The position numbers were made by a program, and so were the translations under genes. Positions 1-64,000 of a stretch of DNA of 64,000 nucleotides are shown here, piece by piece; the first letter of the stretch is position 1; each line of letters begins with the position of its first letter. The stretch spans positions 62,001 to 126,000 of the forward strand of contig CAIMFK010000003.1 in NCBI GenBank assembly GCA_903840315.1, given 5' to 3'. The DNA is from an uncultured Candidatus Saccharibacteria bacterium (GTDB lineage Bacteria > Patescibacteriota > Saccharimonadia > Saccharimonadales > UBA4665). Below the pieces are notes generated by a model, which worked only from the letters and a program-made list of their open reading frames with translations, was not told where the DNA came from and did not search any database.

Positions 1-245
1 TCCCTAGTTAAACCAATCTTTTCAAGCATTTCATTCAGAAGCTTGCCTGAAGCTCCAATGAAAGGCTTACCCATTTCATCCTCTTTTTTGCCTGGTGCTT
101 CTCCTATAAATACAACCTTAGAATCATGACTTCCGTCGCCAAAAACAAGCTGTGTAGCTCCGGACCTTAGTTCGGGACAAACATTGTCTCCGACAATTGT
201 CGCACTAAGCTTGTCTAATAAATGCTTCTTATTTCCTGATTCCAT
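1..245 (-). CDS. uracil-DNA glycosylase, family 4 (partial, C-terminus off the edge)
   Basis: Removes uracil from DNA in base-excision repair. The visible N-terminal 81 codons, read on the minus strand from the ATG at 245, contain the family 4 active-site block GEAPG-x-x-E-D, followed by GKPF-x-G and SGKLL. These match the uracil-binding loops of the Fe-S cluster glycosylases. One cysteine (in DNVCPEL) is in the right place for the first cluster ligand; the remaining ligands lie outside the window. The gene follows a small membrane-protein gene by 3 nt, so it is probably the distal member of the pnp transcription unit. The family call is fairly secure; completeness cannot be judged. Confidence 0.82.
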   Translation of the reverse strand, partial: MESGNKKHLLDKLSATIVGDNVCPELRSGATQLVFGDGSHDSKVVFIGEAPGKKEDEMGKPFIGASGKLLNEMLEKIGLTR

Positions 246-248
246 AAA

Positions 249-440
249 TTACTTATTCGGTTTAAAAACTTTTATTAATCTATTAATAAAAATTATTATC
301 AAAAGAAAAGTTCCGCCATATTCCCACCAGCTTCCTGTAAAAATTGCCCTGGACGCCAATAAGTAAATAAGGCCAACTAGAACCAGGCTTCCACCCAAGT
401 TCCAGTATCTAATATTTCGAGAACTTATTTTCTTTGCCAA
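249..440 (-). CDS. small two-helix membrane protein, unknown function
   Basis: A 63-residue protein with two predicted membrane segments (about residues 15-31 and 41-57) and basic ends (MAKKISSR at the start, KVFKPNK at the end). It lies 3 nt after pnp and 3 nt before the uracil-DNA glycosylase gene on the same strand, so it is probably co-transcribed with them. I recognise no family. The tight packing between two real genes and the clean amphipathic pattern favour a real gene over chance. Confidence 0.55.
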   Translation of the reverse strand: MAKKISSRNIRYWNLGGSLVLVGLIYLLASRAIFTGSWWEYGGTFLLIIIFINRLIKVFKPNK

Positions 441-443
441 GGT

Positions 444-2579
444 TTAATTCCCTTCTTTTTTTACGGCTTTCATGCTTAATTGTAGTCTTCCTCTGTCGTC
501 GATAGCAACTAGCTTAACGTCTACCTTGTCACCCTCATTAACAACATCAGTGGTTTTGTTTACGCGCTCTTCGCTAAGCTCACTAATGTGCACCAAGCCT
601 TCTTTACCTGGCATAATTTCAACGAAAGCTCCGAACTCTAAGACACTTACAACCTTACAGTTAGTGTAAATTCGTCCAACTTCTGGATCATCAGTAATGT
701 TCTTAATCCAAGCAATTGCACCATCGATTGATTCTTTGTTAGGACTTGCAATCATTACTGTGCCATCGTCCTTTATATCGATTTCGGCACCAGTTTCAGC
801 AATAATCTTATTGATAGTCTCGCCGCCCTTTCCAATGATCTCTCGAATCTTATCCGGATTAACCTTTATGGCCACAACCTGGGGAGCATATTTACTTAAC
901 TCTTTTCTAGGTCTCCCTAAAGTCTTGAGCATAATATCTAAAATGTGAGCTCTTCCTGCTTTGCCCTGCTCTAATGCCTGTGCAAGAATATCTATGCTTA
1001 GACCATGAACCTTCATATCCATTTGAAGTGCGTTAATTCCTTTGGAAGTTCCCGCAACCTTAAAGTCCATGTCGCCAGCAAAGTCTTCTGCATCTGCTAT
1101 GTCACTAAGAATGGCTACATTATCACCATCCATCATAAGACCCATAGCAATTCCACTTACAGGAGCTTTAAGAGGAACACCTGCGTCCATAAGTGCTAAA
1201 CAGCTTGAACAAGTAGCAGCCATTGAGGTACTACCATGCTGGCTCATAATTTCAGTAACTGAACGAATTACGTATGGAAACACTTCTTCTGAAGGAATCA
1301 CCGGAAGTAAAGCACGTTCAGCTAAGGCACTATGACCAATTTCGCGCCTACCTGGACTACCAAGTCTTCGGACTTCACCAACTGTGTAGCCAGGTGCATT
1401 GTAATGATGCATGTATCTCTTCTCAGAGCTTTTCTCCATAGTGTCAACAAGTTGTGCATAGCTTGTAGGAGCTAGCGTTACAATGTTTAATCCCTGGGTC
1501 ATTCCTCTTGTAAATAGACTTGAGCCGTGAGCTCTTGGTAAAAGCCCAACTTCAGCACTAATAGGTCGGATTTCTGTAAGTTTACGGCCATCAGGTCTTT
1601 CCCTATCTTCAAGAATACCTTTTCTTACATCCTTATTGATTGCTGAGCCAAAAGCTTCAAGATACGCAGACTTATTCTCTGCGAAAAACTCTTCACCATC
1701 CTTTTCTAGGAAATGGCCAAGTAGTTCGGCCTTAAGTTCGGCAATTTTTTCGTTCCTTGTAGGGTAGTCGACTCGGATTTTAGCACCCATCTTACCTTCT
1801 AGGAACTTATTTACTGCTTCTTGGATTTCCTCAGCAATACCAATCACAGAATAGTCCATTGGCTTAACACCAACTTTAGCAATAAGTTCTTTTTGAAGAC
1901 TAATGGCTGGCTGAATTGCATTTTGAGCAAATTCTAGAGCTTCAACAACTTCAGCTTCAGAAATTTCATTAGCGCCAGCTTCTACCATAGTGATAGCATG
2001 TTCTGTTCCAGCGACCACAAGATCAAGGTCACCCTTTTCAAGCTGTTCTAGGCTAGGTAGCGCCATTAACTTGCCATCTACCTTTCCAACTCTAATACCG
2101 GCTATAGGGCCATCGAATGGAGCTCCAGTTAGCATCAATGCAGTAGAGATAGCTATCATTGCAATTGAATCAGGACGAAAATCTGGATCTGCAGATAAAA
2201 CTGTAGCTATTGCCTGTACTTCATTTCTATAACCCTTAGGCCAAAGTGGTCTAATTGGTCGATCAATTAATCTTCCGATTAAAATCGCGTCATCACTTGG
2301 ACGACCTTCTCTTTTAATGAATCGACTACCGCTAATTTTTCCAGTTGCGTACATCTTTTCTTCGTATTCAATGCTCAGAGGAAAGTAGTCCATGTTTGGG
2401 TTGGATTCTGAACCAACCATAGCTGTTCCAAGAACAACTGTGTCACCATATCGAACAATAACTGAACTTGTGCTTCGAAAACCGACACGGTTAACTTCCA
2501 TGCTAAGTTTTCGTCCACAAAAATCAGTCTCAACACTAAGAATATCCTTGTTGTATGGATTTATTGTTATTTGACTCAT
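444..2579 (-). CDS. pnp: polynucleotide phosphorylase
   Basis: A 3'-to-5' phosphorolytic exoribonuclease of RNA decay. At 711 residues it is of the usual bacterial length. The two RNase PH-like domains are present (about 1-140 and 325-530). The second holds the phosphate/metal region with GSPGRREIGHSAL and later D-A-E-D-x-x-G-D-M-D-F-K. A KH domain follows (about 565-625, with IREIIGKGGETI), then an S1 domain (about 632-700, with FGAFVEI and GLVHISEL). The ATG at 2579 is preceded by AAAGG about 9 nt upstream, behind a small hairpin. It is downstream of rpsO, the classic rpsO-pnp order. Confidence 0.97.
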   Translation of the reverse strand: MSQITINPYNKDILSVETDFCGRKLSMEVNRVGFRSTSSVIVRYGDTVVLGTAMVGSESNPNMDYFPLSIEYEEKMYATGKISGSRFIKREGRPSDDAILIGRLIDRPIRPLWPKGYRNEVQAIATVLSADPDFRPDSIAMIAISTALMLTGAPFDGPIAGIRVGKVDGKLMALPSLEQLEKGDLDLVVAGTEHAITMVEAGANEISEAEVVEALEFAQNAIQPAISLQKELIAKVGVKPMDYSVIGIAEEIQEAVNKFLEGKMGAKIRVDYPTRNEKIAELKAELLGHFLEKDGEEFFAENKSAYLEAFGSAINKDVRKGILEDRERPDGRKLTEIRPISAEVGLLPRAHGSSLFTRGMTQGLNIVTLAPTSYAQLVDTMEKSSEKRYMHHYNAPGYTVGEVRRLGSPGRREIGHSALAERALLPVIPSEEVFPYVIRSVTEIMSQHGSTSMAATCSSCLALMDAGVPLKAPVSGIAMGLMMDGDNVAILSDIADAEDFAGDMDFKVAGTSKGINALQMDMKVHGLSIDILAQALEQGKAGRAHILDIMLKTLGRPRKELSKYAPQVVAIKVNPDKIREIIGKGGETINKIIAETGAEIDIKDDGTVMIASPNKESIDGAIAWIKNITDDPEVGRIYTNCKVVSVLEFGAFVEIMPGKEGLVHISELSEERVNKTTDVVNEGDKVDVKLVAIDDRGRLQLSMKAVKKEGN

Positions 2580-2592
2580 ATTTTTAACCTTT

Positions 2593-2610
2593 CTGTCTTT
2601 TCTAAGACAG
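2593..2610 (-). promoter_or_regulatory. hairpin in the pnp leader
   Basis: Inverted repeat CTGTCTT / AAGACAG (7 bp, 4-nt loop) just upstream of the pnp ribosome binding site. In E. coli the pnp leader is folded and cleaved by RNase III for autoregulation; that this hairpin does the same is inference only. Confidence 0.45.
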
Positions 2611-2752
2611 GTTCTTCAGTATTTTTACGAATAAGGTGCAAATATATACTTTAAATTACCTTGTGCGGCTAATTTTAGTAAGTAATATATCTGGTCTCTA
2701 TTCGTAAAAGTACTAGCTTTATTTAGTTTGTTAAAATGCACAAGCTTAGTTT

Positions 2753-2770
2753 TTCTTTCGCAAGAAAGAA
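2753..2770 (-). promoter_or_regulatory. hairpin between rpsO and pnp
   Basis: Perfect 7-bp stem TTCTTTC / GAAAGAA with a 4-nt loop, 16 nt past the rpsO stop. On the minus strand it is followed by AAAAACT rather than a T-run, so it looks like a processing or stability hairpin, not an intrinsic terminator. Confidence 0.45.
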
Positions 2771-2786
2771 ACTCAAAGTTTAAGCA

Positions 2787-3053
2787 CTATTTACGGAGTC
2801 CGATTTTTTGGATTAAATCTAGATATGCCTGGCCGTCTTTATCGGCTAGATACTTTAATAGTCTTCTTCTTCGTCCGACCATCTGTAATAAAGCTCTTCT
2901 TGCTGAAAAGTCTTTTTTAGAAACCTTTAGGTGCTCAGTTAGCTCTTTAATTCTTTCAGTTAAAATACCAACCTGAACTGCAACAGATCCAGTGTCTTTC
3001 TTGTTTACTTGTAGGCTGTCTACTAAGCCATTTTTCTTCTCACGAGTTATCAT
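2787..3053 (-). CDS. rpsO: 30S ribosomal protein S15
   Basis: Primary 16S rRNA-binding protein of the small subunit platform. The 88-residue length is standard. The family signature is clear: TGS at 22-24, QV-x-x-LT-x-RI-x-x-LT-x-HL, then RR-x-LL-x-x-VG-x-RRRLL-x-YL. It sits between truB and pnp on the same strand. The conserved bacterial order truB-ribF-rpsO-pnp is kept except that ribF is absent, which fits a reduced CPR genome that does not make FAD from riboflavin at this locus. Confidence 0.97.
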
Positions 3054-3107
3054 ACTTAAGGGTTATTTTAACAAAAACTTCACAATAAATCAAGATGTCT
3101 TATTATT

Positions 3108-3803
3108 TTATTCATTATTTATATCTTGAGTAATTAATTTCTGTTCTAGGTTATCAGAATCTATATCGCTAATTGCGTAAGATTTACTAATATCATAGTC
3201 AGCTATAGAAGTCCTTCTTATGTGGGTCGCATAAGCTCCCACTCCTAGTTTTTCCCCAATATCATTTACTAGTGATCTAATATAGGTGCCGCTACTTACA
3301 CTAGTGGTAAAGCTAATATGAGGATATTCATAAATTACTTTGTCTATGCTGTATATTTCTACTGGCCTGGATTTTAGTTCAACTGCCTTGCCTTCCCTAG
3401 CTAACTTATAGGATCTAACTCCATTTATCTTAATTGCTGAATATGCCGGAGGAATTTGGTCAATTTTACCAATGTAGCTAGAGATGGACTGTTTGACCTT
3501 CTCTTCAGATGGTTCTTCATCTGAAACACTAAACTTTTCACCCTCTTCGTCTCCGGTGCTAGACTTAACTCCTAATCTCATCTTTACTTCATATGTCTTG
3601 TCTTTTTTGGTTAGATAATCGGCTTTTTTTGTAAATGAACCAATTAATAGAATCATGAGTCCGCTGGCAAGCGGATCAAGCGTTCCGGCATGTCCAACCT
3701 TCACCTTCTTTGATTCAGCTATTCTCGCAAAAGACCTAATCTTAGCAACACAATCAAAAGAACTCCAGCCTTCTGGTTTGTCTATTAATAAAATTCCATT
3801 CAT
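3108..3803 (-). CDS. truB: tRNA pseudouridine-55 synthase
   Basis: Isomerises uridine 55 in the T-loop of tRNAs. The 231 residues start with GILLIDKPEGWSS. The catalytic aspartate motif GHAGTLDPLASGLM is at about 38-51, and the later RSYKLAREG, KSRPVEIY and SSGTYIRSLVNDIGE blocks match the family. The C-terminal PUA domain is essentially missing, as is common in short TruBs. The start ATG at 3803 lies only 7 nt downstream of TAGAAT, so the mRNA is probably leaderless. That promoter lies inside the 52-bp repeat that borders the chemotaxis island. Confidence 0.96.
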   Translation of the reverse strand: MNGILLIDKPEGWSSFDCVAKIRSFARIAESKKVKVGHAGTLDPLASGLMILLIGSFTKKADYLTKKDKTYEVKMRLGVKSSTGDEEGEKFSVSDEEPSEEKVKQSISSYIGKIDQIPPAYSAIKINGVRSYKLAREGKAVELKSRPVEIYSIDKVIYEYPHISFTTSVSSGTYIRSLVNDIGEKLGVGAYATHIRRTSIADYDISKSYAISDIDSDNLEQKLITQDINNE

Positions 3804-3804
3804 T

Positions 3805-3856
3805 CTTGGGATTCTACACTAATATTTTAAAACAAAGTAATTACTAGTTAGTTGGT
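3805..3856. repeat. 52-bp direct repeat, copy 1 (truB side of chemotaxis island)
   Basis: Bases 3805-3856 are identical to 10900-10951 in the same orientation, by direct comparison of the two stretches. This copy contains the truB -10 box (TAGAAT on the minus strand, 3811-3816) and, at its other end, the last two codons and stop of the distal CheY gene. It is the left boundary of the putative chemotaxis island. Confidence 0.95.
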
Positions 3857-4246
3857 TGGTTCGAAGCGTTTCTCTGAAGTACCAAGTACTTCCTTAGCTT
3901 TATTTATAATGTCGGAAGTTGAAGTCTTATCTTTCGTGAAATAAGCAACGATAGGTCCTGCGCTCATTACCTCTGCACCCTTAACATCCGCAGCTATACT
4001 GGTAAGCATGACGACAGGAATGTTTTTCAATTCATCATGTTTTTGTTTTGCCGAGAGGACTTCTTCTCCTGTCATTACGGGCATAACCAGATCCAGAAAA
4101 ACTAATTGTGGCGGACTCGCTAGCATTTTATCCATAGCGTCTTGACCGTTTTCAGCGGTCTCAACTTCAAACCCACCTTGAGTTAATGCTGTCTGATATA
4201 TTTCCCTAAAAAATTCTGAGTCATCTACGACGAGTACTTTAGTCAT
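3848..4246 (-). CDS. CheY-like single-domain response regulator (distal)
   Basis: A stand-alone receiver domain of 132 residues. The acidic pair is D8-D9, the phospho-acceptor is D52 (in LDLVMP), the conserved Thr/Ser position is T82 (VMLTS) and the lysine is K105 (YFTKDK). Expected to be phosphorylated by CheA and to act on the motility machinery or as a phosphate sink. The gene is last in the chemotaxis operon, 7 nt after cheD. Its final two codons and stop fall inside the 52-bp repeat, as though the original 3' end had been replaced at the insertion point. A TATAAT lies 6 nt upstream of the ATG but overlaps the end of cheD, so it may be fortuitous. Confidence 0.9.
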   Translation of the reverse strand: MTKVLVVDDSEFFREIYQTALTQGGFEVETAENGQDAMDKMLASPPQLVFLDLVMPVMTGEEVLSAKQKHDELKNIPVVMLTSIAADVKGAEVMSAGPIVAYFTKDKTSTSDIINKAKEVLGTSEKRFEPTN

Positions 4247-4253
4247 AAGAGTA

Positions 4254-4757
4254 TTATATTATCTTAACGAGCTCAGTGTCAAATGTATCATCTGTTTTAA
4301 CCTGCGCACAGGTAATGGTAACTTTACCGTTTTCGAGCTCAAATAAAACACTTCGTGCCCTACCTCCCCCTATTTCCTCGCCCATAATAGGAATTTTTAA
4401 TGTAGTCAGTAGTCTTTTAGTTTCTTCTATATTTCTTTTTCCAATGCTGCCATTGCTGTCTTCGGGGCCGGTAAACATCTGTGCTCCGCCAGCTATTTTT
4501 GCAATTAGATCGGTTAATTGAATATTTTTAGCAATAAATTGTTCAACGACTTGATTCACCGCCGTATCAACGTTTCTTAGAGAATTAGACAAATCATTCT
4601 CTTCTCTGGGTAACATGCAGTGAAGTAATGCGCCTATTTTAGCTTGAGGAGCGTATAGGCAAATAACAATGCAGGAACCTATGCCAATGGTTGAAAGTAC
4701 GTCTGGGGCACTTGCAATCGCATAATCTGCAGTTGGTACTTGAATTATTCTCGACAT
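4254..4757 (-). CDS. cheD: chemoreceptor glutamine deamidase CheD
   Basis: Deamidates glutamines on chemoreceptors and binds CheC in adaptation systems of the Bacillus/Thermotoga type. The 167-residue protein has the CheD catalytic layout: T23 and C29 in STIGIGSCIVICLY, and H46 in ALLHCMLP. These correspond to Thr, Cys and His of the characterised enzymes. The later KIAGGAQMF and GGGRARSVLF blocks also match. It lies 1 nt downstream of cheC, the usual CheC-CheD pairing. Cytoplasmic. Confidence 0.94.
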   Translation of the reverse strand: MSRIIQVPTADYAIASAPDVLSTIGIGSCIVICLYAPQAKIGALLHCMLPREENDLSNSLRNVDTAVNQVVEQFIAKNIQLTDLIAKIAGGAQMFTGPEDSNGSIGKRNIEETKRLLTTLKIPIMGEEIGGGRARSVLFELENGKVTITCAQVKTDDTFDTELVKII

Positions 4758-4758
4758 G

Positions 4759-5343
4759 TTAGAGCTTTGTCAGATCTTTACTTTTTGAAATTATTAGATT
4801 TGTTGTGTCGTTATCAAAAATAAAGACCATTGAAAGTGGAATTTTACCTGCCCCAATTGAAAGGCTAACCTGAGCGCACAGAAGGTCTGCGTTCGTCATA
4901 CCTACCTCACTCACTATTTCATTAAGAATGGCTCTCGACATGTCTGTCGCAGCGGTTGGAACAGACTGCATTAATTTTAATGATAAAAGTCTTGCTATGC
5001 CTCCGAGACACGCACCCGCAATAATATTAGCTATTTCTCTGAGAGCATCCATACGCATATCTTTATCAACTTCCACTAAAAGCTTTGCTGAATCTTCAGG
5101 CTTCATCAAAAGGACTACCGCCCCCTGGCCATCACCTAGGATTCGAATAAATACGCTGTCTTTAATTTCATCTGCTTGCCCAAGGCTGTCAGCCACGAAT
5201 TCCATTTTTTGCATTATGATCTCAGGTTTAGTAACAATTGTTTTTTGTCTGAGAATATTCTCAATTGGGCGCACCGTTTTTTGGGCCATAATATTGGCGG
5301 TTTCTCTTAGTAAATCTTTTGAAAATGAGTCAAGAGTTTCCAT
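4759..5343 (-). CDS. cheC: CheY-P phosphatase CheC, two active sites
   Basis: Dephosphorylates CheY-P and partners with CheD. The CheC/FliY active-site pattern [DS]-x3-E-x2-N-x22-P occurs twice in 194 residues. The first is D10-x3-E14-x2-N17 followed by a proline 23 residues on; the second starts with DALREIAN near residue 98 and ends at the proline of QSVPTA. Both are intact, which is the true CheC arrangement rather than the one-site CheX form. The start codon overlaps the cheA stop by one base (TAATG), so translation is probably coupled. Confidence 0.93.
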   Translation of the reverse strand: METLDSFSKDLLRETANIMAQKTVRPIENILRQKTIVTKPEIIMQKMEFVADSLGQADEIKDSVFIRILGDGQGAVVLLMKPEDSAKLLVEVDKDMRMDALREIANIIAGACLGGIARLLSLKLMQSVPTAATDMSRAILNEIVSEVGMTNADLLCAQVSLSIGAGKIPLSMVFIFDNDTTNLIISKSKDLTKL

Positions 5344-6968
5344 TATTGTATAAAGCTCCTTGGATTAATAAGTAAAATACTGCGACCATCACCGATTATT
5401 GTTACTCCTGAAAAATAATCAACATCTTTAATTAATTTCGGAAGTGGCTTAATGACCGTCTCAATTGCTGAAACGATTTGATCCACCGCTAGTGCAATCT
5501 TTTCGCCATCGATATTTAGTATGACCAGATAAGCATTTTTACTTGAATCACCGTTGTTCTCCGCGTAATTAAAGCGAACAACTGGAATTTCTTGGTCTTT
5601 GTAGCGGAAGGCTTCTTGGCCTGCGCTATTTATTATTTCAATATCAGATATTCTCAGAGAAATTTCAACTCCCGCCGCAACGAGTGCGTAGTCTTGTGAT
5701 CCAATATGAACGATTAATGTTCTAACGACCGATACCATTAGCGGAAGCTTAAGGATAAAAGTCGTTCCCTGGCCCTTTGCAGTCTCTATATCTATCGAAC
5801 CACCAAATTCTTCGATCGTTCTTTTGACGACCTCAAGACCAACGCCACGTCCAGAAATAAGGCTTACTTCATTAGCGGTCGAGATACCGGAAAAGAGAGC
5901 TTTTCGTAACCCGATTTGGTCGTTACTAGCAACTCCAGATTTTTTTGCGACAGCTTCCCAGTTTATACCATCTCCATTATCTCTAACTTCAACCACAGCA
6001 AAATCACGATCAGCTCGCGCAGAAATTGTTATTATGCCCTTTGATCCGATTCCATGGTCAGCTGCATTACGCACAAGGTGTGTCAAAGGTTCGTCAAGAC
6101 GTTCTACGATAGTTCTGTCGAGTTCCAGATCGCCACCTTCAATCTTGAGCTCAATCTCTTTGTTGAGCATTCGGCCAATATCACGCACTGTTCGCGGAAA
6201 ATGATCAAAAACCATACTGAGTGGTACGGTACGAATTTTCATTATTTGAAACCGTATCACCTCAATTATTTTATCTAATTTGTCTTGAGCTTGAGACAAT
6301 AATGGATCATCTAGATCTTTGAGTAATGTCTGCATAGTAAGCCGATCAACCATTAACTCTTCAAGTGATCCAATTATGTTATCTAGTTGCTCAACTTTAA
6401 CGGGGATTGTTTTTATAGACAGTTTTATGGGTTCAGTTTCTTTGTATTCAGGCTTTGGGGGTGCAGCAGTGGTATTTTTTTTGATTTCAACTTTGGGAGC
6501 GGGTGTTGCAGCTTCTGCTAAAGGGGCAGTCTCCTGCTGCTCACTCTTTTGCAAATGCTCAGTTTTGCCTGCTCCAATAGTTGCAACGCCGGCTGCCTTT
6601 TTCAGCTCTTCAATGAGTGTTTCGTTACCCTGTTCAACTCCTTCGGCTTCAATTTTCTGAACGGAAGTAGTGAGTGCATCGAGCGATGCGAATAAAAGAT
6701 CCGCAAGCGCAGGGTCTACTTTTTTACCATTTTCTTTAATTTCATAAAAAACATCTTCGACTACATGGCATAGATAGCCAGTTTCCTTAAAGCCCATTGC
6801 AGCACTTTGACCTTTTAGTGAATGAGCTGCGCGAAATATTTCGTTTATTGCTTCATTGCTAGTGGGTTCCTTCTCAAGTTTAAGTAGCTCCGTATTGAGT
6901 GTCTCAAGATACTTTTTTGCAGTTGTAACAAATAAGTCCTTATATTGGGCGACTTCATCGCTATTCAT
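5343..6968 (-). CDS. cheA: chemotaxis histidine kinase CheA
   Basis: Receptor-coupled histidine kinase that phosphorylates CheY and CheB-type receivers. Domain order over 541 residues: HPt domain with phospho-histidine H49 (AAHSLKGQSAA); a low-complexity Ala/Pro/Glu linker about 125-180 where a P2 docking domain would normally be; dimerisation helices about 185-255; the ATPase with N-box NAADHG (301-306), DNGDG (330-334) and GRGVG (373-377); and a CheW-like regulatory domain 410-541. The protein is short because P2 is missing. Overlaps cheB by 8 nt and cheC by 1 nt. Confidence 0.97.
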   Translation of the reverse strand: MNSDEVAQYKDLFVTTAKKYLETLNTELLKLEKEPTSNEAINEIFRAAHSLKGQSAAMGFKETGYLCHVVEDVFYEIKENGKKVDPALADLLFASLDALTTSVQKIEAEGVEQGNETLIEELKKAAGVATIGAGKTEHLQKSEQQETAPLAEAATPAPKVEIKKNTTAAPPKPEYKETEPIKLSIKTIPVKVEQLDNIIGSLEELMVDRLTMQTLLKDLDDPLLSQAQDKLDKIIEVIRFQIMKIRTVPLSMVFDHFPRTVRDIGRMLNKEIELKIEGGDLELDRTIVERLDEPLTHLVRNAADHGIGSKGIITISARADRDFAVVEVRDNGDGINWEAVAKKSGVASNDQIGLRKALFSGISTANEVSLISGRGVGLEVVKRTIEEFGGSIDIETAKGQGTTFILKLPLMVSVVRTLIVHIGSQDYALVAAGVEISLRISDIEIINSAGQEAFRYKDQEIPVVRFNYAENNGDSSKNAYLVILNIDGEKIALAVDQIVSAIETVIKPLPKLIKDVDYFSGVTIIGDGRSILLINPRSFIQ

Positions 6969-7581
6969 TTGCCATGCTCCAGAGTTTAATCGCGTCCGGA
7001 ATTTCTTTAAGCGAAAGTGATTGATCGGCTAAATGGCTAGCAATTATTGCGTGCGGCATACTCGAAATTTCTGCCGTAATTTGGTCTTGCACAATAGTGT
7101 GACCTCCAAATTGCTTCAGTGTTCGCATTCCTTCTAAGCCGTCCTCCCCCATACCCGTTAAAATAATCCCGAGAGTTTTTTCACCAAATATTTTTGCAAC
7201 AGATTTCATGAGTATGTCAATTGAAGGAGTAAGAGAATCGTCTGACGTAAGGAGGTGAACGCGCAGCACGTCGTTATCGTCTTTTACGATCTCCATATTT
7301 CCATCCCCGGGCGCTACATAAATAACACCCTCCTCGACGATTAGTCCGTCTGAGCCAAGTTGGATATTAATATCAAACTTGGATTTAAGCAGTTTTACGA
7401 AGTCGGGTAAAAAATTTGCAAGCATGTGTTGTGCGATGAAGATTGTCGGAACTGACGTATCGTTTAATTCATCGAAAATAGTCGTAAGAGCTTTTGGCCC
7501 TCCAGTTGATGAGCCAATCACAATAGCCTTCTTAGGACGAAGGTCAGTGGATTGTCTTGTTATGCTACTGGAGGATGCCAT
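6961..7581 (-). CDS. cheB: CheB-type methylesterase without receiver domain
   Basis: Hydrolyses glutamyl methyl esters on chemoreceptors. The 206 residues hold only the catalytic domain, with the Ser-His-Asp triad at S25 (GSSTGGP), H52 (AQHM) and D147 (TGMGEDG). The N-terminal receiver of canonical CheB is absent, and a separate 117-residue receiver gene lies 13 nt upstream, so the two may act in trans or the receiver may simply be the chemotaxis CheY. No cheR methyltransferase gene is present in the window, so the substrate methylation must come from elsewhere or the enzyme works only as a deamidase. Overlaps cheA by 8 nt. Confidence 0.93.
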   Translation of the reverse strand: MASSSSITRQSTDLRPKKAIVIGSSTGGPKALTTIFDELNDTSVPTIFIAQHMLANFLPDFVKLLKSKFDINIQLGSDGLIVEEGVIYVAPGDGNMEIVKDDNDVLRVHLLTSDDSLTPSIDILMKSVAKIFGEKTLGIILTGMGEDGLEGMRTLKQFGGHTIVQDQITAEISSMPHAIIASHLADQSLSLKEIPDAIKLWSMANE

Positions 7582-7594
7582 TACGTTAGGGCTC

Positions 7595-7948
7595 CTACGC
7601 CAATGTGTCTATCATTGCTATCACTTCAGTTGCATCGTAGGGCTTCACGAGATACCCACGTGCACCTAATGACTTGGCTTCTTCGATTATTTCTTTTTGA
7701 TCGACGGAAGAAATAATTGCTATAGATTTTGCCGATGAACCGATTTCTTTCAAGACTTCTATACCATCTTTTCCGGGCATAATAATATCAAGGAGCATGA
7801 CATCGGGTTGCATTTGATCGAATTTCTTAAGTGCATCATTACCGTCTACCGCCTCATCGAGTTCTGCATCACTATATTTACTTTTTAAGATGATATTTTT
7901 GAGAATTGCCCGCATGAAGGCGCTGTCGTCTACAATTAATATTTTCAT
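7595..7948 (-). CDS. cheY: CheY response regulator
   Basis: A 117-residue receiver very close to classical CheY: acidic pair D7-D8, phospho-acceptor D54 (MLLDIIMPGKDG), Ser at the Thr/Ser position (AIISS) and K102 (LVKPYD). It is placed between cheW and cheB, so it could be the main motor-control CheY or the detached receiver of CheB. Six nt separate it from cheW, and CTTTT-free A-rich spacers around it give no separate promoter. Confidence 0.94.
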   Translation of the reverse strand: MKILIVDDSAFMRAILKNIILKSKYSDAELDEAVDGNDALKKFDQMQPDVMLLDIIMPGKDGIEVLKEIGSSAKSIAIISSVDQKEIIEEAKSLGARGYLVKPYDATEVIAMIDTLA

Positions 7949-7953
7949 TTTAC

Positions 7954-8490
7954 TTACTCCTCTTTAACTATAGTATCATTTGTCTGTTCAGATGTTACGT
8001 GCTCAATTTCTCGTTGTACTGACTTGGTGATGATGGCCTCGAGGTTCAGAAAAAGCAGAACATTATCCTTATTTTTGTCGCCCTCGGGAAGTATTACTCC
8101 CGAAATGTACTCAGCATCAACTTTTGATTTTATGAGCTTAGGGGCTACCTTAAATTCACTCTCTGCATAAGAAGTGATTTCCTGAATTGAAGTCACAAGC
8201 ATGCCTACTATCTCCTCATCATTTCCGGGCGCATCAATAAGAATGATATATGGTCTTGGATCTTCCTTGTTACCAATATTGAGAATAGTTTCAAGATCAA
8301 TAATGGGAACAATTTTTCCACGAATGTTAATGATTCCTGAAATATAGCTACTACTATTCGGAACCGGGGTTATGGTATCAACTTTAGCAACTTCTCGGAT
8401 TGAATGAATATTAGCGGCAAAGGTTTCATTTCCAACCTCGAAGACTACTACCTGTGTCATTTTTACCTGAAGTTTGTCATCGTCTTGCAT
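7954..8490 (-). CDS. cheW: chemotaxis coupling protein CheW
   Basis: Adaptor linking chemoreceptor tips to CheA. The 178-residue protein shows the two-lobed SH3-like CheW pattern: VVVFEVGNETFA at the start of the fold, IREV at 31-34, and the receptor/CheA interface motif NIRGKIVPIIDL at 55-66. An extra acidic tail of about 20 residues follows the fold. Could alternatively start at M11 (MTQVVVF), since the first ten residues are polar and not part of the fold. Lies 4 nt after the chemoreceptor gene. Confidence 0.95.
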   Translation of the reverse strand: MQDDDKLQVKMTQVVVFEVGNETFAANIHSIREVAKVDTITPVPNSSSYISGIINIRGKIVPIIDLETILNIGNKEDPRPYIILIDAPGNDEEIVGMLVTSIQEITSYAESEFKVAPKLIKSKVDAEYISGVILPEGDKNKDNVLLFLNLEAIITKSVQREIEHVTSEQTNDTIVKEE

Positions 8491-8494
8491 AGTA

Positions 8495-10462
8495 TTATTG
8501 TGATCCTGGCGCCTTAGTATCTAAAGGAGTTTCTGATCTGTTTTCTAACTCAGGAAGTGAAGGAAGATCAAGATTAGATTCTTCTTCTTTTTTCGGTTCC
8601 TCTATTTGAGTTTCTGGTATATTGGCATGGCGTTCATTGAAACTTTCGATAGATTCTTCAACCCGGGGTCCAGTATCTGAGCCCCTTTTGTTATTAAGTA
8701 TTTCTTCTACGCGCTCACCTGCAAGCTTTTGAAGGCTCGCAGATAATGAGGCTAATTCATTGGCTGCTGCGGCTACTTGTTGGTTTGAGGCAGCCTGCTG
8801 TTCTATCGAGGCAGCCAATTGTTGTACTCCAGCGGCGCTTTGGTTTGCGACACCAGAAATAGCTTTTACGTTGGCATTAATTTTAGTCACAGTTCCAACC
8901 TGTTTCACTGTTCCTTGAGATAATTGCTGAATTTTCATTGATGTTTCTTGAGCAGCTTGTGCAGCGTTAACACTTGACGTACTTATTTCCTCAACTATCT
9001 GGCGAATATTATCGGCACTCTTGGCTGATCCTTCCGCTAGTTTTCTAACTTCATCTGCTACTACTGCAAATCCCCTTCCGGCATCACCAGCTCGGGCTGC
9101 TTCAATTGCTGCATTAAGTGCAAGGAGATTTGTTTGTTCGGAAACATTTGTAATTGCGTCAACAGCAGTACCAATTTTTTCAGAAGATATTCCTGCATTT
9201 TGAGAAATTTTAGAAGTCGTTATTGCGGTTGATGCCGCTTCTTGTGCTGCAGCAGAAATCTGCTCAATGGTGCCTGATAATTCGCTAACAGATTTAGCCG
9301 CTTGTTGTGCTTGGTTTGATTGTTCTAATGCGCCACTTGCAATTTGCTTGGAAACTGAAGCATTTTGTATTGATGCACTTGATGCTTGCTGGGTGGTTGC
9401 CGCCAATGAGTGACTAATTTCTGTTATTTTGTTAATTGCACCTCTAATTGGATTGAGGATCATACCTGAAATAGAACGACTTAAGAAATATGCAATCACC
9501 GCAATTACAATAATTACTCCAGCTAAGATACTGAGCGCTGTTGTGGTTAGCTTTGTGGCCGGTTCGAGTACCGCTGAAGTTGGTTCAGTGGCTACAAGTG
9601 TCCAATTAAGCGCATTGTTCGCACCGTACTTGCCGAGATTTGCGTACCCCGATATCACCTGAGCTCCTGTGCTATCTTTGTATTGAGTGATTCCTGAAGT
9701 ATTTGGATTAGTGATTGCCGATGACAAAACAGAGGAACTTTTGGTTTCTGAGTATGGTGTAAATGCTTTTTCGCTCGGTAATTTTGAAATTAGCACTTGG
9801 CCCGTCGCGTCTACAATACGAGCGTGTTTCCCTCCTACGAGTTGGGCGTCTATTCCTGCAATCAAATCATTAAAACTAGATGTTTTAACTTCACCAACAA
9901 GGACTCCAACCACGTTTCCACTAAGATCAGTGAGGGGTGTTTCTGCTAGAAAAGCTGGTCCTGTATCCCCCGGGTAAGCATTTGCGAGGTATACTGAACC
10001 ATTGGATGCCGTAAGGGCTTGCTTAAAAACATTGTCATTTGCATCGGTTTGACCATAGTAGCTTTGGTATGTGTGGCCCCCATCACCCTCGGGATCGCTA
10101 TTACCGATTGGTTGGCCTATCTTGTTGTATATGTTTATTGCATTAAAAATATTTGAACTATTCACCGTACTTTTAAGGCTTGCATCAATTAAAGGACTAT
10201 TAGTTGTAAGGAAAGCATTGTCTGCCGTTGCTGCTGTGAGGTTAATTACGCCCTGCATGTATGTTTTTGTTTCCGTTACCGCAATTTGGGTATTTGAGTT
10301 GAGGCTATTTTTGGAGTTACTAAGAAGTGTGTTATTGAATTGAGATATTAGGTATGCAAAAAGAAGAACTAATGGAATAAGTGAAATCGCCAGTGAAGCG
10401 CCGATTACCCTAGTTTGAAAGCCAACATTTTTTATTTTTTTTGCCCACGAATTGTTTTTCAT
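8495..10462 (-). CDS. methyl-accepting chemotaxis protein (chemoreceptor)
   Basis: Membrane chemoreceptor of 655 residues. TM1 is about 17-41, an extracytoplasmic sensor of about 260 residues with the length and pattern of a double-Cache domain follows, TM2 is about 307-328, then a short HAMP-like segment and a long coiled-coil signalling domain 355-585. The receptor tip that contacts CheA/CheW is clear at 442-480 ([28 protein letters not shown]). Q/E/A-rich helix faces are candidate CheB/CheD modification sites. A polar acidic tail ends the protein without an NWETF-type docking peptide. First gene of the operon, with GGGGAAG 4-5 nt before the ATG and its own promoter. The ligand cannot be predicted. 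Confidence 0.96.
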
Positions 10463-10730
10463 TACTTCCCCATCATTTAGACATATTAAAATTAGTTAAT
10501 CATATTACCATTAGCATTATTGTACCTTAAATACATGAAAACCAAAAGAAGTTATAAAGGGAGGCAATCCCCTACGGCGATGCGCAATCTTTTTGTGTAG
10601 AACGTATTACTGACGGGTACTTGCAACTGATGCAAGCGGTCTCCTTCAAGAAAGCTTATTGCTGATGAATATTGGGGATTTTTATTTGTACCAATATTTG
10701 CCAAAGGAAGGTCCAAATGAGGAGACGCGA
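10463..10730 (-). other. leader/intergenic region upstream of the chemoreceptor gene
   Basis: About 270 nt without a protein-coding gene on either strand. It holds the chemoreceptor promoter near its downstream end and a segment rich in short inverted repeats: CTTGCA/TGCAAG with a 5-nt loop at 10620-10636, and GGGA/TCCC at 10559-10571. It does not match the c-di-GMP-I or TPP riboswitch consensus that I checked by eye. A structured RNA is possible but unproven. Confidence 0.35.
10519..10547 (-). promoter_or_regulatory. predicted promoter of the chemotaxis operon
   Basis: On the minus strand, -35 TTTTGG (10542-10547), 17-bp spacer, -10 TACAAT (10519-10524). A start around 10512 would give a leader of about 50 nt with a good Shine-Dalgarno before the chemoreceptor ATG. 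Confidence 0.5.
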
Positions 10731-10895
10731 TTAAGCTATTTTTTTCTGTGCTGTCGGTGATTCTAGTGCGTAAAGAGTTTCTAGGTAAGCTAAGAATTGC
10801 AAAGGGCTTGGCAGTGTTAAGAATGGTATTTCTTTTTGGTAATTTTCTAATGATTTTTTTTGATTGGAAATATCGCCTTCAACTTTAGTGGTCAT
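10731..10895 (-). CDS. 54-residue ORF at the island boundary
   Basis: ATG at 10895 to TAA at 10731 encodes 54 residues, starting MTTKVEGDIS and ending TAQKKIA, with a helical-looking middle (PLQFLAYLETLYAL). No family recognised. There is no Shine-Dalgarno, but the ATG lies 10 nt after the TAGAAT box inside repeat copy 2, the same promoter that drives truB from copy 1. It could be a real small protein, a truncated remnant cut at the insertion point, or chance. Confidence 0.4.
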   Translation of the reverse strand: MTTKVEGDISNQKKSLENYQKEIPFLTLPSPLQFLAYLETLYALESPTAQKKIA

Positions 10896-10899
10896 ACAG

Positions 10900-10951
10900 C
10901 TTGGGATTCTACACTAATATTTTAAAACAAAGTAATTACTAGTTAGTTGGT
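10900..10951. repeat. 52-bp direct repeat, copy 2 (DHH side of chemotaxis island)
   Basis: Identical to 3805-3856. It contains the last three codons and stop of the DHH-like gene (TAG at 10939-10941), then the promoter-like TAGAAT (minus strand, 10906-10911) now pointing into the island. Immediately flanking bases differ from copy 1 on the inner and outer sides. Confidence 0.95.
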
Positions 10952-12528
10952 GGGGTCGGATTTATCATAGGAGGTGGAATTGGTGGTGGTGCAGATGGTG
11001 CGCCAGGTACTGATGTTGGTGCTGCACTAGGAACCTGAGCCGGAGGTACTAGGTTTGTAGGCAATGGCATGCTCATTGTTTGACCAGGAAACGAATTAGC
11101 CTTTGGGTGAAGATCATTGCCGAGGGGTAATGCATTAAAAGCTGCTGGAACTTGGTGATCTACCTGTGGTGCTAAATTAACTGCCTGTCTTGCAGATTCA
11201 AGACTTGGACTAGGTTGGCTATTTTGAATAACTGGGTTTGGTATTTGGTTAACCGGCGCTGGTTTTTGACTGCTCAAAATGTAGTTATTGTGGGAGTCCT
11301 GTCCAGTTGATGGTTTTTCTTCAAAAGCTGGATTATTAGCAACCGAATCTTGCGTAGATGCTGGGGGATTGGATAAATAGCCGCCCTGTCTTGAGTTAGT
11401 TGTAGTCAGTGGATTCGAGACGACTGGTGGCTTTGCTGGCTCTGTTTCCGACTCGTCGCCAAGTTTATGTAAAGTTCCCCTATCATCAATTCTAATCTTC
11501 TCAATTTCTTCCTGTGTAGATACAGATGGATCATCCGCATGCTCTATATCTAGTTCGCCTAAGTTAGCTTTAGCTTCTGCCTCAGCTTTTTTCTGGCCAG
11601 CTGACTTAATTAAGCTTGTAGGCCCACTAGTCGGAGTGACCGTCTGAGATCTTACGTCTATAACCGGCGGAAGAGTCGTTTGTACTGGTGCTGAAGCAGG
11701 CTTAGGTTCAAGCTGATCAGCTACAAGTCTCTGGTTTGCGCCAGAAGATAAAAGCTGAGCACTGACGCTGAGTGAAGTTGGTGATGTTTTTTCATTGGCA
11801 AATCTTTTTGTACTAGATACAATTCCAGTCAACCATGATGTGGCGATTTGACCATCGATTAAATCTTTAGCACCTAGATCATTCGCAATTAAAGTTACCA
11901 TTTCAGATAAGCTACTTGCAGTTGTGTCCACCCAATTTAGATTGCCAATAGTTAAAGGTTCTGGGGTATTCGAAAGAGCAATAATAGTGGCGTCGTGAAG
12001 AATTTTTCCATGAGCCATTATTGCCTGATCAATTTCTTCCTGTTTTTTTACTCCTAGGGCAACAATAACATCTACGTTAAGATCACCTAGAGTAAAATTC
12101 AAATCATGTTCACTTATAGATGTCTTATACGGAGTAATAAAAATACGCACCAGATTGTCCTCAACCTTATAGCGAAGTTTATCGGCCTTAGCTTTGTCTA
12201 TGGCAATAATAAAGTCCTGTAAACTATCCGTATTTTTCTCAATGGTTTTCTCGGGTTCCAAAAATTGAATAATTGGGGGTATTTCACCGCTGAATACTGC
12301 GCTAGCATGCTTTTTCATTTTACCCATTAGCAAAGTGAATCCTAATAAAGCAGTTAATTGATCAACTGTTGGGTTATTGCTAACAGTAACAAGAATGTTA
12401 TAAGACTCATTTAATTTAGCAGCAATTTTAGCCCTGTTTGAAACGGTTGAAGATGCAGTAATAGGTGCTGGGGCTGGGGCCACTGGAACACCTGAGGTTT
12501 GATTTAATTGTTGATTTTGATTATCCAT
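10939..12528 (-). CDS. degenerate DHH-family phosphoesterase-like protein with proline-rich tail
   Basis: A 529-residue protein. Residues about 35-240 have the fold pattern of NrnA/RecJ-like DHH phosphoesterases (ILVTVSNNPTVDQLTALLGF matches the first motif region), but the metal ligands are gone: the usual PDGDA is PTVDQ, and the DHH motif region reads PYKTSISEHDLNF. The remainder, to the C-terminus, is low-complexity and Pro/Ser/Gln-rich, ending in a polyproline-like stretch. Position supports the assignment: DHH genes precede truB in many bacteria, and here only the chemotaxis island separates them. Probably a non-catalytic RNA- or nucleotide-binding relative; nanoRNA turnover is presumably done by the orn product at 22.9 kb. 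Confidence 0.65.
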   Translation of the reverse strand: MDNQNQQLNQTSGVPVAPAPAPITASSTVSNRAKIAAKLNESYNILVTVSNNPTVDQLTALLGFTLLMGKMKKHASAVFSGEIPPIIQFLEPEKTIEKNTDSLQDFIIAIDKAKADKLRYKVEDNLVRIFITPYKTSISEHDLNFTLGDLNVDVIVALGVKKQEEIDQAIMAHGKILHDATIIALSNTPEPLTIGNLNWVDTTASSLSEMVTLIANDLGAKDLIDGQIATSWLTGIVSSTKRFANEKTSPTSLSVSAQLLSSGANQRLVADQLEPKPASAPVQTTLPPVIDVRSQTVTPTSGPTSLIKSAGQKKAEAEAKANLGELDIEHADDPSVSTQEEIEKIRIDDRGTLHKLGDESETEPAKPPVVSNPLTTTNSRQGGYLSNPPASTQDSVANNPAFEEKPSTGQDSHNNYILSSQKPAPVNQIPNPVIQNSQPSPSLESARQAVNLAPQVDHQVPAAFNALPLGNDLHPKANSFPGQTMSMPLPTNLVPPAQVPSAAPTSVPGAPSAPPPIPPPMINPTPPTN

Positions 12529-12599
12529 ATTTTTGTTTAGCTTTGTTAAATCTAAATTAGCATAAATACTATAGCTTGTCGAGTATTTTCAGCCCACTC

Positions 12600-12629
12600 T
12601 TTACAAAAGGGGTAATTCTTTAGTATAGT
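12600..12629 (+). promoter_or_regulatory. predicted rpsT promoter
   Basis: -35 TTTACA (12600-12605), 18-bp spacer, -10 TATAGT (12624-12629). It is followed by a leader of about 28 nt with AAGGA 9 nt before the rpsT ATG. Confidence 0.55.
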
Positions 12630-12663
12630 TGGTTCTTGAATTAATAAATAAGGATAACAATAA

Positions 12664-13020
12664 ATGCCAATTATCAAATCAGCAAAAAAACGAGTAAAGG
12701 TGGCCAAAAAAGCTGCTGTTCGAAACTCGAAGACTAAAAGAACTCTTAAGTCTGCTATTAAGTCACTTTATAAAGACATAGCTACAGGAAAAAAGACTGA
12801 CAAATCACACTCTGCAGCACAAAGTGCAGTATCAAAAGCTGCAAAGAAAAATGTTATTCACAAAAATAAGGCTGCAAGAATTCAAAAACAACTTGCTTCT
12901 AAAGCTAAAGCTGCATCGAAGACTACCAAAGTAGCTTCTTCTGCAAAAAAAGCCCCCGCTAAGAAAGCTGCACCAAAGAAAACTACAGCTAAGCCAAAAG
13001 CCAAGACAGCAAAAAAATAG
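12664..13020 (+). CDS. rpsT: 30S ribosomal protein S20 with lysine/alanine-rich tail
   Basis: Binds 16S rRNA in the 30S body. The first 85 residues follow the S20 pattern (SAKKR, RNSKTKRTLKSAIKS, then KAAKKNVIHKNKAARIQKQL). The last 30 or so residues are an added K/A/P-rich extension (SSAKKAPAKKAAPKK and similar), like histone-H1-type tails, and make the protein 118 residues instead of about 88. The tail is probably disordered and nucleic-acid binding. The stop codon directly abuts the stop of the convergent holA gene with no base between. Confidence 0.94.
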   Translation: MPIIKSAKKRVKVAKKAAVRNSKTKRTLKSAIKSLYKDIATGKKTDKSHSAAQSAVSKAAKKNVIHKNKAARIQKQLASKAKAASKTTKVASSAKKAPAKKAAPKKTTAKPKAKTAKK

Positions 13021-13941
13021 CTAGCTTTTAATAGTCAATAAAAACTGTAACACTGCCTCATCGGCATCAATTGTTACAGTTTTTAATTTTACATCCAACT
13101 CAAGCGCTCGATTAACAATATTTCTTAATTCATTCATATCAATGCGATTTAATAGTCGAAGCGCGCCCTCAACTGTATACCTACTAAGTCCACTAGTAGA
13201 AACAACCTCGCCGACATTATTAGAATTTACAGATTTAACCAGAGCAAGAACATGAAGCTGCCAAGCAATTAATGGCATTATTTGTCCAGCATCAACCTTT
13301 AAATCTTTCTGTTCTTGAAAAATTTTTATAACATTTTTTCTATTGCCACTAAGTGCACTGTCCAATAAATTAAAAATAGTGCTGCTTGGAACCTGATCAG
13401 TCATAACTTCAATATTGTTTATAGTTATTTCGGGTTCATATAAAACCAACTTATCTATTTCATTTTTTAATAAAAGCTGATTATCCCCTACTCTACTTAT
13501 TAATTGTTCTGCGTTAGAATTAGAAATTTTTCCACCAATCTTATCGGCATAATCTACAAGCCACTTATTAAGTTTGAATGAATCAAGCTTGGAAAATTCA
13601 TTGAAATTTTCAAGCTTTTTGAGCTTTTTGAAGTAAGTAGTTCTCTTGTCTATGTTAGGCTCGTAAATTATCACATCAACATCATCACTAACCATTTTTA
13701 GAATTTCTTCTAAATTTTCACCAAATTCTTTTAGGTTACCAGGTTCATAAAGGACTATTAGTTTTTTACTTACTAAAAATGGAAGGCTGCTCATAGAGCT
13801 TTTAATAGTATTGTAATCGGAATTTTCAGAAGTTATTTTCTCTACAGAAAAGTCACCGTTCTTTTTGATGAATTCAGCGATTTTTTGCTGTAAATGTTCT
13901 CCTCTGAGCAAATCATTGTTGCCCGTGATTACCGTAATCAT
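13021..13941 (-). CDS. holA: DNA polymerase III delta subunit
   Basis: Clamp-loader subunit that opens the sliding clamp. The 306 residues start with ITVITGNNDLLRGE and follow the HolA pattern: N-terminal AAA-like lid, then KLDSFKLNKWLVDYA, EQLISRVGDNQLLLKNEIDKL and a C-terminal collar domain (IMPLIAWQLHVLALVK). There is no Walker A motif, as expected for delta. Overlaps mutM by 4 nt (ATGA), so translation is coupled. Its stop abuts that of rpsT on the other strand. Confidence 0.9.
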   Translation of the reverse strand: MITVITGNNDLLRGEHLQQKIAEFIKKNGDFSVEKITSENSDYNTIKSSMSSLPFLVSKKLIVLYEPGNLKEFGENLEEILKMVSDDVDVIIYEPNIDKRTTYFKKLKKLENFNEFSKLDSFKLNKWLVDYADKIGGKISNSNAEQLISRVGDNQLLLKNEIDKLVLYEPEITINNIEVMTDQVPSSTIFNLLDSALSGNRKNVIKIFQEQKDLKVDAGQIMPLIAWQLHVLALVKSVNSNNVGEVVSTSGLSRYTVEGALRLLNRIDMNELRNIVNRALELDVKLKTVTIDADEAVLQFLLTIKS

Positions 13942-14810
13942 TTAGTCTTCCTTTGACATTTAGGACAGTAATGAGTGCCTCTCGTTGCGACTCTAATTTT
14001 TAGAATCTCAGAACCGCACCGGCTACACATCTTACCTTCTCTTCTAAATACATTTGCAAACTCTAAATAACTTCCCTTTTTACCTTCTGCATCAACATAA
14101 TTTCTATCGGTTGATCCACCGAGTTCTATGCTCTTTTTAAGTACGTCCTTGATTGAGCTGAACAATAAATTTAGCTTAGCGTCGGACAATGTTCCGCTTA
14201 ATGAACTCGGGTGAATTTTAGCCATCCACAAACTTTCATCGGCATATATATTTCCAACTCCTGCAAGAACAGACTGATCAAGAATCGTAGCCTTGATTGA
14301 GCTATTCTTTCTTCTTCTCACCCTACCTCTGAATTCATTTGCTTTGAAATCCGGATTCAAAGGCTCTGGACCAAGTCTTTTCATAAAATCTAAATTATCT
14401 ACCTCTACTTCGGGCATCAATCTAATCCAGCCGAACTTGCGCTGATCATTAAAAAATAGCCTAGAATTATCGTCAAATTCAAAGATTACTCTAGTGGATT
14501 TATCTGGTAGTGGTCCTATAAGAGAATCGTTTGGATGCCCTGCACCGAATTGCTCATCTCCCCTGAAAACCAACTGTCCTGTCATCTTAAGATGAATAAC
14601 CAGACAATACATTGAACTTAAGTTAATTATTAATGACTTTCCTCTTCTTCTAGTTTTAATAATTCTAGAACCAACAAGAAATTTATTTACGTCAGCATCA
14701 CTGTTTGGGAAGCCTTTCGGCCAATCAAATTTAACAGATACTATTTTCTTATTGATTAATAGTCTATTTAATCCGTTCTTGACGGTTTCAACCTCTGGTA
14801 ATTCTGGCAT
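13938..14810 (-). CDS. mutM: formamidopyrimidine-DNA glycosylase
   Basis: Removes 8-oxoguanine and formamidopyrimidines and cleaves the abasic site. Catalytic P2 and E3 are present (MPELPEVETV), the conserved lysine is in RRRGKSLI, and the damage-recognition region ends with LDQSVLAGVGNIYADE and the H2TH helices. The C-terminal zinc finger has the CxxC...CxxC ligands (MCSRCGS and HYCPKCQRK). At 290 residues it is slightly longer than usual. TACAAT is 9 nt upstream of the ATG, suggesting a leaderless start, divergent from the small gene at 14843. Confidence 0.97.
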   Translation of the reverse strand: MPELPEVETVKNGLNRLLINKKIVSVKFDWPKGFPNSDADVNKFLVGSRIIKTRRRGKSLIINLSSMYCLVIHLKMTGQLVFRGDEQFGAGHPNDSLIGPLPDKSTRVIFEFDDNSRLFFNDQRKFGWIRLMPEVEVDNLDFMKRLGPEPLNPDFKANEFRGRVRRRKNSSIKATILDQSVLAGVGNIYADESLWMAKIHPSSLSGTLSDAKLNLLFSSIKDVLKKSIELGGSTDRNYVDAEGKKGSYLEFANVFRREGKMCSRCGSEILKIRVATRGTHYCPKCQRKTK

Positions 14811-14830
14811 AGTCTAATTATTGTATCAGC

Positions 14831-14836
14831 TATAAT
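14831..14836 (+). promoter_or_regulatory. TATAAT box 6 nt before a start codon
   Basis: A perfect -10 consensus, followed by AGTCAT and the ATG at 14843. It predicts a leaderless mRNA for the 78-residue protein. The mutM -10 (TACAAT, minus strand) lies 6 bp away at 14820-14825, so the two divergent promoters almost overlap. Confidence 0.6.
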
Positions 14837-14842
14837 AGTCAT

Positions 14843-15079
14843 ATGGATGACATTGCAGAAATATTAGGGCGTGGAAGAATCGAAGAACCGGATGAAATTA
14901 AAGTAATTAAAAATTACATTTTTAAAAAATTCGAAACAGAGGTTAAGATTTCAATCAAAAATAATTCACTAATAATATCATCTCCTCGAGCAGCACTAAT
15001 CAACGAGCTCAGACTGGAATCAAGTCAAATTGCTAGAGAGTGTAGTGTGAACAAAAAAATGATGTTTAAGATTGGATAG
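14843..15079 (+). CDS. small DciA/DUF721-like protein
   Basis: A 78-residue protein. The central VKISIKNNSLIISSPRAALIN followed by ELRLESSQIA resembles the KH-like core of DUF721/DciA proteins, which load or activate the replicative helicase in many bacteria. Only the C-terminal half of that domain is present. Neighbours (mutM, holA, polA, dnaG) are replication and repair genes, which agrees with such a role. Transcribed from a TATAAT box 6 nt upstream of the ATG. Its last 14 bp overlap the convergent gene at 15066. Assignment is tentative. Confidence 0.5.
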   Translation: MDDIAEILGRGRIEEPDEIKVIKNYIFKKFETEVKISIKNNSLIISSPRAALINELRLESSQIARECSVNKKMMFKIG

Positions 15080-15641
15080 CTGTTTGATCTAGGCTAACAT
15101 TGTTGATCAATGTCCAATAGTCTGGAATTTGATTTTGCATAACAGACTGTATCTGACTGACATTTCCATTCATAGTTCCCTGACCACAATTAGTTGACCA
15201 GAGACTCTGATTCAATGCAGGTACAGTAGAGTTAACTATGCTAAAGCTGAACCTGTAGCCCAAGGGGCAAAGACCGGTAGAGGCTTTGTATGGTGAAGTT
15301 TTCTTGCTAGTAAAACCTAATGAACCCATAGATCCTAAAAAGTTTTTAAAAGAAGTTGTGTTATTGGGGAAATTAAAACTATTTAAAACTTCGCCCTGAT
15401 AACCCTTATGAATTGTCATATTAATATTTGATCGATTTACCGAAATAGAAATAGATCTGTGCAAAATATTGTTATTGATAATGCCGTCCTGAACGTATTC
15501 GAGCTGAATTGGCGTATCTGACTGTGAGTTTAAAGAAACGGCAAGAGGCTTCGTTGCAGGAGTGGATATGCCCCTAACAATAAGTACGACAACGGTGGCT
15601 AATAGGCCAATAGTTATTAGAGCTGCAACAATATATCTCAT
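15066..15641 (-). CDS. membrane-anchored extracytoplasmic protein, unknown
   Basis: A 191-residue protein with one N-terminal membrane anchor (about 4-23, IVAALITIGLLATVVVLIV) and an exported Ser/Asn/Thr-rich domain. Two cysteines (in GLCPLGYRF and STNCGQG) could form a disulfide. No family recognised. AAGAGGT lies 7 nt before the ATG and TATACT further upstream, so it has a conventional leader. Convergent overlap of 14 bp with the DciA-like gene. Confidence 0.7.
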   Translation of the reverse strand: MRYIVAALITIGLLATVVVLIVRGISTPATKPLAVSLNSQSDTPIQLEYVQDGIINNNILHRSISISVNRSNINMTIHKGYQGEVLNSFNFPNNTTSFKNFLGSMGSLGFTSKKTSPYKASTGLCPLGYRFSFSIVNSTVPALNQSLWSTNCGQGTMNGNVSQIQSVMQNQIPDYWTLINNVSLDQTAIQS

Positions 15642-15696
15642 AAATACCTCTTAATTAAATGTAGTATAACATATTAGTTATGTTTTTACAAGACTT

Positions 15697-18348
15697 CTAA
15701 AGAAGGCCCCAATTTTTGGCAGTAACGACATCTACCGTCAACTTTACGGATAGCTTGATAGCATTTTCCATTGTGTCCTTAATGATAGAGGCAACCTTTT
15801 CGGCATGCTCGTCACTAACCTCCACAAGAACTGAGTCATGGATTTGTAAAAGCATTTTTGCATTATACTCTTCTAGTTTGCCGTCTAAATCAATCATAGC
15901 CTTTTTCATAATATCGGCAGCTGAACCCTGAAATGGCATATTAACTGCCGCCCTAACTGCCGCCTCTCTTACAGCAAAATTAGAAGACTTAATATCGGGA
16001 GTTGGTCGTCTTCTTCCAAAAATATCCTCAACAAAACCATCTTCAAGGGCCTGCTTTCTAATTTTTTCGATATATTCTTTAAGCTTTGGGCGCACCTCAA
16101 AAAACCTATCAATGAAATGTTTTGCTTGGGCATAACTCATTCCAGTGCCAGATGCTAATCCGTGGGACCCAAGTCCATACATAACACCAAAATTAACAAC
16201 CTTTGCTTCTCTTCTCATGTTTTTCGTAACATCATCAATTTCACGATTATAGATTAGGGCCGCTGTAGTGGCATGAACATCTACATCGTTATTGAATTGA
16301 TCAATAACATCTTGATCTTGAGATAGATGAGCCGCAATTCTTAGCTCAAACTGTGAATAATCAGCGCTAACAAAAGTTTTTCCGGGTCCTGCTATAAAGG
16401 CGGTTCTAATTCGTTTACCCAGATCTGTCCTCACTGGGATGTTTTGCAAATTTGGCTCTGTGGAGCTCAATCGACCTGTTTGAGCAATGGTAAGGTTAAA
16501 AGTTGTATGAAGCCTTGAATTAGCGTCAACCATCTTAGGCAGAGCATCCACGTAAGTAGACTTAAGTTTAGTAACCTCTCTGTAGCTTGATATAAGTGAA
16601 ATAATTGGGTGAGTATCCTTGAGTTTTTCTAGCTCACTTGCAGCAGTAGAAAACGCGGTTTTGCCCTTTTTTATTCCCTCGGATGATATTTTCATTTTAT
16701 CGAATAAAATATCTGACAGCTGGGCAGGAGAACTTATATTAAATTCGGTCCCTGCATGAGAATATATTTTCTTTTCTAAATCATTTACAAGATCGTTAAT
16801 TTCATGGGAGAAATTTTTCAAATATTCGGTATCAAGTAATATGCCTTCTGATTCCATTTTGGCGAGAACCGGTATTATTGGCCACTCAATTTCTGCTGCC
16901 AAATTAGATAATTTTCCAGTTCTAATGAGTGCTGCTGCTTGTTTTTCGTAAAGCGCCCATATAACTCCAATCATTTGATCAGATCGTTCGATTAGCTCAT
17001 CACTACTCAGATTCCCAAAATCTACAGAATCAATATCAAGTTCATCATATGCCAGTGCTTTAATTGACTGGTCTCTTCTTAGGCTATTGAGTAAAAAGGC
17101 CGCTATCATGACATCATGATCTATTTTCGACAGGGTCAATCCAATGTTGATTAATGCCTCAATTGTATTTTTGAGATCATAGCCTATCTTCAAAATTTTA
17201 CTATCTTCAATGAGTGGTTTGAGCTTATTAAGGACATTCTTTGGCTTAAGTTTTGCCAATTCTAGGATATAGACATTCTTTGGGTCTGGACTGATTAGTA
17301 GAATTTCTGGATTCGTACCATGTTTACCCTTGCTCCTTGAGCTAATAATTACCCTTTTATATCCCGAAATGTCTAACTTTTCTAAAGATTCGTCAGAATT
17401 AATCAAATGTCTTTTTACTTGATAGTCAGATGCCTCTTGAGCTTTTTCTGAGATAATTTCTTTTGTTCCCATAACTTCAGGTAGCTGCCTAACTAAAGAC
17501 TTAAATTCCAGTTTATTCAATAACTCTAAAATTAATTCTGGCTTAGCTTTTGTTCCATCAACTTCATTTAGGTCTAGTTTTATTGGAGCATCAAGCCATA
17601 TCTCTGCAAGCTTATGGCTTAAATATGCAAGGTCCTTGCCGGCTCTTAATTTTGCAGAAACAGTGTTTTTCATGAGATCCAGGTTATCATAAACGCCGTC
17701 TAATGTTTTATATTCTTTTAGTAGTTCAATAGCTGTTTTTGGGCCTATTCCAGGAACTCCAGGGATGTTATCGCTACTATCGCCCATTAGCGCCTTTAGA
17801 TCTAAAAACTGGCTTGGCTGTAAGCCATATTTTTCTACAAAATTGTCTGGATTATAAAGCTCAATTTTGCTTAATCCGGTTTTTAATAGATATGCATGTG
17901 TATGTGAGTTCACGAGCTGCAGCACATCCATGTCACTTGTAACTAGAAGGGTTTCTATATTCTGCTCTTTCGCTTGGGCTGCCAATGTTCCAAGAATATC
18001 ATCAGCCTCATAATCATCTAGCTCATAAAGTGGCCAACCAAAAGCATCAAGCAACTCATGCAAAATTGGTATTTGATCATAAAAATCAGCCGGAGCAGGT
18101 TTTCTACCGGCCTTATATTTTGGATATAACTCTAGTCGCTTTCTAATATTTGTTTTTGGCTTATCCCACGCAACAGCAACATAGTCTGGTTTTAATTTCC
18201 TTATAACCTCAAGAGCCATAACAGCAAAACCATAAACTCCTCCAGTTGGAATGCAATCCTTTGTCGATAAATTGGGCATTGCATAATACCCTCTGTAGAA
18301 AACACTTTTGCCGTCAATAATTACAAGTCTTTTTTTGTACTCAGTCAT
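15697..18348 (-). CDS. polA: DNA polymerase I
   Basis: Gap-filling and RNA-primer-removing polymerase of 883 residues. The 5'-nuclease domain (about 1-290) is intact: DGKSVFYRG, YKAGRKP, DDYEADD, TSDMDV and GDSSDNIPGVPG. The middle domain (about 320-485) keeps the fold but lacks the DxE and other metal ligands, so proofreading is lost, as in Taq. In the polymerase domain, motif A is DYSQFELR (663-670), motif B is R712-x3-K716 with F720 (NFGVMYG), and motif C reads QIHDSVLVEV (H837-D838-S839), where nearly all Pol I enzymes have HDE. TATAAT lies 7 nt before the ATG. Confidence 0.97.
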   Translation of the reverse strand: MTEYKKRLVIIDGKSVFYRGYYAMPNLSTKDCIPTGGVYGFAVMALEVIRKLKPDYVAVAWDKPKTNIRKRLELYPKYKAGRKPAPADFYDQIPILHELLDAFGWPLYELDDYEADDILGTLAAQAKEQNIETLLVTSDMDVLQLVNSHTHAYLLKTGLSKIELYNPDNFVEKYGLQPSQFLDLKALMGDSSDNIPGVPGIGPKTAIELLKEYKTLDGVYDNLDLMKNTVSAKLRAGKDLAYLSHKLAEIWLDAPIKLDLNEVDGTKAKPELILELLNKLEFKSLVRQLPEVMGTKEIISEKAQEASDYQVKRHLINSDESLEKLDISGYKRVIISSRSKGKHGTNPEILLISPDPKNVYILELAKLKPKNVLNKLKPLIEDSKILKIGYDLKNTIEALINIGLTLSKIDHDVMIAAFLLNSLRRDQSIKALAYDELDIDSVDFGNLSSDELIERSDQMIGVIWALYEKQAAALIRTGKLSNLAAEIEWPIIPVLAKMESEGILLDTEYLKNFSHEINDLVNDLEKKIYSHAGTEFNISSPAQLSDILFDKMKISSEGIKKGKTAFSTAASELEKLKDTHPIISLISSYREVTKLKSTYVDALPKMVDANSRLHTTFNLTIAQTGRLSSTEPNLQNIPVRTDLGKRIRTAFIAGPGKTFVSADYSQFELRIAAHLSQDQDVIDQFNNDVDVHATTAALIYNREIDDVTKNMRREAKVVNFGVMYGLGSHGLASGTGMSYAQAKHFIDRFFEVRPKLKEYIEKIRKQALEDGFVEDIFGRRRPTPDIKSSNFAVREAAVRAAVNMPFQGSAADIMKKAMIDLDGKLEEYNAKMLLQIHDSVLVEVSDEHAEKVASIIKDTMENAIKLSVKLTVDVVTAKNWGLL

Positions 18349-18355
18349 TAATCTA

Positions 18356-18361
18356 ATTATA
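18356..18361 (-). promoter_or_regulatory. TATAAT box of polA
   Basis: A perfect -10 consensus on the minus strand, 7 nt upstream of the polA ATG. There is no room for a ribosome binding site in the predicted transcript. Confidence 0.55.
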
Positions 18362-18392
18362 CCCTAGCACGGGAAATAGCTTAGCTCTAGCT

Positions 18393-18998
18393 TTATAAAA
18401 TACTAGCTAGTCTCTGTTTTGCATAATTTAGAAACTTTTCGGCTCCTTTGAAATTATTTACAAGAACCAAGTTTGCTTTTTCTTTTACATAGTCCATGTT
18501 CATCTGTATTGAAGGATCAATTCCTGACTGAGGTACAACTTGAGTTTGCTCTTGCCTAATATACTCATCGAAATCTAATTTAATCTCTCCGTTTCGCAAA
18601 TTATCTAAGAATCGTCTATACCTAGTTTCTGCTTCAGAATCTATCCAAATTAGGGTTCCTTTATTGGCTATAATAAAATCCGCTTCAATAGGCGCCCTAA
18701 TACTCCAAATGAGTATTCCTTTATAGCTCTTCTTCTTTAAGGCCTGTCTATATTTTTCTAAAGCTAACTTCATGAAAACATCTGGGCCATTTTTCTTCCT
18801 CAGCCAATTAGAGGTTTCGGTTAAATTAATTCTTGATATGGGCGATTCAGAGTTTTTATGGCGTTCCATAGAATATTCTCGAGCAATATCGCCCACAGAA
18901 ATACCAAAATAACCTGCGTCCAACAAAAGACTAGCAAGGGTGTCCTTGCCTGATCTGCTATACCCCCCAATTCCCACTATATTTTCCGTCTTGTTCAT
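18393..18998 (-). CDS. P-loop kinase of the nucleotide/dephospho-CoA kinase type
   Basis: A 201-residue P-loop NTPase. The Walker A motif GYSRSGKDTL (residues 12-21) begins the fold. DAGYFGISVGDIARE and a later SIRAPIEADF resemble the substrate-binding and Walker B positions of NMP- or dephospho-CoA-type kinases, and R-rich RYRRFLDNLR suggests a lid. It sits between rpoD and polA, 3 nt after rpoD. The substrate cannot be read from the sequence; a nucleotide kinase or a relative of the dNMP kinases is plausible. Confidence 0.65.
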   Translation of the reverse strand: MNKTENIVGIGGYSRSGKDTLASLLLDAGYFGISVGDIAREYSMERHKNSESPISRINLTETSNWLRKKNGPDVFMKLALEKYRQALKKKSYKGILIWSIRAPIEADFIIANKGTLIWIDSEAETRYRRFLDNLRNGEIKLDFDEYIRQEQTQVVPQSGIDPSIQMNMDYVKEKANLVLVNNFKGAEKFLNYAKQRLASIL

Positions 18999-19001
18999 AT
19001 A

Positions 19002-20126
19002 TTAACTAATATAGTCGTGTAGCTTCTTTGAATCTTTGTGTTTTCGAAGTTTAGCAAGAGCCTTGGCTTCAATTTGCCTAATTCTTTCTCTGGTAACACT
19101 AAACTCTTGGCCTACTTCTTCAAGAGTATGGTATTTACCGTCTTCAAGGCCGAAGCGTAGTTTCAAAATCTTCTGTTCTCTCTCTGTTAGAGCGCCAAGA
19201 AGTGTTTTAATTTGCTCTTTCATCAGCTGACCGGTGGCAGACTCTTCCGGACTAATTGTGTCTTCGTCTTCAATAAAATCAGACAATACTGACTCTTCTT
19301 CATCATCCTTAATGCTGGCATCAAGACTGCTTATGTCCTGCTTTATCTTCATGATGTGCTCAACTTTATCTACTTCAATTTCCATAGCCTTTGCTATTTC
19401 TTCGCTCGTTGGCTCGCGATTTAGTTCTTGAGTTAATCTTCGCTGAGTTCTAAGTAGCTTATTGATAGTTTCAACCATGTGTACTGGAATACGGATAACT
19501 CTTGCCTGATCGGCAATAGCACGTGTTATTGCCTGCCTAATCCACCAGGTGGCATATGTTGAAAATTTAAATCCCTTGTCAGGATCGAACTTTTCTACCG
19601 CTCTTAGAAGACCAGTGTTACCTTCCTGAATTAAATCGAGAAGATCTAGTCCTCTTCCGACATACCTTTTTGCTATTGAAACAACTAGTCGCATGTTTGC
19701 TTCTGCCATCTTAGCTTTAGCTTCCATATCACCTGCAACAACTCTCTGTGCGAGAGCTAATTCTTCTTCTGATGAAAGTAAAGGAATCTTACCTATTTCT
19801 CTAAGATATAGACGAACTGAATCATCAGCAATATCGTCTATGTAGCTTGTATCATTAGTAACAGCTTCTTCCTCTTCACCATTTTCTAGCACCCATTCGT
19901 CGGAAAATTCTTCAGTACTTGGTTCGCTAACTACTTCAAGGTTTGCTTCTGCTAAATCACTATAAAGAGAATCTAGGATTTCAACATTTTCTGGTGATTC
20001 ACTGAATACTTTTAGGATTTCTTTTTGATCAATCTGGCCATCTTTTTTAGCCTTATCAAATAGTTGCTGTTTTAATGCATCCATCTCTTCAGGTGTTGGC
20101 ATTGTTACTTTAGCTTTTCTGCTCAT
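19002..20126 (-). CDS. rpoD: primary RNA polymerase sigma factor
   Basis: Housekeeping sigma-70. In 374 residues it has an acidic N-terminal region, region 1.2 ([18 protein letters not shown]), the core-binding and -10-binding region 2 ([33 protein letters not shown]), region 3, and the -35-binding helix-turn-helix of region 4 ([19 protein letters not shown]). It is shorter than E. coli sigma-70 because the non-conserved insert is absent. It follows dnaG by 3 nt, keeping the dnaG-rpoD pair of the macromolecular synthesis operon. Confidence 0.97.
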
Positions 20127-20129
20127 TTA

Positions 20130-21878
20130 TTAGTCCTTATTGTTTCTTAATAGTTTATCTAGGTCTTTTGCTTCTGTTAATAATTGTTGTGCCTGGCTAG
20201 GATTTGCATCACTAAGCAGTGTTGAAATGGCTTGTTTTCTTTGTTTTACGTATTGTTGTATTATCTGTGCCTGCAAAAGGCTTGCTTCATAATGAAGTTC
20301 TGTCGTAGTTTGAACTTTATATAGTTCATCATACTGTAATAACAATACTTTAATATAGTCACCGATATTTTGCAAGTCATCAAGGGGTATGCTGAAATCT
20401 GTAATTTCGTTGTTCTTAACTAAGAATTTGAATAATTTTTTTGACTCTTCAGTTGCAAACATTTCTTCCGTCATTGGTTCAAGCAATATTCTAAGCTCAG
20501 GATGATTTATAACAATGCTCAGGAAATGATTCTGATATCTACTCAAGTCATAGTTGCGATGATTTTTTTGGTGTTCAACCTTATTGTGTCTGAGGGCCAC
20601 TTTTTCAATTGTCTGATTTCCTATTTTAGTTTCGAGAGCATCTTTTGAAACGTTAATGATTTCAGCCACTTTTGTTAAATAATGATCTTTTTCAACTGGA
20701 TCGCTAATGCTTCGAATAACTTTAAGAACGATATCACTAAACTCTCTTTTTCCCTGACCACTATTTAGATCTAGAACATTTTTATAATATTCAATTAGCC
20801 AATCAACGGCATAAATAGGCTTATTTATGAATTCCAGCCATGAATCAGGATTTGACTTAAGTAGCTCATCGGGATCCTTGCCTCCTGTTATATTTATCAT
20901 CGATAAGCTTACTCCGACTTTAGAGGCTATTGGTATAGATCGCTCAGTTGCTTTTATTCCCGCAGGGTCTTGATCAAAACATAGTCTAATGTCTGATGTG
21001 AATCGGTTAAGTCCTTTCAGATGATATTCCGTAAGTGCTGTTCCGGCTGTTGCAACAACCTGGCTCACTCCAGCCTGGTGAGAAGATATGACGTCCATGT
21101 TTCCCTCAACGACAACCGCATAATTGAGTTTTCTAATCGCCTCCTTGGCCTTGTTGAAACCAAAAATATGCCGACTTTTGTCGTATAGCATAGTCTGGGG
21201 TGTGTTTATATATTTGGGTGAATTGGGACTAGAAACCAATTCTCTAGCCGTAAAACCTATTGTCCTACCGTTTGGATCGGTCAATGGAATCATAATCCTT
21301 CCCCTAAACATATCGATAAGCTTGCCATCCCTTTCTATGCCAAGTCCCGCTCCTTTTATTTGCGCAGCATTAAAACCTTTTTTAATTAGATAATCAGACA
21401 AATCTGATCGATTATTTGGCGAATATCCTATTCGAAAAGATAATGCTGTTGGCTTATCTATTCCGCGTTTTTTAAATACATATTCCTGGGCTCCGGTGTT
21501 CCTTGAAAGATGAATCTGGTAAAACTTAGTAGCTATTTCTAGGGCTTCGAATAGCTTCTCTTTAATCTTTGCATCACGCGCATAAGATTTATTGTCGTAC
21601 TTGGTTAAATCAACCCCCGATTGGCGAGCAAGAATCTCTAAAGCGCCTCTAAAATCAACGCCCTCCATCTCCATGATGAAGCTAAAAACATTACCGCCCT
21701 TCCCGCTGCTGAAATCGTGCCAAATCTGTTTTTCTGGACTAACGATAAAACTTGGGCTTTTTTCTGAATTAAATGGACTAAGTCCCTTGAAATTTCTTCC
21801 GGCACGCTTCAACTGGACATATTGGCTAACAACATCCTCGATAGAAATTCTCTCTTTAATCTCATCAATTGCACTCAT
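20130..21878 (-). CDS. dnaG: DNA primase with lost zinc-binding site
   Basis: Makes RNA primers for replication. The 582 residues retain the DnaG architecture: N-terminal zinc-binding-type domain (1-100), the RNA polymerase/TOPRIM core (VVEGNMDVI, then ATAGTAL and LCFDQDPAG), and a helicase-binding C-terminus. The four zinc ligands are all replaced: the CPFH motif reads SPFN (S34, N37) and HCFGCG reads HDFSSG (D55, S58). The flanking framework (GRNFKGL, EKSPSF, GKGGNVFSFIM) is otherwise well kept, so the domain is folded without zinc rather than decayed. TACAAT is 8 nt before the ATG. Confidence 0.95.
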   Translation of the reverse strand: MSAIDEIKERISIEDVVSQYVQLKRAGRNFKGLSPFNSEKSPSFIVSPEKQIWHDFSSGKGGNVFSFIMEMEGVDFRGALEILARQSGVDLTKYDNKSYARDAKIKEKLFEALEIATKFYQIHLSRNTGAQEYVFKKRGIDKPTALSFRIGYSPNNRSDLSDYLIKKGFNAAQIKGAGLGIERDGKLIDMFRGRIMIPLTDPNGRTIGFTARELVSSPNSPKYINTPQTMLYDKSRHIFGFNKAKEAIRKLNYAVVVEGNMDVISSHQAGVSQVVATAGTALTEYHLKGLNRFTSDIRLCFDQDPAGIKATERSIPIASKVGVSLSMINITGGKDPDELLKSNPDSWLEFINKPIYAVDWLIEYYKNVLDLNSGQGKREFSDIVLKVIRSISDPVEKDHYLTKVAEIINVSKDALETKIGNQTIEKVALRHNKVEHQKNHRNYDLSRYQNHFLSIVINHPELRILLEPMTEEMFATEESKKLFKFLVKNNEITDFSIPLDDLQNIGDYIKVLLLQYDELYKVQTTTELHYEASLLQAQIIQQYVKQRKQAISTLLSDANPSQAQQLLTEAKDLDKLLRNNKD

Positions 21879-21941
21879 ATATTTCTATTGTACGCTAAAG
21901 TTACTTGGGTACATGAAGTCAGTTATGGTTAAATAATAGAT

Positions 21942-22556
21942 ATGCAACCAAATCAATCCTCCAATAACGACCAATTCTATTTCATGAATGATAATCATTC
22001 TCCTCACCAAAATTCTTTTTCCAGAGGTAATGGTAGCATTAAATCTAGAATTTTTGTTGTAGCAGGTGGAATTTTAATAATAATTATCGTAGCCATAATA
22101 CTGAACCTAATACTTTCGGGTTCAAAAAACGCCAATAACAAGAACATAATTAATATCGTTGAAGATCAAGCCATAATGATGCAAATTGCAAACCAGGGCA
22201 CAACAAACTCAAAGAATCAGTCTATCCTAAATCTTTCTGCTACTACTCAACTCAGTATGTTCAGCGCCCAATCACAACTGATAAAAGCAGCGGCAGCAAA
22301 AGGCGTACCAATTACGCAGCCAGAAAAAAACTACTCAAGCTCATCGGTAAACACAAGCCTTGCTTCCGCCATCTTAAACGGTACCTTTGATGCTGCGTAT
22401 ATATCAAATTATCAGACAAAAATTAATCAGTATCAGGATAATTTGAGCCTCGCTTATAACGCTGAAAGTAATGCTAAAATCAAAGCCCTACTCAGCACTC
22501 TTTATAAACAAAATAAGGTTATAATTGAATATTCAAAGACCTTGGAGTCTAATTAG
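21942..22556 (+). CDS. single-pass membrane protein, unknown
   Basis: A 204-residue protein with a polar Asn/Ser-rich cytoplasmic N-terminus (1-33), one membrane helix (about 37-58, rich in Ile) and an exported mostly helical domain with Ala/Gln/Asn-rich stretches. Family not recognised. Divergent from dnaG, and its stop overlaps the convergent YjbR-like gene by 8 bp. Confidence 0.65.
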   Translation: MQPNQSSNNDQFYFMNDNHSPHQNSFSRGNGSIKSRIFVVAGGILIIIIVAIILNLILSGSKNANNKNIINIVEDQAIMMQIANQGTTNSKNQSILNLSATTQLSMFSAQSQLIKAAAAKGVPITQPEKNYSSSSVNTSLASAILNGTFDAAYISNYQTKINQYQDNLSLAYNAESNAKIKALLSTLYKQNKVIIEYSKTLESN

Positions 22557-22881
22557 AGTCTAATTCCTTAGCAAGTTCATAGGAGTGCCTTATTAGATCC
22601 CTCACCTCCTCTATACTAAGCTGTCCAGTAAGTATTACGGTTATCCACGATTTGGGATTTAGGTCCCTACCAGATAATACAGTTTCATATTTTTCTCTTA
22701 AATGTTTCGAAAGCAGTTGGTCGCACCTAAGAGATAATTGCAGTGGCATTAAATCTTTATAGAGTAAGGCAAACATTTGGTCATTAAGGGAAAAAACCTC
22801 AATCTCATCACCATAAGGATAGCTTTTGGCTATACCATCATAAGATGTAATTATCTCTTTAACTTGGGAATACTCAAACAT
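22549..22881 (-). CDS. MmcQ/YjbR-like protein
   Basis: A 110-residue protein with the MmcQ/YjbR pattern: SYPYGDEIEVFSL near the start, MFALLYKD, LSLRCDQLLS, then LNPKSWITVILTGQLSIEE and a final HSYELAKEL helix. The family has a CyaY-like fold and is often annotated as DNA-binding, but its function is not established. TATAAT is 8 nt upstream of the ATG, again suggesting a leaderless mRNA. Confidence 0.85.
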   Translation of the reverse strand: MFEYSQVKEIITSYDGIAKSYPYGDEIEVFSLNDQMFALLYKDLMPLQLSLRCDQLLSKHLREKYETVLSGRDLNPKSWITVILTGQLSIEEVRDLIRHSYELAKELDSN

Positions 22882-22902
22882 GAAAAGAAATTATAAATTA
22901 AT

Positions 22903-23463
22903 CTAGTCTTTTTCACTAATTTTTAAAAGATTATTTAGATAAAATTTTAGTTCGTCAATTGATGCCTCTATGTCATCAGATGCCCTATGGCTATCGGATT
23001 TTTCAAACTTTTCACAAGTTTTGTTTTCCATCAAAATTTTAAATGATGTAACATCTAGCATTCTATAGTGCAGTAACTTGGTAACCTCTGGCCAATGTTT
23101 TTCTATAAATTTTCGGTCATTATATATAGAGTTTCCCGCCAAAATAGCTGGCTCACCATTGAAATTAATTTTAATGAATTCAACCAGATCATTCATAACT
23201 TGTTTTTCGATTTTGCCGTTTTGATGTATTTTTTCAATCAGTCCGCTACTTTTATGCTGAATTGCAGACCATTCATTCATATTATTCATTTTTTCATCTG
23301 ATTGTTTGATAACCGCATCATATTTTGCAAGTGTTTTAAAATCAAAATCCGTAACGAGTGCCGCTACTTCAATGATTACGTGCTCATCTGGATCTAAACC
23401 CGTCATTTCTAGGTCAACCCACAAGAGTTTTGTTGGTTTTATTGTTTTATCAATTTCAGTCAT
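22903..23463 (-). CDS. orn: oligoribonuclease
   Basis: 3'-to-5' exonuclease of the DEDDh family that clears 2-5 nt RNAs and the c-di-GMP breakdown product pGpG. The 186 residues show Exo I WVDLEMTGLDPD, Exo II GNSIYNDRKFI and Exo III SDSHRASDDIEASIDEL with its histidine; LHYRMLDVTS is also diagnostic. It may compensate for the dead DHH-type protein at 10.9-12.5 kb. It follows the unknown gene at 23471 by 7 nt and is probably co-transcribed with it. Confidence 0.95.
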   Translation of the reverse strand: MTEIDKTIKPTKLLWVDLEMTGLDPDEHVIIEVAALVTDFDFKTLAKYDAVIKQSDEKMNNMNEWSAIQHKSSGLIEKIHQNGKIEKQVMNDLVEFIKINFNGEPAILAGNSIYNDRKFIEKHWPEVTKLLHYRMLDVTSFKILMENKTCEKFEKSDSHRASDDIEASIDELKFYLNNLLKISEKD

Positions 23464-23470
23464 AATTCAA

Positions 23471-24433
23471 TCAAGCTAAGCTTATTAATTTCTGGGCAGC
23501 GGCTCTATGCTGTCCCAAAATTACCTTATTGGTGCCTTCCTGGTATTCAATAGTATCACCACCAACCCTTTTATCGTCAAATGTTCCATCAAGCATTGAT
23601 AAGGCTAATAAAGTTGCATATTCCCTGCTTGTCATTCTAGGAATGTGGTCATAGCCTTCTGTGGATGGTTTTTTCTCGGTATCGTCCTGAACTCTTTCAG
23701 GCATCTCCCGAAAAAGTCTATCAATTTTATCAATTAAATAACCGCCTACTGCAATCCTTAAGTCCTTATCACTTCTCATAGCTTCAGTGAGGTCTTTTCT
23801 GTCTGAAATACCTTTTGCGTTCAAGTAGTTATCAAATATTTCAGCCAGGCCAGAATCTGCAGCATATGCCTGCTCTAGCCGCTCTTCGGCCATCTTCTTT
23901 GATTCAGGAGTTACCCTTGTTCTTACCGTTTCTCTGATAGACGCTTTCTCGACACTATTATTTGAAGTATCAATTTCTGGATTTAATAGACTGTCATAGC
24001 TGGACTCTTCACGAGAGCTAGTTTCATTTGCTGGCCGAAAAACCATTTCGTGTCTGAATTTTCTATATTCAGTGTCCGGCTTTTTTGTAAGTTCACGAAT
24101 TTGTTCGAGAACATTTGGATCGTCCTGTTTAGGGACATCAGCAACATCATCAAATCTAATACCCTGAGACTCAATAAAGTCTTTAGCATCAAGAACAGTT
24201 TTTTCTCCATGAGCATCAGAGAGTATTACAATTTTTTGCGTTTCTCCGGTCTTATTACCATTATCATCAGTAATGAACTTATTTACAGCGTCGTCAAAAC
24301 GCAATATTTTACCATCATACTCAACAGCAGTACCGCCTGGATATTTATCATCAACGGAGGACATAAACTTATCAACATCGGCATCGGATATTTCTGGTCT
24401 TTCCTGACTTGAAGTGTTTAAAGTTTCTGACAT
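23471..24433 (-). CDS. hypothetical acidic soluble protein
   Basis: A 320-residue hydrophilic protein with no signal peptide or membrane segment. It is acidic, with a long disordered-looking middle (about 105-190, rich in Glu/Ser/Asn) and a helical C-terminal domain containing MTSREYATLLALSMLDG and ending RAAAQKLISLA. I do not recognise a family. It lies upstream of orn on the same strand. Confidence 0.6.
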   Translation of the reverse strand: MSETLNTSSQERPEISDADVDKFMSSVDDKYPGGTAVEYDGKILRFDDAVNKFITDDNGNKTGETQKIVILSDAHGEKTVLDAKDFIESQGIRFDDVADVPKQDDPNVLEQIRELTKKPDTEYRKFRHEMVFRPANETSSREESSYDSLLNPEIDTSNNSVEKASIRETVRTRVTPESKKMAEERLEQAYAADSGLAEIFDNYLNAKGISDRKDLTEAMRSDKDLRIAVGGYLIDKIDRLFREMPERVQDDTEKKPSTEGYDHIPRMTSREYATLLALSMLDGTFDDKRVGGDTIEYQEGTNKVILGQHRAAAQKLISLA

Positions 24434-24509
24434 TTTTGTAATTTTTGTTTTAATTTATCTGTATATACATTAGCACATTAAAGCTAATTTTACAAGAGTG
24501 ATATCTCTT

Positions 24510-25088
24510 TTATTTGGCGGCTTTTAGAGCGTTTGCATACCAGACTAAATCACCTAGCATTGTGTTTACTGTAGTATGAGGGCCATACTGTAGTTCTTTG
24601 AGTTCTTTTATCAAATTACCATCTTCATCAATATTCCCATCAATGAAGTGATTAAAATGAAGGTTAATCGGTACTATAACTGCCTGACATTCTGACAGAA
24701 TCATTTTCAAATGTTCTGCTGCTCTAGCTCCCCCAACACTACCATGCGTAGCTACAGCTGCAGGCTTCTTGCTCAACTCAAAACCGGTGTAATCGAGCGC
24801 ATTCTTTAAGGCGCCTGAAATTGAGTGATTATATTCAGGAGATACAAATACATAGCCATCAGCCTCGGCTATTTTATCTAGAAACTTTTTAACATCACCC
24901 TCAACTTTTCGATCAGGATTGTATCTAGGCGAAACTGCTTCATTAAAAATAGGTAAATCAAAATCCTTTAGATCAACCATTTCAACATTAACGTCCTTTA
25001 ATTCTTTTGCGGTATTAGTAATCCACTTAGAAAACTGTAAGGACTTTCTTCCTTCTCTGGTGCTTCCAACAATTATTTGTAGTTTCAT
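24510..25088 (-). CDS. NAD(P)H-dependent FMN reductase family flavoprotein
   Basis: Flavodoxin-fold reductase of 192 residues. The FMN phosphate-binding loop GSTREGRKS is at 8-16, and the second flavin loop is the SPEYNHSISGALKNALDY block characteristic of the FMN_red/azoreductase group. Likely reduces quinones or other electrophiles. AAGGAG lies 9 nt before the ATG. Divergently transcribed from an HxlR-type regulator with a shared operator, so it is the probable target of that regulator. Confidence 0.9.
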   Translation of the reverse strand: MKLQIIVGSTREGRKSLQFSKWITNTAKELKDVNVEMVDLKDFDLPIFNEAVSPRYNPDRKVEGDVKKFLDKIAEADGYVFVSPEYNHSISGALKNALDYTGFELSKKPAAVATHGSVGGARAAEHLKMILSECQAVIVPINLHFNHFIDGNIDEDGNLIKELKELQYGPHTTVNTMLGDLVWYANALKAAK

Positions 25089-25114
25089 ATATTCTCCTTG
25101 TTATTTAATGATAT

Positions 25115-25158
25115 ACTTTATGTAGTATTAATATAATAGTCTTAATACTATACAAAGT
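25115..25158. promoter_or_regulatory. HxlR-type operator (long inverted repeat)
   Basis: Perfect 9-bp arms TAGTATTAA (25123-25131) and TTAATACTA (25142-25150), spaced 10 bp, extend outward with ACTTT/AAAGT to give imperfect 17-bp arms. The repeat fills the space between the divergent reductase and regulator genes, a typical autoregulated operator. Confidence 0.7.
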
Positions 25159-25163
25159 AAAGT

Positions 25164-25508
25164 ATGAAAATTAATAATGCCAATTTAGAAGAAAGAACCG
25201 GCTGTATAGCTTCAGCCATGACAATAATTGGCAGCAAATGGACTGCTTTAATTTTGCGTGACTTAGCAGGCGGAAGTAAAAGATTTACATATTTGGAAAA
25301 GTCTTTAACAGGAATAAGCCCAAAGACTTTGTCGCAGAGACTAGACGAACTCGAAGGTCACGGAATAATAGCAAAGGAGTGCTTTCGCGAATCTCCACCC
25401 CGAATTGAATATAGTCTCACAGAAAAAGGAAAAGATCTGATTCCACTACTCAAACAAATGGCTAAATGGGGGAACAAGCATTACGATTCAGGATGTGCTA
25501 ATCTTTAG
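25164..25508 (+). CDS. HxlR-family transcriptional regulator
   Basis: A 114-residue winged-helix DNA-binding protein. The HxlR hallmarks are present: GSKWTALILRDLAGGSKRF, then ISPKTLSQRLDELEGHGII, and RIEYSLTEKGKDLIPLL. Two cysteines (C14 near the N-terminus and C111 near the end) could sense oxidants or quinones, as in YodB/HypR-type members, though this is inference. It probably controls the divergent FMN reductase and itself through the inverted repeat between them. The 3' end overlaps msrB by 11 bp. Confidence 0.92.
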   Translation: MKINNANLEERTGCIASAMTIIGSKWTALILRDLAGGSKRFTYLEKSLTGISPKTLSQRLDELEGHGIIAKECFRESPPRIEYSLTEKGKDLIPLLKQMAKWGNKHYDSGCANL

Positions 25509-25884
25509 TTTTATCAAAATCTAGCGATAATGAATTAATACAGTATCTTTTACCGCCATGTTCCTTGGGGCCGTCATCAAATAGATGGCCAAGATGACTA
25601 TCGCATACACCACATCGAACTTCAGTTCTTATCATGCCATGACTATTATCTTGGATTAATTTAATCTTTGAATCATCAATCGCATCCCAAAAACTAGGCC
25701 AACCACAGCCTGCATCATACTTATTGTTGGATTTAAATAAAAGATTACCGCATGCAGCACATTTATAATTTCCAGTTTTCCAAAAATTATCAAACTGTCC
25801 ACTGAATGGCGCTTCAGTTCCGGCCTCTCTTAGAACATGATACTGCTCATTGGTGAGATTTTTTCTAAAAGCCGAATCATCCAT
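25498..25884 (-). CDS. msrB: peptide-methionine (R)-S-oxide reductase
   Basis: Repairs the R-epimer of oxidised methionine. In 128 residues the zinc ligands are C42/C45 and C91/C94, the catalytic cysteine is C115 (RYCINS) and a recycling cysteine C60 sits in GCGWPSF. The HLGHLFDDGP motif is standard. Adjacent to an oxidoreductase-regulator pair, so this is a small oxidative-stress neighbourhood. It lies 5 nt downstream of mscL on the same strand. Confidence 0.97.
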   Translation of the reverse strand: MDDSAFRKNLTNEQYHVLREAGTEAPFSGQFDNFWKTGNYKCAACGNLLFKSNNKYDAGCGWPSFWDAIDDSKIKLIQDNSHGMIRTEVRCGVCDSHLGHLFDDGPKEHGGKRYCINSLSLDFDKTKD

Positions 25885-25889
25885 AAATA

Positions 25890-26279
25890 TTATTTCTTCT
25901 TGGCTAGCTTATCGAGCTTCAATGTCTTAAATGTCATGTAAATAATTATTGCCACAATAAAGAAGCTAATTAGTGTTGACAGAAATAGTCCCCAGCCAAA
26001 CACGGCTTGTTTGGAAAAAACATGCACAGTTAAGGACTTCTGGTTTAGGCTACCAGTTCCAGGTAGTATTAATCCAACTAGTGGGTTTACTATATTGACG
26101 GTAAAAACATCTACAACACTTTTAACCTGAGCACCAAAAACGAAACCAATAGCAAGACCGACTATGCCATACTCCCTAATAAATTCACCGAATCCTCCCA
26201 CCTGGTCATTGATTGTTTTTGAAGTTATTGGAGCAACTTTTGATACCGCTCGCTTACCACCTTTTAATACCTTGTCCAT
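25890..26279 (-). CDS. mscL: large-conductance mechanosensitive channel MscL
   Basis: Opens under membrane tension to release solutes during osmotic downshock. The 129-residue protein has the MscL topology: N-terminal helix, TM1 about 38-58 with the pore motif GLAIGFVFGAQV and the VVDVF continuation, conserved NIVNPLVGL, an extracellular loop and TM2 about 95-117, then a lysine-rich tail. AGAGGAG is about 8 nt before the ATG. First gene of a short mscL-msrB unit. Confidence 0.9.
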   Translation of the reverse strand: MDKVLKGGKRAVSKVAPITSKTINDQVGGFGEFIREYGIVGLAIGFVFGAQVKSVVDVFTVNIVNPLVGLILPGTGSLNQKSLTVHVFSKQAVFGWGLFLSTLISFFIVAIIIYMTFKTLKLDKLAKKK

Positions 26280-26327
26280 TTATATATCTCCTCTAAAATT
26301 CATCTGATAAATATTATACTCTACTGA

Positions 26328-28031
26328 TCAAAGCTGATTAGGAGCTGAAATACTTAATAGCTCTAAGCCTTTCTTAAGAATGTCCGAGTAAAGGCTTACT
26401 AATTTTAAGCGAATAGCTTCTCTCTCGTCATCAATAACCCTACTCACTTCATAGAACTTGTTGAAAGATTGAGATAATTCATAAAGATATGTACATAAGT
26501 GGTGAGGCATAATCTCGACTATCGCCTTGTCGAGATAATCAGGAAATTCACTTATTTTGCGGGCAAGTTGCCTCTCTTGTTCGTCGAGGGAATATTCAGA
26601 GGGGATAACTTTTCCAGTGGCTTTCTTTAAAATACTTCGAGACCTTGCATGTGAATATTGTAAATATGGACCACTGTTTCCCGTGATACTAACCGACTCT
26701 TCCGGGTTGTAAATTAAATCTGGGCCAAGTCTCTGCTTTAAAAAAGCATATTTTATGGCGCCTAGAGTTGTATCCATATTTTTTGTGTTTGTAGTATCAA
26801 AGTTAATTCTAGCTGTGTCTTCAATAACCTGCTTAGCTCTTAAGCCGTTGCCTTTGCGGCTACTAATCTTTACTCCTCCGGCCATCTTAACCATACCATG
26901 GGTTAGATGTGTCGTTGCCTTAACTAACCTAGGCTCATATTGTTCTAAGCTTTTTAAAACTACTCTCATATATTCAGTTATCTCATTACCAGTAATGACG
27001 ATAGATTTATCGAATTTAAAGTCTCTGTATTTAGCCATTATCAACCCCAGGTCTTTAGTCTCATAGGATGGCAAACCTTGTGAAGTTATAAACACTCGGG
27101 TGTGAAGGCCATATTTTTCGCCCTTGAATACCACAGCTCCATCACTATTCTCATAAACACCATTCTTCAACTGCTTATTTACGGTACTAATTCCTATAGG
27201 TGCAGTTTCACTTTCTGGATAGTATCGATCAAAAGCCTTTATCTCTATGTCCTGATAAAACTTTTTGAAGTATGCATAGCTCCAGTCTCGACAAAGCCAA
27301 TAAATCTTTGCAATATCTGAGTCATGATCCTTTGAATTAACTATTTCATATAGTTGTTTGTTCAAGCTCATGATTTGGGTATGCGGTTCGGAATCTTCTG
27401 ATTCGAAAGCCTGAGTTCCTTCAACATAACGATCAGCAAGCCAAGAAGCTTTTTCGTCCAATGTTTTAGCCTCAAGACTAGCCAATGACTCTAGAGCAAC
27501 TTTAGGATCACCTCGACCAGCATTATTTAATATTGCCCACATATTTATTGCGACATGCCTTCCAACATCTCCACCAAAATTAACTCTGAATACCTTACCG
27601 CCAGCTACTTCGAAAAGATTGGCTATAGCATTACCAACTATTGATGTATAGAGATGTCCGACGTGCAGAACCTTAAATGGATTTGGGTCAGAATATTCAC
27701 AAACGATTACCTGGTCAGAATATAAGCTAGGCTTATATTCAAGCGATATTTCTGAATCTTTAAGAAGCGCTCCGTCACTCAACTTAATATTGATAAAGTT
27801 GGACACATTTGTGACATGGTCAGCATCAGATGCAAGTGAATGCCTAATTCCTTCAATCAAAGTCTCTGCTATATCTTTAGGATTTTTGTTTAGCTGGTGA
27901 GCGAGTCCAAAACTTACGTTGGTTGTATAGTCACCAAACTTTTCATAAGGCCTAGTTATTACAGGATCAACAGTAACCTTAAAGTGTTTAAATATCTCGT
28001 CTTTTATGACTTTTTGTATCTTATCTTTCAT
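26328..28031 (-). CDS. argS: arginyl-tRNA synthetase
   Basis: Class I synthetase of 567 residues. The Add1 N-terminal domain ends near 90, the HIGH signature is HVGH (123-126, in PFKVLHVGHL), and the KMSKS-loop equivalent is KISSRKGNG. The anticodon-binding DALR domain is at the C-terminus (ARKISEFP onwards). TATACT lies 7 nt upstream of the ATG. Confidence 0.97.
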   Translation of the reverse strand: MKDKIQKVIKDEIFKHFKVTVDPVITRPYEKFGDYTTNVSFGLAHQLNKNPKDIAETLIEGIRHSLASDADHVTNVSNFINIKLSDGALLKDSEISLEYKPSLYSDQVIVCEYSDPNPFKVLHVGHLYTSIVGNAIANLFEVAGGKVFRVNFGGDVGRHVAINMWAILNNAGRGDPKVALESLASLEAKTLDEKASWLADRYVEGTQAFESEDSEPHTQIMSLNKQLYEIVNSKDHDSDIAKIYWLCRDWSYAYFKKFYQDIEIKAFDRYYPESETAPIGISTVNKQLKNGVYENSDGAVVFKGEKYGLHTRVFITSQGLPSYETKDLGLIMAKYRDFKFDKSIVITGNEITEYMRVVLKSLEQYEPRLVKATTHLTHGMVKMAGGVKISSRKGNGLRAKQVIEDTARINFDTTNTKNMDTTLGAIKYAFLKQRLGPDLIYNPEESVSITGNSGPYLQYSHARSRSILKKATGKVIPSEYSLDEQERQLARKISEFPDYLDKAIVEIMPHHLCTYLYELSQSFNKFYEVSRVIDDEREAIRLKLVSLYSDILKKGLELLSISAPNQL

Positions 28032-28047
28032 CTAGATTAGTATATCA

Positions 28048-28728
28048 CTACCCCTGCTTAAGAGATTTTAAATAATTAATTGATCGCCATAAAATTAAGT
28101 AGCAAGTACTTATAATTCCGAAAAAACCTATGCTAGTTGTAATAGCATTCTTTTGAGTGTTTGAATCGAAAATTGGATTTGAAACATCAAATATTAACAA
28201 AATCGGATTTGTTATAACATCCCAACTATTGAATCTTAGAAAACGTCCCAAATAAACAGCAAAACCACATAGTAAAAATATAGTTATAAGAATAAGTGCC
28301 GATGATTTGCTGTTCATTCTCTTATTGAGCTCTAGGTTGATTAAATAAACACTGATTAATCCGACAAGGAGGCCATTAATCGCCATCATGAAAAATGCCA
28401 CAATGCCCACAATAATATCGGTGCTATTAAAGTTAATTAAGTGGATTGAGTCACTTACAATATAGAAACTATTTGGCAAAAAACATAGCCAAGCGATTGA
28501 AAGGACGATACCTAAAGGGCTTACTAAAGGCTTATTTTTAACATATTTATAGATTAATACTGCCAATATTAGAGGAACCCAAGCAAGAAAAAGGTTAAAA
28601 ATCATGAATAGATTCTGGTTTGTTCTATCTAAGATTGCCTCGGCTAAAATAAATAAAACTGCGACCAAAGCCTGTAAGCCTATCGCAAAATATATTCCCC
28701 TATAGCCATCAATGGCCTTTTCGCTCAT
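28048..28728 (-). CDS. DUF1361 membrane protein
   Basis: A 226-residue integral membrane protein with about six to seven helices. The DUF1361 pattern is visible: NLFLAWVPL near 45-53, WLCFLPNSFYIVSD near 79-92, and YLGRFLRFNSWDV near 159-171. Function unknown for the family. TATAAT is 6 nt before the ATG, one of the clearest leaderless-type starts in the window. It lies 16 nt upstream of argS on the same strand. Confidence 0.85.
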   Translation of the reverse strand: MSEKAIDGYRGIYFAIGLQALVAVLFILAEAILDRTNQNLFMIFNLFLAWVPLILAVLIYKYVKNKPLVSPLGIVLSIAWLCFLPNSFYIVSDSIHLINFNSTDIIVGIVAFFMMAINGLLVGLISVYLINLELNKRMNSKSSALILITIFLLCGFAVYLGRFLRFNSWDVITNPILLIFDVSNPIFDSNTQKNAITTSIGFFGIISTCYLILWRSINYLKSLKQG

Positions 28729-28767
28729 AAGACTATTATATAATTTTTATAATCTATAAACAAAAGC

Positions 28768-29793
28768 CTAATCAGCCAGTTCTTTTTTCAAATCCTCAAT
28801 CAAAGCAACCGGGAAAGGATTCAGATTCGACAACAGAGCAAGATAAATACTTACAAAGTCTCCTAATAGCATTGTCCAAAGCATCTGCTCTAGCTTATCT
28901 TCTCCTTTAGCTTCAACTTTTATTGGGTTTGGCCTGAGACCACTAAGTAATTTCTTAGTTACTTCGAATCTTTTAGAAATTCTCGGATTGTCAAAGGACG
29001 ACCTAAGGTCAATAACAGCATAAGGTTTCTGTGTAGGCTGCTTGGTCCAGCCTAAAAATTCATTGTGATTAAACTCTGGAAATTGATTAAACCAGGCTAT
29101 GTGTTTCGAATTCTCATTAAAACTAATTTTCCATTTATAGCCAACGGGAGCTAGTATTGGCCCGGAATAAACAACAACGGACTTGCCCATTAATTCTTGA
29201 GCTATTTCCTTTGCCAAATTACCCTTTGTTGGCTTTTCGGCGACCCAAGGCTCACAGAGTTTTTTTAAATAATCGCTTTTTGCAGCTAATTCACTAGCCT
29301 TATTATCCGTAAGTCCGAATCCATCAGTAATTTCTACCAATGCTTTCAAGCCATAAAGTGTTGCATGTCGAGGCTGCAAGCCACCGGGTAATTTTGCAAA
29401 AGTATAGGATTTTTCTTTAGCGATTTCTTCGAGTTTTCCCCCTGAAGAAATGATCACAATTGTGGCACCGGTTTCCTCCGCGCTTGCTAGGGCGGTGAGA
29501 GTTTCTTCTGTATTTCCTGAGTAGCTTGAGGCAATGAACAAACTTTTATCGTCCAAAAATTGTGGAATTGAATAGTCCCTAGAAATAACAAATGGAACCT
29601 TAAAGCCTGGCCAAGATTGGGCTAAAGCAGCCGCTAAGGCTGAGCCGCCCATCCCCGAGAGCACAACATTATTGAAAGACTTTTTGTCCACTTTTATTGA
29701 ATATTCTTCAAGGACTTGCTGCCATTGCCTACCGGCCGTGCCAAGCACATCATCGGCGTCTTTTTCGTGAATGAACTTTAAATCGTCTAACAT
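28768..29793 (-). CDS. bifunctional phosphoglucose/phosphomannose isomerase
   Basis: Interconverts fructose 6-phosphate with glucose 6-phosphate and mannose 6-phosphate. The 341-residue protein has two SIS domains. The first holds SGMGGSALAAAL (46-57) and SSYSGNTEETLTAL; the second has the catalytic region KISFNENSKHIAW and HNEFLGW. LQPRHATLYGL is also typical of the PGI/PMI family. In a fermentative, reduced genome this probably replaces classical Pgi. Confidence 0.9.
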   Translation of the reverse strand: MLDDLKFIHEKDADDVLGTAGRQWQQVLEEYSIKVDKKSFNNVVLSGMGGSALAAALAQSWPGFKVPFVISRDYSIPQFLDDKSLFIASSYSGNTEETLTALASAEETGATIVIISSGGKLEEIAKEKSYTFAKLPGGLQPRHATLYGLKALVEITDGFGLTDNKASELAAKSDYLKKLCEPWVAEKPTKGNLAKEIAQELMGKSVVVYSGPILAPVGYKWKISFNENSKHIAWFNQFPEFNHNEFLGWTKQPTQKPYAVIDLRSSFDNPRISKRFEVTKKLLSGLRPNPIKVEAKGEDKLEQMLWTMLLGDFVSIYLALLSNLNPFPVALIEDLKKELAD

Positions 29794-29890
29794 GCAACCC
29801 CTTTATCAAAGCTTTTATGCTTTAAATTTGTTATTATTTATATAATGTAATTTAATTATAATATATTTACGAAACAAATTAGGGGGTGAA

Positions 29891-30460
29891 ATGTTTGGAC
29901 AAGATAATCAAGGGATGAGCACAGACGCTTCTACGACTCAACCAATAGTATCGGATCCTTCAATGCCGAGTGCTATGCCAACTCCTTATATTCCTGCACC
30001 AATGCCTATGCCTAGCGTAATGACATCGGACCCGCAGTCTGCTCCAATGGTTGAACCAACAGCACAAACCAACGAATCACCAATATATACAGCTCCAGAA
30101 GTTCCATCCACTAGTTCAACAGACAGCACAGAAAACAGCTCATCAAGTGAGTCAGTTGTGGCTGCTGCTTCGGAGGATGCGCCGCAATCCGAAGAAAATT
30201 CTAGCAATGATCTTATGGAAATTAAGAAGAATGCCCTTCAACAACTCTCACCACTAGTAGGAAAATTAGATCAAACACCAGAAGAAAAATTCCATACAAC
30301 TATGATGATGATACAAGCATCAGACAATCAGGATTTGGTTAAGGATGCTTTTGAAGCAGCTCAAAAAATATCAGACGAAAAAGAAAAGGCTCAAGCCTTG
30401 TTAGACGTAGTCAATGAAATTAACTACTTTACTCAAAAATCTAACTCAACTACTGAATAA
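29891..30460 (+). CDS. low-complexity protein with helical C-terminus, unknown
   Basis: A 189-residue cytoplasmic protein. Residues 1-105 are Met/Pro/Ser/Thr-rich and look disordered; residues 108-180 are a charged helical domain (KNALQQLSPLVGKLDQTPEEKF onwards and SDEKEKAQALLDVVNE). GGGGGTG lies 4 nt before the ATG, with TATAAT-like boxes upstream. No family recognised, but such two-part proteins are common in Saccharibacteria. Confidence 0.65.
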   Translation: MFGQDNQGMSTDASTTQPIVSDPSMPSAMPTPYIPAPMPMPSVMTSDPQSAPMVEPTAQTNESPIYTAPEVPSTSSTDSTENSSSSESVVAAASEDAPQSEENSSNDLMEIKKNALQQLSPLVGKLDQTPEEKFHTTMMMIQASDNQDLVKDAFEAAQKISDEKEKAQALLDVVNEINYFTQKSNSTTE

Positions 30461-30483
30461 ATTTAATTAAGAAGATATGGTCT

Positions 30484-32127
30484 CTAATAACCCATATCAC
30501 TCATGCCACTTGGCATCTGAGCAGTAGCTTCGCTCTTTTGTGGAATATCTACTATCAAGGCACCCATAGTCATGGCTGTACCTGCAATGCTTACTGAGTT
30601 TTGTAATGCCTCTTTAGTGACTCTGGCGGGGTCAATTACACCATTAGATTTCAAATCTACTAGCTTAGTAGGGTCGTTAACATTTATACCCATTCCAGGC
30701 TTAGCCTTTTTAACTTGAGGCAACCATTCATCGGGATTAATACCAGAGTTAGATAATAAAATTCTAAATGGCTGTTCTAAAGCATTTTTAAGTATTTGAG
30801 CTCCGTTAGACTTAGGGTCATTTCTTTCTGTTTTTATTGATTCAGCCAGATTTATAAGTGTCACTCCACCTCCAGCAACAATTCCTTCATCTAGTGCAGC
30901 CTTTACTGAAGCAACCGCATCATCAACTCTAAACTTCTTCTCTTCGATTTCAGTTTCTGTAGCGCCACCAACTTTAATAACAGCAACTTTACCGGCAAGG
31001 GCAGCCCGTCTCTTGGCTAGGTTTTCTTTATCATATTCGCTTGAAGATGCCTTTAATTGAGCCTCAATTTGCTGAGTGCGTTCTTTTTGAGCACTCTTTG
31101 AGCCTGATCCTTCAATTATTGTGGTATCTTCTTTGGTTACAATTACTTTTCTAGCACTACCAAGCATGGCAAGTTCAGCAGTTTCAAAACTATAGCCCTG
31201 CTCTTCGCTAATTAATGTGGCGCCAGTAAGAACAGCAATGTCCGTAAGAACATCCTTTCTTCTATCACCAAATTCAGGAGCCTTGATTGCAACAGTATTG
31301 AAGACTCCCTTGAGCCTATTAAGGACTAGAGTTCCAAGAGCCTCACCATCGACATCTTCTGCAATAATTACAAGATCTTTTTTGCCAGCTTGAGCCAATT
31401 TTTCTAGAATTGGTAGAATCTCTTGAACGGATCCGATCTTTTTGTCTGTCACCAAAATAGAAGGCTTTTCATACACTGCCTCCATACGTGCAGTATCTGT
31501 AACCATATAAGGACTAATGAATCCTCTTGAAAACGTGAAGCCTTCTACGACTTCACTCTCAAGATTAAGCCCCTGCCCCTCTTCAACAGTAACCACACCT
31601 TCTTTACCGACCTTATCAATAACATCTGCAATAAGATTACCTATCTCTTTATCACCAGCTGATATTGTCGCGACTTCTGCAACTCTACTCTTCTTGCCAG
31701 TAATTGATTCGCTCATTGAGCCTAGCTTCTTAACCACATCATCTGCAGCGGCTTCTAGACCTTTTCTAAGAAGCATTGGATTGTGTCCTGCAGCAATAAG
31801 CTTGTTTGCCTCACTCAGAATATTGTATGTCAACACTGTAACAGTTGTTGTTCCGTCACCTGCAACGTCATTCATTTTGCTTGCTGCTTGTTTAATTAGC
31901 TCTGCGCCAACCTTCTGGCCTAATGTTTCATCATCAACCTCAGGTATATCTACCCCTTTAGCAACAGTTACACCATCATGGGTTACCGTTGGACTTCCAT
32001 AACTTTTACTAATTACTACATTGCGACCTTTTGGACCCATGGTTGTTTTGACAGCGTCATAAAGTATTTGAGCCCCAGCCAGAACTCTTCTTCTTGCATC
32101 TTCATCGTAAAAAATTTTCTTTGCCAT
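30484..32127 (-). CDS. groEL: chaperonin GroEL
   Basis: ATP-driven folding chamber subunit of 547 residues. The ATP site VGDGTTTVTVL-type motif appears as DVAGDGTTTVTVLTYN near 86-101, and the apical and intermediate domains follow the family closely. The C-terminus ends in MPSGMSDMGY, a short Met/Gly tail instead of the long GGM repeats. Follows groES by 19 nt; regulated by the CIRCE-like element upstream of groES. Confidence 0.98.
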   Translation of the reverse strand: MAKKIFYDEDARRRVLAGAQILYDAVKTTMGPKGRNVVISKSYGSPTVTHDGVTVAKGVDIPEVDDETLGQKVGAELIKQAASKMNDVAGDGTTTVTVLTYNILSEANKLIAAGHNPMLLRKGLEAAADDVVKKLGSMSESITGKKSRVAEVATISAGDKEIGNLIADVIDKVGKEGVVTVEEGQGLNLESEVVEGFTFSRGFISPYMVTDTARMEAVYEKPSILVTDKKIGSVQEILPILEKLAQAGKKDLVIIAEDVDGEALGTLVLNRLKGVFNTVAIKAPEFGDRRKDVLTDIAVLTGATLISEEQGYSFETAELAMLGSARKVIVTKEDTTIIEGSGSKSAQKERTQQIEAQLKASSSEYDKENLAKRRAALAGKVAVIKVGGATETEIEEKKFRVDDAVASVKAALDEGIVAGGGVTLINLAESIKTERNDPKSNGAQILKNALEQPFRILLSNSGINPDEWLPQVKKAKPGMGINVNDPTKLVDLKSNGVIDPARVTKEALQNSVSIAGTAMTMGALIVDIPQKSEATAQMPSGMSDMGY

Positions 32128-32146
32128 AATATATTTCTCCAGAATA

Positions 32147-32413
32147 TTAGTTAACAGTAGCTATAATGTCTTCTTCTTTGACTAGAATGAATTCTTCACC
32201 TGACATTTTTATTTCAGTTGAAGCGTAACCCTTATGAATTATCCGATCTCCAACTTTTACATTTTTTACATCCTTACCAACAGATAAAACTTTAGCAACT
32301 TGTGATTTTTGTGCAGAATTTTCGGGCAGATATATTCCCGTTAGAGTTCGGGTTGCAGGTTCCTCGTTTTGAGCGACAACATAATCTGCAAGGGGGTGAA
32401 TCTTAGTTTTCAT
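32147..32413 (-). CDS. groES: co-chaperonin GroES
   Basis: Lid of the GroEL chamber. I place the start at the ATG at 32413, giving 88 residues beginning MKTKIHPLADYVV, because AGAGGAG lies 8 nt upstream. A longer in-frame extension exists but would start inside the leader. The mobile loop (TRTLTGIYLPE) and the roof region are present. A CIRCE-like operator and promoter lie upstream. Confidence 0.96.
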   Translation of the reverse strand: MKTKIHPLADYVVAQNEEPATRTLTGIYLPENSAQKSQVAKVLSVGKDVKNVKVGDRIIHKGYASTEIKMSGEEFILVKEEDIIATVN

Positions 32414-32445
32414 AATTATTACTCCTCTTATTTTTAGTATTGTCG

Positions 32446-32472
32446 CTAGCACTTTAATAGTGAGAGTGCCAG
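32446..32472 (-). promoter_or_regulatory. CIRCE-like operator
   Basis: CTAGCACTT-N9-GAGTGCCAG, a near match to the CIRCE consensus TTAGCACTC-N9-GAGTGCTAA. It is placed just after the predicted transcription start of groES-groEL, the normal position for HrcA repression. Confidence 0.75.
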
Positions 32473-32484
32473 CTATCAGATTTA

Positions 32485-32513
32485 ATGATATTAGAATAGG
32501 AAGTTGGCGTCAA
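32485..32513 (-). promoter_or_regulatory. predicted groES-groEL promoter
   Basis: On the minus strand, -35 TTGACG (32508-32513), 17-bp spacer and -10 TATCAT (32485-32490). Confidence 0.6.
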
Positions 32514-32555
32514 TAGTCTAATTGGAAAGTGAATTTATTTGATATAATATCGTTC

Positions 32556-33353
32556 ATGATTAAAAAAATACTAATGTGCTCCCCTGATTACTTTGACATT
32601 GAATACGAAATTAACCCCTGGATGAACAAACAAAATCAGGTTCAATCTGATGAAGCCAAAAAGCAATGGAATACACTATATGATGTATATAAAAATAAGC
32701 TGGGCTGGGATGTTAAGCTCATCAATCCTATTGAAAAGCTTCCGGACATGGTTTTTACGGCTAATGGTGCGCTTGTAATCAAAGGTAAGGTTGCGCTGCC
32801 TACCTTCAGAGCTCCAGATCGACAACCTGAAACTGAATACTTCCGAAAATGGTTTGAAAGCAACGGCTACAGCGAGTTTATCGAGCCTAAATATGATTTT
32901 GAAGGAGAAGGAGATGCCCTTCTCTGGAACAATACCCTTTTTGCAGGGTATCCATGGCGTAGTGATCAGGCTTCACATAAAGAACTCGAAAACTTTTTTG
33001 GAATAAAAATTGTGCCTATTCAATTAGCTGATGCCAGGTTCTACCACTTAGACACTTGTCTTACTATCGTTAATGAAACAACCGTTGCCGTCTGGACAAA
33101 AGCATTCACCGAAGAAAGCCTAGATATTATCCGCAAAATAGTTCCAAATGTTATCGAAGCGAGCGATGAAGATACGTTAGCATATGGCTTAAATGCCATG
33201 AGCGATGGTGAGAATATTGTTTTATCAGACAAAGCAATTGGACTAATAGAAAAATACAGGGAAATGGAAATGAATGTATATCCAGTTCCAATTAGTGAAT
33301 ATCAAAAAAGTGGTGGTGGAGTTAAGTGTTTAACTCTAGAACTAAGATCCTAG
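32556..33353 (+). CDS. dimethylargininase/arginine deiminase-like enzyme
   Basis: Guanidine-modifying enzyme of the amidinotransferase superfamily that hydrolyses arginine or methylated arginine to citrulline. I start at the ATG at 32556 (MIKKILMCSPDYF), 265 residues, because an extended -10 (TGATATAAT) ends 7 nt upstream. Catalytic features: DMVFTANG near 50, FEGEGDAL, the histidine in FYHLDTC and the nucleophilic cysteine in SGGGVKCLTL at the C-terminus. The exact substrate (arginine versus dimethylarginine) cannot be decided. Confidence 0.88.
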   Translation: MIKKILMCSPDYFDIEYEINPWMNKQNQVQSDEAKKQWNTLYDVYKNKLGWDVKLINPIEKLPDMVFTANGALVIKGKVALPTFRAPDRQPETEYFRKWFESNGYSEFIEPKYDFEGEGDALLWNNTLFAGYPWRSDQASHKELENFFGIKIVPIQLADARFYHLDTCLTIVNETTVAVWTKAFTEESLDIIRKIVPNVIEASDEDTLAYGLNAMSDGENIVLSDKAIGLIEKYREMEMNVYPVPISEYQKSGGGVKCLTLELRS

Positions 33354-34649
33354 AATATTTTTAAGCTCCTGATGAGCAACTTCTATTTCGTTCCAAGGAT
33401 GTTCGCCATCAGCCCTTTCAATTGTTTTCTCGTGACCCTTGCCGAGAAGCAAAACCAAATCATCCTTGCTCTTTGGGATTTTAAGGGCAAAATTAATGGC
33501 TTCAGTTCTATCGAGAATTAAGTGAATATTTTCGCCTACTTTTTTCCCTTCCCTTTCTGCTCCACTCGCAATCTGCTTTAGTATCTCATTACCGTCGATA
33601 TCTCTATCATCTTCTTCAGTTAAAACTATTTCATCAGCATACTTTCCTGCAAGTTGTCCCTGAATAGCTCTTTTCGCCTCGTCTCGTCTTCCAGCAGAAC
33701 CAAAAAGAACAATTAGCTTGCCCTTAATTACAGGTCTAAGTTCTTCAAAAAGCTTTTCAAATGAATCTGGGGTATGGGCATAATCTACAATTACAGAGAA
33801 GTTCTGACCCTCATTAATTGAAGTCATGCGACCTTCGACACTCTCTAATGCCATAATCCCCTGCTCTATCTGGGGTTTGGTCAGCCCAAGCAAAACACCA
33901 CAACCTACTGCAGCAAGTGAATTATATACATTGAACATGCCGCTCAGTTTACATTTAATATCGTATTCAACATCTTTAAGTTTGGCCTTATAGCTAACTC
34001 CATTTGAGGAAAGTTTAACTTCAGAGGCTCTCAAATCACCATTTTTTTCTCCGTAAAGTAACGGATGTGCTATTGCTGATTTAAAAAATTCATAATTCTC
34101 GTCGTCTGCATTAATAACGCCAGCTCTGAGCCCAGATATATTTTTATTTGCCCACTCGAACATCCGAACCTTTGCTGATCTGTAATTTTCAAAACTACCG
34201 TGGTAATCGAGATGCTCGTGAGTAATATTGGTCATTACAGCCATGTGGTATTTAACGCCCCAAACTCTGTACTGTGCCAATGCCTGAGAAGTAGTTTCGA
34301 GAACCAAGTACTCAATGCCTGATTTGTTTAACTCCTTGAGTCTACGCATAAATTCAGGAACTGGTACGCTCGTCATATGATGCATTTGAGACTTTATGTC
34401 CATGCCGGCACCGTAAGCTACTGTAGTATTAAGTCCAACCTTATAGCCGGCTTCATGTAGCATTCTGTGAATTAAAAATGTTGTAGTAGTCTTTCCATTT
34501 GTGCCGGTAACGCCAATCACTTTCAGCTTCCTTGCAGGAAAGCCATAAATAACATTAAAAATAATGGCTTCAATCAGATGGCCATATGGTTCGATTTTTT
34601 TAAATAACCCTGTTGGTATGAACATTTTTACAAATTTTCTAAAACTCAT
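33342..34649 (-). CDS. MurE-like UDP-MurNAc-tripeptide ligase
   Basis: Mur ligase adding the third residue of the peptidoglycan stem peptide. Starting at the ATG at 34649 (MSFRKFVKMF) gives 435 residues; the longer reading frame upstream runs into tsaD and is unlikely. The ATP loop GVTGTNGKTTT is at 46-56, followed by TTSQAL, NITHEHLDYHG and KGHEKTI. The usual DNPR specificity motif is not present (the region reads EEDDRDIDGNE), so whether it adds DAP, lysine or something else is open. The N-terminal UDP-binding domain is shortened. Diverges from tsaD over a shared palindromic -10. Confidence 0.9.
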   Translation of the reverse strand: MSFRKFVKMFIPTGLFKKIEPYGHLIEAIIFNVIYGFPARKLKVIGVTGTNGKTTTTFLIHRMLHEAGYKVGLNTTVAYGAGMDIKSQMHHMTSVPVPEFMRRLKELNKSGIEYLVLETTSQALAQYRVWGVKYHMAVMTNITHEHLDYHGSFENYRSAKVRMFEWANKNISGLRAGVINADDENYEFFKSAIAHPLLYGEKNGDLRASEVKLSSNGVSYKAKLKDVEYDIKCKLSGMFNVYNSLAAVGCGVLLGLTKPQIEQGIMALESVEGRMTSINEGQNFSVIVDYAHTPDSFEKLFEELRPVIKGKLIVLFGSAGRRDEAKRAIQGQLAGKYADEIVLTEEDDRDIDGNEILKQIASGAEREGKKVGENIHLILDRTEAINFALKIPKSKDDLVLLLGKGHEKTIERADGEHPWNEIEVAHQELKNILGS

Positions 34650-34656
34650 GCCTCTA

Positions 34657-34664
34657 AGTATACT
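34657..34664. promoter_or_regulatory. palindromic bidirectional -10 element
   Basis: AGTATACT reads as TATACT on both strands. On the minus strand it ends 7 nt before the murE-like ATG and on the plus strand 10 nt before the tsaD ATG, so the same 8 bp can serve both leaderless-type starts. Confidence 0.55.
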
Positions 34665-34674
34665 ATTTAACGTA

Positions 34675-35736
34675 ATGAAAATATTAGGAATTGAAACAAG
34701 TTGTGATGAAACTGCGGCTGCCATCGTAGAAGATGGCTTTAAACTTATTAGCAACGTAGTCGCAACAAGCATGGATGAACATGCTAAATATGGCGGAATA
34801 GTTCCAGAAATTGCTGCAAGAAGTCATATAGAGTCAATAATTCCAGTAATAGACCAATGTATGCATGAATCGCAGCTAGACTGGGCCGATCTGGATGGTA
34901 TTGCTGTTACCTATGGAGCAGGACTTGGAGGCAGCTTACTTGTTGGCGTCGAAACCGCAAAAGCTCTAGCAATATCCAAGAATCTTCCCCTCTACGGCAT
35001 CAATCACGTAGAAGGTCATGTTTATGCGAATTTCATAACCGAATCACTTGTAGGCAATATAACGCCATCAGACGAACAGCCCAAGTTCCCTATGCTAGCT
35101 TTGATAGTATCTGGTGGGCACTCCCAAATAGTTATATTTAAAAATCATTTCGACTACATACTCTTGGGGCAAACTGGCGATGATGCAGTTGGTGAAGCAT
35201 TTGATAAGGTTGCAAAACTCTTGGGCCTTCCCTATCCTGGTGGCCCCAATATTGAGATTGCCGCCAAGGATGGAGACACAGAAAAATACAAGCTACCTAA
35301 AGCACGGCTTGAGGGTAAATACGATTTTAGCTTCTCAGGCCTTAAAACGGCCGTTTTAAGGCTAGCTCAGTCCGAAGTAGGTAAATCATTCGACTTTCCA
35401 TCCTTCGAGCTCTCTGCCCTGCTCAATGACTCTCAGAAAACGGATATTGCAGCTAGTTTTCTTAAGACTTCAATTGAAACACTTGTAGATAAGATGGAAG
35501 TTGCCGAAAAAGAATTTAGCCCAAAAACTATTGTTATTGCAGGTGGCGTCGCCGCAAATCAAGAATTAAGAAAACAGCTTAAAAATAGACTTCACGCGAA
35601 ACTACAATACCCCGACATTAAGCTTTGTACAGATAACGGAGCTATGATTGCCACGCTCGGTTGCTTCAAAGCTATGCTAAATTCTACCCCTGTTGACCCC
35701 TATAAGCTACAGATAGATCCAAACCTATCTATGTAA
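34675..35736 (+). CDS. tsaD: tRNA N6-adenosine threonylcarbamoyltransferase
   Basis: Transfers threonylcarbamoyl to A37 of ANN-decoding tRNAs. Start chosen at the ATG at 34675 (MKILGIETSCDETAAA), 353 residues, since earlier in-frame codons lie inside the divergent gene. The metal/substrate histidines are H111 and H115 (INHVEGHVYANF), and GGVAANQELR and LCTDNGAMIA are present near the C-terminus. Cytoplasmic. It needs TsaB, TsaC and TsaE, which are not in this window. Confidence 0.96.
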   Translation: MKILGIETSCDETAAAIVEDGFKLISNVVATSMDEHAKYGGIVPEIAARSHIESIIPVIDQCMHESQLDWADLDGIAVTYGAGLGGSLLVGVETAKALAISKNLPLYGINHVEGHVYANFITESLVGNITPSDEQPKFPMLALIVSGGHSQIVIFKNHFDYILLGQTGDDAVGEAFDKVAKLLGLPYPGGPNIEIAAKDGDTEKYKLPKARLEGKYDFSFSGLKTAVLRLAQSEVGKSFDFPSFELSALLNDSQKTDIAASFLKTSIETLVDKMEVAEKEFSPKTIVIAGGVAANQELRKQLKNRLHAKLQYPDIKLCTDNGAMIATLGCFKAMLNSTPVDPYKLQIDPNLSM

Positions 35737-35797
35737 TTTCACGTGAAGTCATCTCTGTTGTGGTCAAAAATTATCTCTGATGTTATTATTTAGCTAC

Positions 35798-38350
35798 ATG
35801 GAACTATCAAAAACATATAATCCAAAAGAATACGAAAGCAAGATATACGATCTTTGGGAGCAAAATAAGGTCTTTGAACCAAGTAAAGAAGGGAGGCCTT
35901 TCAGCATGGTCTTTCCTCCTCCCAATGCAAATGGGAACCTGCACATTGGCCATGCTTTTACTCTAGCAATCCAAGATATAGCTGCCAGATATGCCCGATT
36001 AAAAGGGGATAGTGTTTTATTTGTACCAGGTGCGGATCATGCTGGTTTTGAAACTCAAGTTGTTTATGAGAGGCTTCTTGAAAAAGAAGGAAAAAGTCGT
36101 TTTGATTTTAGTAGGGAAGAGCTGTATTCGCAAATTTACGACTACGTTAATGCAAATAAAAACAACACCGAAAATCAATTAAAGAAATTGGGAGCGAGCT
36201 TTGATTGGTCTAAACATGTATTTTCTCTAGACAAAAAGGTAGTAGATTCTGCATACAAAAGATTTAAAAAAATGTGGGACGATAAACTAATCTACAGGGG
36301 TGAAAGGCTTGTAAATTTTTGTACTTTACATGGGACTGCATTCGCCGATATTGAGGTTGAATATAAGGAAGAACAGGGGCACCTTTGGTATGTTAATTAC
36401 CCTGTAAACGGTGCCGATGAAAATATAGTTGTTGCAACGACAAGGCCAGAAACCCTTCTAGGAGATACAGCCGTAGCGGTTAATCCGAACGATAAAAGAT
36501 ATTCAAAATTAATAAACAAAACAGTGACACTGCCACTAACCGGAAGAGAAGTGCCAATAATTGCTGATGATTTTGTTGACCCAGATTTTGGAACCGGAGC
36601 AGTGAAGATAACCCCTGCACACGACCCAAATGACTTCGAGGCCGCATCACGACATTCATTGCCTATGATCTCAGTAATTGACTTCATGGGGAATATAACT
36701 CATGAAATGCCCGAAAAATACAGAGGCCTAGATGTTTTAACCGCAAGAAACAAAGTCCTGAAAGACCTTAAAGATCAAGGCTTTTTATCCAAGACGGAAG
36801 ACTATACTCACAGCGTTGGTCACTGCTATAAATGCAAAACAATTATACAGCCCCTACTGAAAGAACAGTGGTTTATAGATATGAAACCTTTAGCAAAAAA
36901 AGCAGTTGAGGTTCTTCGAGACAACAAAATTGTGTTTTATCCTGAGTCCAAAAAAACGCAATTAATAAATTATCTTAATCAACTTAGGGACTGGAATATA
37001 AGTCGTCAAATCTCTTGGGGCATACCAATTCCAGCCTTTCAAAATACAGAAAATCCAGATGATTGGATATTTGATAGCAGGGTAGAGCAGGAGCTCATCG
37101 AAACTGACAACAAAACCTATAAAAGAGACCCTGATGTTTTCGACACTTGGTTTTCGAGTAGTTCATGGCCTTATGTGGCTACGGATTATCCAGATAGCGA
37201 CTTATTTAAAAAATACTATCCACTTAGTCTCATGGACACTGGTGGAGAGATACTTTTCCCATGGGTAAGCCGAATGATAATGTTGGGTCTCTATGAGACC
37301 GGAGAAATTCCATTCAAGGAAGTGTACATTCATGGCTATGTAATGGCCGAAGATGGCGCCAAGATGAGCAAAAGCCTTGGCAACGTTATAAATCCTATTG
37401 ATGTGGTTGACGAGTATGGCTCTGACGCCTTAAGAATGGGGATGATTGCCGGACGCGTACCAGGAGTTAACAGGGGCTATGATCCAAGAAAAGTAGAGGA
37501 TGCAAGAAACTTCTGTAACAAACTTTGGAATATTGCTAGATTCTCACAAGATAAGATTAGTTCATATATCAAAAATCCAAAACCAAAGACTATGGCCGAC
37601 AATTGGATTATTGGCAAACTAGATGAATTAGAAAAAAATCTAGCCAAAGACATGGATCGTTATGGCTTTGCTGAGGGCCATGAGAAGCTCTATCACTTCA
37701 TTTGGGATGATTTAGCCGATTGGTACGTTGAAGCATCTAAAAGCCAGTCAGACGGCTCCATATTGGCTTATGTTCTAGTTCAAAGCCTCAAGCTACTCCA
37801 TCCTTATGCTCCATTCGTCACTGAGGCAATTTGGCAATCACTTAAGCCCGTCCATGAATCAGAAATATTAGGTAGAGCGAAAATATCCACTATTATTGAG
37901 TTCGATAGGGCTAAGTCTAAAAAATTTGAAACCGTAAAAGATTTGATTGTTGAGATTCGAAATATTAGCAATACGATGAAATTAACAAAGAGAAGGCTTG
38001 TCGTGAAGCCTAGTCAGATCGATAAGGAATCTGAAGAACTCATCAAGAAGCTAGCCAGGGTTGGTGAAATATTAGATAAATCTTTCGAGGAAGAAATTCA
38101 ATTAACAAATACAGATATTATTGCTTCACTCGAAGTTAGCAGGGAAGTATTAAATGGCTATTTGTCTGACCTTAAGTCTAAGATTAGTGAATCCAAAAAA
38201 ATAAAATCGGGCCTTGAAGGACGATTAAAGAACAGAGCATATATAGAAAAAGCTCCTGAAAAGCTAGTAAAAGAGACTCGGGACAGCTTAGTAAGCATCA
38301 ATAAGTCTCTCGAACTTTTAGAAGGTGAGTTAACTAAATTTAAGAGCTAG
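35798..38350 (+). CDS. valS: valyl-tRNA synthetase
   Basis: Class I synthetase with editing domain, 850 residues from the ATG at 35798 (MELSKTYNPKEYE). TATTAT lies 8 nt upstream, which favours this start over one six codons earlier. HIGH is at 49-52 (NLHIGHAF), the CP1 editing domain contains TTRPETLLGDTAV, and the KMSKS loop reads AKMSKSLGNV. A Lys/Glu-rich coiled-coil arm ends the protein, as in bacterial ValRS. Its end overlaps the convergent gene at 38340 by 11 bp. Confidence 0.96.
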   Translation: MELSKTYNPKEYESKIYDLWEQNKVFEPSKEGRPFSMVFPPPNANGNLHIGHAFTLAIQDIAARYARLKGDSVLFVPGADHAGFETQVVYERLLEKEGKSRFDFSREELYSQIYDYVNANKNNTENQLKKLGASFDWSKHVFSLDKKVVDSAYKRFKKMWDDKLIYRGERLVNFCTLHGTAFADIEVEYKEEQGHLWYVNYPVNGADENIVVATTRPETLLGDTAVAVNPNDKRYSKLINKTVTLPLTGREVPIIADDFVDPDFGTGAVKITPAHDPNDFEAASRHSLPMISVIDFMGNITHEMPEKYRGLDVLTARNKVLKDLKDQGFLSKTEDYTHSVGHCYKCKTIIQPLLKEQWFIDMKPLAKKAVEVLRDNKIVFYPESKKTQLINYLNQLRDWNISRQISWGIPIPAFQNTENPDDWIFDSRVEQELIETDNKTYKRDPDVFDTWFSSSSWPYVATDYPDSDLFKKYYPLSLMDTGGEILFPWVSRMIMLGLYETGEIPFKEVYIHGYVMAEDGAKMSKSLGNVINPIDVVDEYGSDALRMGMIAGRVPGVNRGYDPRKVEDARNFCNKLWNIARFSQDKISSYIKNPKPKTMADNWIIGKLDELEKNLAKDMDRYGFAEGHEKLYHFIWDDLADWYVEASKSQSDGSILAYVLVQSLKLLHPYAPFVTEAIWQSLKPVHESEILGRAKISTIIEFDRAKSKKFETVKDLIVEIRNISNTMKLTKRRLVVKPSQIDKESEELIKKLARVGEILDKSFEEEIQLTNTDIIASLEVSREVLNGYLSDLKSKISESKKIKSGLEGRLKNRAYIEKAPEKLVKETRDSLVSINKSLELLEGELTKFKS

Positions 38351-39191
38351 TCGGTTCTAGTAAGTTTCTGATTCTTGAAACTGATTCTGCACTGTTATAG
38401 TCATCGAACCAAGATACATGCCAACCTAGTTTTTCAGCTGCCATCAAATTAGCCCTTGAGTCATCAATAGACAATATTTCTTCAGGCATACATAGTGCAG
38501 CTTTCTCGGCAACCTTAAATATTTCAAGTTCTGGTTTTATGTGCCCGACTTTAGATGAATCTATAATCGAATCGTATTTTATATTGGGTACGATATCTCT
38601 GGCCATTAACTCCTCTAGAAAACCTGGCATCGAATTTGTGAGAAGTCCGATTTTATAGTGCTCACTAGCCCAAAGTATTAAGTCATAGGCATCTTTGATT
38701 GGTTCAATTGCATTAAAGTAATATTCTTTCCAGTCAACACTATCTATGCCAAGCATCTTCGCAAGCTCTCTATTAAAGTCCTCGACGGAGTATTCGCCTC
38801 TACAAATTTGATCGTTATAGTGCCAGAAAAAAGATTCAATAAGATCCGAAGGTTTACCGCTTAAGTGTGCTAGTTCTGTAAATGCCCTGTTAAAGAAATG
38901 AACTATGCAACCGTTAACATCAAAGTAAATAAAACTAACGCCTGATTTAGACTTCTTTCTTTGCCTAATCCGGCTAGTATTACCACTCACTAGGGCATCA
39001 AGATCAATTCCTATGGTGTCAGCTATTTTTTGAATAGTAAAAATAGAAGGGGACTTTATGGCTCCTCTCTCTATTTTTGCTAGCGTAGAATAGCTCAAGC
39101 CTGATCTCTGGCATAGCTCCTGCTGTGTTAAACCCGCATCTTGACGCGCTTTTTGAAGGCGCTTGCCCAACCCTTTCTCATCCATAGCCAT
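38340..39191 (-). CDS. XRE-type HTH regulator fused to a HAD-like hydrolase domain
   Basis: A 283-residue fusion. Residues about 8-63 are a Cro/C1-type helix-turn-helix (KARQDAGLTQQELCQRS, then LSYSTLAKIERG). A basic linker (RIRQRKKSKSG) leads to a haloacid-dehalogenase-like domain from 86 onward: motif I is DVNGC with the nucleophile D91 kept but the second Asp replaced by Asn, motif II is LLTNS, the lysine is K219 in GHIKPE, and motif IV is SIDDS. The HAD part resembles YihX/epoxide-hydrolase-like phosphatases. The fusion could couple a phosphatase or ligand-binding module to DNA binding. The start may be the first or third codon (MAMDE). Confidence 0.85.
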   Translation of the reverse strand: MAMDEKGLGKRLQKARQDAGLTQQELCQRSGLSYSTLAKIERGAIKSPSIFTIQKIADTIGIDLDALVSGNTSRIRQRKKSKSGVSFIYFDVNGCIVHFFNRAFTELAHLSGKPSDLIESFFWHYNDQICRGEYSVEDFNRELAKMLGIDSVDWKEYYFNAIEPIKDAYDLILWASEHYKIGLLTNSMPGFLEELMARDIVPNIKYDSIIDSSKVGHIKPELEIFKVAEKAALCMPEEILSIDDSRANLMAAEKLGWHVSWFDDYNSAESVSRIRNLLEPTSS

Positions 39192-39232
39192 ATGTTACCA
39201 GTTAGGATTAAAGAAATAAAGAATTGCTTGGT

Positions 39233-39409
39233 TTATTTTTTTAAAATAACTGAAAGCAAATAGAAGAGGATGATGAAAATTAAAAGTCCGGCACTGCTCG
39301 ACACCATAAGGCTCGGCTTAACCTGACTTCCGGTGCTTTTCATAGCCTTAGAGTAAATCCAAGCCCCAGCACCTATTGAAAACATGAGTGAAATTACGAA
39401 ATCTGACAT
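39233..39409 (-). CDS. small two-helix membrane protein
   Basis: A 58-codon ORF from the ATG at 39409 to the TAA at 39233. The N-terminal hydrophobic stretch (VISLMFSIGAGAWIYS) and C-terminal helix (GLLIFIILFYLLSVIL) are separated by a short polar loop (KAMKSTGSQVKPS). No family recognised. It fills most of the gap between the XRE-HAD gene and the interrupted gene. TAATAT-like sequence lies 6 nt before the ATG. The hydrophobic pattern makes a real small gene likely. Confidence 0.55.
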   Translation of the reverse strand: MSDFVISLMFSIGAGAWIYSKAMKSTGSQVKPSLMVSSSAGLLIFIILFYLLSVILKK

Positions 39410-39460
39410 ATCGATATATTAACATCAATAATAAACAAAGGGGAGTAATTAAGTTTTGGT

Positions 39461-39709
39461 TTATTCGTAGACAATAGCCCTAACTTTACCACCATTAAAA
39501 CTAACATTTCCATCAGGATCAATTATTATTGCGCCATACGTTAATTCGCTAGTTCCATCTACTCTAACTTCATGACCATCACTAATTGATTCAGCAATAT
39601 TTTTGCCGTCCTTAACCTCGCCAGCAGTCGAACAAGCCTTTAGAATAACTCTGTAGTTACTCCCTAAGTGCCTCTTATAGGTATTGGCCTTAGAGCCGCT
39701 TAAAGGCTC
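39461..39709 (-). pseudogene. in-frame downstream half of a stop-interrupted gene
   Basis: Directly after the TAA ending the 154-residue ORF at 39710, the same frame stays open for 82 codons to a TAA at 39461. The first residues are EPLSGSKANTYKRH, and the segment includes YRVILKACSTAG and ends GGKVRAIVYE. It contains no ATG, GTG or TTG start in this frame near its beginning, so it is best read as the second half of one gene broken by a nonsense codon (or a sequencing error, or read-through). Confidence 0.6.
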
Positions 39710-40174
39710 TTAGAGATAATCCTCTACACTCAATCTTTCCCCATTTACCCCAAATAATATTCCACTAGGGCTTGCATGAGCATTAATTTTAAAGTTTTTT
39801 AATTGGCTTTCTTTTTCTGGATTTCGACCCATAGAACGCTCTCTATTGCCAACGCTTACCGCAACCTTAGCCAGCTGAATTTTATCATTCACTTCAAAAT
39901 AAAAAAGTCCGTCTTCCTCTATACCATTAACATAAGGTTTCCCTGCATCATCTAGAGACCCATTCCAGTCAGACCTGGCCGTAACTACGATGTTCTTAAT
40001 GGGGGCTTCTGAGTTTTCCCATTGTCTTAGTTGTTTGTGAAGAATGCCGTCTGGATATCTCGAAAAATGATATATGCCAAAAATGTCGATAATTTTCTTT
40101 GTTTCCTCAAAGCCATATTCCGAGATATGTTTTTCTAATGCCTCTATTTGTGGTATTAATCTCTCTGCCTGCAT
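39710..40174 (-). CDS. truncated protein, possibly clan CD peptidase-like, broken by in-frame TAA
   Basis: A 154-residue product. The last third has KINAHASPSGILFGV followed by LSVEDYL, which resembles the histidine side of caspase/C80-like peptidases. The cysteine-like block (ILKACSTAG) lies in the same frame just beyond the stop codon at 39710-39712. If the parts belong together the full protein would be about 237 residues. The family idea is tentative and rests on the spacing and these two motifs only. Either a recent pseudogene or a base error. Confidence 0.5.
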   Translation of the reverse strand: MQAERLIPQIEALEKHISEYGFEETKKIIDIFGIYHFSRYPDGILHKQLRQWENSEAPIKNIVVTARSDWNGSLDDAGKPYVNGIEEDGLFYFEVNDKIQLAKVAVSVGNRERSMGRNPEKESQLKNFKINAHASPSGILFGVNGERLSVEDYL

Positions 40175-40240
40175 TGGTAGGACGTACTGAATGTCTTCGG
40201 GCTCGGTTTTTATGTAATAAACAAGTATCTACACAATATT

Positions 40241-40260
40241 TTTAAGCTGCTTTTAAAGTT
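40241..40260 (+). promoter_or_regulatory. predicted response-regulator binding box, copy 1
   Basis: TTTAAGCTGCTTTTAAAGTT. It contains two TTTAA-G half-sites 11 bp apart, a spacing typical of OmpR/PhoB-type tandem binding. It lies just upstream of the TATAAT (40269-40274) of the two-component operon and matches copy 2 at 17 of 20 positions. Confidence 0.6.
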
Positions 40261-40281
40261 CTACACTCTATAATAGATGTA

Positions 40282-40962
40282 ATGAGAATATTAATAGTTG
40301 AGGATGAGCATCGTATTGCTCAGGCTCTTAAGGAAGGGCTGGAGCAGGAATCTTACGCTGTAGACGCCTGCTATGACGGTGAAGATGGCTATAATACTGC
40401 CAGTGCCGACGAACATGACCTAATTATTCTGGATGTAATGTTGCCGAATATGGATGGCTTTGAGATAAGCAAGAAATTGCGGGCTGGTGGCAACCACACA
40501 CCCATACTTATGTTGACAGCAAAAGATCAAAACCATGACATCGTTCACGGCTTAGACACTGGCGCTGATGATTACTTACCAAAACCCTTTTCTTTCGAAG
40601 TCCTGTTAGCTCGTGTTCGTGCATTATTGCGTCGACCTCATGAATCTCTTGGCGAAATACTGGAAGCAGATGATCTAACGTTGAATACTAAAACGCACGA
40701 AGTGAAGCGATCTGGCAAAACCATAAAGTTATCTAGCAAAGAATATGCACTATTAGAATATATGCTTCGGAACAAGAATAACGTGCTAAGTAAAAACAAT
40801 ATCATGACCCACGTTTGGGATTTTGACGCTGACATATTACCTAATACAGTTGAAGTCTTTATTACCTTTCTTCGCAACAAAATTGATAAACCATTCAAGA
40901 AGCCGGGGCTCATCCAAACAGAACGAGGCTTCGGTTATAAGATTGGTGAAAGCTCATCATGA
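40282..40962 (+). CDS. OmpR-family response regulator
   Basis: A 226-residue two-domain regulator. Receiver: acidic residues E7-D8, phospho-acceptor D51 (LILDVMLPNMDGF), T79 and K101 (YLPKPF). C-terminal winged helix (about 127-222) with KLSSKEYALLEYML and TERGFGYKIGE. TATAAT lies 7 nt before the ATG. The stop overlaps the kinase start (ATGA). Likely regulates its own operon and the adjacent ABC operon through the shared 20-bp box. Confidence 0.95.
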   Translation: MRILIVEDEHRIAQALKEGLEQESYAVDACYDGEDGYNTASADEHDLIILDVMLPNMDGFEISKKLRAGGNHTPILMLTAKDQNHDIVHGLDTGADDYLPKPFSFEVLLARVRALLRRPHESLGEILEADDLTLNTKTHEVKRSGKTIKLSSKEYALLEYMLRNKNNVLSKNNIMTHVWDFDADILPNTVEVFITFLRNKIDKPFKKPGLIQTERGFGYKIGESSS

Positions 40963-41999
40963 ACATAGATATAGATAAAGTGCTTGGATTTTTGCGTTCA
41001 CCAAGAGGACGACTTGCGTTAACATACCTAGCAATCATTATGGTTATGAGCGTTGGCTTTAGCATAGTTTTTTACAATACGTCCTCACATCACTTAATGC
41101 GGCAACTCCCCCCACGATCACTTTATGGTAACAGCCCCTTTGTTAATGAATTTCGCCCTGGTATTGAAAGTTTTATTCATCAACGCATCAAAGAGGGACA
41201 ACAAGCATTACTAGTGAAACTAATTTGGCTCAACCTAGTTGCCTTGGTTTTTGGAACCGCACTAAGTTACATACTGGCTCGTCGTACTTTACGCCCAGTA
41301 GAAGAAGCTATGGAAGCACACAGTCAATTTGTGAGCGATGCCTCACATGAGCTTAGAACGCCACTAACCGCAATTAAAGCCAGTAACGAGGTAGCATTAC
41401 GCAAACCAAAGTTGAATCTGATGGAAGCAAAGAAAGTTATCAAAAGCAACACTGAAGACGTCACTAAATTGCAGGAGCTTACGGATAGACTTCTACGCCT
41501 AGCTAATAACAAATATATACCAGGGAGTAAAATAGTACCTTTATCTATACAAGATGTAGCTGCACAGGCCATGAATCAAGTAATACAGTCTGCCCAGGCT
41601 AAAGATATCGCAGTCAATAATGAGCTAGATAACATTAGTGTACTCGGTGATAAACAAAGCCTAGTCCAGATCATTACTATACTTCTTGATAACGCTATCA
41701 AATATAGCAATCCTAAAACCACAATTTCCCTAGACAGCACAGTAAAAGGTAAGTTTGCTTATCTGCACGTTCGTGACCACGGTGCTGGAATCGGTGAAAC
41801 TGACCTGAAGCATGTATTTAAGCGCTTTTACCGAATTGATAAATCCCGCTCTAAAGAACAACTGGATGGCTATGGTCTGGGATTATCTATCGCAGATAAG
41901 TTGATAGGACAACTACACGGTGAAATCTTAGTGGAAAGCACTGTGGGCAAGGGTTCAACCTTTACCATTAAGCTCCCCCTAGTAAAATCTTTAAGCTAA
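40959..41999 (+). CDS. membrane sensor histidine kinase
   Basis: A 346-residue kinase partner of the upstream regulator. Two membrane helices (about 20-40 and 86-106) enclose an extracytoplasmic loop of only about 45 residues, then comes the H-box with H130 (SDASHELRTPLTAIKAS), N-box LLDNAIKYSN, D-box DHGAGIG and G-box GYGLGLSIADKL. No HAMP is obvious. The small loop suggests sensing within or at the membrane, as in kinases guarding MacB-like or bacitracin-type ABC transporters. Confidence 0.95.
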   Translation: MNIDIDKVLGFLRSPRGRLALTYLAIIMVMSVGFSIVFYNTSSHHLMRQLPPRSLYGNSPFVNEFRPGIESFIHQRIKEGQQALLVKLIWLNLVALVFGTALSYILARRTLRPVEEAMEAHSQFVSDASHELRTPLTAIKASNEVALRKPKLNLMEAKKVIKSNTEDVTKLQELTDRLLRLANNKYIPGSKIVPLSIQDVAAQAMNQVIQSAQAKDIAVNNELDNISVLGDKQSLVQIITILLDNAIKYSNPKTTISLDSTVKGKFAYLHVRDHGAGIGETDLKHVFKRFYRIDKSRSKEQLDGYGLGLSIADKLIGQLHGEILVESTVGKGSTFTIKLPLVKSLS

Positions 42000-42009
42000 T
42001 TTTAAAGCT
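41990..42009 (+). promoter_or_regulatory. predicted response-regulator binding box, copy 2
   Basis: TTTAAGCTAATTTTAAAGCT, straddling the end of the kinase gene and the leader of the ABC operon. It matches the box at 40241 at 17 of 20 positions. Confidence 0.6.
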
Positions 42010-42056
42010 TAGCTATTATTGTTGGGTTATTACATAAATAAAAGGAACTACATAAC

Positions 42057-43400
42057 GTGAATGTATTAACTAGAGGAATGCGCAATGCTTTCCGCAACCA
42101 AATACGGACCTTTTCAATAATTGTCATATTAGGTCTGAGTATGGGCTTGGCACTGGCCATGTTGGTAGCTCATCAGGCTGTTGGCCAAAAAATAAATTCA
42201 GTGGAAAGTTCAGTTGGGAATACCGTTTCTATCTCGCCTGCCGGTTCTAGAGGCTTTGAAGGCGGTGGCAATCCACTTACGGAAACACAGCTAGCCGCGG
42301 TGCAGAAATTGGCACACGTTACTTCGCTAGATGAAAGTTTAAGTGATAGATTAACTACCAGTGACACTAATCTGCAGTCGGCAATAACTGCTGGATCGCT
42401 AGGCCAAAGGTTTGCAGGTAATAGTGGGCAAACTTTCACTCCCCCAGCCGGTTTCAGCGGTAGAGGATACCAAGGTGGCTCAACTACATTTACCCCACCA
42501 GTCACGGTAGTCGGCACGAACGACCCGACTAATCTTGCAAATACACAGGGCGGCGGTACCTTTAAGCTAACTTCTGGACAAGTCTTCTTGCCTACCAGTA
42601 CGGAGAATGTCGCCATAGTTGGTAGTGATCTGGCCACCAAGAACAACCTTAAAGTCGGTTCAACCTTTACTGCCTACAGCACGACTATAACTGTTGTCGG
42701 TATCTTTGACGCTGGTAACACGTTCTCTAATAATCAGGTAATAGTGCCTCTGGCGACCGAACAGAAACTCTCCGCCCAGCCAGGCGATATAACTAGCGCA
42801 ACTGTTAATGTTGACTCAATAACTAATGTCGACTCAGTTACCACCGCTGTTCAAAAGTCACTCGGTTCTGCTGCTGACGTGACCAACGGTGCCCAGCAAG
42901 CCCAGACTGCCATTGCTCCACTAAAGAACATCCAGACAATTTCTCTGTACAGTTTACTTGGTGCGATTGCGGCTGGAGCCGTCATCATTTTCCTGGTCAT
43001 GGTCATGATCGTGCGTGAGCGTCGAAAAGAGATTGGTGTACTCAAGGCTATTGGTGCATCCAATCTAAAAATCATGACCCAGTTCGTTACGGAAGCCATT
43101 ACCTTAACCGTGCTAGGCTCAATCATTGGTATCGGACTGGGTGTTGTTGCGGGCAACCCTATAACTAGACTACTGGTCAATAACAGCACCAGCACAGCAA
43201 CTACCGCAGGCAGGGGTGGTGGAGGTTTTAGAGCCTTTGGCGGTGTCAGAAGTGGTCTTGCGAATATTCATGGAGTAATCGGCTATAGCATCATCTTCTA
43301 CGGTTTGGCTGCGGCGATTGTGATCGCCATAGTTGGCAGCAGCTTGGCCTCGTTCTTTATATCAAAGGTAAGGCCAGCAGAAGTAATGAGGGCTGAATAA
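42057..43400 (+). CDS. MacB/FtsX-type ABC transporter permease
   Basis: A 447-residue permease with one N-terminal helix (about 18-40), a large extracytoplasmic domain (about 45-290) and three C-terminal helices, the MacB/FtsX topology. MIVRERRKEIGVLKAIGAS is the conserved cytoplasmic coupling helix. The outer domain and the last loop contain Gly-rich stretches (FSGRGYQGG, RGGGGFRAFGG), which recur in the protein encoded two genes downstream. GTG start at 42057 with AAAGGAAC about 11 nt upstream. Followed by its ATPase after 1 nt. Confidence 0.92.
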   Translation: MNVLTRGMRNAFRNQIRTFSIIVILGLSMGLALAMLVAHQAVGQKINSVESSVGNTVSISPAGSRGFEGGGNPLTETQLAAVQKLAHVTSLDESLSDRLTTSDTNLQSAITAGSLGQRFAGNSGQTFTPPAGFSGRGYQGGSTTFTPPVTVVGTNDPTNLANTQGGGTFKLTSGQVFLPTSTENVAIVGSDLATKNNLKVGSTFTAYSTTITVVGIFDAGNTFSNNQVIVPLATEQKLSAQPGDITSATVNVDSITNVDSVTTAVQKSLGSAADVTNGAQQAQTAIAPLKNIQTISLYSLLGAIAAGAVIIFLVMVMIVRERRKEIGVLKAIGASNLKIMTQFVTEAITLTVLGSIIGIGLGVVAGNPITRLLVNNSTSTATTAGRGGGGFRAFGGVRSGLANIHGVIGYSIIFYGLAAAIVIAIVGSSLASFFISKVRPAEVMRAE

Positions 43401-43401
43401 T

Positions 43402-44076
43402 ATGTTACAGGTTACAGAACTAAAGAAGGTTTTTAAGTCAGGCGATACAAAAGTATTAGCTGTTGACGACATAAGTTTTAGTGTTCCGGACGGGCAGTTT
43501 GCCTCGATTATTGGCCGAAGCGGGAGCGGAAAGAGTACCCTACTTAGTTTACTAGGCGCACTGGATAAACCGACAAGCGGTCACATTATGGTTGGCGACA
43601 AAGACATTACTAAACTTCGTGATCATGCCTTAATAAGTTACAGAGGCAGTAAAATAGGTTTCATCTTCCAGAGCTATAACCTTGTGCCTAACCTCACAGC
43701 ACTAGAAAACGTTATGCTGCCTATGGAGTTTGCTAAAGTACCCAAAAAGAAGCGTCAAGAAAGAGCCAAAAAGCTGCTTGACCAGGTCGGCCTTAAAGAT
43801 GATAAACAAAAGCGTAAGCCCGGTCGATTGAGTGGTGGCGAGCAACAGCGCGTGGCGATTGCTCGCGCACTCGCTAATAAACCCCAATTAATTCTGGCCG
43901 ATGAACCTACCGGTAATCTTGATAGCCAAACTGGTAAAATGATTTTTGACTTACTGCAAGATCTGTCACGTACCGAACATACTACAATCATTACAGTCAC
44001 ACATGACGTATCTATTGCCGGTAAAACGGATGTAGTCTTTAAGTTGCAAGACGGAAAGTTAATAAAGGATAAATGA
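43402..44076 (+). CDS. ABC transporter ATP-binding protein (MacB/LolD type)
   Basis: A 224-residue nucleotide-binding subunit. Walker A GRSGSGKST (38-46), Q-loop FIFQSYNLVPNLTA, signature LSGGEQQRVAIARAL, Walker B LILADEPTGNLDS and the switch histidine in TVTHD are all intact. Powers the preceding permease. In this subfamily the pump usually extrudes lipophilic or peptide substrates; the actual cargo is unknown. Confidence 0.96.
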   Translation: MLQVTELKKVFKSGDTKVLAVDDISFSVPDGQFASIIGRSGSGKSTLLSLLGALDKPTSGHIMVGDKDITKLRDHALISYRGSKIGFIFQSYNLVPNLTALENVMLPMEFAKVPKKKRQERAKKLLDQVGLKDDKQKRKPGRLSGGEQQRVAIARALANKPQLILADEPTGNLDSQTGKMIFDLLQDLSRTEHTTIITVTHDVSIAGKTDVVFKLQDGKLIKDK

Positions 44077-44077
44077 T

Positions 44078-44593
44078 ATGGCTGAAAAATACTTATCGGC
44101 TGAAGAGCACCATGCTATGCGCAGCCAAAAGACTCGTCAAGGCAGCTCCATGAAACCAATTTTAATGATAGTTGTTGTGTTGGTGATTGCAGGTCTGAGC
44201 TTCTTTGGTGGTGTTCAATACCAAAAAGGGCATCAAAAAACCACGGCCTCAAGTAATAGCGGGCAATCAGGTTATACCGGTGGCTTTGGTTCGGGTGGCG
44301 GAAGATTCGGTGGCCAACGGCCAACCCGTGGCCAGGTCACAGCCGTTAGCCCAACTAGTATAACTGTACAGAATCAAAGCGGCACAAGCACAACGCTAGC
44401 CATTACTAGCAGTACGACCATAACCGATAATGGCCAAACTGTTACGACCACTGATATTAGCGTTGGCGAGACCGTTGCCGTAATTGCGAACAGTTCTGAT
44501 TCAACTCAGGCATCACGCATTTTAGTGAACCCTAGTTTCGGTGGCGGTGCTTCACCCTCATCTGGTGGCAGTAGTCAATCAACAACTAATTAG
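44078..44593 (+). CDS. membrane-anchored Gly-rich protein with DUF5666-like domain
   Basis: A 171-residue protein: cytoplasmic N-terminus, one membrane helix (about 27-46), a Gly-rich linker (TGGFGSGGGRFGG), then a beta-rich domain of the DUF5666 type (RGQVTAVSPTSITVQNQ, later VGETVAVIA) and a Gly/Ser tail. Begins 1 nt after the ATPase stop. Placed where MacA-type adaptor proteins often occur, but it is not a MacA; it may be an extracytoplasmic partner of the pump. Confidence 0.75.
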   Translation: MAEKYLSAEEHHAMRSQKTRQGSSMKPILMIVVVLVIAGLSFFGGVQYQKGHQKTTASSNSGQSGYTGGFGSGGGRFGGQRPTRGQVTAVSPTSITVQNQSGTSTTLAITSSTTITDNGQTVTTTDISVGETVAVIANSSDSTQASRILVNPSFGGGASPSSGGSSQSTTN

Positions 44594-44620
44594 GTTAAAG
44601 CTATTTCTGCATCATATAAT

Positions 44621-45153
44621 TTATGATTGCACTGAAACCGTTGTACCGACTTGTGCCCAGTTGTATAGCCAGGCCATGGGTAGATGCACGCACCCGTGAG
44701 AACCTTGAATTGGGTACTTTTGCAGATCGCCAAATAGAAAAGTCTGCCAGCTGGCGTCATGAAAGCCATAGTCACCGTAAAAAGGCATCCAATAGTTGAC
44801 GTAGTCATTCCAACTACCCCTAGAATCCGAACCAGTCAGGTATCGATTTGTTTGTTTGGCGTAAATTTGCCACGTTCCTGTGGGTGTAGCATCACCCAGT
44901 TTTGTAGCTCCACTGGTAACTGCTGGCTGGTAAACCTCATCCTTGCCATTACATACCCACATATGTTGTTGGCTTAGGCTCACAATGACTTGTTTATCAC
45001 TACTAGTTGCACAGTGATCTAATTTTAGAGCAGTCTGTGAAGCTTGCGTAACATTATTAGCTGCAGCTGTCTGGTACGGATGGAACTTGTGCAACCAAAC
45101 TAGCCACCAACAGTGACGAGCAGTAGCAGGATAATGAGCTTTTTGTTTTTCAT
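44621..45153 (-). pseudogene. L,D-transpeptidase (YkuD) gene with N-terminal frameshift
   Basis: The catalytic domain is an open frame of 157 codons (44621-45094) with the YkuD signature IQGSHGCVHLP, so the active-site Cys and His are kept. That frame has only a TTG start and no export signal. In another frame, the ATG at 45153 encodes a good signal anchor (MKNKKLIILLLLVTVGG) that ends at TAG. A single indel near 45102-45106 would join anchor and enzyme. L,D-transpeptidases act on peptidoglycan outside the membrane, so the split probably inactivates the gene unless it is a base error or programmed frameshift. Confidence 0.65.
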
Positions 45154-45170
45154 TTTTGTAGACCTAACCC

Positions 45171-45849
45171 TTATTTTACAGCAACCGGCTTTAAAGTTTT
45201 AGAGTGACCGACCAATCTAGCCACAATGTAAATGCTAAAACTAATAAAAGTTATAGAAACACTAGTCTTGATACTGCCGCTGGCTAGGCTTACTAATAAC
45301 CCGCCAATGCTAGCTAATAGAGCAAAGGCTATCGATATAAGAGTCAACATTAGGGGCTTTGAGGATCTCCTTAGAGCCGCTGCCGCTGGAGTTATTGCCA
45401 GGCTTAAGACTAGTAGCGTACCGACTATCTGGGCGGCTTCGGTCACGGCAAACGCCAAGACGAGCAAGAAAAGTAACCCGATCAGTCTAAGAGGAACTCC
45501 TTTGGCTTCTGCCACGTCTGGGTCAACTGAAGCAAACAACAATGGTCGATACATAATAAGCATGGCAATTGTGGCTCCAATACCAATTGCTACTAGGGCT
45601 AGAAGCTGACCGTTACTGACCCCAAAGATGTTTCCAAACAATATGTTCGTGGCTTCAACTGCAAAGCCATGGTAAAAACTCAGTAGTAGAACGCCCACGC
45701 CTAAACCAAAGGCTAGAATAACCCCTATAACCGAGTCCCGTTCTCTTTCCCGCACACCAAGTACACCAATGATTGAGGCAAAGATGAGCGTTCCGCACAA
45801 AGCTCCCGCTAGCGGGTTGTTATTTACCAATAGCCCAGCTGCGGCACCG
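45171..45849 (-). pseudogene. ZnuB/MntB-like ABC-3 permease, N-terminus missing
   Basis: The C-terminal portion of a metal-ion ABC permease (about 219 residues of a usual 270-300): PLAGALCGTLIFASIIG, GLLFLLVLAFAVTEAAQ, ITPAAAALR. The first one or two helices are absent and there is no ATG; the apparent start is a TTG at 45830. Upstream on the same strand the frame merges into antisense of a serine recombinase. The substrate-binding and ATPase partners are also missing, so it is most likely a dead remnant. Confidence 0.7.
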
Positions 45850-46875
45850 GATAGGCTCTCACGAAATGCTGGAGACTTAGGCGTTCTTGTGGACTTAATG
45901 GATCAAGGCAAACTGGTTGAGATCAGAACCCATGGCCAGGCGTTCACCAATTCACCTAATGACAAATTTCTGCTGATGATTCTGTGCTCTCAAGCCAAAC
46001 TCGAAAACGATAATCGAGGAATCAATGTTAAGCGTGGTATGAAAACTAAGTGTGAGCTAGGCTTTAGGCCTAATATGACACCACTAGGCTATCTAAATGA
46101 CCATTATTCAGGCAAAGGCATGAAGAAGGTCTTTGTCGATGAAACCAGAGCCCCTGTGATACAAGAAGCTTTTGAGAAAGTAGCAGCTGGTGCTAGTGGC
46201 CGAGAAATCTATGATTGGATGAACGAGATAGGCTTTAGAACTAAAAGCGGCAAACTCCTGACTTTAAGTGGAGTTTATCGGATGCTGAATAACCCGTATT
46301 ACTGCGGCATCTTCGAGTTCCCGATTGGCACCGGCAAATGGTATAAAGGCTCGTATACACCCATTATCTCAAGAGAGTTGTTTGATGCCGTTCAAAAGCA
46401 AATGGAAGTGAACCCAAAGAGTAAGCCAGGTACCAAGCAGTTTGACTACACCAAACTACTTAGATGTGGCGGTTGCGAATCTGGTGTTACGGCTCAAGAA
46501 AAGCTTAAAAGGCACAAAGACGGGACTGTTAGCCGCTATGTGTACTACCATTGCACCCAATCAAGGAACTTTGACTGTCCCGAGGCCTATGTCCGGGAAG
46601 AAAAGCTGGCTGAGGCTTTCGTTAGATTGCTAGACAAAATAACTGTGGAAGATATCGAGAGCAAAGAAGGATTAAGGGCTGAGCTTGATAGATTCATACG
46701 TTTATCGTCTGCTGTACTAGGATTCAACGGTTCTGAAGGTCAGCCTGAAATCAGCTTACATAACTTCGCTAAATATATTCTGACAGAAGGCACCAGGAGC
46801 GAAAAACGAGACTTGATAGCCTGTCTTAATCAAACGATTTATCTAAAAGACAAAGAACTAATCACTCAGATCTAG
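45850..46875 (+). pseudogene. large serine recombinase, catalytic N-terminus missing
   Basis: Homology begins abruptly at DRLSRNAGDLG, which is in the latter part of the resolvase catalytic domain. The catalytic serine and the first 60-70 residues are gone. The rest is intact: the recombinase domain (TPLGYLNDH, GREIYDWMNEIGFRTKSGK, RMLNNPYYCGIFEF), the zinc ribbon with CGGC and a later YHC...CPEAY, and the C-terminal segment. In-frame codons upstream of 45850 are antisense of the truncated permease, so the two gene fragments meet head to head at a rearrangement junction. The protein cannot recombine DNA as it stands. Confidence 0.75.
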
Positions 46876-46977
46876 AAAGCAGCCAAGGAGTAAAGTTCCA
46901 GAAACATTGGGTTTTAAGGAGTTATCCAGTAGTTCCAGTCCCAGGTGGGGTCAAGCTAAATAGCACTTGAGACAAAA

Positions 46978-47004
46978 GGAAAGCCCCTACAAGGTTTTCT
47001 TTCC
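46978..47004. other. inverted repeat in the space after the recombinase
   Basis: GGAAAG/CTTTCC with an inner CCT/AGG can form an interrupted hairpin between the recombinase remnant and tRNA-Ser. The surrounding 46876-47058 also holds GGGGTCA (about 46947) and TGACCCC (about 47030) as an inverted pair. No gene is seen in this space; the repeats may relate to the former element. Confidence 0.3.
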
Positions 47005-47058
47005 TCTTTGATTGTTCTTGTCCTTACGCTGACCCCTGTAAAAGTTCCACTTTCTATC

Positions 47059-47148
47059 TGGCGGAGAGGGAGGGATTCGAACCCTCGATACCGTTTCCGA
47101 TATACTGCTTTTCGAGAGCAGCGCCTTCAACCACTCGGCCACCTCTCC
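47059..47148 (-). tRNA. tRNA-Ser (CGA)
   Basis: Complete class II cloverleaf on the minus strand. Acceptor GGAGAGG pairs with CCTCTCC, the anticodon stem-loop is CTGCT-CTCGAAA-AGCAG with anticodon CGA, there is a long variable arm, and the T-arm is GAGGG-TTCGAAT-CCCTC. Discriminator G is followed by an encoded CCA. Reads UCG codons. It borders the decayed recombinase region, a typical neighbourhood for integrated elements. Confidence 0.97.
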
Positions 47149-47220
47149 ATTAATATGACATTGTAGCAGGGAAGTACTCTGGATAACTAGGGTGAAATAT
47201 GCTAGCATTACATCTTATGT

Positions 47221-47297
<77 letters not shown>

Positions 47298-47322
47298 TAT
47301 TGTTTATGCTAAGATTGAATTG

Positions 47323-47568
47323 ATGCACTTAAATCAAAAGAATTTAATCAAAATTGTTGTAGGCTCATTTATTTTAAGTGCGATAGCAGCAATAATAGAA
47401 GTTGTTTCGATACTAGGTATATATAGTTGTCAAACTAATAAGTGCGTCAATCATGACGCAAGTGGTTTTAAACTTTCTGCATTTCACGTAGTAGATATAA
47501 CTATTTGGTTAGTTTTTCTTATTTCTTTGTTAATGCTCATGGTCGTTTCGATTAAAAAGAAGCAGTAA
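47323..47568 (+). CDS. small two-helix membrane protein
   Basis: Starting at the ATG at 47323 (MHLNQKNLIK) gives 81 residues. An upstream in-frame GTG falls inside the tRNA-Arg and is rejected. Two membrane helices (about 9-35 and 57-77) flank an extracytoplasmic loop with two cysteines (SCQTNKC), which may form a disulfide. The end is basic (SIKKKQ). No family recognised. Confidence 0.5.
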   Translation: MHLNQKNLIKIVVGSFILSAIAAIIEVVSILGIYSCQTNKCVNHDASGFKLSAFHVVDITIWLVFLISLLMLMVVSIKKKQ

Positions 47569-47575
47569 TTATTTT

Positions 47576-47605
47576 GGTTCGAACCTCAGCCAGCGTGGTG
47601 CACCA
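47576..47605 (+). repeat. tRNA 3'-end-like fragment
   Basis: GGTTCGAACCTC followed shortly by GTGGTGCACCA resembles the T-arm and 3' end (with CCA) of a tRNA, and its last ten bases nearly match the end of tRNA-Arg 300 bp upstream. No matching 5' half exists. It could be an attachment-site scar or tRNA debris. Confidence 0.35.
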
Positions 47606-47652
47606 AATATTCACTGTTTGTATATTTACTTTAATTATTATATAGTATATTT

Positions 47653-48207
47653 ATGGTCCAAGTTGGTGAGTTAAATAAGGTTCAAGAGCTAATGGACGCA
47701 AACGTAAGGATTGGAGATGAAATTGCCTCCGAGCCTGACATATATGTTCACAGCTCATCAGAATTATTGGTTCGAAATCTAGCAGTTATTGTCGACAGAT
47801 TATCTATTGAGCATTTTAATGCCCTTAGCGATGATACTATGGATAAATTCAAGGCCATGATTTTCATGGCTAGTGATATTGCTCCTACTAAAGAGTCTGA
47901 TACTGTTCGTTTTAAAGATGAATCAGATGAAGAATTTGATCATCGAATGAATATAGTTCAGCCAATACACTCATTTCAAAAATTGACTTACTCATGGAAT
48001 AAGGCAAAAACAGAATCATCCGATGGAAGAAATATTTCAAAACTAAAGTTTGCTACTAAGGCGGCAGCGATTACTTTTGCGAGCACACTAGGCGAAACAT
48101 ATCATGATCCTGAGGTTACAGAGACAATAGGCTATTTCCAAAGAAACACTTCTGCAGCGAGAATAGTCTTAGCCAGAACTCTTATTGAGCTTCATAATAA
48201 TATATAA
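47653..48207 (+). CDS. hypothetical helical protein
   Basis: A 184-residue soluble, mostly helical protein with no membrane segment (starts MVQVGELNKVQEL; contains MDKFKAMIFMASDIAP and FATKAAAITFASTLGE). Family not recognised. TATAGT lies 6 nt before the ATG, again a leaderless-type start. Confidence 0.6.
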   Translation: MVQVGELNKVQELMDANVRIGDEIASEPDIYVHSSSELLVRNLAVIVDRLSIEHFNALSDDTMDKFKAMIFMASDIAPTKESDTVRFKDESDEEFDHRMNIVQPIHSFQKLTYSWNKAKTESSDGRNISKLKFATKAAAITFASTLGETYHDPEVTETIGYFQRNTSAARIVLARTLIELHNNI

Positions 48208-48260
48208 ATCATATACAATTACCTCTTGAGCTAACAACTAAGTAAACGGGGAATTTATTT

Positions 48261-49739
48261 GTGCATTCTGTATTGTCTTTGAGTAATTTAGAGTTTTTGG
48301 GATCGTGGTGGTTGCTAGGCGAATGGTCAATTCGGCTACTTTCGCTTTATATTGTTCCGAAGAATCGTAAGCCATCATCTGGCATGGCCTGGCTACTATT
48401 AATATTCTTTTTTCCGCCATTTGGTTTTTTGCTTTTTTTAATTCTTGGCAACCCAAAATTACCTAAATCGAGAAGAAATGCTCAAAAAACCTTAAATGAC
48501 GTTATTGGAAAAACTATTCAAGAGCTCAAAGACCACCACAAAAGCAAATCACTTATAAGTAAAGTCCCAGAGAGATTTGAACACATTGCGAAACTATCCG
48601 AAGCACTTAGCCAACTTCCACCTTTCGGAGGAAATGAAATAGAAATCATAGATGATTATGATTCAATAATTGATTCCATCGTCAAAGATATAAACTTAGC
48701 AAAAGAATTTGTTCATTTGGAATATTTCATTATAGCTATGGACGAATCCACCGAACCAATCTTTAAGGCTCTTGAATTGGCGGTTAAGAGAGGAATCAAG
48801 GCTAGAGTTCTTTTTGATAGCTTTTCAACAAGGAAATATAAAGACTACCGAGCAATGCTAACAAGGCTTAGAGAATCTGGAGTCATAGCCGTTCCTATGC
48901 TTCCTTTGAAACTTCCAGGAAGAGGATACATAAGACCCGATCTCAGAAACCACAGAAAAATAGTGGTCATCGATGGACGAATCGGCTATTCCGGCTCTCA
49001 AAATTTGGTACAGAGAAATTATCATAGAAAGGATAATATTTACTACGATGAGCTGGTAGTAAAAATCAAGGGTCCTGCAGTTTTACAGTTAGGCGCCATA
49101 TTTTTAACAGACTGGTATTCAGAGACAGGTAATTTGCTTGATTATGGTAAGTATTTAAACTCTGAAGAAGAGATTAAATTTCCCGGCCAATCTATTGCGC
49201 AAATTTTACCTAGTGGGCCTGGGTATGAGGATGAAAATAACTTAAAACTTTTTACGTCACTAATTCATGCTGCAAAAAAGAAGGTTATATTGGTAAATCC
49301 ATACTTCGTGCCAGATGATTCACTACTTTTGGCAATCACCAGTGCCGCTAAAAGGGGCGTAGAGATAATATTAATAAATTCCGAAGCTGAAGATCAGTGG
49401 CTGGTAGCTCACGCACAAAGATCGTTTTATGAAATATTGCTCAAATCAGGTGTTAAAATATTTTCCTATAGCCAACCAATACTTCTTCATTCAAAATTTA
49501 TAGTTGTCGACGGGGAGGTGGCAACAGTTGGATCAAGCAATCTAGATATAAGATCTTTCGAACTAGATTTAGAAATTACTGTAATAATTTACGATAATCA
49601 GATAGTTAATGGATTAAATGAAGTGGTTAGCAGATACCTAAAAAGGTCTAGAGAAATAAATTTGAAAACTTGGCAGAAAAGATCACGACGTAAAATATTG
49701 CTGGACAATATTGCTAGACTAACGGCTTCACTGCAGTAA
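48261..49739 (+). CDS. cls: cardiolipin synthase (phospholipase D superfamily)
   Basis: Joins two phosphatidylglycerols, or related lipids, to cardiolipin. The 492 residues begin at a GTG (48261). Two N-terminal membrane helices (about 12-30 and 43-62, with MAWLLLIFFFPPFG) precede two HKD motifs: RNHRKIVVIDGR and LLHSKFIVVDGE, each followed by SGSQN or GSSNLDIRS. This is the ClsA arrangement. Faces the small gene at 49741 tail to tail. Confidence 0.94.
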   Translation: MHSVLSLSNLEFLGSWWLLGEWSIRLLSLYIVPKNRKPSSGMAWLLLIFFFPPFGFLLFLILGNPKLPKSRRNAQKTLNDVIGKTIQELKDHHKSKSLISKVPERFEHIAKLSEALSQLPPFGGNEIEIIDDYDSIIDSIVKDINLAKEFVHLEYFIIAMDESTEPIFKALELAVKRGIKARVLFDSFSTRKYKDYRAMLTRLRESGVIAVPMLPLKLPGRGYIRPDLRNHRKIVVIDGRIGYSGSQNLVQRNYHRKDNIYYDELVVKIKGPAVLQLGAIFLTDWYSETGNLLDYGKYLNSEEEIKFPGQSIAQILPSGPGYEDENNLKLFTSLIHAAKKKVILVNPYFVPDDSLLLAITSAAKRGVEIILINSEAEDQWLVAHAQRSFYEILLKSGVKIFSYSQPILLHSKFIVVDGEVATVGSSNLDIRSFELDLEITVIIYDNQIVNGLNEVVSRYLKRSREINLKTWQKRSRRKILLDNIARLTASLQ

Positions 49740-49740
49740 G

Positions 49741-50088
49741 CTATTCTTGATCAAATAGAGGGTAGCGGTTATCTCGATAAATTCTGTAGTCCGAGGGCAG
49801 TATTTTTATGTCAGCCACCTCGTTTTTATATTTCAGCTGGTGAGCAGTCTTCAATGCTAATTTTCCAGTAATTCCCTTTAGTAGCCACTGATGGTATCTT
49901 CTTTCGCCAAAAACTGCTGAATCCTCGACACCTTGATTTGGCTCATCTTCAATCGCTTTCAATATAAACTTAGATATTGAGGTTTGTATTTTTTTGCTTA
50001 CGGGTGGAGATATGCCAATGATGTATCCTTCGAAACATTCACCAATTCTTAGTTCATGGATAATTTCGGTGCTAGGAATTTCTTTCAT
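49741..50088 (-). CDS. hypothetical protein
   Basis: A 115-residue soluble protein starting MKEIPSTEIIHELRIGE, with a mixed alpha/beta pattern and a basic middle (GERRYHQWLLKGITGKLALK). No family recognised. Its stop lies 1 bp from the end of the cardiolipin synthase gene on the other strand. Confidence 0.55.
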   Translation of the reverse strand: MKEIPSTEIIHELRIGECFEGYIIGISPPVSKKIQTSISKFILKAIEDEPNQGVEDSAVFGERRYHQWLLKGITGKLALKTAHQLKYKNEVADIKILPSDYRIYRDNRYPLFDQE

Positions 50089-50190
50089 TTATATACTATA
50101 TAATATAGTCGAGGTTTTTCCAATAACTGTCAGTTTGCTTGGATTGAATTTGGGGTCTAGAATATAACTACTAACAAAGGAGCAATAATT

Positions 50191-50592
50191 ATGGCAACTA
50201 AACTTAATACTGTGAGCGGATGGTCTGGATGGGTAGGCTTTGCGAGCTTTTTATTGCTTTTCGCAGGATTCTTTCATGTGATTGAGGGTATAGCAGATTT
50301 AGGAAGACATACATTGTTTGTTCAGTCTTCAGCTAATGTTTGGCTATTCAACTATACTAAATGGGGTTGGATTAACGTAATAACAGGAATAATAATTATT
50401 TCCGCAGCTGTTTCCTTAGCGCATGGTGACATTTGGGGTAGATTCTTCGCCAGCGTGGTCTTGGTCGGAAGTATGCTAGCCAGCATTACTTCATTGCCAA
50501 TTTATCCAATTTGGTCAATTATCGTCCTAATATTAGATACAATTATCTTATATTCAATTCTAGTACCAGGTGCTAGAAAAATTAATTCCTAG
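50191..50592 (+). CDS. four-helix membrane protein, DUF7144-like
   Basis: A 133-residue protein with four membrane segments (about 14-31, 55-75, 82-102 and 106-124). GWVGFASFLLLFAGFFHVIEG, YTKWGWINVITGI and GRFFASVVL resemble the DUF7144 family better known from actinobacteria. Function unknown. AAAGGAG lies 9 nt before the ATG. Confidence 0.75.
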   Translation: MATKLNTVSGWSGWVGFASFLLLFAGFFHVIEGIADLGRHTLFVQSSANVWLFNYTKWGWINVITGIIIISAAVSLAHGDIWGRFFASVVLVGSMLASITSLPIYPIWSIIVLILDTIILYSILVPGARKINS

Positions 50593-50599
50593 GAATAAA

Positions 50600-52099
50600 C
50601 TATTCGTGAATTATAATTGGGGTCCCTATTGGGGCCCAATTATATACCCACTCAGCGTCACTAACCTGCAAACCAACGCATCCATGTGAGCTATTTATGT
50701 TACCGAACCAATCCGAAGGTCGCCAATAATTGCCATGAATTGCGTAGCCGCCGGCTTTAAAGTAATTAATCCAAGGCACATTGGGTTGCACATAGTCGGC
50801 TCCGATCATTGTTTGTACGGCGTATTTTGAAAATATCTTGTACATGCCAAGCGGGGTAGGCGTAGATGGCTTTCCAGCACTGACAAGGAACGAATTCACC
50901 AGATTTGCATTTTCATAGACATACATTTTCTTGGTTACGACATTGACTTCAATCCATTTAGGATAGGTATCGGTGGTAATTGTTCCATAAGGCGTCACAT
51001 GTACAGAAATTGTAGCCGATATTCCTTTAGCTTGAAGAACTTGACCCGAAATAGAATGAGCAACTGCAGCTTGGTTCAAAATTCCTATGCCGTCCTGTCC
51101 TGGTTGAATTACAGTAGTTGTGCCGTCCGCACCAGCCAGAACTAGCTGATCTTTAGTAGGTTTAGTGTATCTATAGGCTATTCTGCTTAAATAGGCGTTA
51201 ATATTGGCCTGGTTTACGCTCGTACTTACTTTACCGTTTTTTGGATTAACATCGACATTAATCCAGGAGCCGATATCGTTAGCCGAGGGAGTGATTATAT
51301 CGCCGTTTATACTAATCGATGCCGGCTGTGAAAGCATCGCAGTTAAGATGCTTTTCTGGGGGGTTAGTTGCTCAGTGGAAATAGGTGGATTTACAGATAT
51401 TACGCTCAGTATAATTGGTTTTTGATCCAGTAATTTAGCGCTTGATAAAACAGCATTTATTCCACCGGTAAATCCATACTCTTTACCTACGGAACTGTCT
51501 GAAAGTATTACCTGGCCATTACTGAGGGCTATGTTGGCATTTTTTGGAGGATTAATAATCTGAGTTAGGTGTGCCGAGTTAAACGCGCTCAATTTGGCGC
51601 TGTCGACCTTAAACACAATATTAGTTTTATTAATTTTCCAAACTTCTAGTCTATTTTTAATATTTGTGGCTATATTTTTAAGATTATTTTCAGTTAGGGT
51701 ATAGTTTGGAGCTAGCCCTAGATCACTAAGTTTATAGCTAGTAATTTTGTTATTTGCATATTCTACCTTTAATCCATATGAGTTAACCGTAGAGCTTATT
51801 ATTTTCTGATATTCAACACTGCTTTTTTTGCCAATTATAATATTATTGCCAATCTTGGTTCTTACAAAATAAGGTGTGGCCATAAAATAAACAACAAACA
51901 CCACAAAGACTAGTGCTGCTGACATGACCAAACCTTTAGTGTGTAGATTTTTTCCAAAAATTACAGAATGGGGAACGCGTCTACTTATGTTTCTTTGACT
52001 TTTTTCTTTTACAGGATTATCGTGGGATTCTGGATGTACAGAAATATTTTTCATCATCCATTTGCCTATATTAATTGGTGTTTGTTTATTTGTGCTCAC
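50600..52099 (-). CDS. L,D-transpeptidase with peptidoglycan-binding region
   Basis: Cross-links peptidoglycan stem peptides outside the membrane. The 499 residues comprise a cytoplasmic N-terminus (about 1-55), one membrane anchor (about 57-75), a long extracytoplasmic region with repeated beta-rich segments resembling PG_binding_4 domains (about 85-370), and a C-terminal YkuD catalytic domain with AIHGNYWRP and SSHGCVGLQVSDAEWVY (active-site Cys and His present). The start could also be M15 or M16. This intact copy may make the frameshifted YkuD gene at 44.6 kb dispensable. Confidence 0.93.
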   Translation of the reverse strand: MSTNKQTPINIGKWMMKNISVHPESHDNPVKEKSQRNISRRVPHSVIFGKNLHTKGLVMSAALVFVVFVVYFMATPYFVRTKIGNNIIIGKKSSVEYQKIISSTVNSYGLKVEYANNKITSYKLSDLGLAPNYTLTENNLKNIATNIKNRLEVWKINKTNIVFKVDSAKLSAFNSAHLTQIINPPKNANIALSNGQVILSDSSVGKEYGFTGGINAVLSSAKLLDQKPIILSVISVNPPISTEQLTPQKSILTAMLSQPASISINGDIITPSANDIGSWINVDVNPKNGKVSTSVNQANINAYLSRIAYRYTKPTKDQLVLAGADGTTTVIQPGQDGIGILNQAAVAHSISGQVLQAKGISATISVHVTPYGTITTDTYPKWIEVNVVTKKMYVYENANLVNSFLVSAGKPSTPTPLGMYKIFSKYAVQTMIGADYVQPNVPWINYFKAGGYAIHGNYWRPSDWFGNINSSHGCVGLQVSDAEWVYNWAPIGTPIIIHE

Positions 52100-52161
52100 G
52101 ATATAAGTTTGCGACTAATTTATAAGCATAAGTATAGCAGTTTTTATTTTCAGGCGAGATA

Positions 52162-52665
52162 TTAAAATCCAATATGTCTTGAAAATCTATCTATCAGATC
52201 TTCTTGCCTATTGTCGAAGGGAACTACAATCTCAATGAAGCCCAATATTTTATCCTCATCTTCGGGATGGTAATAAAGAGTAACTAAAGTGGCAAATCTT
52301 TTTACCGGCACAAAAATAACCACACTAAGATCCTTATAGTCCTGCACAGAATAAGATTTAAGTGAGTCTAAAGAAATTTTCTTTTCGCCAATTTTTACTC
52401 CGTTTGGACCAACCGAATAATCAATAGTTTTAGGTTTTTTGCTGCCATAATATCCGAATATAAATGCCATTAAGAGTATAAGTATTGGGGTTACAATGTC
52501 TTTAGATATAAGCCTATAAAGAACCAGCAGTACTAAAGTTACAATTATTAAATAAACATACCATTTTGCAGTTTTTTTGCTATAAACAAATTCTGGAGCC
52601 TTCCAAGTGAATACTGATTCAGCAGGATGTATTTCTTTCTTTTTTGTATGTTTTTTTGTTTCCAT
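52162..52665 (-). CDS. two-helix membrane protein, unknown
   Basis: A 167-residue protein: basic N-terminus, FTWKAPEFVYSKKTAKWY, two membrane helices (about 38-53 and 59-74) and a cytoplasmic beta-rich domain resembling a PH-like fold (VGPNGVKIGEKKISLDSL). Such proteins are widespread hypotheticals in CPR genomes. It lies 19 nt downstream of the glycosyltransferase gene on the same strand. Confidence 0.65.
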   Translation of the reverse strand: METKKHTKKKEIHPAESVFTWKAPEFVYSKKTAKWYVYLIIVTLVLLVLYRLISKDIVTPILILLMAFIFGYYGSKKPKTIDYSVGPNGVKIGEKKISLDSLKSYSVQDYKDLSVVIFVPVKRFATLVTLYYHPEDEDKILGFIEIVVPFDNRQEDLIDRFSRHIGF

Positions 52666-52684
52666 AAATATATATTAGCAAGTT

Positions 52685-53632
52685 CTACTTAAAAATTTCT
52701 CTTTTTTGCACTTCAAGCACGTCCTCAATTAAAGAACGATTAATCCTTGTTAGGTTTGCAATTATGCCTAGTGCAAAAGTAGTGAATGAAGCATTAATTA
52801 ATACAGCGCCTATTATTAGCGACTGTATGTGGTGAGCCCCGTAGGCATTTTTTGTGGTTAATACCAAATAAAGGTAGTGCCCGAAGGGAATCATACCCCC
52901 GATAAACAATAGTCCAGCAACTATCATAAAAACAGTTAGAGGCCTATACATAGTGAAGCTATTAAGCATAGCTACTGCGCTTTTTCTAACATGCTCCCAT
53001 GATGATTTAAAAAGTCTTGATTCGCGGGTTTTAGGGTTTGTTTTTATTGGAATGCTTACAATTGCTAGCTTTTTATGTGATGCCTGAATAGTAGTCTCAG
53101 CAGCAAAATTAAACCTACCTATAAGATTAAACTTAATAGCCGCTTCTTTTGTGTAGGCTCTAAATCCACTTGTGCTGTCTGGAATATTGGTGCCGGCTAG
53201 TGAATTAACAACTCCAGTCCCAAATTTCTGCAGAAACTTCTTCATGGGACTAAAGTGATCAATCGTATTAACACCTCTATCGCCTATAACCGTATCGGCT
53301 CGACCATCTAATATTGGCTTAATTAGTTCGGGAATTTTTTCTTGAGGATACTGGTTGTCTCCGTCCGTTAGCACTAGAATATCGGCTCCCAATTCAAGTG
53401 ATCTTTGTATGCCATCCCTTAAAGAGTGAGCTAAGCCTCTATTTTTTGCATGGTAAATAAATTCTGTAATTCCCAGATTCTTCGCCACTTCTACGGTTTT
53501 ATCAGTAGAGCCATCGTCAATAATAAGGGTGACTATACTTTCCACACCCTTAATTTTTCGAGGAATTTTACTAATAACCAAAGGTAGGGTGGTCTCCTCG
53601 TTCAAACAGGGAATCATTATTACAAGCTTCAT
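52685..53632 (-). CDS. family 2 glycosyltransferase with two C-terminal helices
   Basis: A 315-residue GT-A enzyme. The nucleotide-sugar site is IPCLNEETTLPLV, IIDDGSTDKTVEVA and the LTDGDNQYPQEKI (DxD-like) block; SGFRAYTKEAA follows. The C-terminus has two membrane helices (about 230-255 and 270-295). This layout resembles dolichyl/undecaprenyl-phosphate mannosyl- or glucosyltransferases. It probably charges a polyprenyl phosphate used by the adjacent PIG-V-like transferase. Confidence 0.88.
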   Translation of the reverse strand: MKLVIMIPCLNEETTLPLVISKIPRKIKGVESIVTLIIDDGSTDKTVEVAKNLGITEFIYHAKNRGLAHSLRDGIQRSLELGADILVLTDGDNQYPQEKIPELIKPILDGRADTVIGDRGVNTIDHFSPMKKFLQKFGTGVVNSLAGTNIPDSTSGFRAYTKEAAIKFNLIGRFNFAAETTIQASHKKLAIVSIPIKTNPKTRESRLFKSSWEHVRKSAVAMLNSFTMYRPLTVFMIVAGLLFIGGMIPFGHYLYLVLTTKNAYGAHHIQSLIIGAVLINASFTTFALGIIANLTRINRSLIEDVLEVQKREIFK

Positions 53633-53673
53633 TAGATATATTATACCTTAAAACCTGAATTCTATCTGTAGAG

Positions 53674-54777
53674 CTAGCTAACTACGTATCCTGCCGTGAA
53701 TAGAATAAGGAACCAAGCCCAAAGGAAGGCAAACGCGCCTATTAGGAACCAGCTCAATACCTTCTTGTTTCTTGTATATTCAAAAATCATAAGTTGGATG
53801 GGGAATGCCATTAAAGCATATCTTGGAAAGCCTCCAAACTGGCCACCAATCAAAGGAATTAGCAAAAAAAGAAATGAATACAAAGAAAAGCTCTTTTTCT
53901 TGTTCCACCAATAAATTATTGATAAGATCAGACCCAAAATTATGAACCACTCAACGGTATTGATTGCCCATAATTGACTAAAGATACTTTGATGTAGCCA
54001 ACCATGTACTTCTTGAGCTTTGAGGAATTCAATAGGATTACCAAAATAACGATATAAATAACCCATATAAGCAATAAGCCCAATCGATCCAATTGCCATC
54101 GATAATATGATTTTCCATATTTTAACCTTAGACTCAAATAGAATCGATCCAATAAGAATGACCAAAAAAGCACCTCTGATGTGAGTGGCGGTTGCTATTG
54201 CCGTAAGAACAGACGACTTAATATATTTTTTATCTAATGCAAAATATATTGCCGATAAGGCCAAAAGTGCAAATAGACTCTCGGAATACACAAACAAAAG
54301 ATATATAGCTGAAGGAAATAGCAAAAAGTAGAGTACGGCCCTTACAGATTCTGTGAATTTAACTTGAGTAAATAATTTTTTAACAATTTTAATATAGAAA
54401 TAAATTGCCCCAAATAAAGATGTCCAAGATATTAAAATTGCGCTAAAAAAGTATGAATCGGTTATTTTGGTAAGAAATGAAACTAGTATTGGATAAAAAG
54501 GGAAGAATCCAGTTACGAAGCTTTCATTATATCCATGTTGAGCAATAAGTAGATATCTAACTCCATCCCAGTTAGCAAATCCGCTAAGTTTGTTATTCGT
54601 TTCTAGTAAGTATCTGGCATGATCTGCCGAATTTACTAACATATATTTGCTAGTTGAAAGGGCTATGGTTATACCAAAAAGAATTATCCCTAAAGATATG
54701 AGCAACGCAAGCACTGCTTCATTTCTAATTAATTCCTTGAAATTATTACGATATTTAAGTAAACCGCTTGGTCGCAT
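53674..54777 (-). CDS. PIG-V-like polytopic mannosyltransferase
   Basis: A 367-residue protein with about nine to ten membrane helices. The PIG-V/GT-C pattern is visible: FANWDGVRYLLIAQHGY (about 67-83) with the WD pair in the first outer loop, FFPFYPILVSF, FPSAIYLLFVYSESLF and GFPRYALMAFPI. It uses a polyprenyl-phosphate sugar donor, which the neighbouring GT2 gene could supply. Likely builds an envelope glycan or glycolipid; the acceptor is unknown. Confidence 0.85.
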   Translation of the reverse strand: MRPSGLLKYRNNFKELIRNEAVLALLISLGIILFGITIALSTSKYMLVNSADHARYLLETNNKLSGFANWDGVRYLLIAQHGYNESFVTGFFPFYPILVSFLTKITDSYFFSAILISWTSLFGAIYFYIKIVKKLFTQVKFTESVRAVLYFLLFPSAIYLLFVYSESLFALLALSAIYFALDKKYIKSSVLTAIATATHIRGAFLVILIGSILFESKVKIWKIILSMAIGSIGLIAYMGYLYRYFGNPIEFLKAQEVHGWLHQSIFSQLWAINTVEWFIILGLILSIIYWWNKKKSFSLYSFLFLLIPLIGGQFGGFPRYALMAFPIQLMIFEYTRNKKVLSWFLIGAFAFLWAWFLILFTAGYVVS

Positions 54778-54800
54778 TAGTGAGCTTTCTAAAAGTATTG

Positions 54801-54893
54801 TGGCGGAGAGAGAGGGATTCGAACCCTCGCGGGAACTTTCGCCCCCCTAACGATTTAGCAAACCGTCCCCTTCAGCCACTTGGGTATCTCTCC
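54801..54893 (-). tRNA. tRNA-Ser (GCT)
   Basis: Class II cloverleaf on the minus strand: acceptor GGAGAGA/TCTCTCC, anticodon stem ACGGT/ATCGT with loop TTGCTAA (anticodon GCT), long variable arm (GGGGGGC...GTTCCCGC), T-arm GAGGG-TTCGAAT-CCCTC and encoded CCA. Reads AGC and AGU. Confidence 0.96.
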
Positions 54894-54902
54894 GCGGTCT
54901 AT

Positions 54903-54992
54903 TGGCGGAAGGGGTGGGATTCGAACCCACGGTACCGTTTCCGGTACTCCTGTTTTCAAGACAGGTGCACTCGACCACTATGCGACCCTTCC
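54903..54992 (-). tRNA. tRNA-Ser (TGA)
   Basis: Class II cloverleaf on the minus strand: acceptor GGAAGGG/CCCTTCC, anticodon stem CCTGT/ACAGG with loop CTTGAAA (anticodon TGA), variable arm with GTACCGG/CCGGTAC-like pairing, T-arm GTGGG-TTCGAAT-CCCAC and encoded CCA. Reads UCA and other UCN codons. Nine bp upstream of tRNA-Ser(GCT), probably co-transcribed. Confidence 0.96.
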
Positions 54993-55099
54993 AATTCCAA
55001 TACAGATTAGATTATATCAAGAAATTTATTTTTTTCATCTATAAAATCATAAAATAGGGGATGTTGTAATTATTGTGTTGTAAATCTAAGCATAGCTTC

Positions 55100-55128
55100 T
55101 TGCAACAGCAAAGCAATATGACTATACT
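55100..55128 (+). promoter_or_regulatory. predicted hsp20 promoter
   Basis: -35 TTGCAA (55100-55105), 17-bp spacer, -10 TATACT (55123-55128), leading to a leader of roughly 50 nt with a strong ribosome binding site. Confidence 0.6.
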
Positions 55129-55187
55129 GATAGTTAATACAAAAATTGGTATAGCCGAAAAAAGATTAATCAATGGAGGGTAACAAT

Positions 55188-55661
55188 ATGGCGCGAAACA
55201 AACGCGACGATGACCTTTTGATGGAAGAGGATGAGCTAACTGCAGCCTTTTTGGGCGACGATGATTCATCGGTAGAAACTCAACCTAGTGGGGCACCAGA
55301 AGCAATCAATGAAGAGTGGGACGAAGAAGATGCACTACCAGGTCAATTGGCCGTAGACGTATACGAAACACGCGAAAAATTAGTTGTAAAAGCAAGAACT
55401 GCTGGCGTAAACAAGAGCGATCTTGATGTTAGTATTTCAGACAATACTTTAAGTATTAGAGGAACTCTATCGGCAGGCAATGAAGACGATGTTGAAAATT
55501 ACTTTGTTCAAGAATGTTACTGGGGTGAATTTTCAAGAAGCCTAGCTCTTCCTGTACCAGTAAAAGAAGATGATATACAGGCACAACTTAAGGACGGCGT
55601 TCTTACAATAAGCTTTGATAAAATCAAACAAGATACTGTTAAAAAGATTCAAATCTTATAA
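55188..55661 (+). CDS. Hsp20/alpha-crystallin small heat-shock protein
   Basis: ATP-independent holdase. Start chosen at the ATG at 55188 (MARNKRDDD), 157 residues, because GGAGGG lies 9 nt upstream; the earlier ATG at 55173 overlaps that ribosome binding site. A long acidic N-terminal arm (about 1-50) precedes the alpha-crystallin domain (about 53-150) with VDVYETREKLVVKA, WGEFSRSLALP and the A-x-x-x-n-G-V-L motif as AQLKDGVLTISF. An I-x-I-like end (IQIL) closes the protein. Followed by a strong terminator. Confidence 0.94.
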   Translation: MARNKRDDDLLMEEDELTAAFLGDDDSSVETQPSGAPEAINEEWDEEDALPGQLAVDVYETREKLVVKARTAGVNKSDLDVSISDNTLSIRGTLSAGNEDDVENYFVQECYWGEFSRSLALPVPVKEDDIQAQLKDGVLTISFDKIKQDTVKKIQIL

Positions 55662-55680
55662 ACAAAAACTAACAATTAAA

Positions 55681-55707
55681 AAAGAGCTCATTTTCATGAG
55701 CTCTTTT
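55681..55707. terminator. bidirectional intrinsic terminator
   Basis: AAAGAGCTCA-TTTTCA-TGAGCTCTTT: a 10-bp perfect stem with A-run before and T-run after, so it can stop transcription of hsp20 (plus strand) and of the pilin operon (minus strand), which converge here. Confidence 0.85.
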
Positions 55708-55724
55708 AAATTCCAATAAATTAT

Positions 55725-56165
55725 TTATTGGCCAACTGTAGTTTGTGTTGCTTTAGTAAGAACAAACTGTACTATAATTTGAGCAATTGCCACAATAACG
55801 ATACCGACTATTGCGAACAATATTGCATTCTTTGCACCAGTTACTCCACCAGACTCACCACCAGATACAATGTATCTAAATCCAGCAATGATAATCATAA
55901 ATACTGCAACTGTACCAACAATCCATGAGAATACGTTAAGTATGTTCTTAATAAGAGTACTTAGGCTACTTGCTGCTGCGGTTCCAGAACATGAACTTGA
56001 ATCACTTCCGCCAATATTTCCTTGCGTACCCGCACAGGCATTGTTGTTAAAGCTTTGCTGATATGTTGAATCTGCATAAGTAGTTGCAACCCCAAAGCCA
56101 AGAGGCATTAAGAGTGCAATAGCTGCAGAAAGCATGTGTACATTCTTTTTTAGTTTTTTAAACAT
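55725..56165 (-). CDS. VirB2/TrbC-like pilin paralog 6 (distal)
   Basis: A 146-residue exported protein. A signal-type helix (about 12-32) is followed by a short Cys-containing loop (NNACAGTQG, SSSCSGT) and two membrane helices with the family pattern VFMIIIAGFRYIVSGGESGG, then AKNAILFAIVGIVIVAIAQ. Last of six tandem related genes on the minus strand and the closest relative of the next one upstream. Likely a subunit of a type IV secretion/DNA-uptake-type surface fibre, or a membrane component of it. Confidence 0.8.
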   Translation of the reverse strand: MFKKLKKNVHMLSAAIALLMPLGFGVATTYADSTYQQSFNNNACAGTQGNIGGSDSSSCSGTAAASSLSTLIKNILNVFSWIVGTVAVFMIIIAGFRYIVSGGESGGVTGAKNAILFAIVGIVIVAIAQIIVQFVLTKATQTTVGQ

Positions 56166-56241
56166 TCATTTTACCTTTCAATTATTTAAAATTTCTTACT
56201 AGCATTATATAACATTATATTTCTTAATTAAACAATAGCTT

Positions 56242-56706
56242 TTAGCCGGTAGCGCTCTTAAGCACATATTGAACAATTATCTGTGCAGCGGCGACTATGA
56301 CCAGTCCAATTATTGCGTAAAGAATTCCATTTTTTGCACTATTAAACGAATTTGAATCTCCGCCCGAAACGATTATTCGAAAGCCACTAATTATTATCAT
56401 CAAAACCGCAGCGATTCCCACAATCCAAGACAGAATATCCAGTACGTTTGAAATTATATTATTAATGCTGCTAGATCCATTTGAGCTAGACGAACAAGCA
56501 TTACCACCCAATCCAACCCCATTACAGACCGCATCTTTTGATCCAGAAAATGCTGAGCTATCAGTTGCCGCAAATAAGCCGGCGGAATTATATTTCGAAG
56601 ATCCTAAGCTTTGTGCTGAAACAGTTGATCCAAAAAAATATCCAGCTATAAATACAGCACCAAACATTGTGATGAAAATTTGTTTTATTTTTATACTTTT
56701 ATACAT
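56242..56706 (-). CDS. VirB2/TrbC-like pilin paralog 5
   Basis: A 154-residue exported protein with a signal helix (about 11-31), an extracytoplasmic segment with two cysteines (DAVCNGVGLGGNACSS) and two membrane helices carrying MIIISGFRIIVSGGDSNS and AKNGILYAIIGLVIVAAAQ. Follows the previous paralog by 12 nt; the 76-nt gap to the distal paralog holds no obvious promoter. Confidence 0.8.
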   Translation of the reverse strand: MYKSIKIKQIFITMFGAVFIAGYFFGSTVSAQSLGSSKYNSAGLFAATDSSAFSGSKDAVCNGVGLGGNACSSSSNGSSSINNIISNVLDILSWIVGIAAVLMIIISGFRIIVSGGDSNSFNSAKNGILYAIIGLVIVAAAQIIVQYVLKSATG

Positions 56707-56718
56707 AAAATTCCTTTA

Positions 56719-57108
56719 TTACACATTTTTTAAAGCAAATACGACAATTGATTGGGCAAGGGCAGCAACTACAATGCCTATAGCTGCATATATTATGGCA
56801 TTTCTGGCTGAGTTAAGGGTCTGAGGATCTCCTCCAGATAAAATAAGCCTAAGTCCCGCTATTATAATAACAATCACCGCTATAATTCCAATTGCGTAAG
56901 ATAGTATATTAAGCACCGATTTTAAGATTCCATAAACTGGGTTTGACGATGAAGCATTGGCATCATTACAAACGCTTGGCTTACTGCCAGACTGGTAATT
57001 AGCACTATTACAAACGTTGTTAAGACCATTATAATTTGCTGCAAAAACGTTCTGCGAAAAACCCAGAACCGTTATTATCATTAGCAGAGAAATAAGTATT
57101 TTTTTCAT
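56719..57108 (-). CDS. VirB2/TrbC-like pilin paralog 4
   Basis: A 129-residue exported protein: signal helix (about 5-22, ending VFAANY), a short loop with two cysteines (NNVCNSAN, PSVCNDAN), and two membrane helices with IIIAGLRLILSGGDPQTLNS and ARNAIIYAAIGIVVAALAQ. Starts 2 nt after the upstream paralog, so translation is probably coupled. Confidence 0.8.
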   Translation of the reverse strand: MKKILISLLMIITVLGFSQNVFAANYNGLNNVCNSANYQSGSKPSVCNDANASSSNPVYGILKSVLNILSYAIGIIAVIVIIIAGLRLILSGGDPQTLNSARNAIIYAAIGIVVAALAQSIVVFALKNV

Positions 57109-57110
57109 AT

Positions 57111-57434
57111 TTATAGATTATTTAAAAAGAAGGTTACGATTGCTTCGGCGCTCATCGCTATTACTAGACCGACAACAGCATATATTATAGTTTCTCTGGC
57201 TTTCTTTGCGGACTCAGGATTTCCTCCAGAAGTTATTAATTGAAGTGCAGCAATTACAATGAATATAACCGCTACAGCACCTATTATGCCAAAGGCAATT
57301 TGAAGCAAATTTGAGATTGTACCATTGCTTACGGTGCTTCCTGGAAGGCCAGTGTCACTACAGCTTCCGCTACATTGATTGCCGGGAATATTTACGCCAG
57401 TGTTTGCGGCAAATTGTTTAAGTAAATTTATCAT
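57111..57434 (-). CDS. VirB2/TrbC-like pilin paralog 3
   Basis: A 107-residue protein lacking an obvious N-terminal signal helix. It has a Cys pair (NQCSGSCSD) and two membrane helices with IFIVIAALQLITSGGNPESA and ARETIIYAVVGLVIAMSAE. The first helix could act as an uncleaved signal. Starts 2 nt after the upstream gene. Confidence 0.75.
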   Translation of the reverse strand: MINLLKQFAANTGVNIPGNQCSGSCSDTGLPGSTVSNGTISNLLQIAFGIIGAVAVIFIVIAALQLITSGGNPESAKKARETIIYAVVGLVIAMSAEAIVTFFLNNL

Positions 57435-57436
57435 AA

Positions 57437-57799
57437 TTACAATTGCCCCACCAAGAATGCTATTAGGCTGGCCGCACTGATTGAAATAGCAACACCTACA
57501 AGAGCATTTATTATGGTTGTTCTGGCTCTAGCAACTCTATCTGGCTGGCCTTGACTAGAAAGAAGTTGAACACCTCCATAAATAACGATAACAATTGCTA
57601 TAAACGCGACTAATTGAAGAAGCATATCGATCACTGCAAGCAAGATAAGCCATATATCAGTAAGTTTATGCACTACAGGCACACATGCGCCGTTTACGGT
57701 ACTTCCATCCAAGTATTGGTACCAATGAGGAAGAGTTAAGAATGCGCCTCCATTAAATGAGCAGCCAGAAGCAATTAAATTAAATAAGTGGCTCATCAT
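57437..57799 (-). CDS. VirB2/TrbC-like pilin paralog 2
   Basis: A 120-residue protein. A short extracytoplasmic N-terminus contains two cysteines (ASGCSFNGG, NGACVPV), and two or three membrane helices follow, with IVIVIYGGVQLLSSQGQPDR and ARTTIINALVGVAISISAA. Overlaps the first paralog by 4 nt. More divergent than paralogs 4-6 but keeps the loop S-x-G-x-P/D followed by A-R/K-x-x-I. Confidence 0.72.
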   Translation of the reverse strand: MMSHLFNLIASGCSFNGGAFLTLPHWYQYLDGSTVNGACVPVVHKLTDIWLILLAVIDMLLQLVAFIAIVIVIYGGVQLLSSQGQPDRVARARTTIINALVGVAISISAASLIAFLVGQL

Positions 57800-58305
57800 C
57801 CGTTAAAAAACCCTCCAGGTACTAAGAAATTCATTATTGAATAAGCGAAGACAAAAACAACTAGAGCAATCACATTCGAAACAAGTCTCCCTTTGGCTTT
57901 TTGCGTGGATTCTGGATTGTCTCTAGATGTTGTATATTGTATGCCCGCTAAAATGGTCGAGAATACAACTACTACCCCAACTCCTGCAGATAAAAACCTA
58001 ATCGCTGCAAATAACATATCCATTATAGGGTTCCCCTTGCCAGTACAGCCAAGGTCTATTGAAGTTTCAACAGCGTTTCCTCCTTCGCCACAGCACTTCG
58101 GTGCACCGTTGGGATTAGAAGGTTGGCAAGAATTAGTGTTAGATTGAGTGGTGGTAAAGGTTGGATTTTCTGCTGGACGAGGTATGCCACGGGCATATGC
58201 ACTGTCTACTGAAATGGCCGAGATGATCACAATGCTAGTCATCACAAGTATCACGGCTAAAAGTGGCTTATTTTTTTGTATTTTGTATTTATTTAATTGC
58301 TTCAT
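57796..58305 (-). CDS. VirB2/TrbC-like pilin paralog 1 (promoter-proximal, divergent)
   Basis: A 169-residue exported protein with a signal helix (about 14-33, ending SAYARG) and a Cys-rich extracytoplasmic segment of five cysteines (SCQPSN, KCCGEGG, LGCTGKG region), then two membrane helices with STILAGIQYTTSRDNPEST and KGRLVSNVIALVVFVFAYS. First gene of the minus-strand pilin operon. TATAGT lies 8 nt before the ATG. Diverges from the VirB6-like gene across about 107 bp. Confidence 0.72.
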   Translation of the reverse strand: MKQLNKYKIQKNKPLLAVILVMTSIVIISAISVDSAYARGIPRPAENPTFTTTQSNTNSCQPSNPNGAPKCCGEGGNAVETSIDLGCTGKGNPIMDMLFAAIRFLSAGVGVVVVFSTILAGIQYTTSRDNPESTQKAKGRLVSNVIALVVFVFAYSIMNFLVPGGFFNG

Positions 58306-58412
58306 TTATTGATACTATATATACAAGATTTAGTTAAATCAACACAACAGATATGGTAAGTTTATTTACTGGGTCTTAAAAAAACAATGGTTATGGTATA
58401 GAATTTAGTTAA

Positions 58413-61031
58413 ATGGTTTTTAAAAAAATTAAATCACTTTCAGCAATCTTAACGATATTTTTATTCCTGTCTTATTTTCTTATTCTTGCTCCTCAACAAA
58501 AAGCTTCGGCACTAACAGTTAGCAGTATGCCGTCTATATCTTTTGCAGCGGTTGATTCGACCGTTCCTTGTGATGGCGGAAGCACCCTAAATCCCTTAAC
58601 CTGGATGATGTGCCCAGTAATAAACGGTGTTGTTAGTGCAGAAAGTTCTATAGAAAGTTTTGTTTTTGCATTACTAAAAACTCCGATTATTCCTTTCTCT
58701 GGAAACTGCAATCAACAAAATACAACCGGCTGTACTTTTCAGGTTTGGTCAAATTTTAGAATATACGGCAATGTAGTCCTAATAATTGCGCTTCTAATTA
58801 CAATTATTGTAGAAATTGCTGGTGGTGGTGTTGTTGCAAATTACACGATTAAAAAAATGCTGCCAAGAATCATAGTTGCAGTAATTTTAATTAATCTATC
58901 AATATATATTGTTGCTGTTCTTGAAGATGTATTCAATATTTTGGGTTCAGGATTATATGATCTTATTAAAACGCCCTTCGGTGACGCTTGGAAGCTAGAT
59001 ATAGGTGGCACAACATCGTCTTTATTTACTGTTGCTGCTACTACTACGACGGCAGTGGCAGGGGGCGCAGTTGTAGTGGCTGGACTTTATGGCTTACTTA
59101 CTGCAAGTTTATTTGCTTCAGTTGGTCTTTATCTAGTTTTAGCGGTTGTTGTGCCTGTTCTAATTGCAATACTCGGTGTTTTGATAACGTTGATGATAAG
59201 ACAGGGACTCTTGGTGCTTCTTGTGATGACATCGCCTATTGCTTTCGCGCTATACTGCTTACCCAATACCGAGTCATTATTCAGAAGATGGTGGAATCTG
59301 CTTTTAAGAACTCTTGTAGTCTATCCGGTAATTGTTTTACTGATTTGCATGTCCCAAGTTATGGGAATAATTTTTAGCCACCTTGGAGCAACAAGTACGC
59401 TTGGAGGCACCAAGTTAATGGCGATTGTAGCTGTTGCAGCGCCACTCTTTTTAATACCATTTGGTTTTAGAATGGCTGGTGGAGTTATTGGAAATGTAGC
59501 TAACGGAGTCAGAACGATGGGCAATCGACTGGCAACTGGAATACAAGGGAATAGAAATGATCCTAACAGCAGAATTAATAGGGCTAGAGCAAACATGGTT
59601 AACGAGAGAGAAAATTCTAATTTGACATTTGGTTCTTATTCCAGAAGAGCAAGGGCATATAGGGCAGCTAGACGAACTGGATCAAGCAGACAAGAAGCTG
59701 CAGGCGCAGCCAGCGTAGCTGTTGCCGAAAGGAAGGCGGCTATGACTTCGGCCCATGCTGCGGATCAAATAGCAAACAATCCTATTAACGCAGCCAACAG
59801 AGGAAATGCTAACTATAATGAAGCAGGGATGGTTCTTGCTGCGATGGCTAGTCGTCAAATAACGCGTGAACAAGGTGAGGCTGAATTAGCAGGAATAGCT
59901 GCAAGAGACGGCGGCAGGGGCGCTTCTGCAGTCGCAGCCGCCAGGCAAATTAGGCAGACTGCGGGGATGGGTGAAGTATTCCGAACTCAAAATGTTGAAG
60001 CAGCATACGGATACGGCCAAGTTTACGACACAGACAGAAACGAAACCACATCTGGACTTTCAGCATTAGCCGCAGCCCAAACAGGCTCTAGGACTGTAGT
60101 CGATCCCGTAACTGGGCGCCAAGCGCTTGACCCTACTGGCCCCAACTTTGCAGCCGCACAAGCAGAATTAAACAGATTAAACGCTCAGGCTACAGATGGA
60201 GCAATTGTACACGACAAATTGGTTCGTGAAGCTGCAAGAGCTTCTGGTTGCGGAACAACAGTAGATGCAGCATCCGGAAGACTACAGCTCGATGAGGGTG
60301 ACCCCAATTTTGGAAATGCTAGTCAAAAACTTATTGTTGCCAAGGGATCTCTTGGAGCAAAAGGCTTTGGGCACCTTAACAATACAGGAATTGATTACGA
60401 TCCTGCTGCTGGAATTGCAAGACAAAATACCGAAGAATACTCACATAATAGGGGGCCAGCTTTTACAGCTCAAGCACAGTCAGCCATTGACTCAATGAAT
60501 AATCCAGATTATACAGCCATCCAGTCGAATGCAATAATTGCAAGAACGGCAGAAGAGCTTAGGCTTCTTGTTATAAGCTCACAATCTACCCCAGAGCAAA
60601 GACAAGCTGCTAATGCTGGATATCAAGCAATTTTGAACAGTCCTGCTGGTGCTATATTAAGATCAATTGGGGGGAGTGCAGTTCCGGGCGGAGCAGGCCC
60701 ACCATCTCCAGAATTTACTGAGGCAATCGCTCAAGCAAGAAGACCAATTACTGACGTTAGAGTCGATGGTGGGCTGCCTCCTGCACCACCGACTCCACCA
60801 CCGACTCCACCACCAGCTCCACCACCAGCTCCTCCTGCACCACCGACTCCACCTACATATCCTAGATGGTCTGATGACATCATAGATATAGACTCGAGTG
60901 GCAGACCCATAACTCCATCTGGTAAATTCATGAGTTACGAAAATGCTGACGTGGCCGAAGCAAACGCTGACTTAATTAGAGATAATCTCCCACCAACAAA
61001 CAATGATGGAAATGGTCAGAATAATCCCTAA
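58413..61031 (+). CDS. VirB6/TrbL-like polytopic membrane protein with long soluble tail
   Basis: An 872-residue protein. A signal helix (about 13-33) precedes an extracytoplasmic segment with cysteines (PCDGGS, MMCPV, GNCNQQNTTGCT), then about six membrane helices (115-365), the VirB6/TrbL-like inner-membrane channel region (TSPIAFALYCLPNT, RRWWNLLLRTLVVYP). The cytoplasmic or translocated C-terminal 480 residues are Ala/Asn/Arg-rich, ending in a proline-rich repeat near 785-815. First gene of the plus-strand half of the secretion locus. TAGAAT lies 8 nt before the ATG. Confidence 0.85.
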   Translation: MVFKKIKSLSAILTIFLFLSYFLILAPQQKASALTVSSMPSISFAAVDSTVPCDGGSTLNPLTWMMCPVINGVVSAESSIESFVFALLKTPIIPFSGNCNQQNTTGCTFQVWSNFRIYGNVVLIIALLITIIVEIAGGGVVANYTIKKMLPRIIVAVILINLSIYIVAVLEDVFNILGSGLYDLIKTPFGDAWKLDIGGTTSSLFTVAATTTTAVAGGAVVVAGLYGLLTASLFASVGLYLVLAVVVPVLIAILGVLITLMIRQGLLVLLVMTSPIAFALYCLPNTESLFRRWWNLLLRTLVVYPVIVLLICMSQVMGIIFSHLGATSTLGGTKLMAIVAVAAPLFLIPFGFRMAGGVIGNVANGVRTMGNRLATGIQGNRNDPNSRINRARANMVNERENSNLTFGSYSRRARAYRAARRTGSSRQEAAGAASVAVAERKAAMTSAHAADQIANNPINAANRGNANYNEAGMVLAAMASRQITREQGEAELAGIAARDGGRGASAVAAARQIRQTAGMGEVFRTQNVEAAYGYGQVYDTDRNETTSGLSALAAAQTGSRTVVDPVTGRQALDPTGPNFAAAQAELNRLNAQATDGAIVHDKLVREAARASGCGTTVDAASGRLQLDEGDPNFGNASQKLIVAKGSLGAKGFGHLNNTGIDYDPAAGIARQNTEEYSHNRGPAFTAQAQSAIDSMNNPDYTAIQSNAIIARTAEELRLLVISSQSTPEQRQAANAGYQAILNSPAGAILRSIGGSAVPGGAGPPSPEFTEAIAQARRPITDVRVDGGLPPAPPTPPPTPPPAPPPAPPAPPTPPTYPRWSDDIIDIDSSGRPITPSGKFMSYENADVAEANADLIRDNLPPTNNDGNGQNNP
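60775..60855 (+). repeat. proline-codon minisatellite in the VirB6-like gene
   Basis: About seven imperfect 9-12 bp units of the type CCACCGACTCCA / CCACCAGCTCCA, encoding a run of PPxPPxP. Such tandem units are prone to length change by slippage. Confidence 0.8.
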
Positions 61032-61052
61032 ATAATCTAAGGACAATGATTG

Positions 61053-62081
61053 ATGGCAACATATAAAGTAATTCAAGACATAGAAGCTGAGGACAAATTA
61101 ATTGGTCCTTTATCGGCAGTACAGTTCATCTTTGCGTGTGCAACAGCAGGATTTCTTTATCTTAGCTACATTGTTTATGTGAAGCATGCTAGTTTTTTGC
61201 TTCTAGTTTTTCTCCCAATATCTCTTTTTACGGGATTCTTTGCATTTCCATGGGGAAGAGAACAGCCAACTGAGGTTTGGGCACTAGCAAAGCTTAAATT
61301 TCTTCTATATCCACATGTAAGGTTTTGGAATAAGAGTGGCAACATCAACCTAGTCACAATAACTGCTCCAAAAAAAATCAGCGTAAACTACACAAAAGGA
61401 TTAACTCAGGAAGAAGTTCAGGGTAGGCTTAAGGCTCTTGCTGAAACAATAGACACCAGAGGGTGGGCTACAAAAAATGTTAATGTTAACATGTATGATG
61501 CATCAAACAGTCCGATAGCGGTGGTCCAAAGTGACGATAGGCTTACTACAGGTAGCTTAGTAACTGAACAGGCCACAGAAATCAAAGCAAATGACGACGT
61601 ATTAGATGAAAAGAACAATCCTACTGCCTTTAAGTTAACAGAAAAAATTCAAGAGTCAGCTAAAAAACATAGGCAGGAGCTGCTTGAATCGCTTGCAAAA
61701 AAAGAGAAACATCAAAATAAAGATGAGCCGAAATGGTTTTCAAATTCTCAACAAAAAAACAATGTTGTGGCGCATAAAGTTGATAAAAGTTTCTATACTC
61801 CTGAACAAGAAAAAGCCATTAGCGAGGATCTTCATCGAAAACACAATAGGATTGAGTCAGAATACAACAGCCATATTAAAATTATAAAGCCACTATCTGA
61901 GCAGAAAAAAGAACAGGAAGAGGCTCAAAAAGCTTTAGCTAATAAGATGACACGCCCTATTGACCCTGCTATAATTAGTATGGCAAATAGTAACGATTTA
62001 AGTGTTGCCACAATCCAACATGAGGCTAACAAACAAGGGCATTTGGATTCGGGCGATGAAGTAATCATAAATCTACACTAG
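61053..62081 (+). CDS. PrgI-family (VirB3-like) secretion protein
   Basis: A 342-residue protein. I start at the ATG at 61053 (MATYKVIQDIEAEDK) with AAGGACA upstream; the TTG one codon earlier is not needed. The first 110 residues are the PrgI domain: a short N-terminal strand, two membrane helices (about 23-42 and 48-66, FLYLSYIVYVK and LVFLPISLFTGFF) and the FPWGREQPTEVWALAKLKF region. The remaining 230 residues are charged, helical and probably cytoplasmic, contacting the VirB4-type ATPase encoded downstream. Confidence 0.85.
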   Translation: MATYKVIQDIEAEDKLIGPLSAVQFIFACATAGFLYLSYIVYVKHASFLLLVFLPISLFTGFFAFPWGREQPTEVWALAKLKFLLYPHVRFWNKSGNINLVTITAPKKISVNYTKGLTQEEVQGRLKALAETIDTRGWATKNVNVNMYDASNSPIAVVQSDDRLTTGSLVTEQATEIKANDDVLDEKNNPTAFKLTEKIQESAKKHRQELLESLAKKEKHQNKDEPKWFSNSQQKNNVVAHKVDKSFYTPEQEKAISEDLHRKHNRIESEYNSHIKIIKPLSEQKKEQEEAQKALANKMTRPIDPAIISMANSNDLSVATIQHEANKQGHLDSGDEVIINLH

Positions 62082-62121
62082 ACCTAAGTAAAAGTATTTA
62101 AAATGGTGGCGAAAGTGAAAA

Positions 62122-62931
62122 ATGAATCCTAATAATCAAAATTCAGCCGTAAATCCAGGAATGGCACCTGCCGTCACCCAACAGACTGCAAGCGGTAAAA
62201 AATCTTCTAACAATAGTACTCAAAATCTCTTAAAAATAGCCGAAATCAGAGACGGTATCGCAATAATGAATGATGCTTCATATAGAGCCGTAATTATGTG
62301 TAAGGCTATTAACTTTGATTTAATGAGCCAGAGAGAGCAAGAATCTGTGGAGTTTAGTTATCAGGGATTTCTTAACTCATTATATTTTCCTGTTCAAATC
62401 TATATACATTCCGAACAAGTCAATCTATCTAGCTATATTGAAAAATTAGAGACCTTAAAAGCACAACACGATAATATGCTTTTATCTATGCTAATGGACG
62501 ACTATATAGGTTTTATTGAACAAATAAGTAGTCAGACTAATATTATGGACAAAGACTTTTACGTTGTTATACCTTTTTTTCCTGGTCCTGAGGTAAAAAA
62601 GAATATTACGACCGGTAGTCGTAACTTTGTAACTGGTTTTTCAGATCTTTTCGGATCTAAAGAAAAACATGTGGTAGTTAGTGAAGCAGATTTGGAAACC
62701 GCAAAAAACGAATTAAGAAACCGAGTACAGGCAGTTATACAGGGTCTACAGCAATGTGGAGTTAAAGGCTTACCTCTCGATACTCAAGAATTAATTGAGC
62801 TTTACTATAATGTATATAATCCTGATACAGCAGCGGCTCAACCACTTGCACCAATTGATAGCTTAACTGTGGATGTAATCGAGAAGGGTGAGGGCCATGC
62901 GCCTAAACCTAACATATCGGGGATGGCATAA
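62122..62931 (+). CDS. VirB4/TraC N-terminal-domain-like protein
   Basis: A 269-residue soluble protein. After a Gln/Asn-rich start, ASYRAVIMCKAINFDLMSQ, SYQGFLNSLYFPVQIYIHSE and DFYVVIPFFPG match the N-terminal domain of conjugation ATPases of the TraC/VirB4 group. It has no Walker motifs. It overlaps the following ATPase by one base (TAATG), so the two may together replace a single longer VirB4, or this is a separate adaptor. Confidence 0.7.
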   Translation: MNPNNQNSAVNPGMAPAVTQQTASGKKSSNNSTQNLLKIAEIRDGIAIMNDASYRAVIMCKAINFDLMSQREQESVEFSYQGFLNSLYFPVQIYIHSEQVNLSSYIEKLETLKAQHDNMLLSMLMDDYIGFIEQISSQTNIMDKDFYVVIPFFPGPEVKKNITTGSRNFVTGFSDLFGSKEKHVVVSEADLETAKNELRNRVQAVIQGLQQCGVKGLPLDTQELIELYYNVYNPDTAAAQPLAPIDSLTVDVIEKGEGHAPKPNISGMA

Positions 62932-64000
62932 TGGCATTTGGAGCTAAAAAAGTAGACCCTTTAATGGTTGCAGAAAGCCAAAAAAGACAGGAGCAACAAG
63001 AAGTAATGAATGCTTTTCAAAAAGGCATAACCGCGCTTAGAGACTTCATTGCACCAAGCTCAATTGAACTTAGTAGTAATTACTTCAGAATCGGAACAAG
63101 GCTTGCTAGAAGCTATTACGTTTATGGGTATCCAAGGCAAATTTATACTGGCTGGCTCAGTAGCTTGGTCAATATAGATGAAGTCATTGATATTAGTATT
63201 TACATTTATCCTGTTGCAAGTCAGGTTGTTATGCAAAATCTTCGTAAAAAAGTTACTCAACTTGAAGCGGGAATACAGATTGATTCAGAAAAGGGAAGAG
63301 TAAGAGATCCAGCAAAACAAGCAGCAATCCAAGACGCAGAAGAGATGCGAGATAAGCTTCAGGTTGGCGAAGAAAGATTCTTTAGATTTGGCTTGTATTT
63401 CAATATTTATGCAAGCTCAATGGACGAGCTCGAATTTATTTCCCATAAGGTTGAATCCATGCTTGGCCAGCAGCTTATCTATTCCAAAACCGGAACTTCT
63501 CAACAAGAGCAGGGACTAAACACAGTTGTCCCACAATTTGTTGATGAAATGCAAATTAGAAGGAATATGAATACGGGTGCGATATCGACTAGCTTTCCAT
63601 TCACAAGTGCTAACTTAAGCCAAGATAATGGAATTCTTTATGGAATTAATATGCATAACTCGGGCCTTGTTATATTCGATAGGTTCAGCCTAGAAAACAG
63701 TAACTCGGTAGTATTCGCAAAATCTGGAGCTGGTAAGTCTTTCGCTGTTAAACTAGAAGCTCTTAGAAGTATGATGTTTGGTACTGAAGTTATTATTATT
63801 GATCCAGAAAATGAATATCAGAAACTGGCTGACTCAGTGGCCGGAGCCTATGTCAGATTAAGCCTTAGTTCGAGTACTCGTATAAACCCATTCGATTTGC
63901 CTCAGGTTATTGACCCAGAGGAGGCAGATAATGCTCTAAGAAGTAACTTAATTATGCTCCATGGGTTGCTCAGGCTTATGATGGGTGGAGCCCAGGCTCA
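62931..64000 (+). CDS. VirB4/TraC-type secretion ATPase (partial, 3' end off the edge)
   Basis: The ATG at 62931 overlaps the previous stop. The visible 356 residues contain an N-terminal VirB4-like domain (FRIGTRLARSYYVYGYPRQ, WLSSLVNIDEVIDISIYI), a substrate/coupling region with a charged helix, then the P-loop KSGAGKS (264-270, in VFAKSGAGKSFAVKLE) and Walker B VIIIDPENEY. Energises substrate transfer or pilus assembly in type IV secretion-like systems. The C-terminal RecA-like part lies beyond the window. Confidence 0.92.
   Translation, partial: MAFGAKKVDPLMVAESQKRQEQQEVMNAFQKGITALRDFIAPSSIELSSNYFRIGTRLARSYYVYGYPRQIYTGWLSSLVNIDEVIDISIYIYPVASQVVMQNLRKKVTQLEAGIQIDSEKGRVRDPAKQAAIQDAEEMRDKLQVGEERFFRFGLYFNIYASSMDELEFISHKVESMLGQQLIYSKTGTSQQEQGLNTVVPQFVDEMQIRRNMNTGAISTSFPFTSANLSQDNGILYGINMHNSGLVIFDRFSLENSNSVVFAKSGAGKSFAVKLEALRSMMFGTEVIIIDPENEYQKLADSVAGAYVRLSLSSSTRINPFDLPQVIDPEEADNALRSNLIMLHGLLRLMMGGAQA

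Follow-up and report, generated by a model that had tools for sequence, protein, structure and literature searches.

Chemotaxis operons of the Bacillus/Thermotoga type are characterized by CheC and CheD, and the operon described here likewise brings together genes for a methyl-accepting chemotaxis protein (MCP), CheA, CheW, CheY, CheB, CheC and CheD. Unlike operons of that type, it occurs without CheR or a flagellar switch, and its CheB lacks a receiver domain. Its CheA is 34% identical to a Paenibacillus protein. A literature search, assessed through titles and abstracts and some passages of text, found no report of a chemotaxis operon in Saccharibacteria.

The manner in which this operon is joined to its chromosome also has precedents. 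To judge from the title of their 2008 paper, as cited in PMC8116780, Hulter and Wackernagel reportedly described double illegitimate integration during transformation of Acinetobacter baylyi. As far as that title conveys, our locus is similar in having no long homology, joints of only a few bases and arbitrary ends, but differs in that a 52-bp target is duplicated, the insert is 7 kb long and carries a whole operon, and the event is natural and occurred in the Patescibacteria. MMBIR-like template switching is also comparable, both in the short shared bases at the two joints and in re-entry behind the exit point, which would account for a local duplication.

The window, which is the whole 64,000-nucleotide stretch analysed, belongs to a Saccharibacterium (G000) whose congeners in our sample are G001 and G002. 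The genomes most informative about the operon, G146 and G052, represent one genus (g51) of family f18, a family of Saccharimonadales other than that of G000; we refer to the G052 locus as L054 and to the G146 contig as L053. In our judgement, a foreign fragment of ~7 kb, probably taken up by transformation, was in all likelihood joined through microhomology beside truB, duplicating a 52-bp target, and the operon that it carried retained its function. The relevant features of the window are as follows.

444-2579: pnp, after rpsO
2787-3053: rpsO, after truB
3108-3803, minus strand: truB, recipient chromosome
3805-3856, no strand: truB-side copy of the 52-bp repeat, which leaves the truB promoter in place
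3848-4246, minus strand: terminal CheY-type response regulator, in which Asn and a stop from the repeat replace the donor-type KIESM
3852-3856, no strand: microhomology ACCAA (minus-strand reading) at the downstream junction, within a wider imperfect match
4254-4757, minus strand: CheD
4759-5343, minus strand: CheC/CheX-type phosphatase
5343-6968, minus strand: CheA, with Hpt, HATPase_c and CheW domains
6961-7581, minus strand: CheB, methylesterase domain only
7595-7948, minus strand: first CheY-type response regulator
7954-8490, minus strand: CheW
8495-10462, minus strand: MCP, with a weak dCache match
10463-10551, minus strand: stretch in front of the MCP gene that contains a TACAAT/TATAAT element, kept in both L053 and L054 and probably the promoter of the operon
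10552-10899, minus strand: remnant of the donor's 268-aa gene, from about codon 153, with one frameshift in an A run and ending at the original stop
10731-10895: 54-codon ORF, within that remnant
10900-10904, no strand: microhomology CCAAG (minus-strand reading) at the upstream junction, common to the recipient and the donor-type locus
10900-10951, no strand: DHH-side copy of the 52-bp repeat, consisting of the recipient's DHH end and truB promoter and now preceding the insert
10939-12528, minus strand: DHH-like (NrnA-type) gene, recipient chromosome, with its last two codons and stop inside the repeat

All complete genes between the repeat copies are chemotaxis genes. The initial annotation had described the interior as chemotaxis genes plus a 54-codon ORF, and the chemotaxis part of that description stands. 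The ORF is not a gene in its own right, being the first part of a truncated, frameshifted remnant that extends out of frame to ~10552; its P-S-C-M-T-T-K corresponds to P-S-N-M-T-T-K in the 268-aa gene of L054. The surrounding gene order had been given as infB-rbfA-DHH-truB-rpsO-pnp, of which we recover truB-rpsO-pnp but not infB-rbfA-DHH-truB, with a divergent rpsT located upstream of the DHH-like gene. The DHH-like protein has no more than a remote similarity to the DHH/NrnA family. Orthologues of this DHH-like gene adjoin truB in L004, L005 and L008. A scan for sigma-70 promoters returned 18 promoter-like sites against 16.8 in shuffled sequences, which is no excess, and was left out of the argument.

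The direct repeat reported at the outset is confirmed by exact-repeat comparison in the window: all 52 bp of positions 3805-3856 recur unchanged at 10900-10951, identity ceases at once on either side, and no other exact repeat of at least 25 nt is present. A search of the whole genome (751 kb, 98.4% complete) returns these two copies and no others, even with 3 mismatches permitted. On the side of the downstream joint, similarity between the copies stretches to 59 nt at 97% when mismatches are allowed. The repeat takes in the end of the DHH-like gene (its final two codons and its stop) followed by the intergenic region with the presumed truB promoter, and it also provides the last codon (Asn) and stop of the terminal cheY. 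Both congeners have a counterpart TTAGTGTA-type element with the truB start within 7-8 bases, a spacing that would suit a leaderless promoter. Since the promoter part of the 52 bp precedes truB in both congeners, the repeat is, on this sequence comparison, the recipient's own DNA in duplicate and not a part of the donor, whose locus type lacks it.

Relatives of G000 reveal what the site looks like when empty. The nearest empty sites available come not from the same species but from the two congeners, whose TruB proteins are 63-64% identical to that of G000; in both, the DHH-like gene lies directly before truB with no insert, and neither CheA nor CheB has a match in either genome. This arrangement is the DHH-truB adjacency that the initial annotation anticipated in relatives, and it matches the normal locus that is rebuilt on paper by deleting the interior and one repeat copy. 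The finding named in advance as contrary, an island in all relatives, did not occur. Among 393 Saccharimonadales genomes sampled, CheB of the island kind (82-100% identical) is encoded only by G000, G146 and G052. Three other genomes of the G000 family (L067, L068, L069) contain only distant CheB-like domains (27-30%) in ORFs of 683-1074 aa, and the operon was not found in four other family f18 genomes, only one of which is at least 90% complete. Of 380 genomes sampled across the phylum, some 3% encode distant CheB proteins (28-45%; L070-L082), so that chemotaxis has a sparse and scattered distribution in the Patescibacteria.

The operon is much closer to its counterparts in family f18 than its chromosomal surroundings are. 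In tblastn comparisons with G146, the MCP, CheW, CheY, CheB and CheA are 96-100% identical over their full lengths, whereas for 34 other proteins of the window the median identity is 47% and no value exceeds 79%. Island chemotaxis proteins are 82-94% identical to those of G052. When 685 kb of G146 was compared with 166 kb of G000, the DNA background lay at 60-79% identity and at least two tracts reached 95% or more: one is the operon, which is 96.8% identical along 5,304 bp, and the other consists of two P-loop kinase-like genes located elsewhere. Between G146 and G052, the operon is 76.1% identical, which falls inside the 75-85% range that dominates between those two genomes and makes descent of the operon within their genus plausible. 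The tetranucleotide composition of the island is also closer to that of G052 and G146 than to that of G000.

L053 is a lone 5.3-kb contig that covers only positions 5233-10533 of the window and is possibly mis-binned; it breaks off within CheC at one end and short of the MCP gene at the other, and a search of that bin for the missing ends of the operon found none. The conclusion of transfer is independent of L053, as the full G052 locus, located in a 102-kb contig, is enough. The contrast in identity and the distribution together settle that a transfer took place, and these comparisons leave well supported the proposal, made initially from the window itself, that the operon is an acquired insert; its source lies in a different family of Saccharimonadales.

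L054 represents an intact locus of the source type, in which the 268-aa gene is followed by the operon and then by a second CheY gene. DNA similarity between the window and L054 spans positions 3852-10895, which are the inner edges of the repeat; relative to L054, the island begins inside the 268-aa gene and stops just short of the cheY stop codon. Read on the coding strand, with a slash at the joint, the window has AATCCCAAG / CTGTATGACC at the upstream junction, L054 has CTTATTCCAAG / TAACATGACC, and the sequence before truB is AATCCCAAG / AATGAATGG. At the downstream junction, the window has CGAACCAACCAA / CTAACTAG, L054 has TGAACCAACCAA / AATAGAAAG, and the sequence at the DHH end is CGACCCCACCAA / CTAACTAG. 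The source type and the recipient share just 5 bp at each joint, outside which the flanks of the donor type do not match the 52 bp. For a random joint between these genomes, the probability of sharing at least five bases is P = 0.0066, so two such joints are unlikely to have arisen by chance, although five bases per end is a modest microhomology and the donor flanks are read from a G052 proxy that is 76% identical to the island. The insert is an arbitrary fragment: the 268-aa gene is cut, the tail of cheY is cut and the second cheY (L054 13136-13540), which directly follows the G052 operon, was left behind. The 268-aa gene that precedes the operon (L054 5591-6397) has no Pfam, NCBIfam or PDB match, and is possibly part of the donor's chemosensory locus.

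These joints bear on two explanations put forward in the initial annotation, both of which presuppose that the donor carried the repeat or enough of it to be used. If an island had integrated site-specifically and its integrase had since been lost, the 52 bp would be attL and attR. The insert is indeed bounded exactly by the direct repeat between intact chromosomal neighbours, and the observation that no integrase lies within was correct, every full gene there being a chemotaxis gene. However, there is no tRNA or tmRNA at the insertion site and no recombinase gene within the insert, the insert ends cut arbitrarily into two donor genes, and L054 lacks the repeat core, 5 bp per end excepted. Neither do plasmids or phages point to a mobile element: the MCP has no plasmid match, and CheA has only distant matches among phage records (31-34% in the best five) and none among viral contigs. 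This explanation is accordingly very improbable. The other proposal, a circular molecule bearing the 52 bp and inserted by a single homologous crossover at the truB promoter, has in its favour that such a crossover leaves exactly two copies of the shared segment. Yet the 52 bp are recipient sequence missing from the donor type, in which only 5 bp per junction match, and a Campbell crossover at those 5 bp would produce a repeat of 5 bp and not of 52. A circle formed first in the recipient lineage, with the 52 bp, requires an extra unseen step. Because L054 lacks the repeat, neither explanation is supported, and we regard the circle, too, as quite unlikely. Transposon insertion was also considered and rejected; as had been argued, 52 bp is too long for a usual target duplication, and there is no transposase in the insert and no inverted repeat of at least 25 nt in the window.

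An artefact of assembly or amplification that fused DNA of two organisms deserves attention, since the genome consists of 15 contigs and probably derives from a metagenome or a single cell, L053 is itself a short fragment, and amplified DNA forms chimaeras at short matches. Against such an artefact, the island sits within a 171-kb contig, ordinary reads exceed 52 bp, assemblers neither join sequences at 5-bp matches nor generate a duplication of recipient DNA, and the remnant gene carries a frameshift; an artefact is therefore a very slight prospect. That the operon was inherited vertically and lost from almost every relative is extremely unlikely. This view draws on the occurrence of the operon in another family of the order and on nothing further, and is refuted in the main by the contrast between identities of 96-100% and a median of 47%; the operon is also absent from both congeners and from 390 of the 393 sampled Saccharimonadales, and a truncated donor gene lies at the joint.

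The reading that we favour is thus microhomology-mediated joining of a foreign fragment. A linear fragment of ~7 kb with arbitrary breaks, originating from a chromosome of family f18, genus g51, close to that of G146, would have entered an ancestor of G000, most likely through natural transformation. In S. epibionticum, a cultured Saccharibacterium, ComEC-dependent natural transformation has been demonstrated (PMC10633639), which makes entry as naked DNA plausible. A recipient strand may then have been joined to the fragment at CCAAG in the DHH-truB intergenic region, and the far end of the fragment would have returned to the recipient at ACCAA, a point 52 bp behind the first joint, so that the 52 bp came to lie on both sides. 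In a replicative version, replication would leave the recipient at CCAAG, copy the fragment and return at ACCAA. In an alternative chemistry, the fragment would be ligated to a staggered break and the 52-nt ends filled in. The template switch and the staggered-break fill-in are not distinguished by the sequence. The 52-bp duplication implies re-entry behind the exit point; a double crossover in the normal order on one chromosome would yield a deletion instead. We infer the joining mechanism (template switching or staggered-end joining), the route by transformation and, as discussed below, the output to pili. The duplication would have been nearly harmless, as the DHH stop is kept, cheY is given a new stop, the truB promoter is kept and the operon probably brought a promoter of its own.

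Relative to L053, the island genes have dS values of 0.08-0.16, and the four that carry synonymous changes (MCP, CheW, CheB and CheA) have dN/dS ratios of 0.03-0.13. Such low ratios indicate that the transferred genes have been kept under purifying selection and retain their function. Several differences between the two 52-bp copies would be expected at this dS if they were neutral and as old as the split from L053; there are none, which hints that the insertion may be younger than that split.

The core chemotaxis set is present, with MCP, CheW, CheY and a CheA that has phosphotransfer and kinase domains. CheR (PF01739) is absent from all five genomes searched, including G000, G146 and G052, with seven controls positive; FliM/N flagellar switch proteins were searched for and are likewise absent. 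Pilus-type ATPases are present. Most likely, the operon would feed chemosensory signals to type IV pili, and CheD and CheC would act instead of the usual methylation cycle. The systems of G000, G052 and G146 all share CheB without a receiver domain, CheC and CheD, and all lack CheR and the flagellar switch.

This locus is a well-resolved natural case of microhomology-joined operon transfer between families of Saccharimonadales, although the type of event is already known. Joints, donor-type locus (76% identical) and empty site are all resolved to the single base, and few natural gene transfers in uncultured ultra-small bacteria can be followed so closely. Chemotaxis, which 3 of the 393 sampled Saccharimonadales encode in this form, has moved between families in one piece and is apparently still under selection. 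The combination of microhomology and target duplication with no mobile-element genes is a signature that can be searched for in other Patescibacteria.

More tentatively, Patescibacteria might swap whole operons between families by loose DNA uptake and homology-free joining, with target duplication as the mark; we consider this generalization possible but doubtful. If it is true, a complex trait such as chemotaxis could enter genomes of less than 1 Mb in one step, and G000 and G146, with their second near-identical tract, would be a live example. That tract, L109 (G000:C8) 11464-12608, corresponds to L099 (G146:C18) 325-1464 and comprises the two adjacent P-loop kinase-like genes. Identity is 95% over the whole tract and close to 100% in the second gene, and the surroundings of the tract differ between the genomes, an indication that the two lineages have exchanged DNA recently and repeatedly. 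A search for a duplication flanking L109 11464-12608 was negative. Beside this tract, L109 10763-11406 contains a Doc-like toxin gene and an AbrB-like partner, as named by sequence reading.
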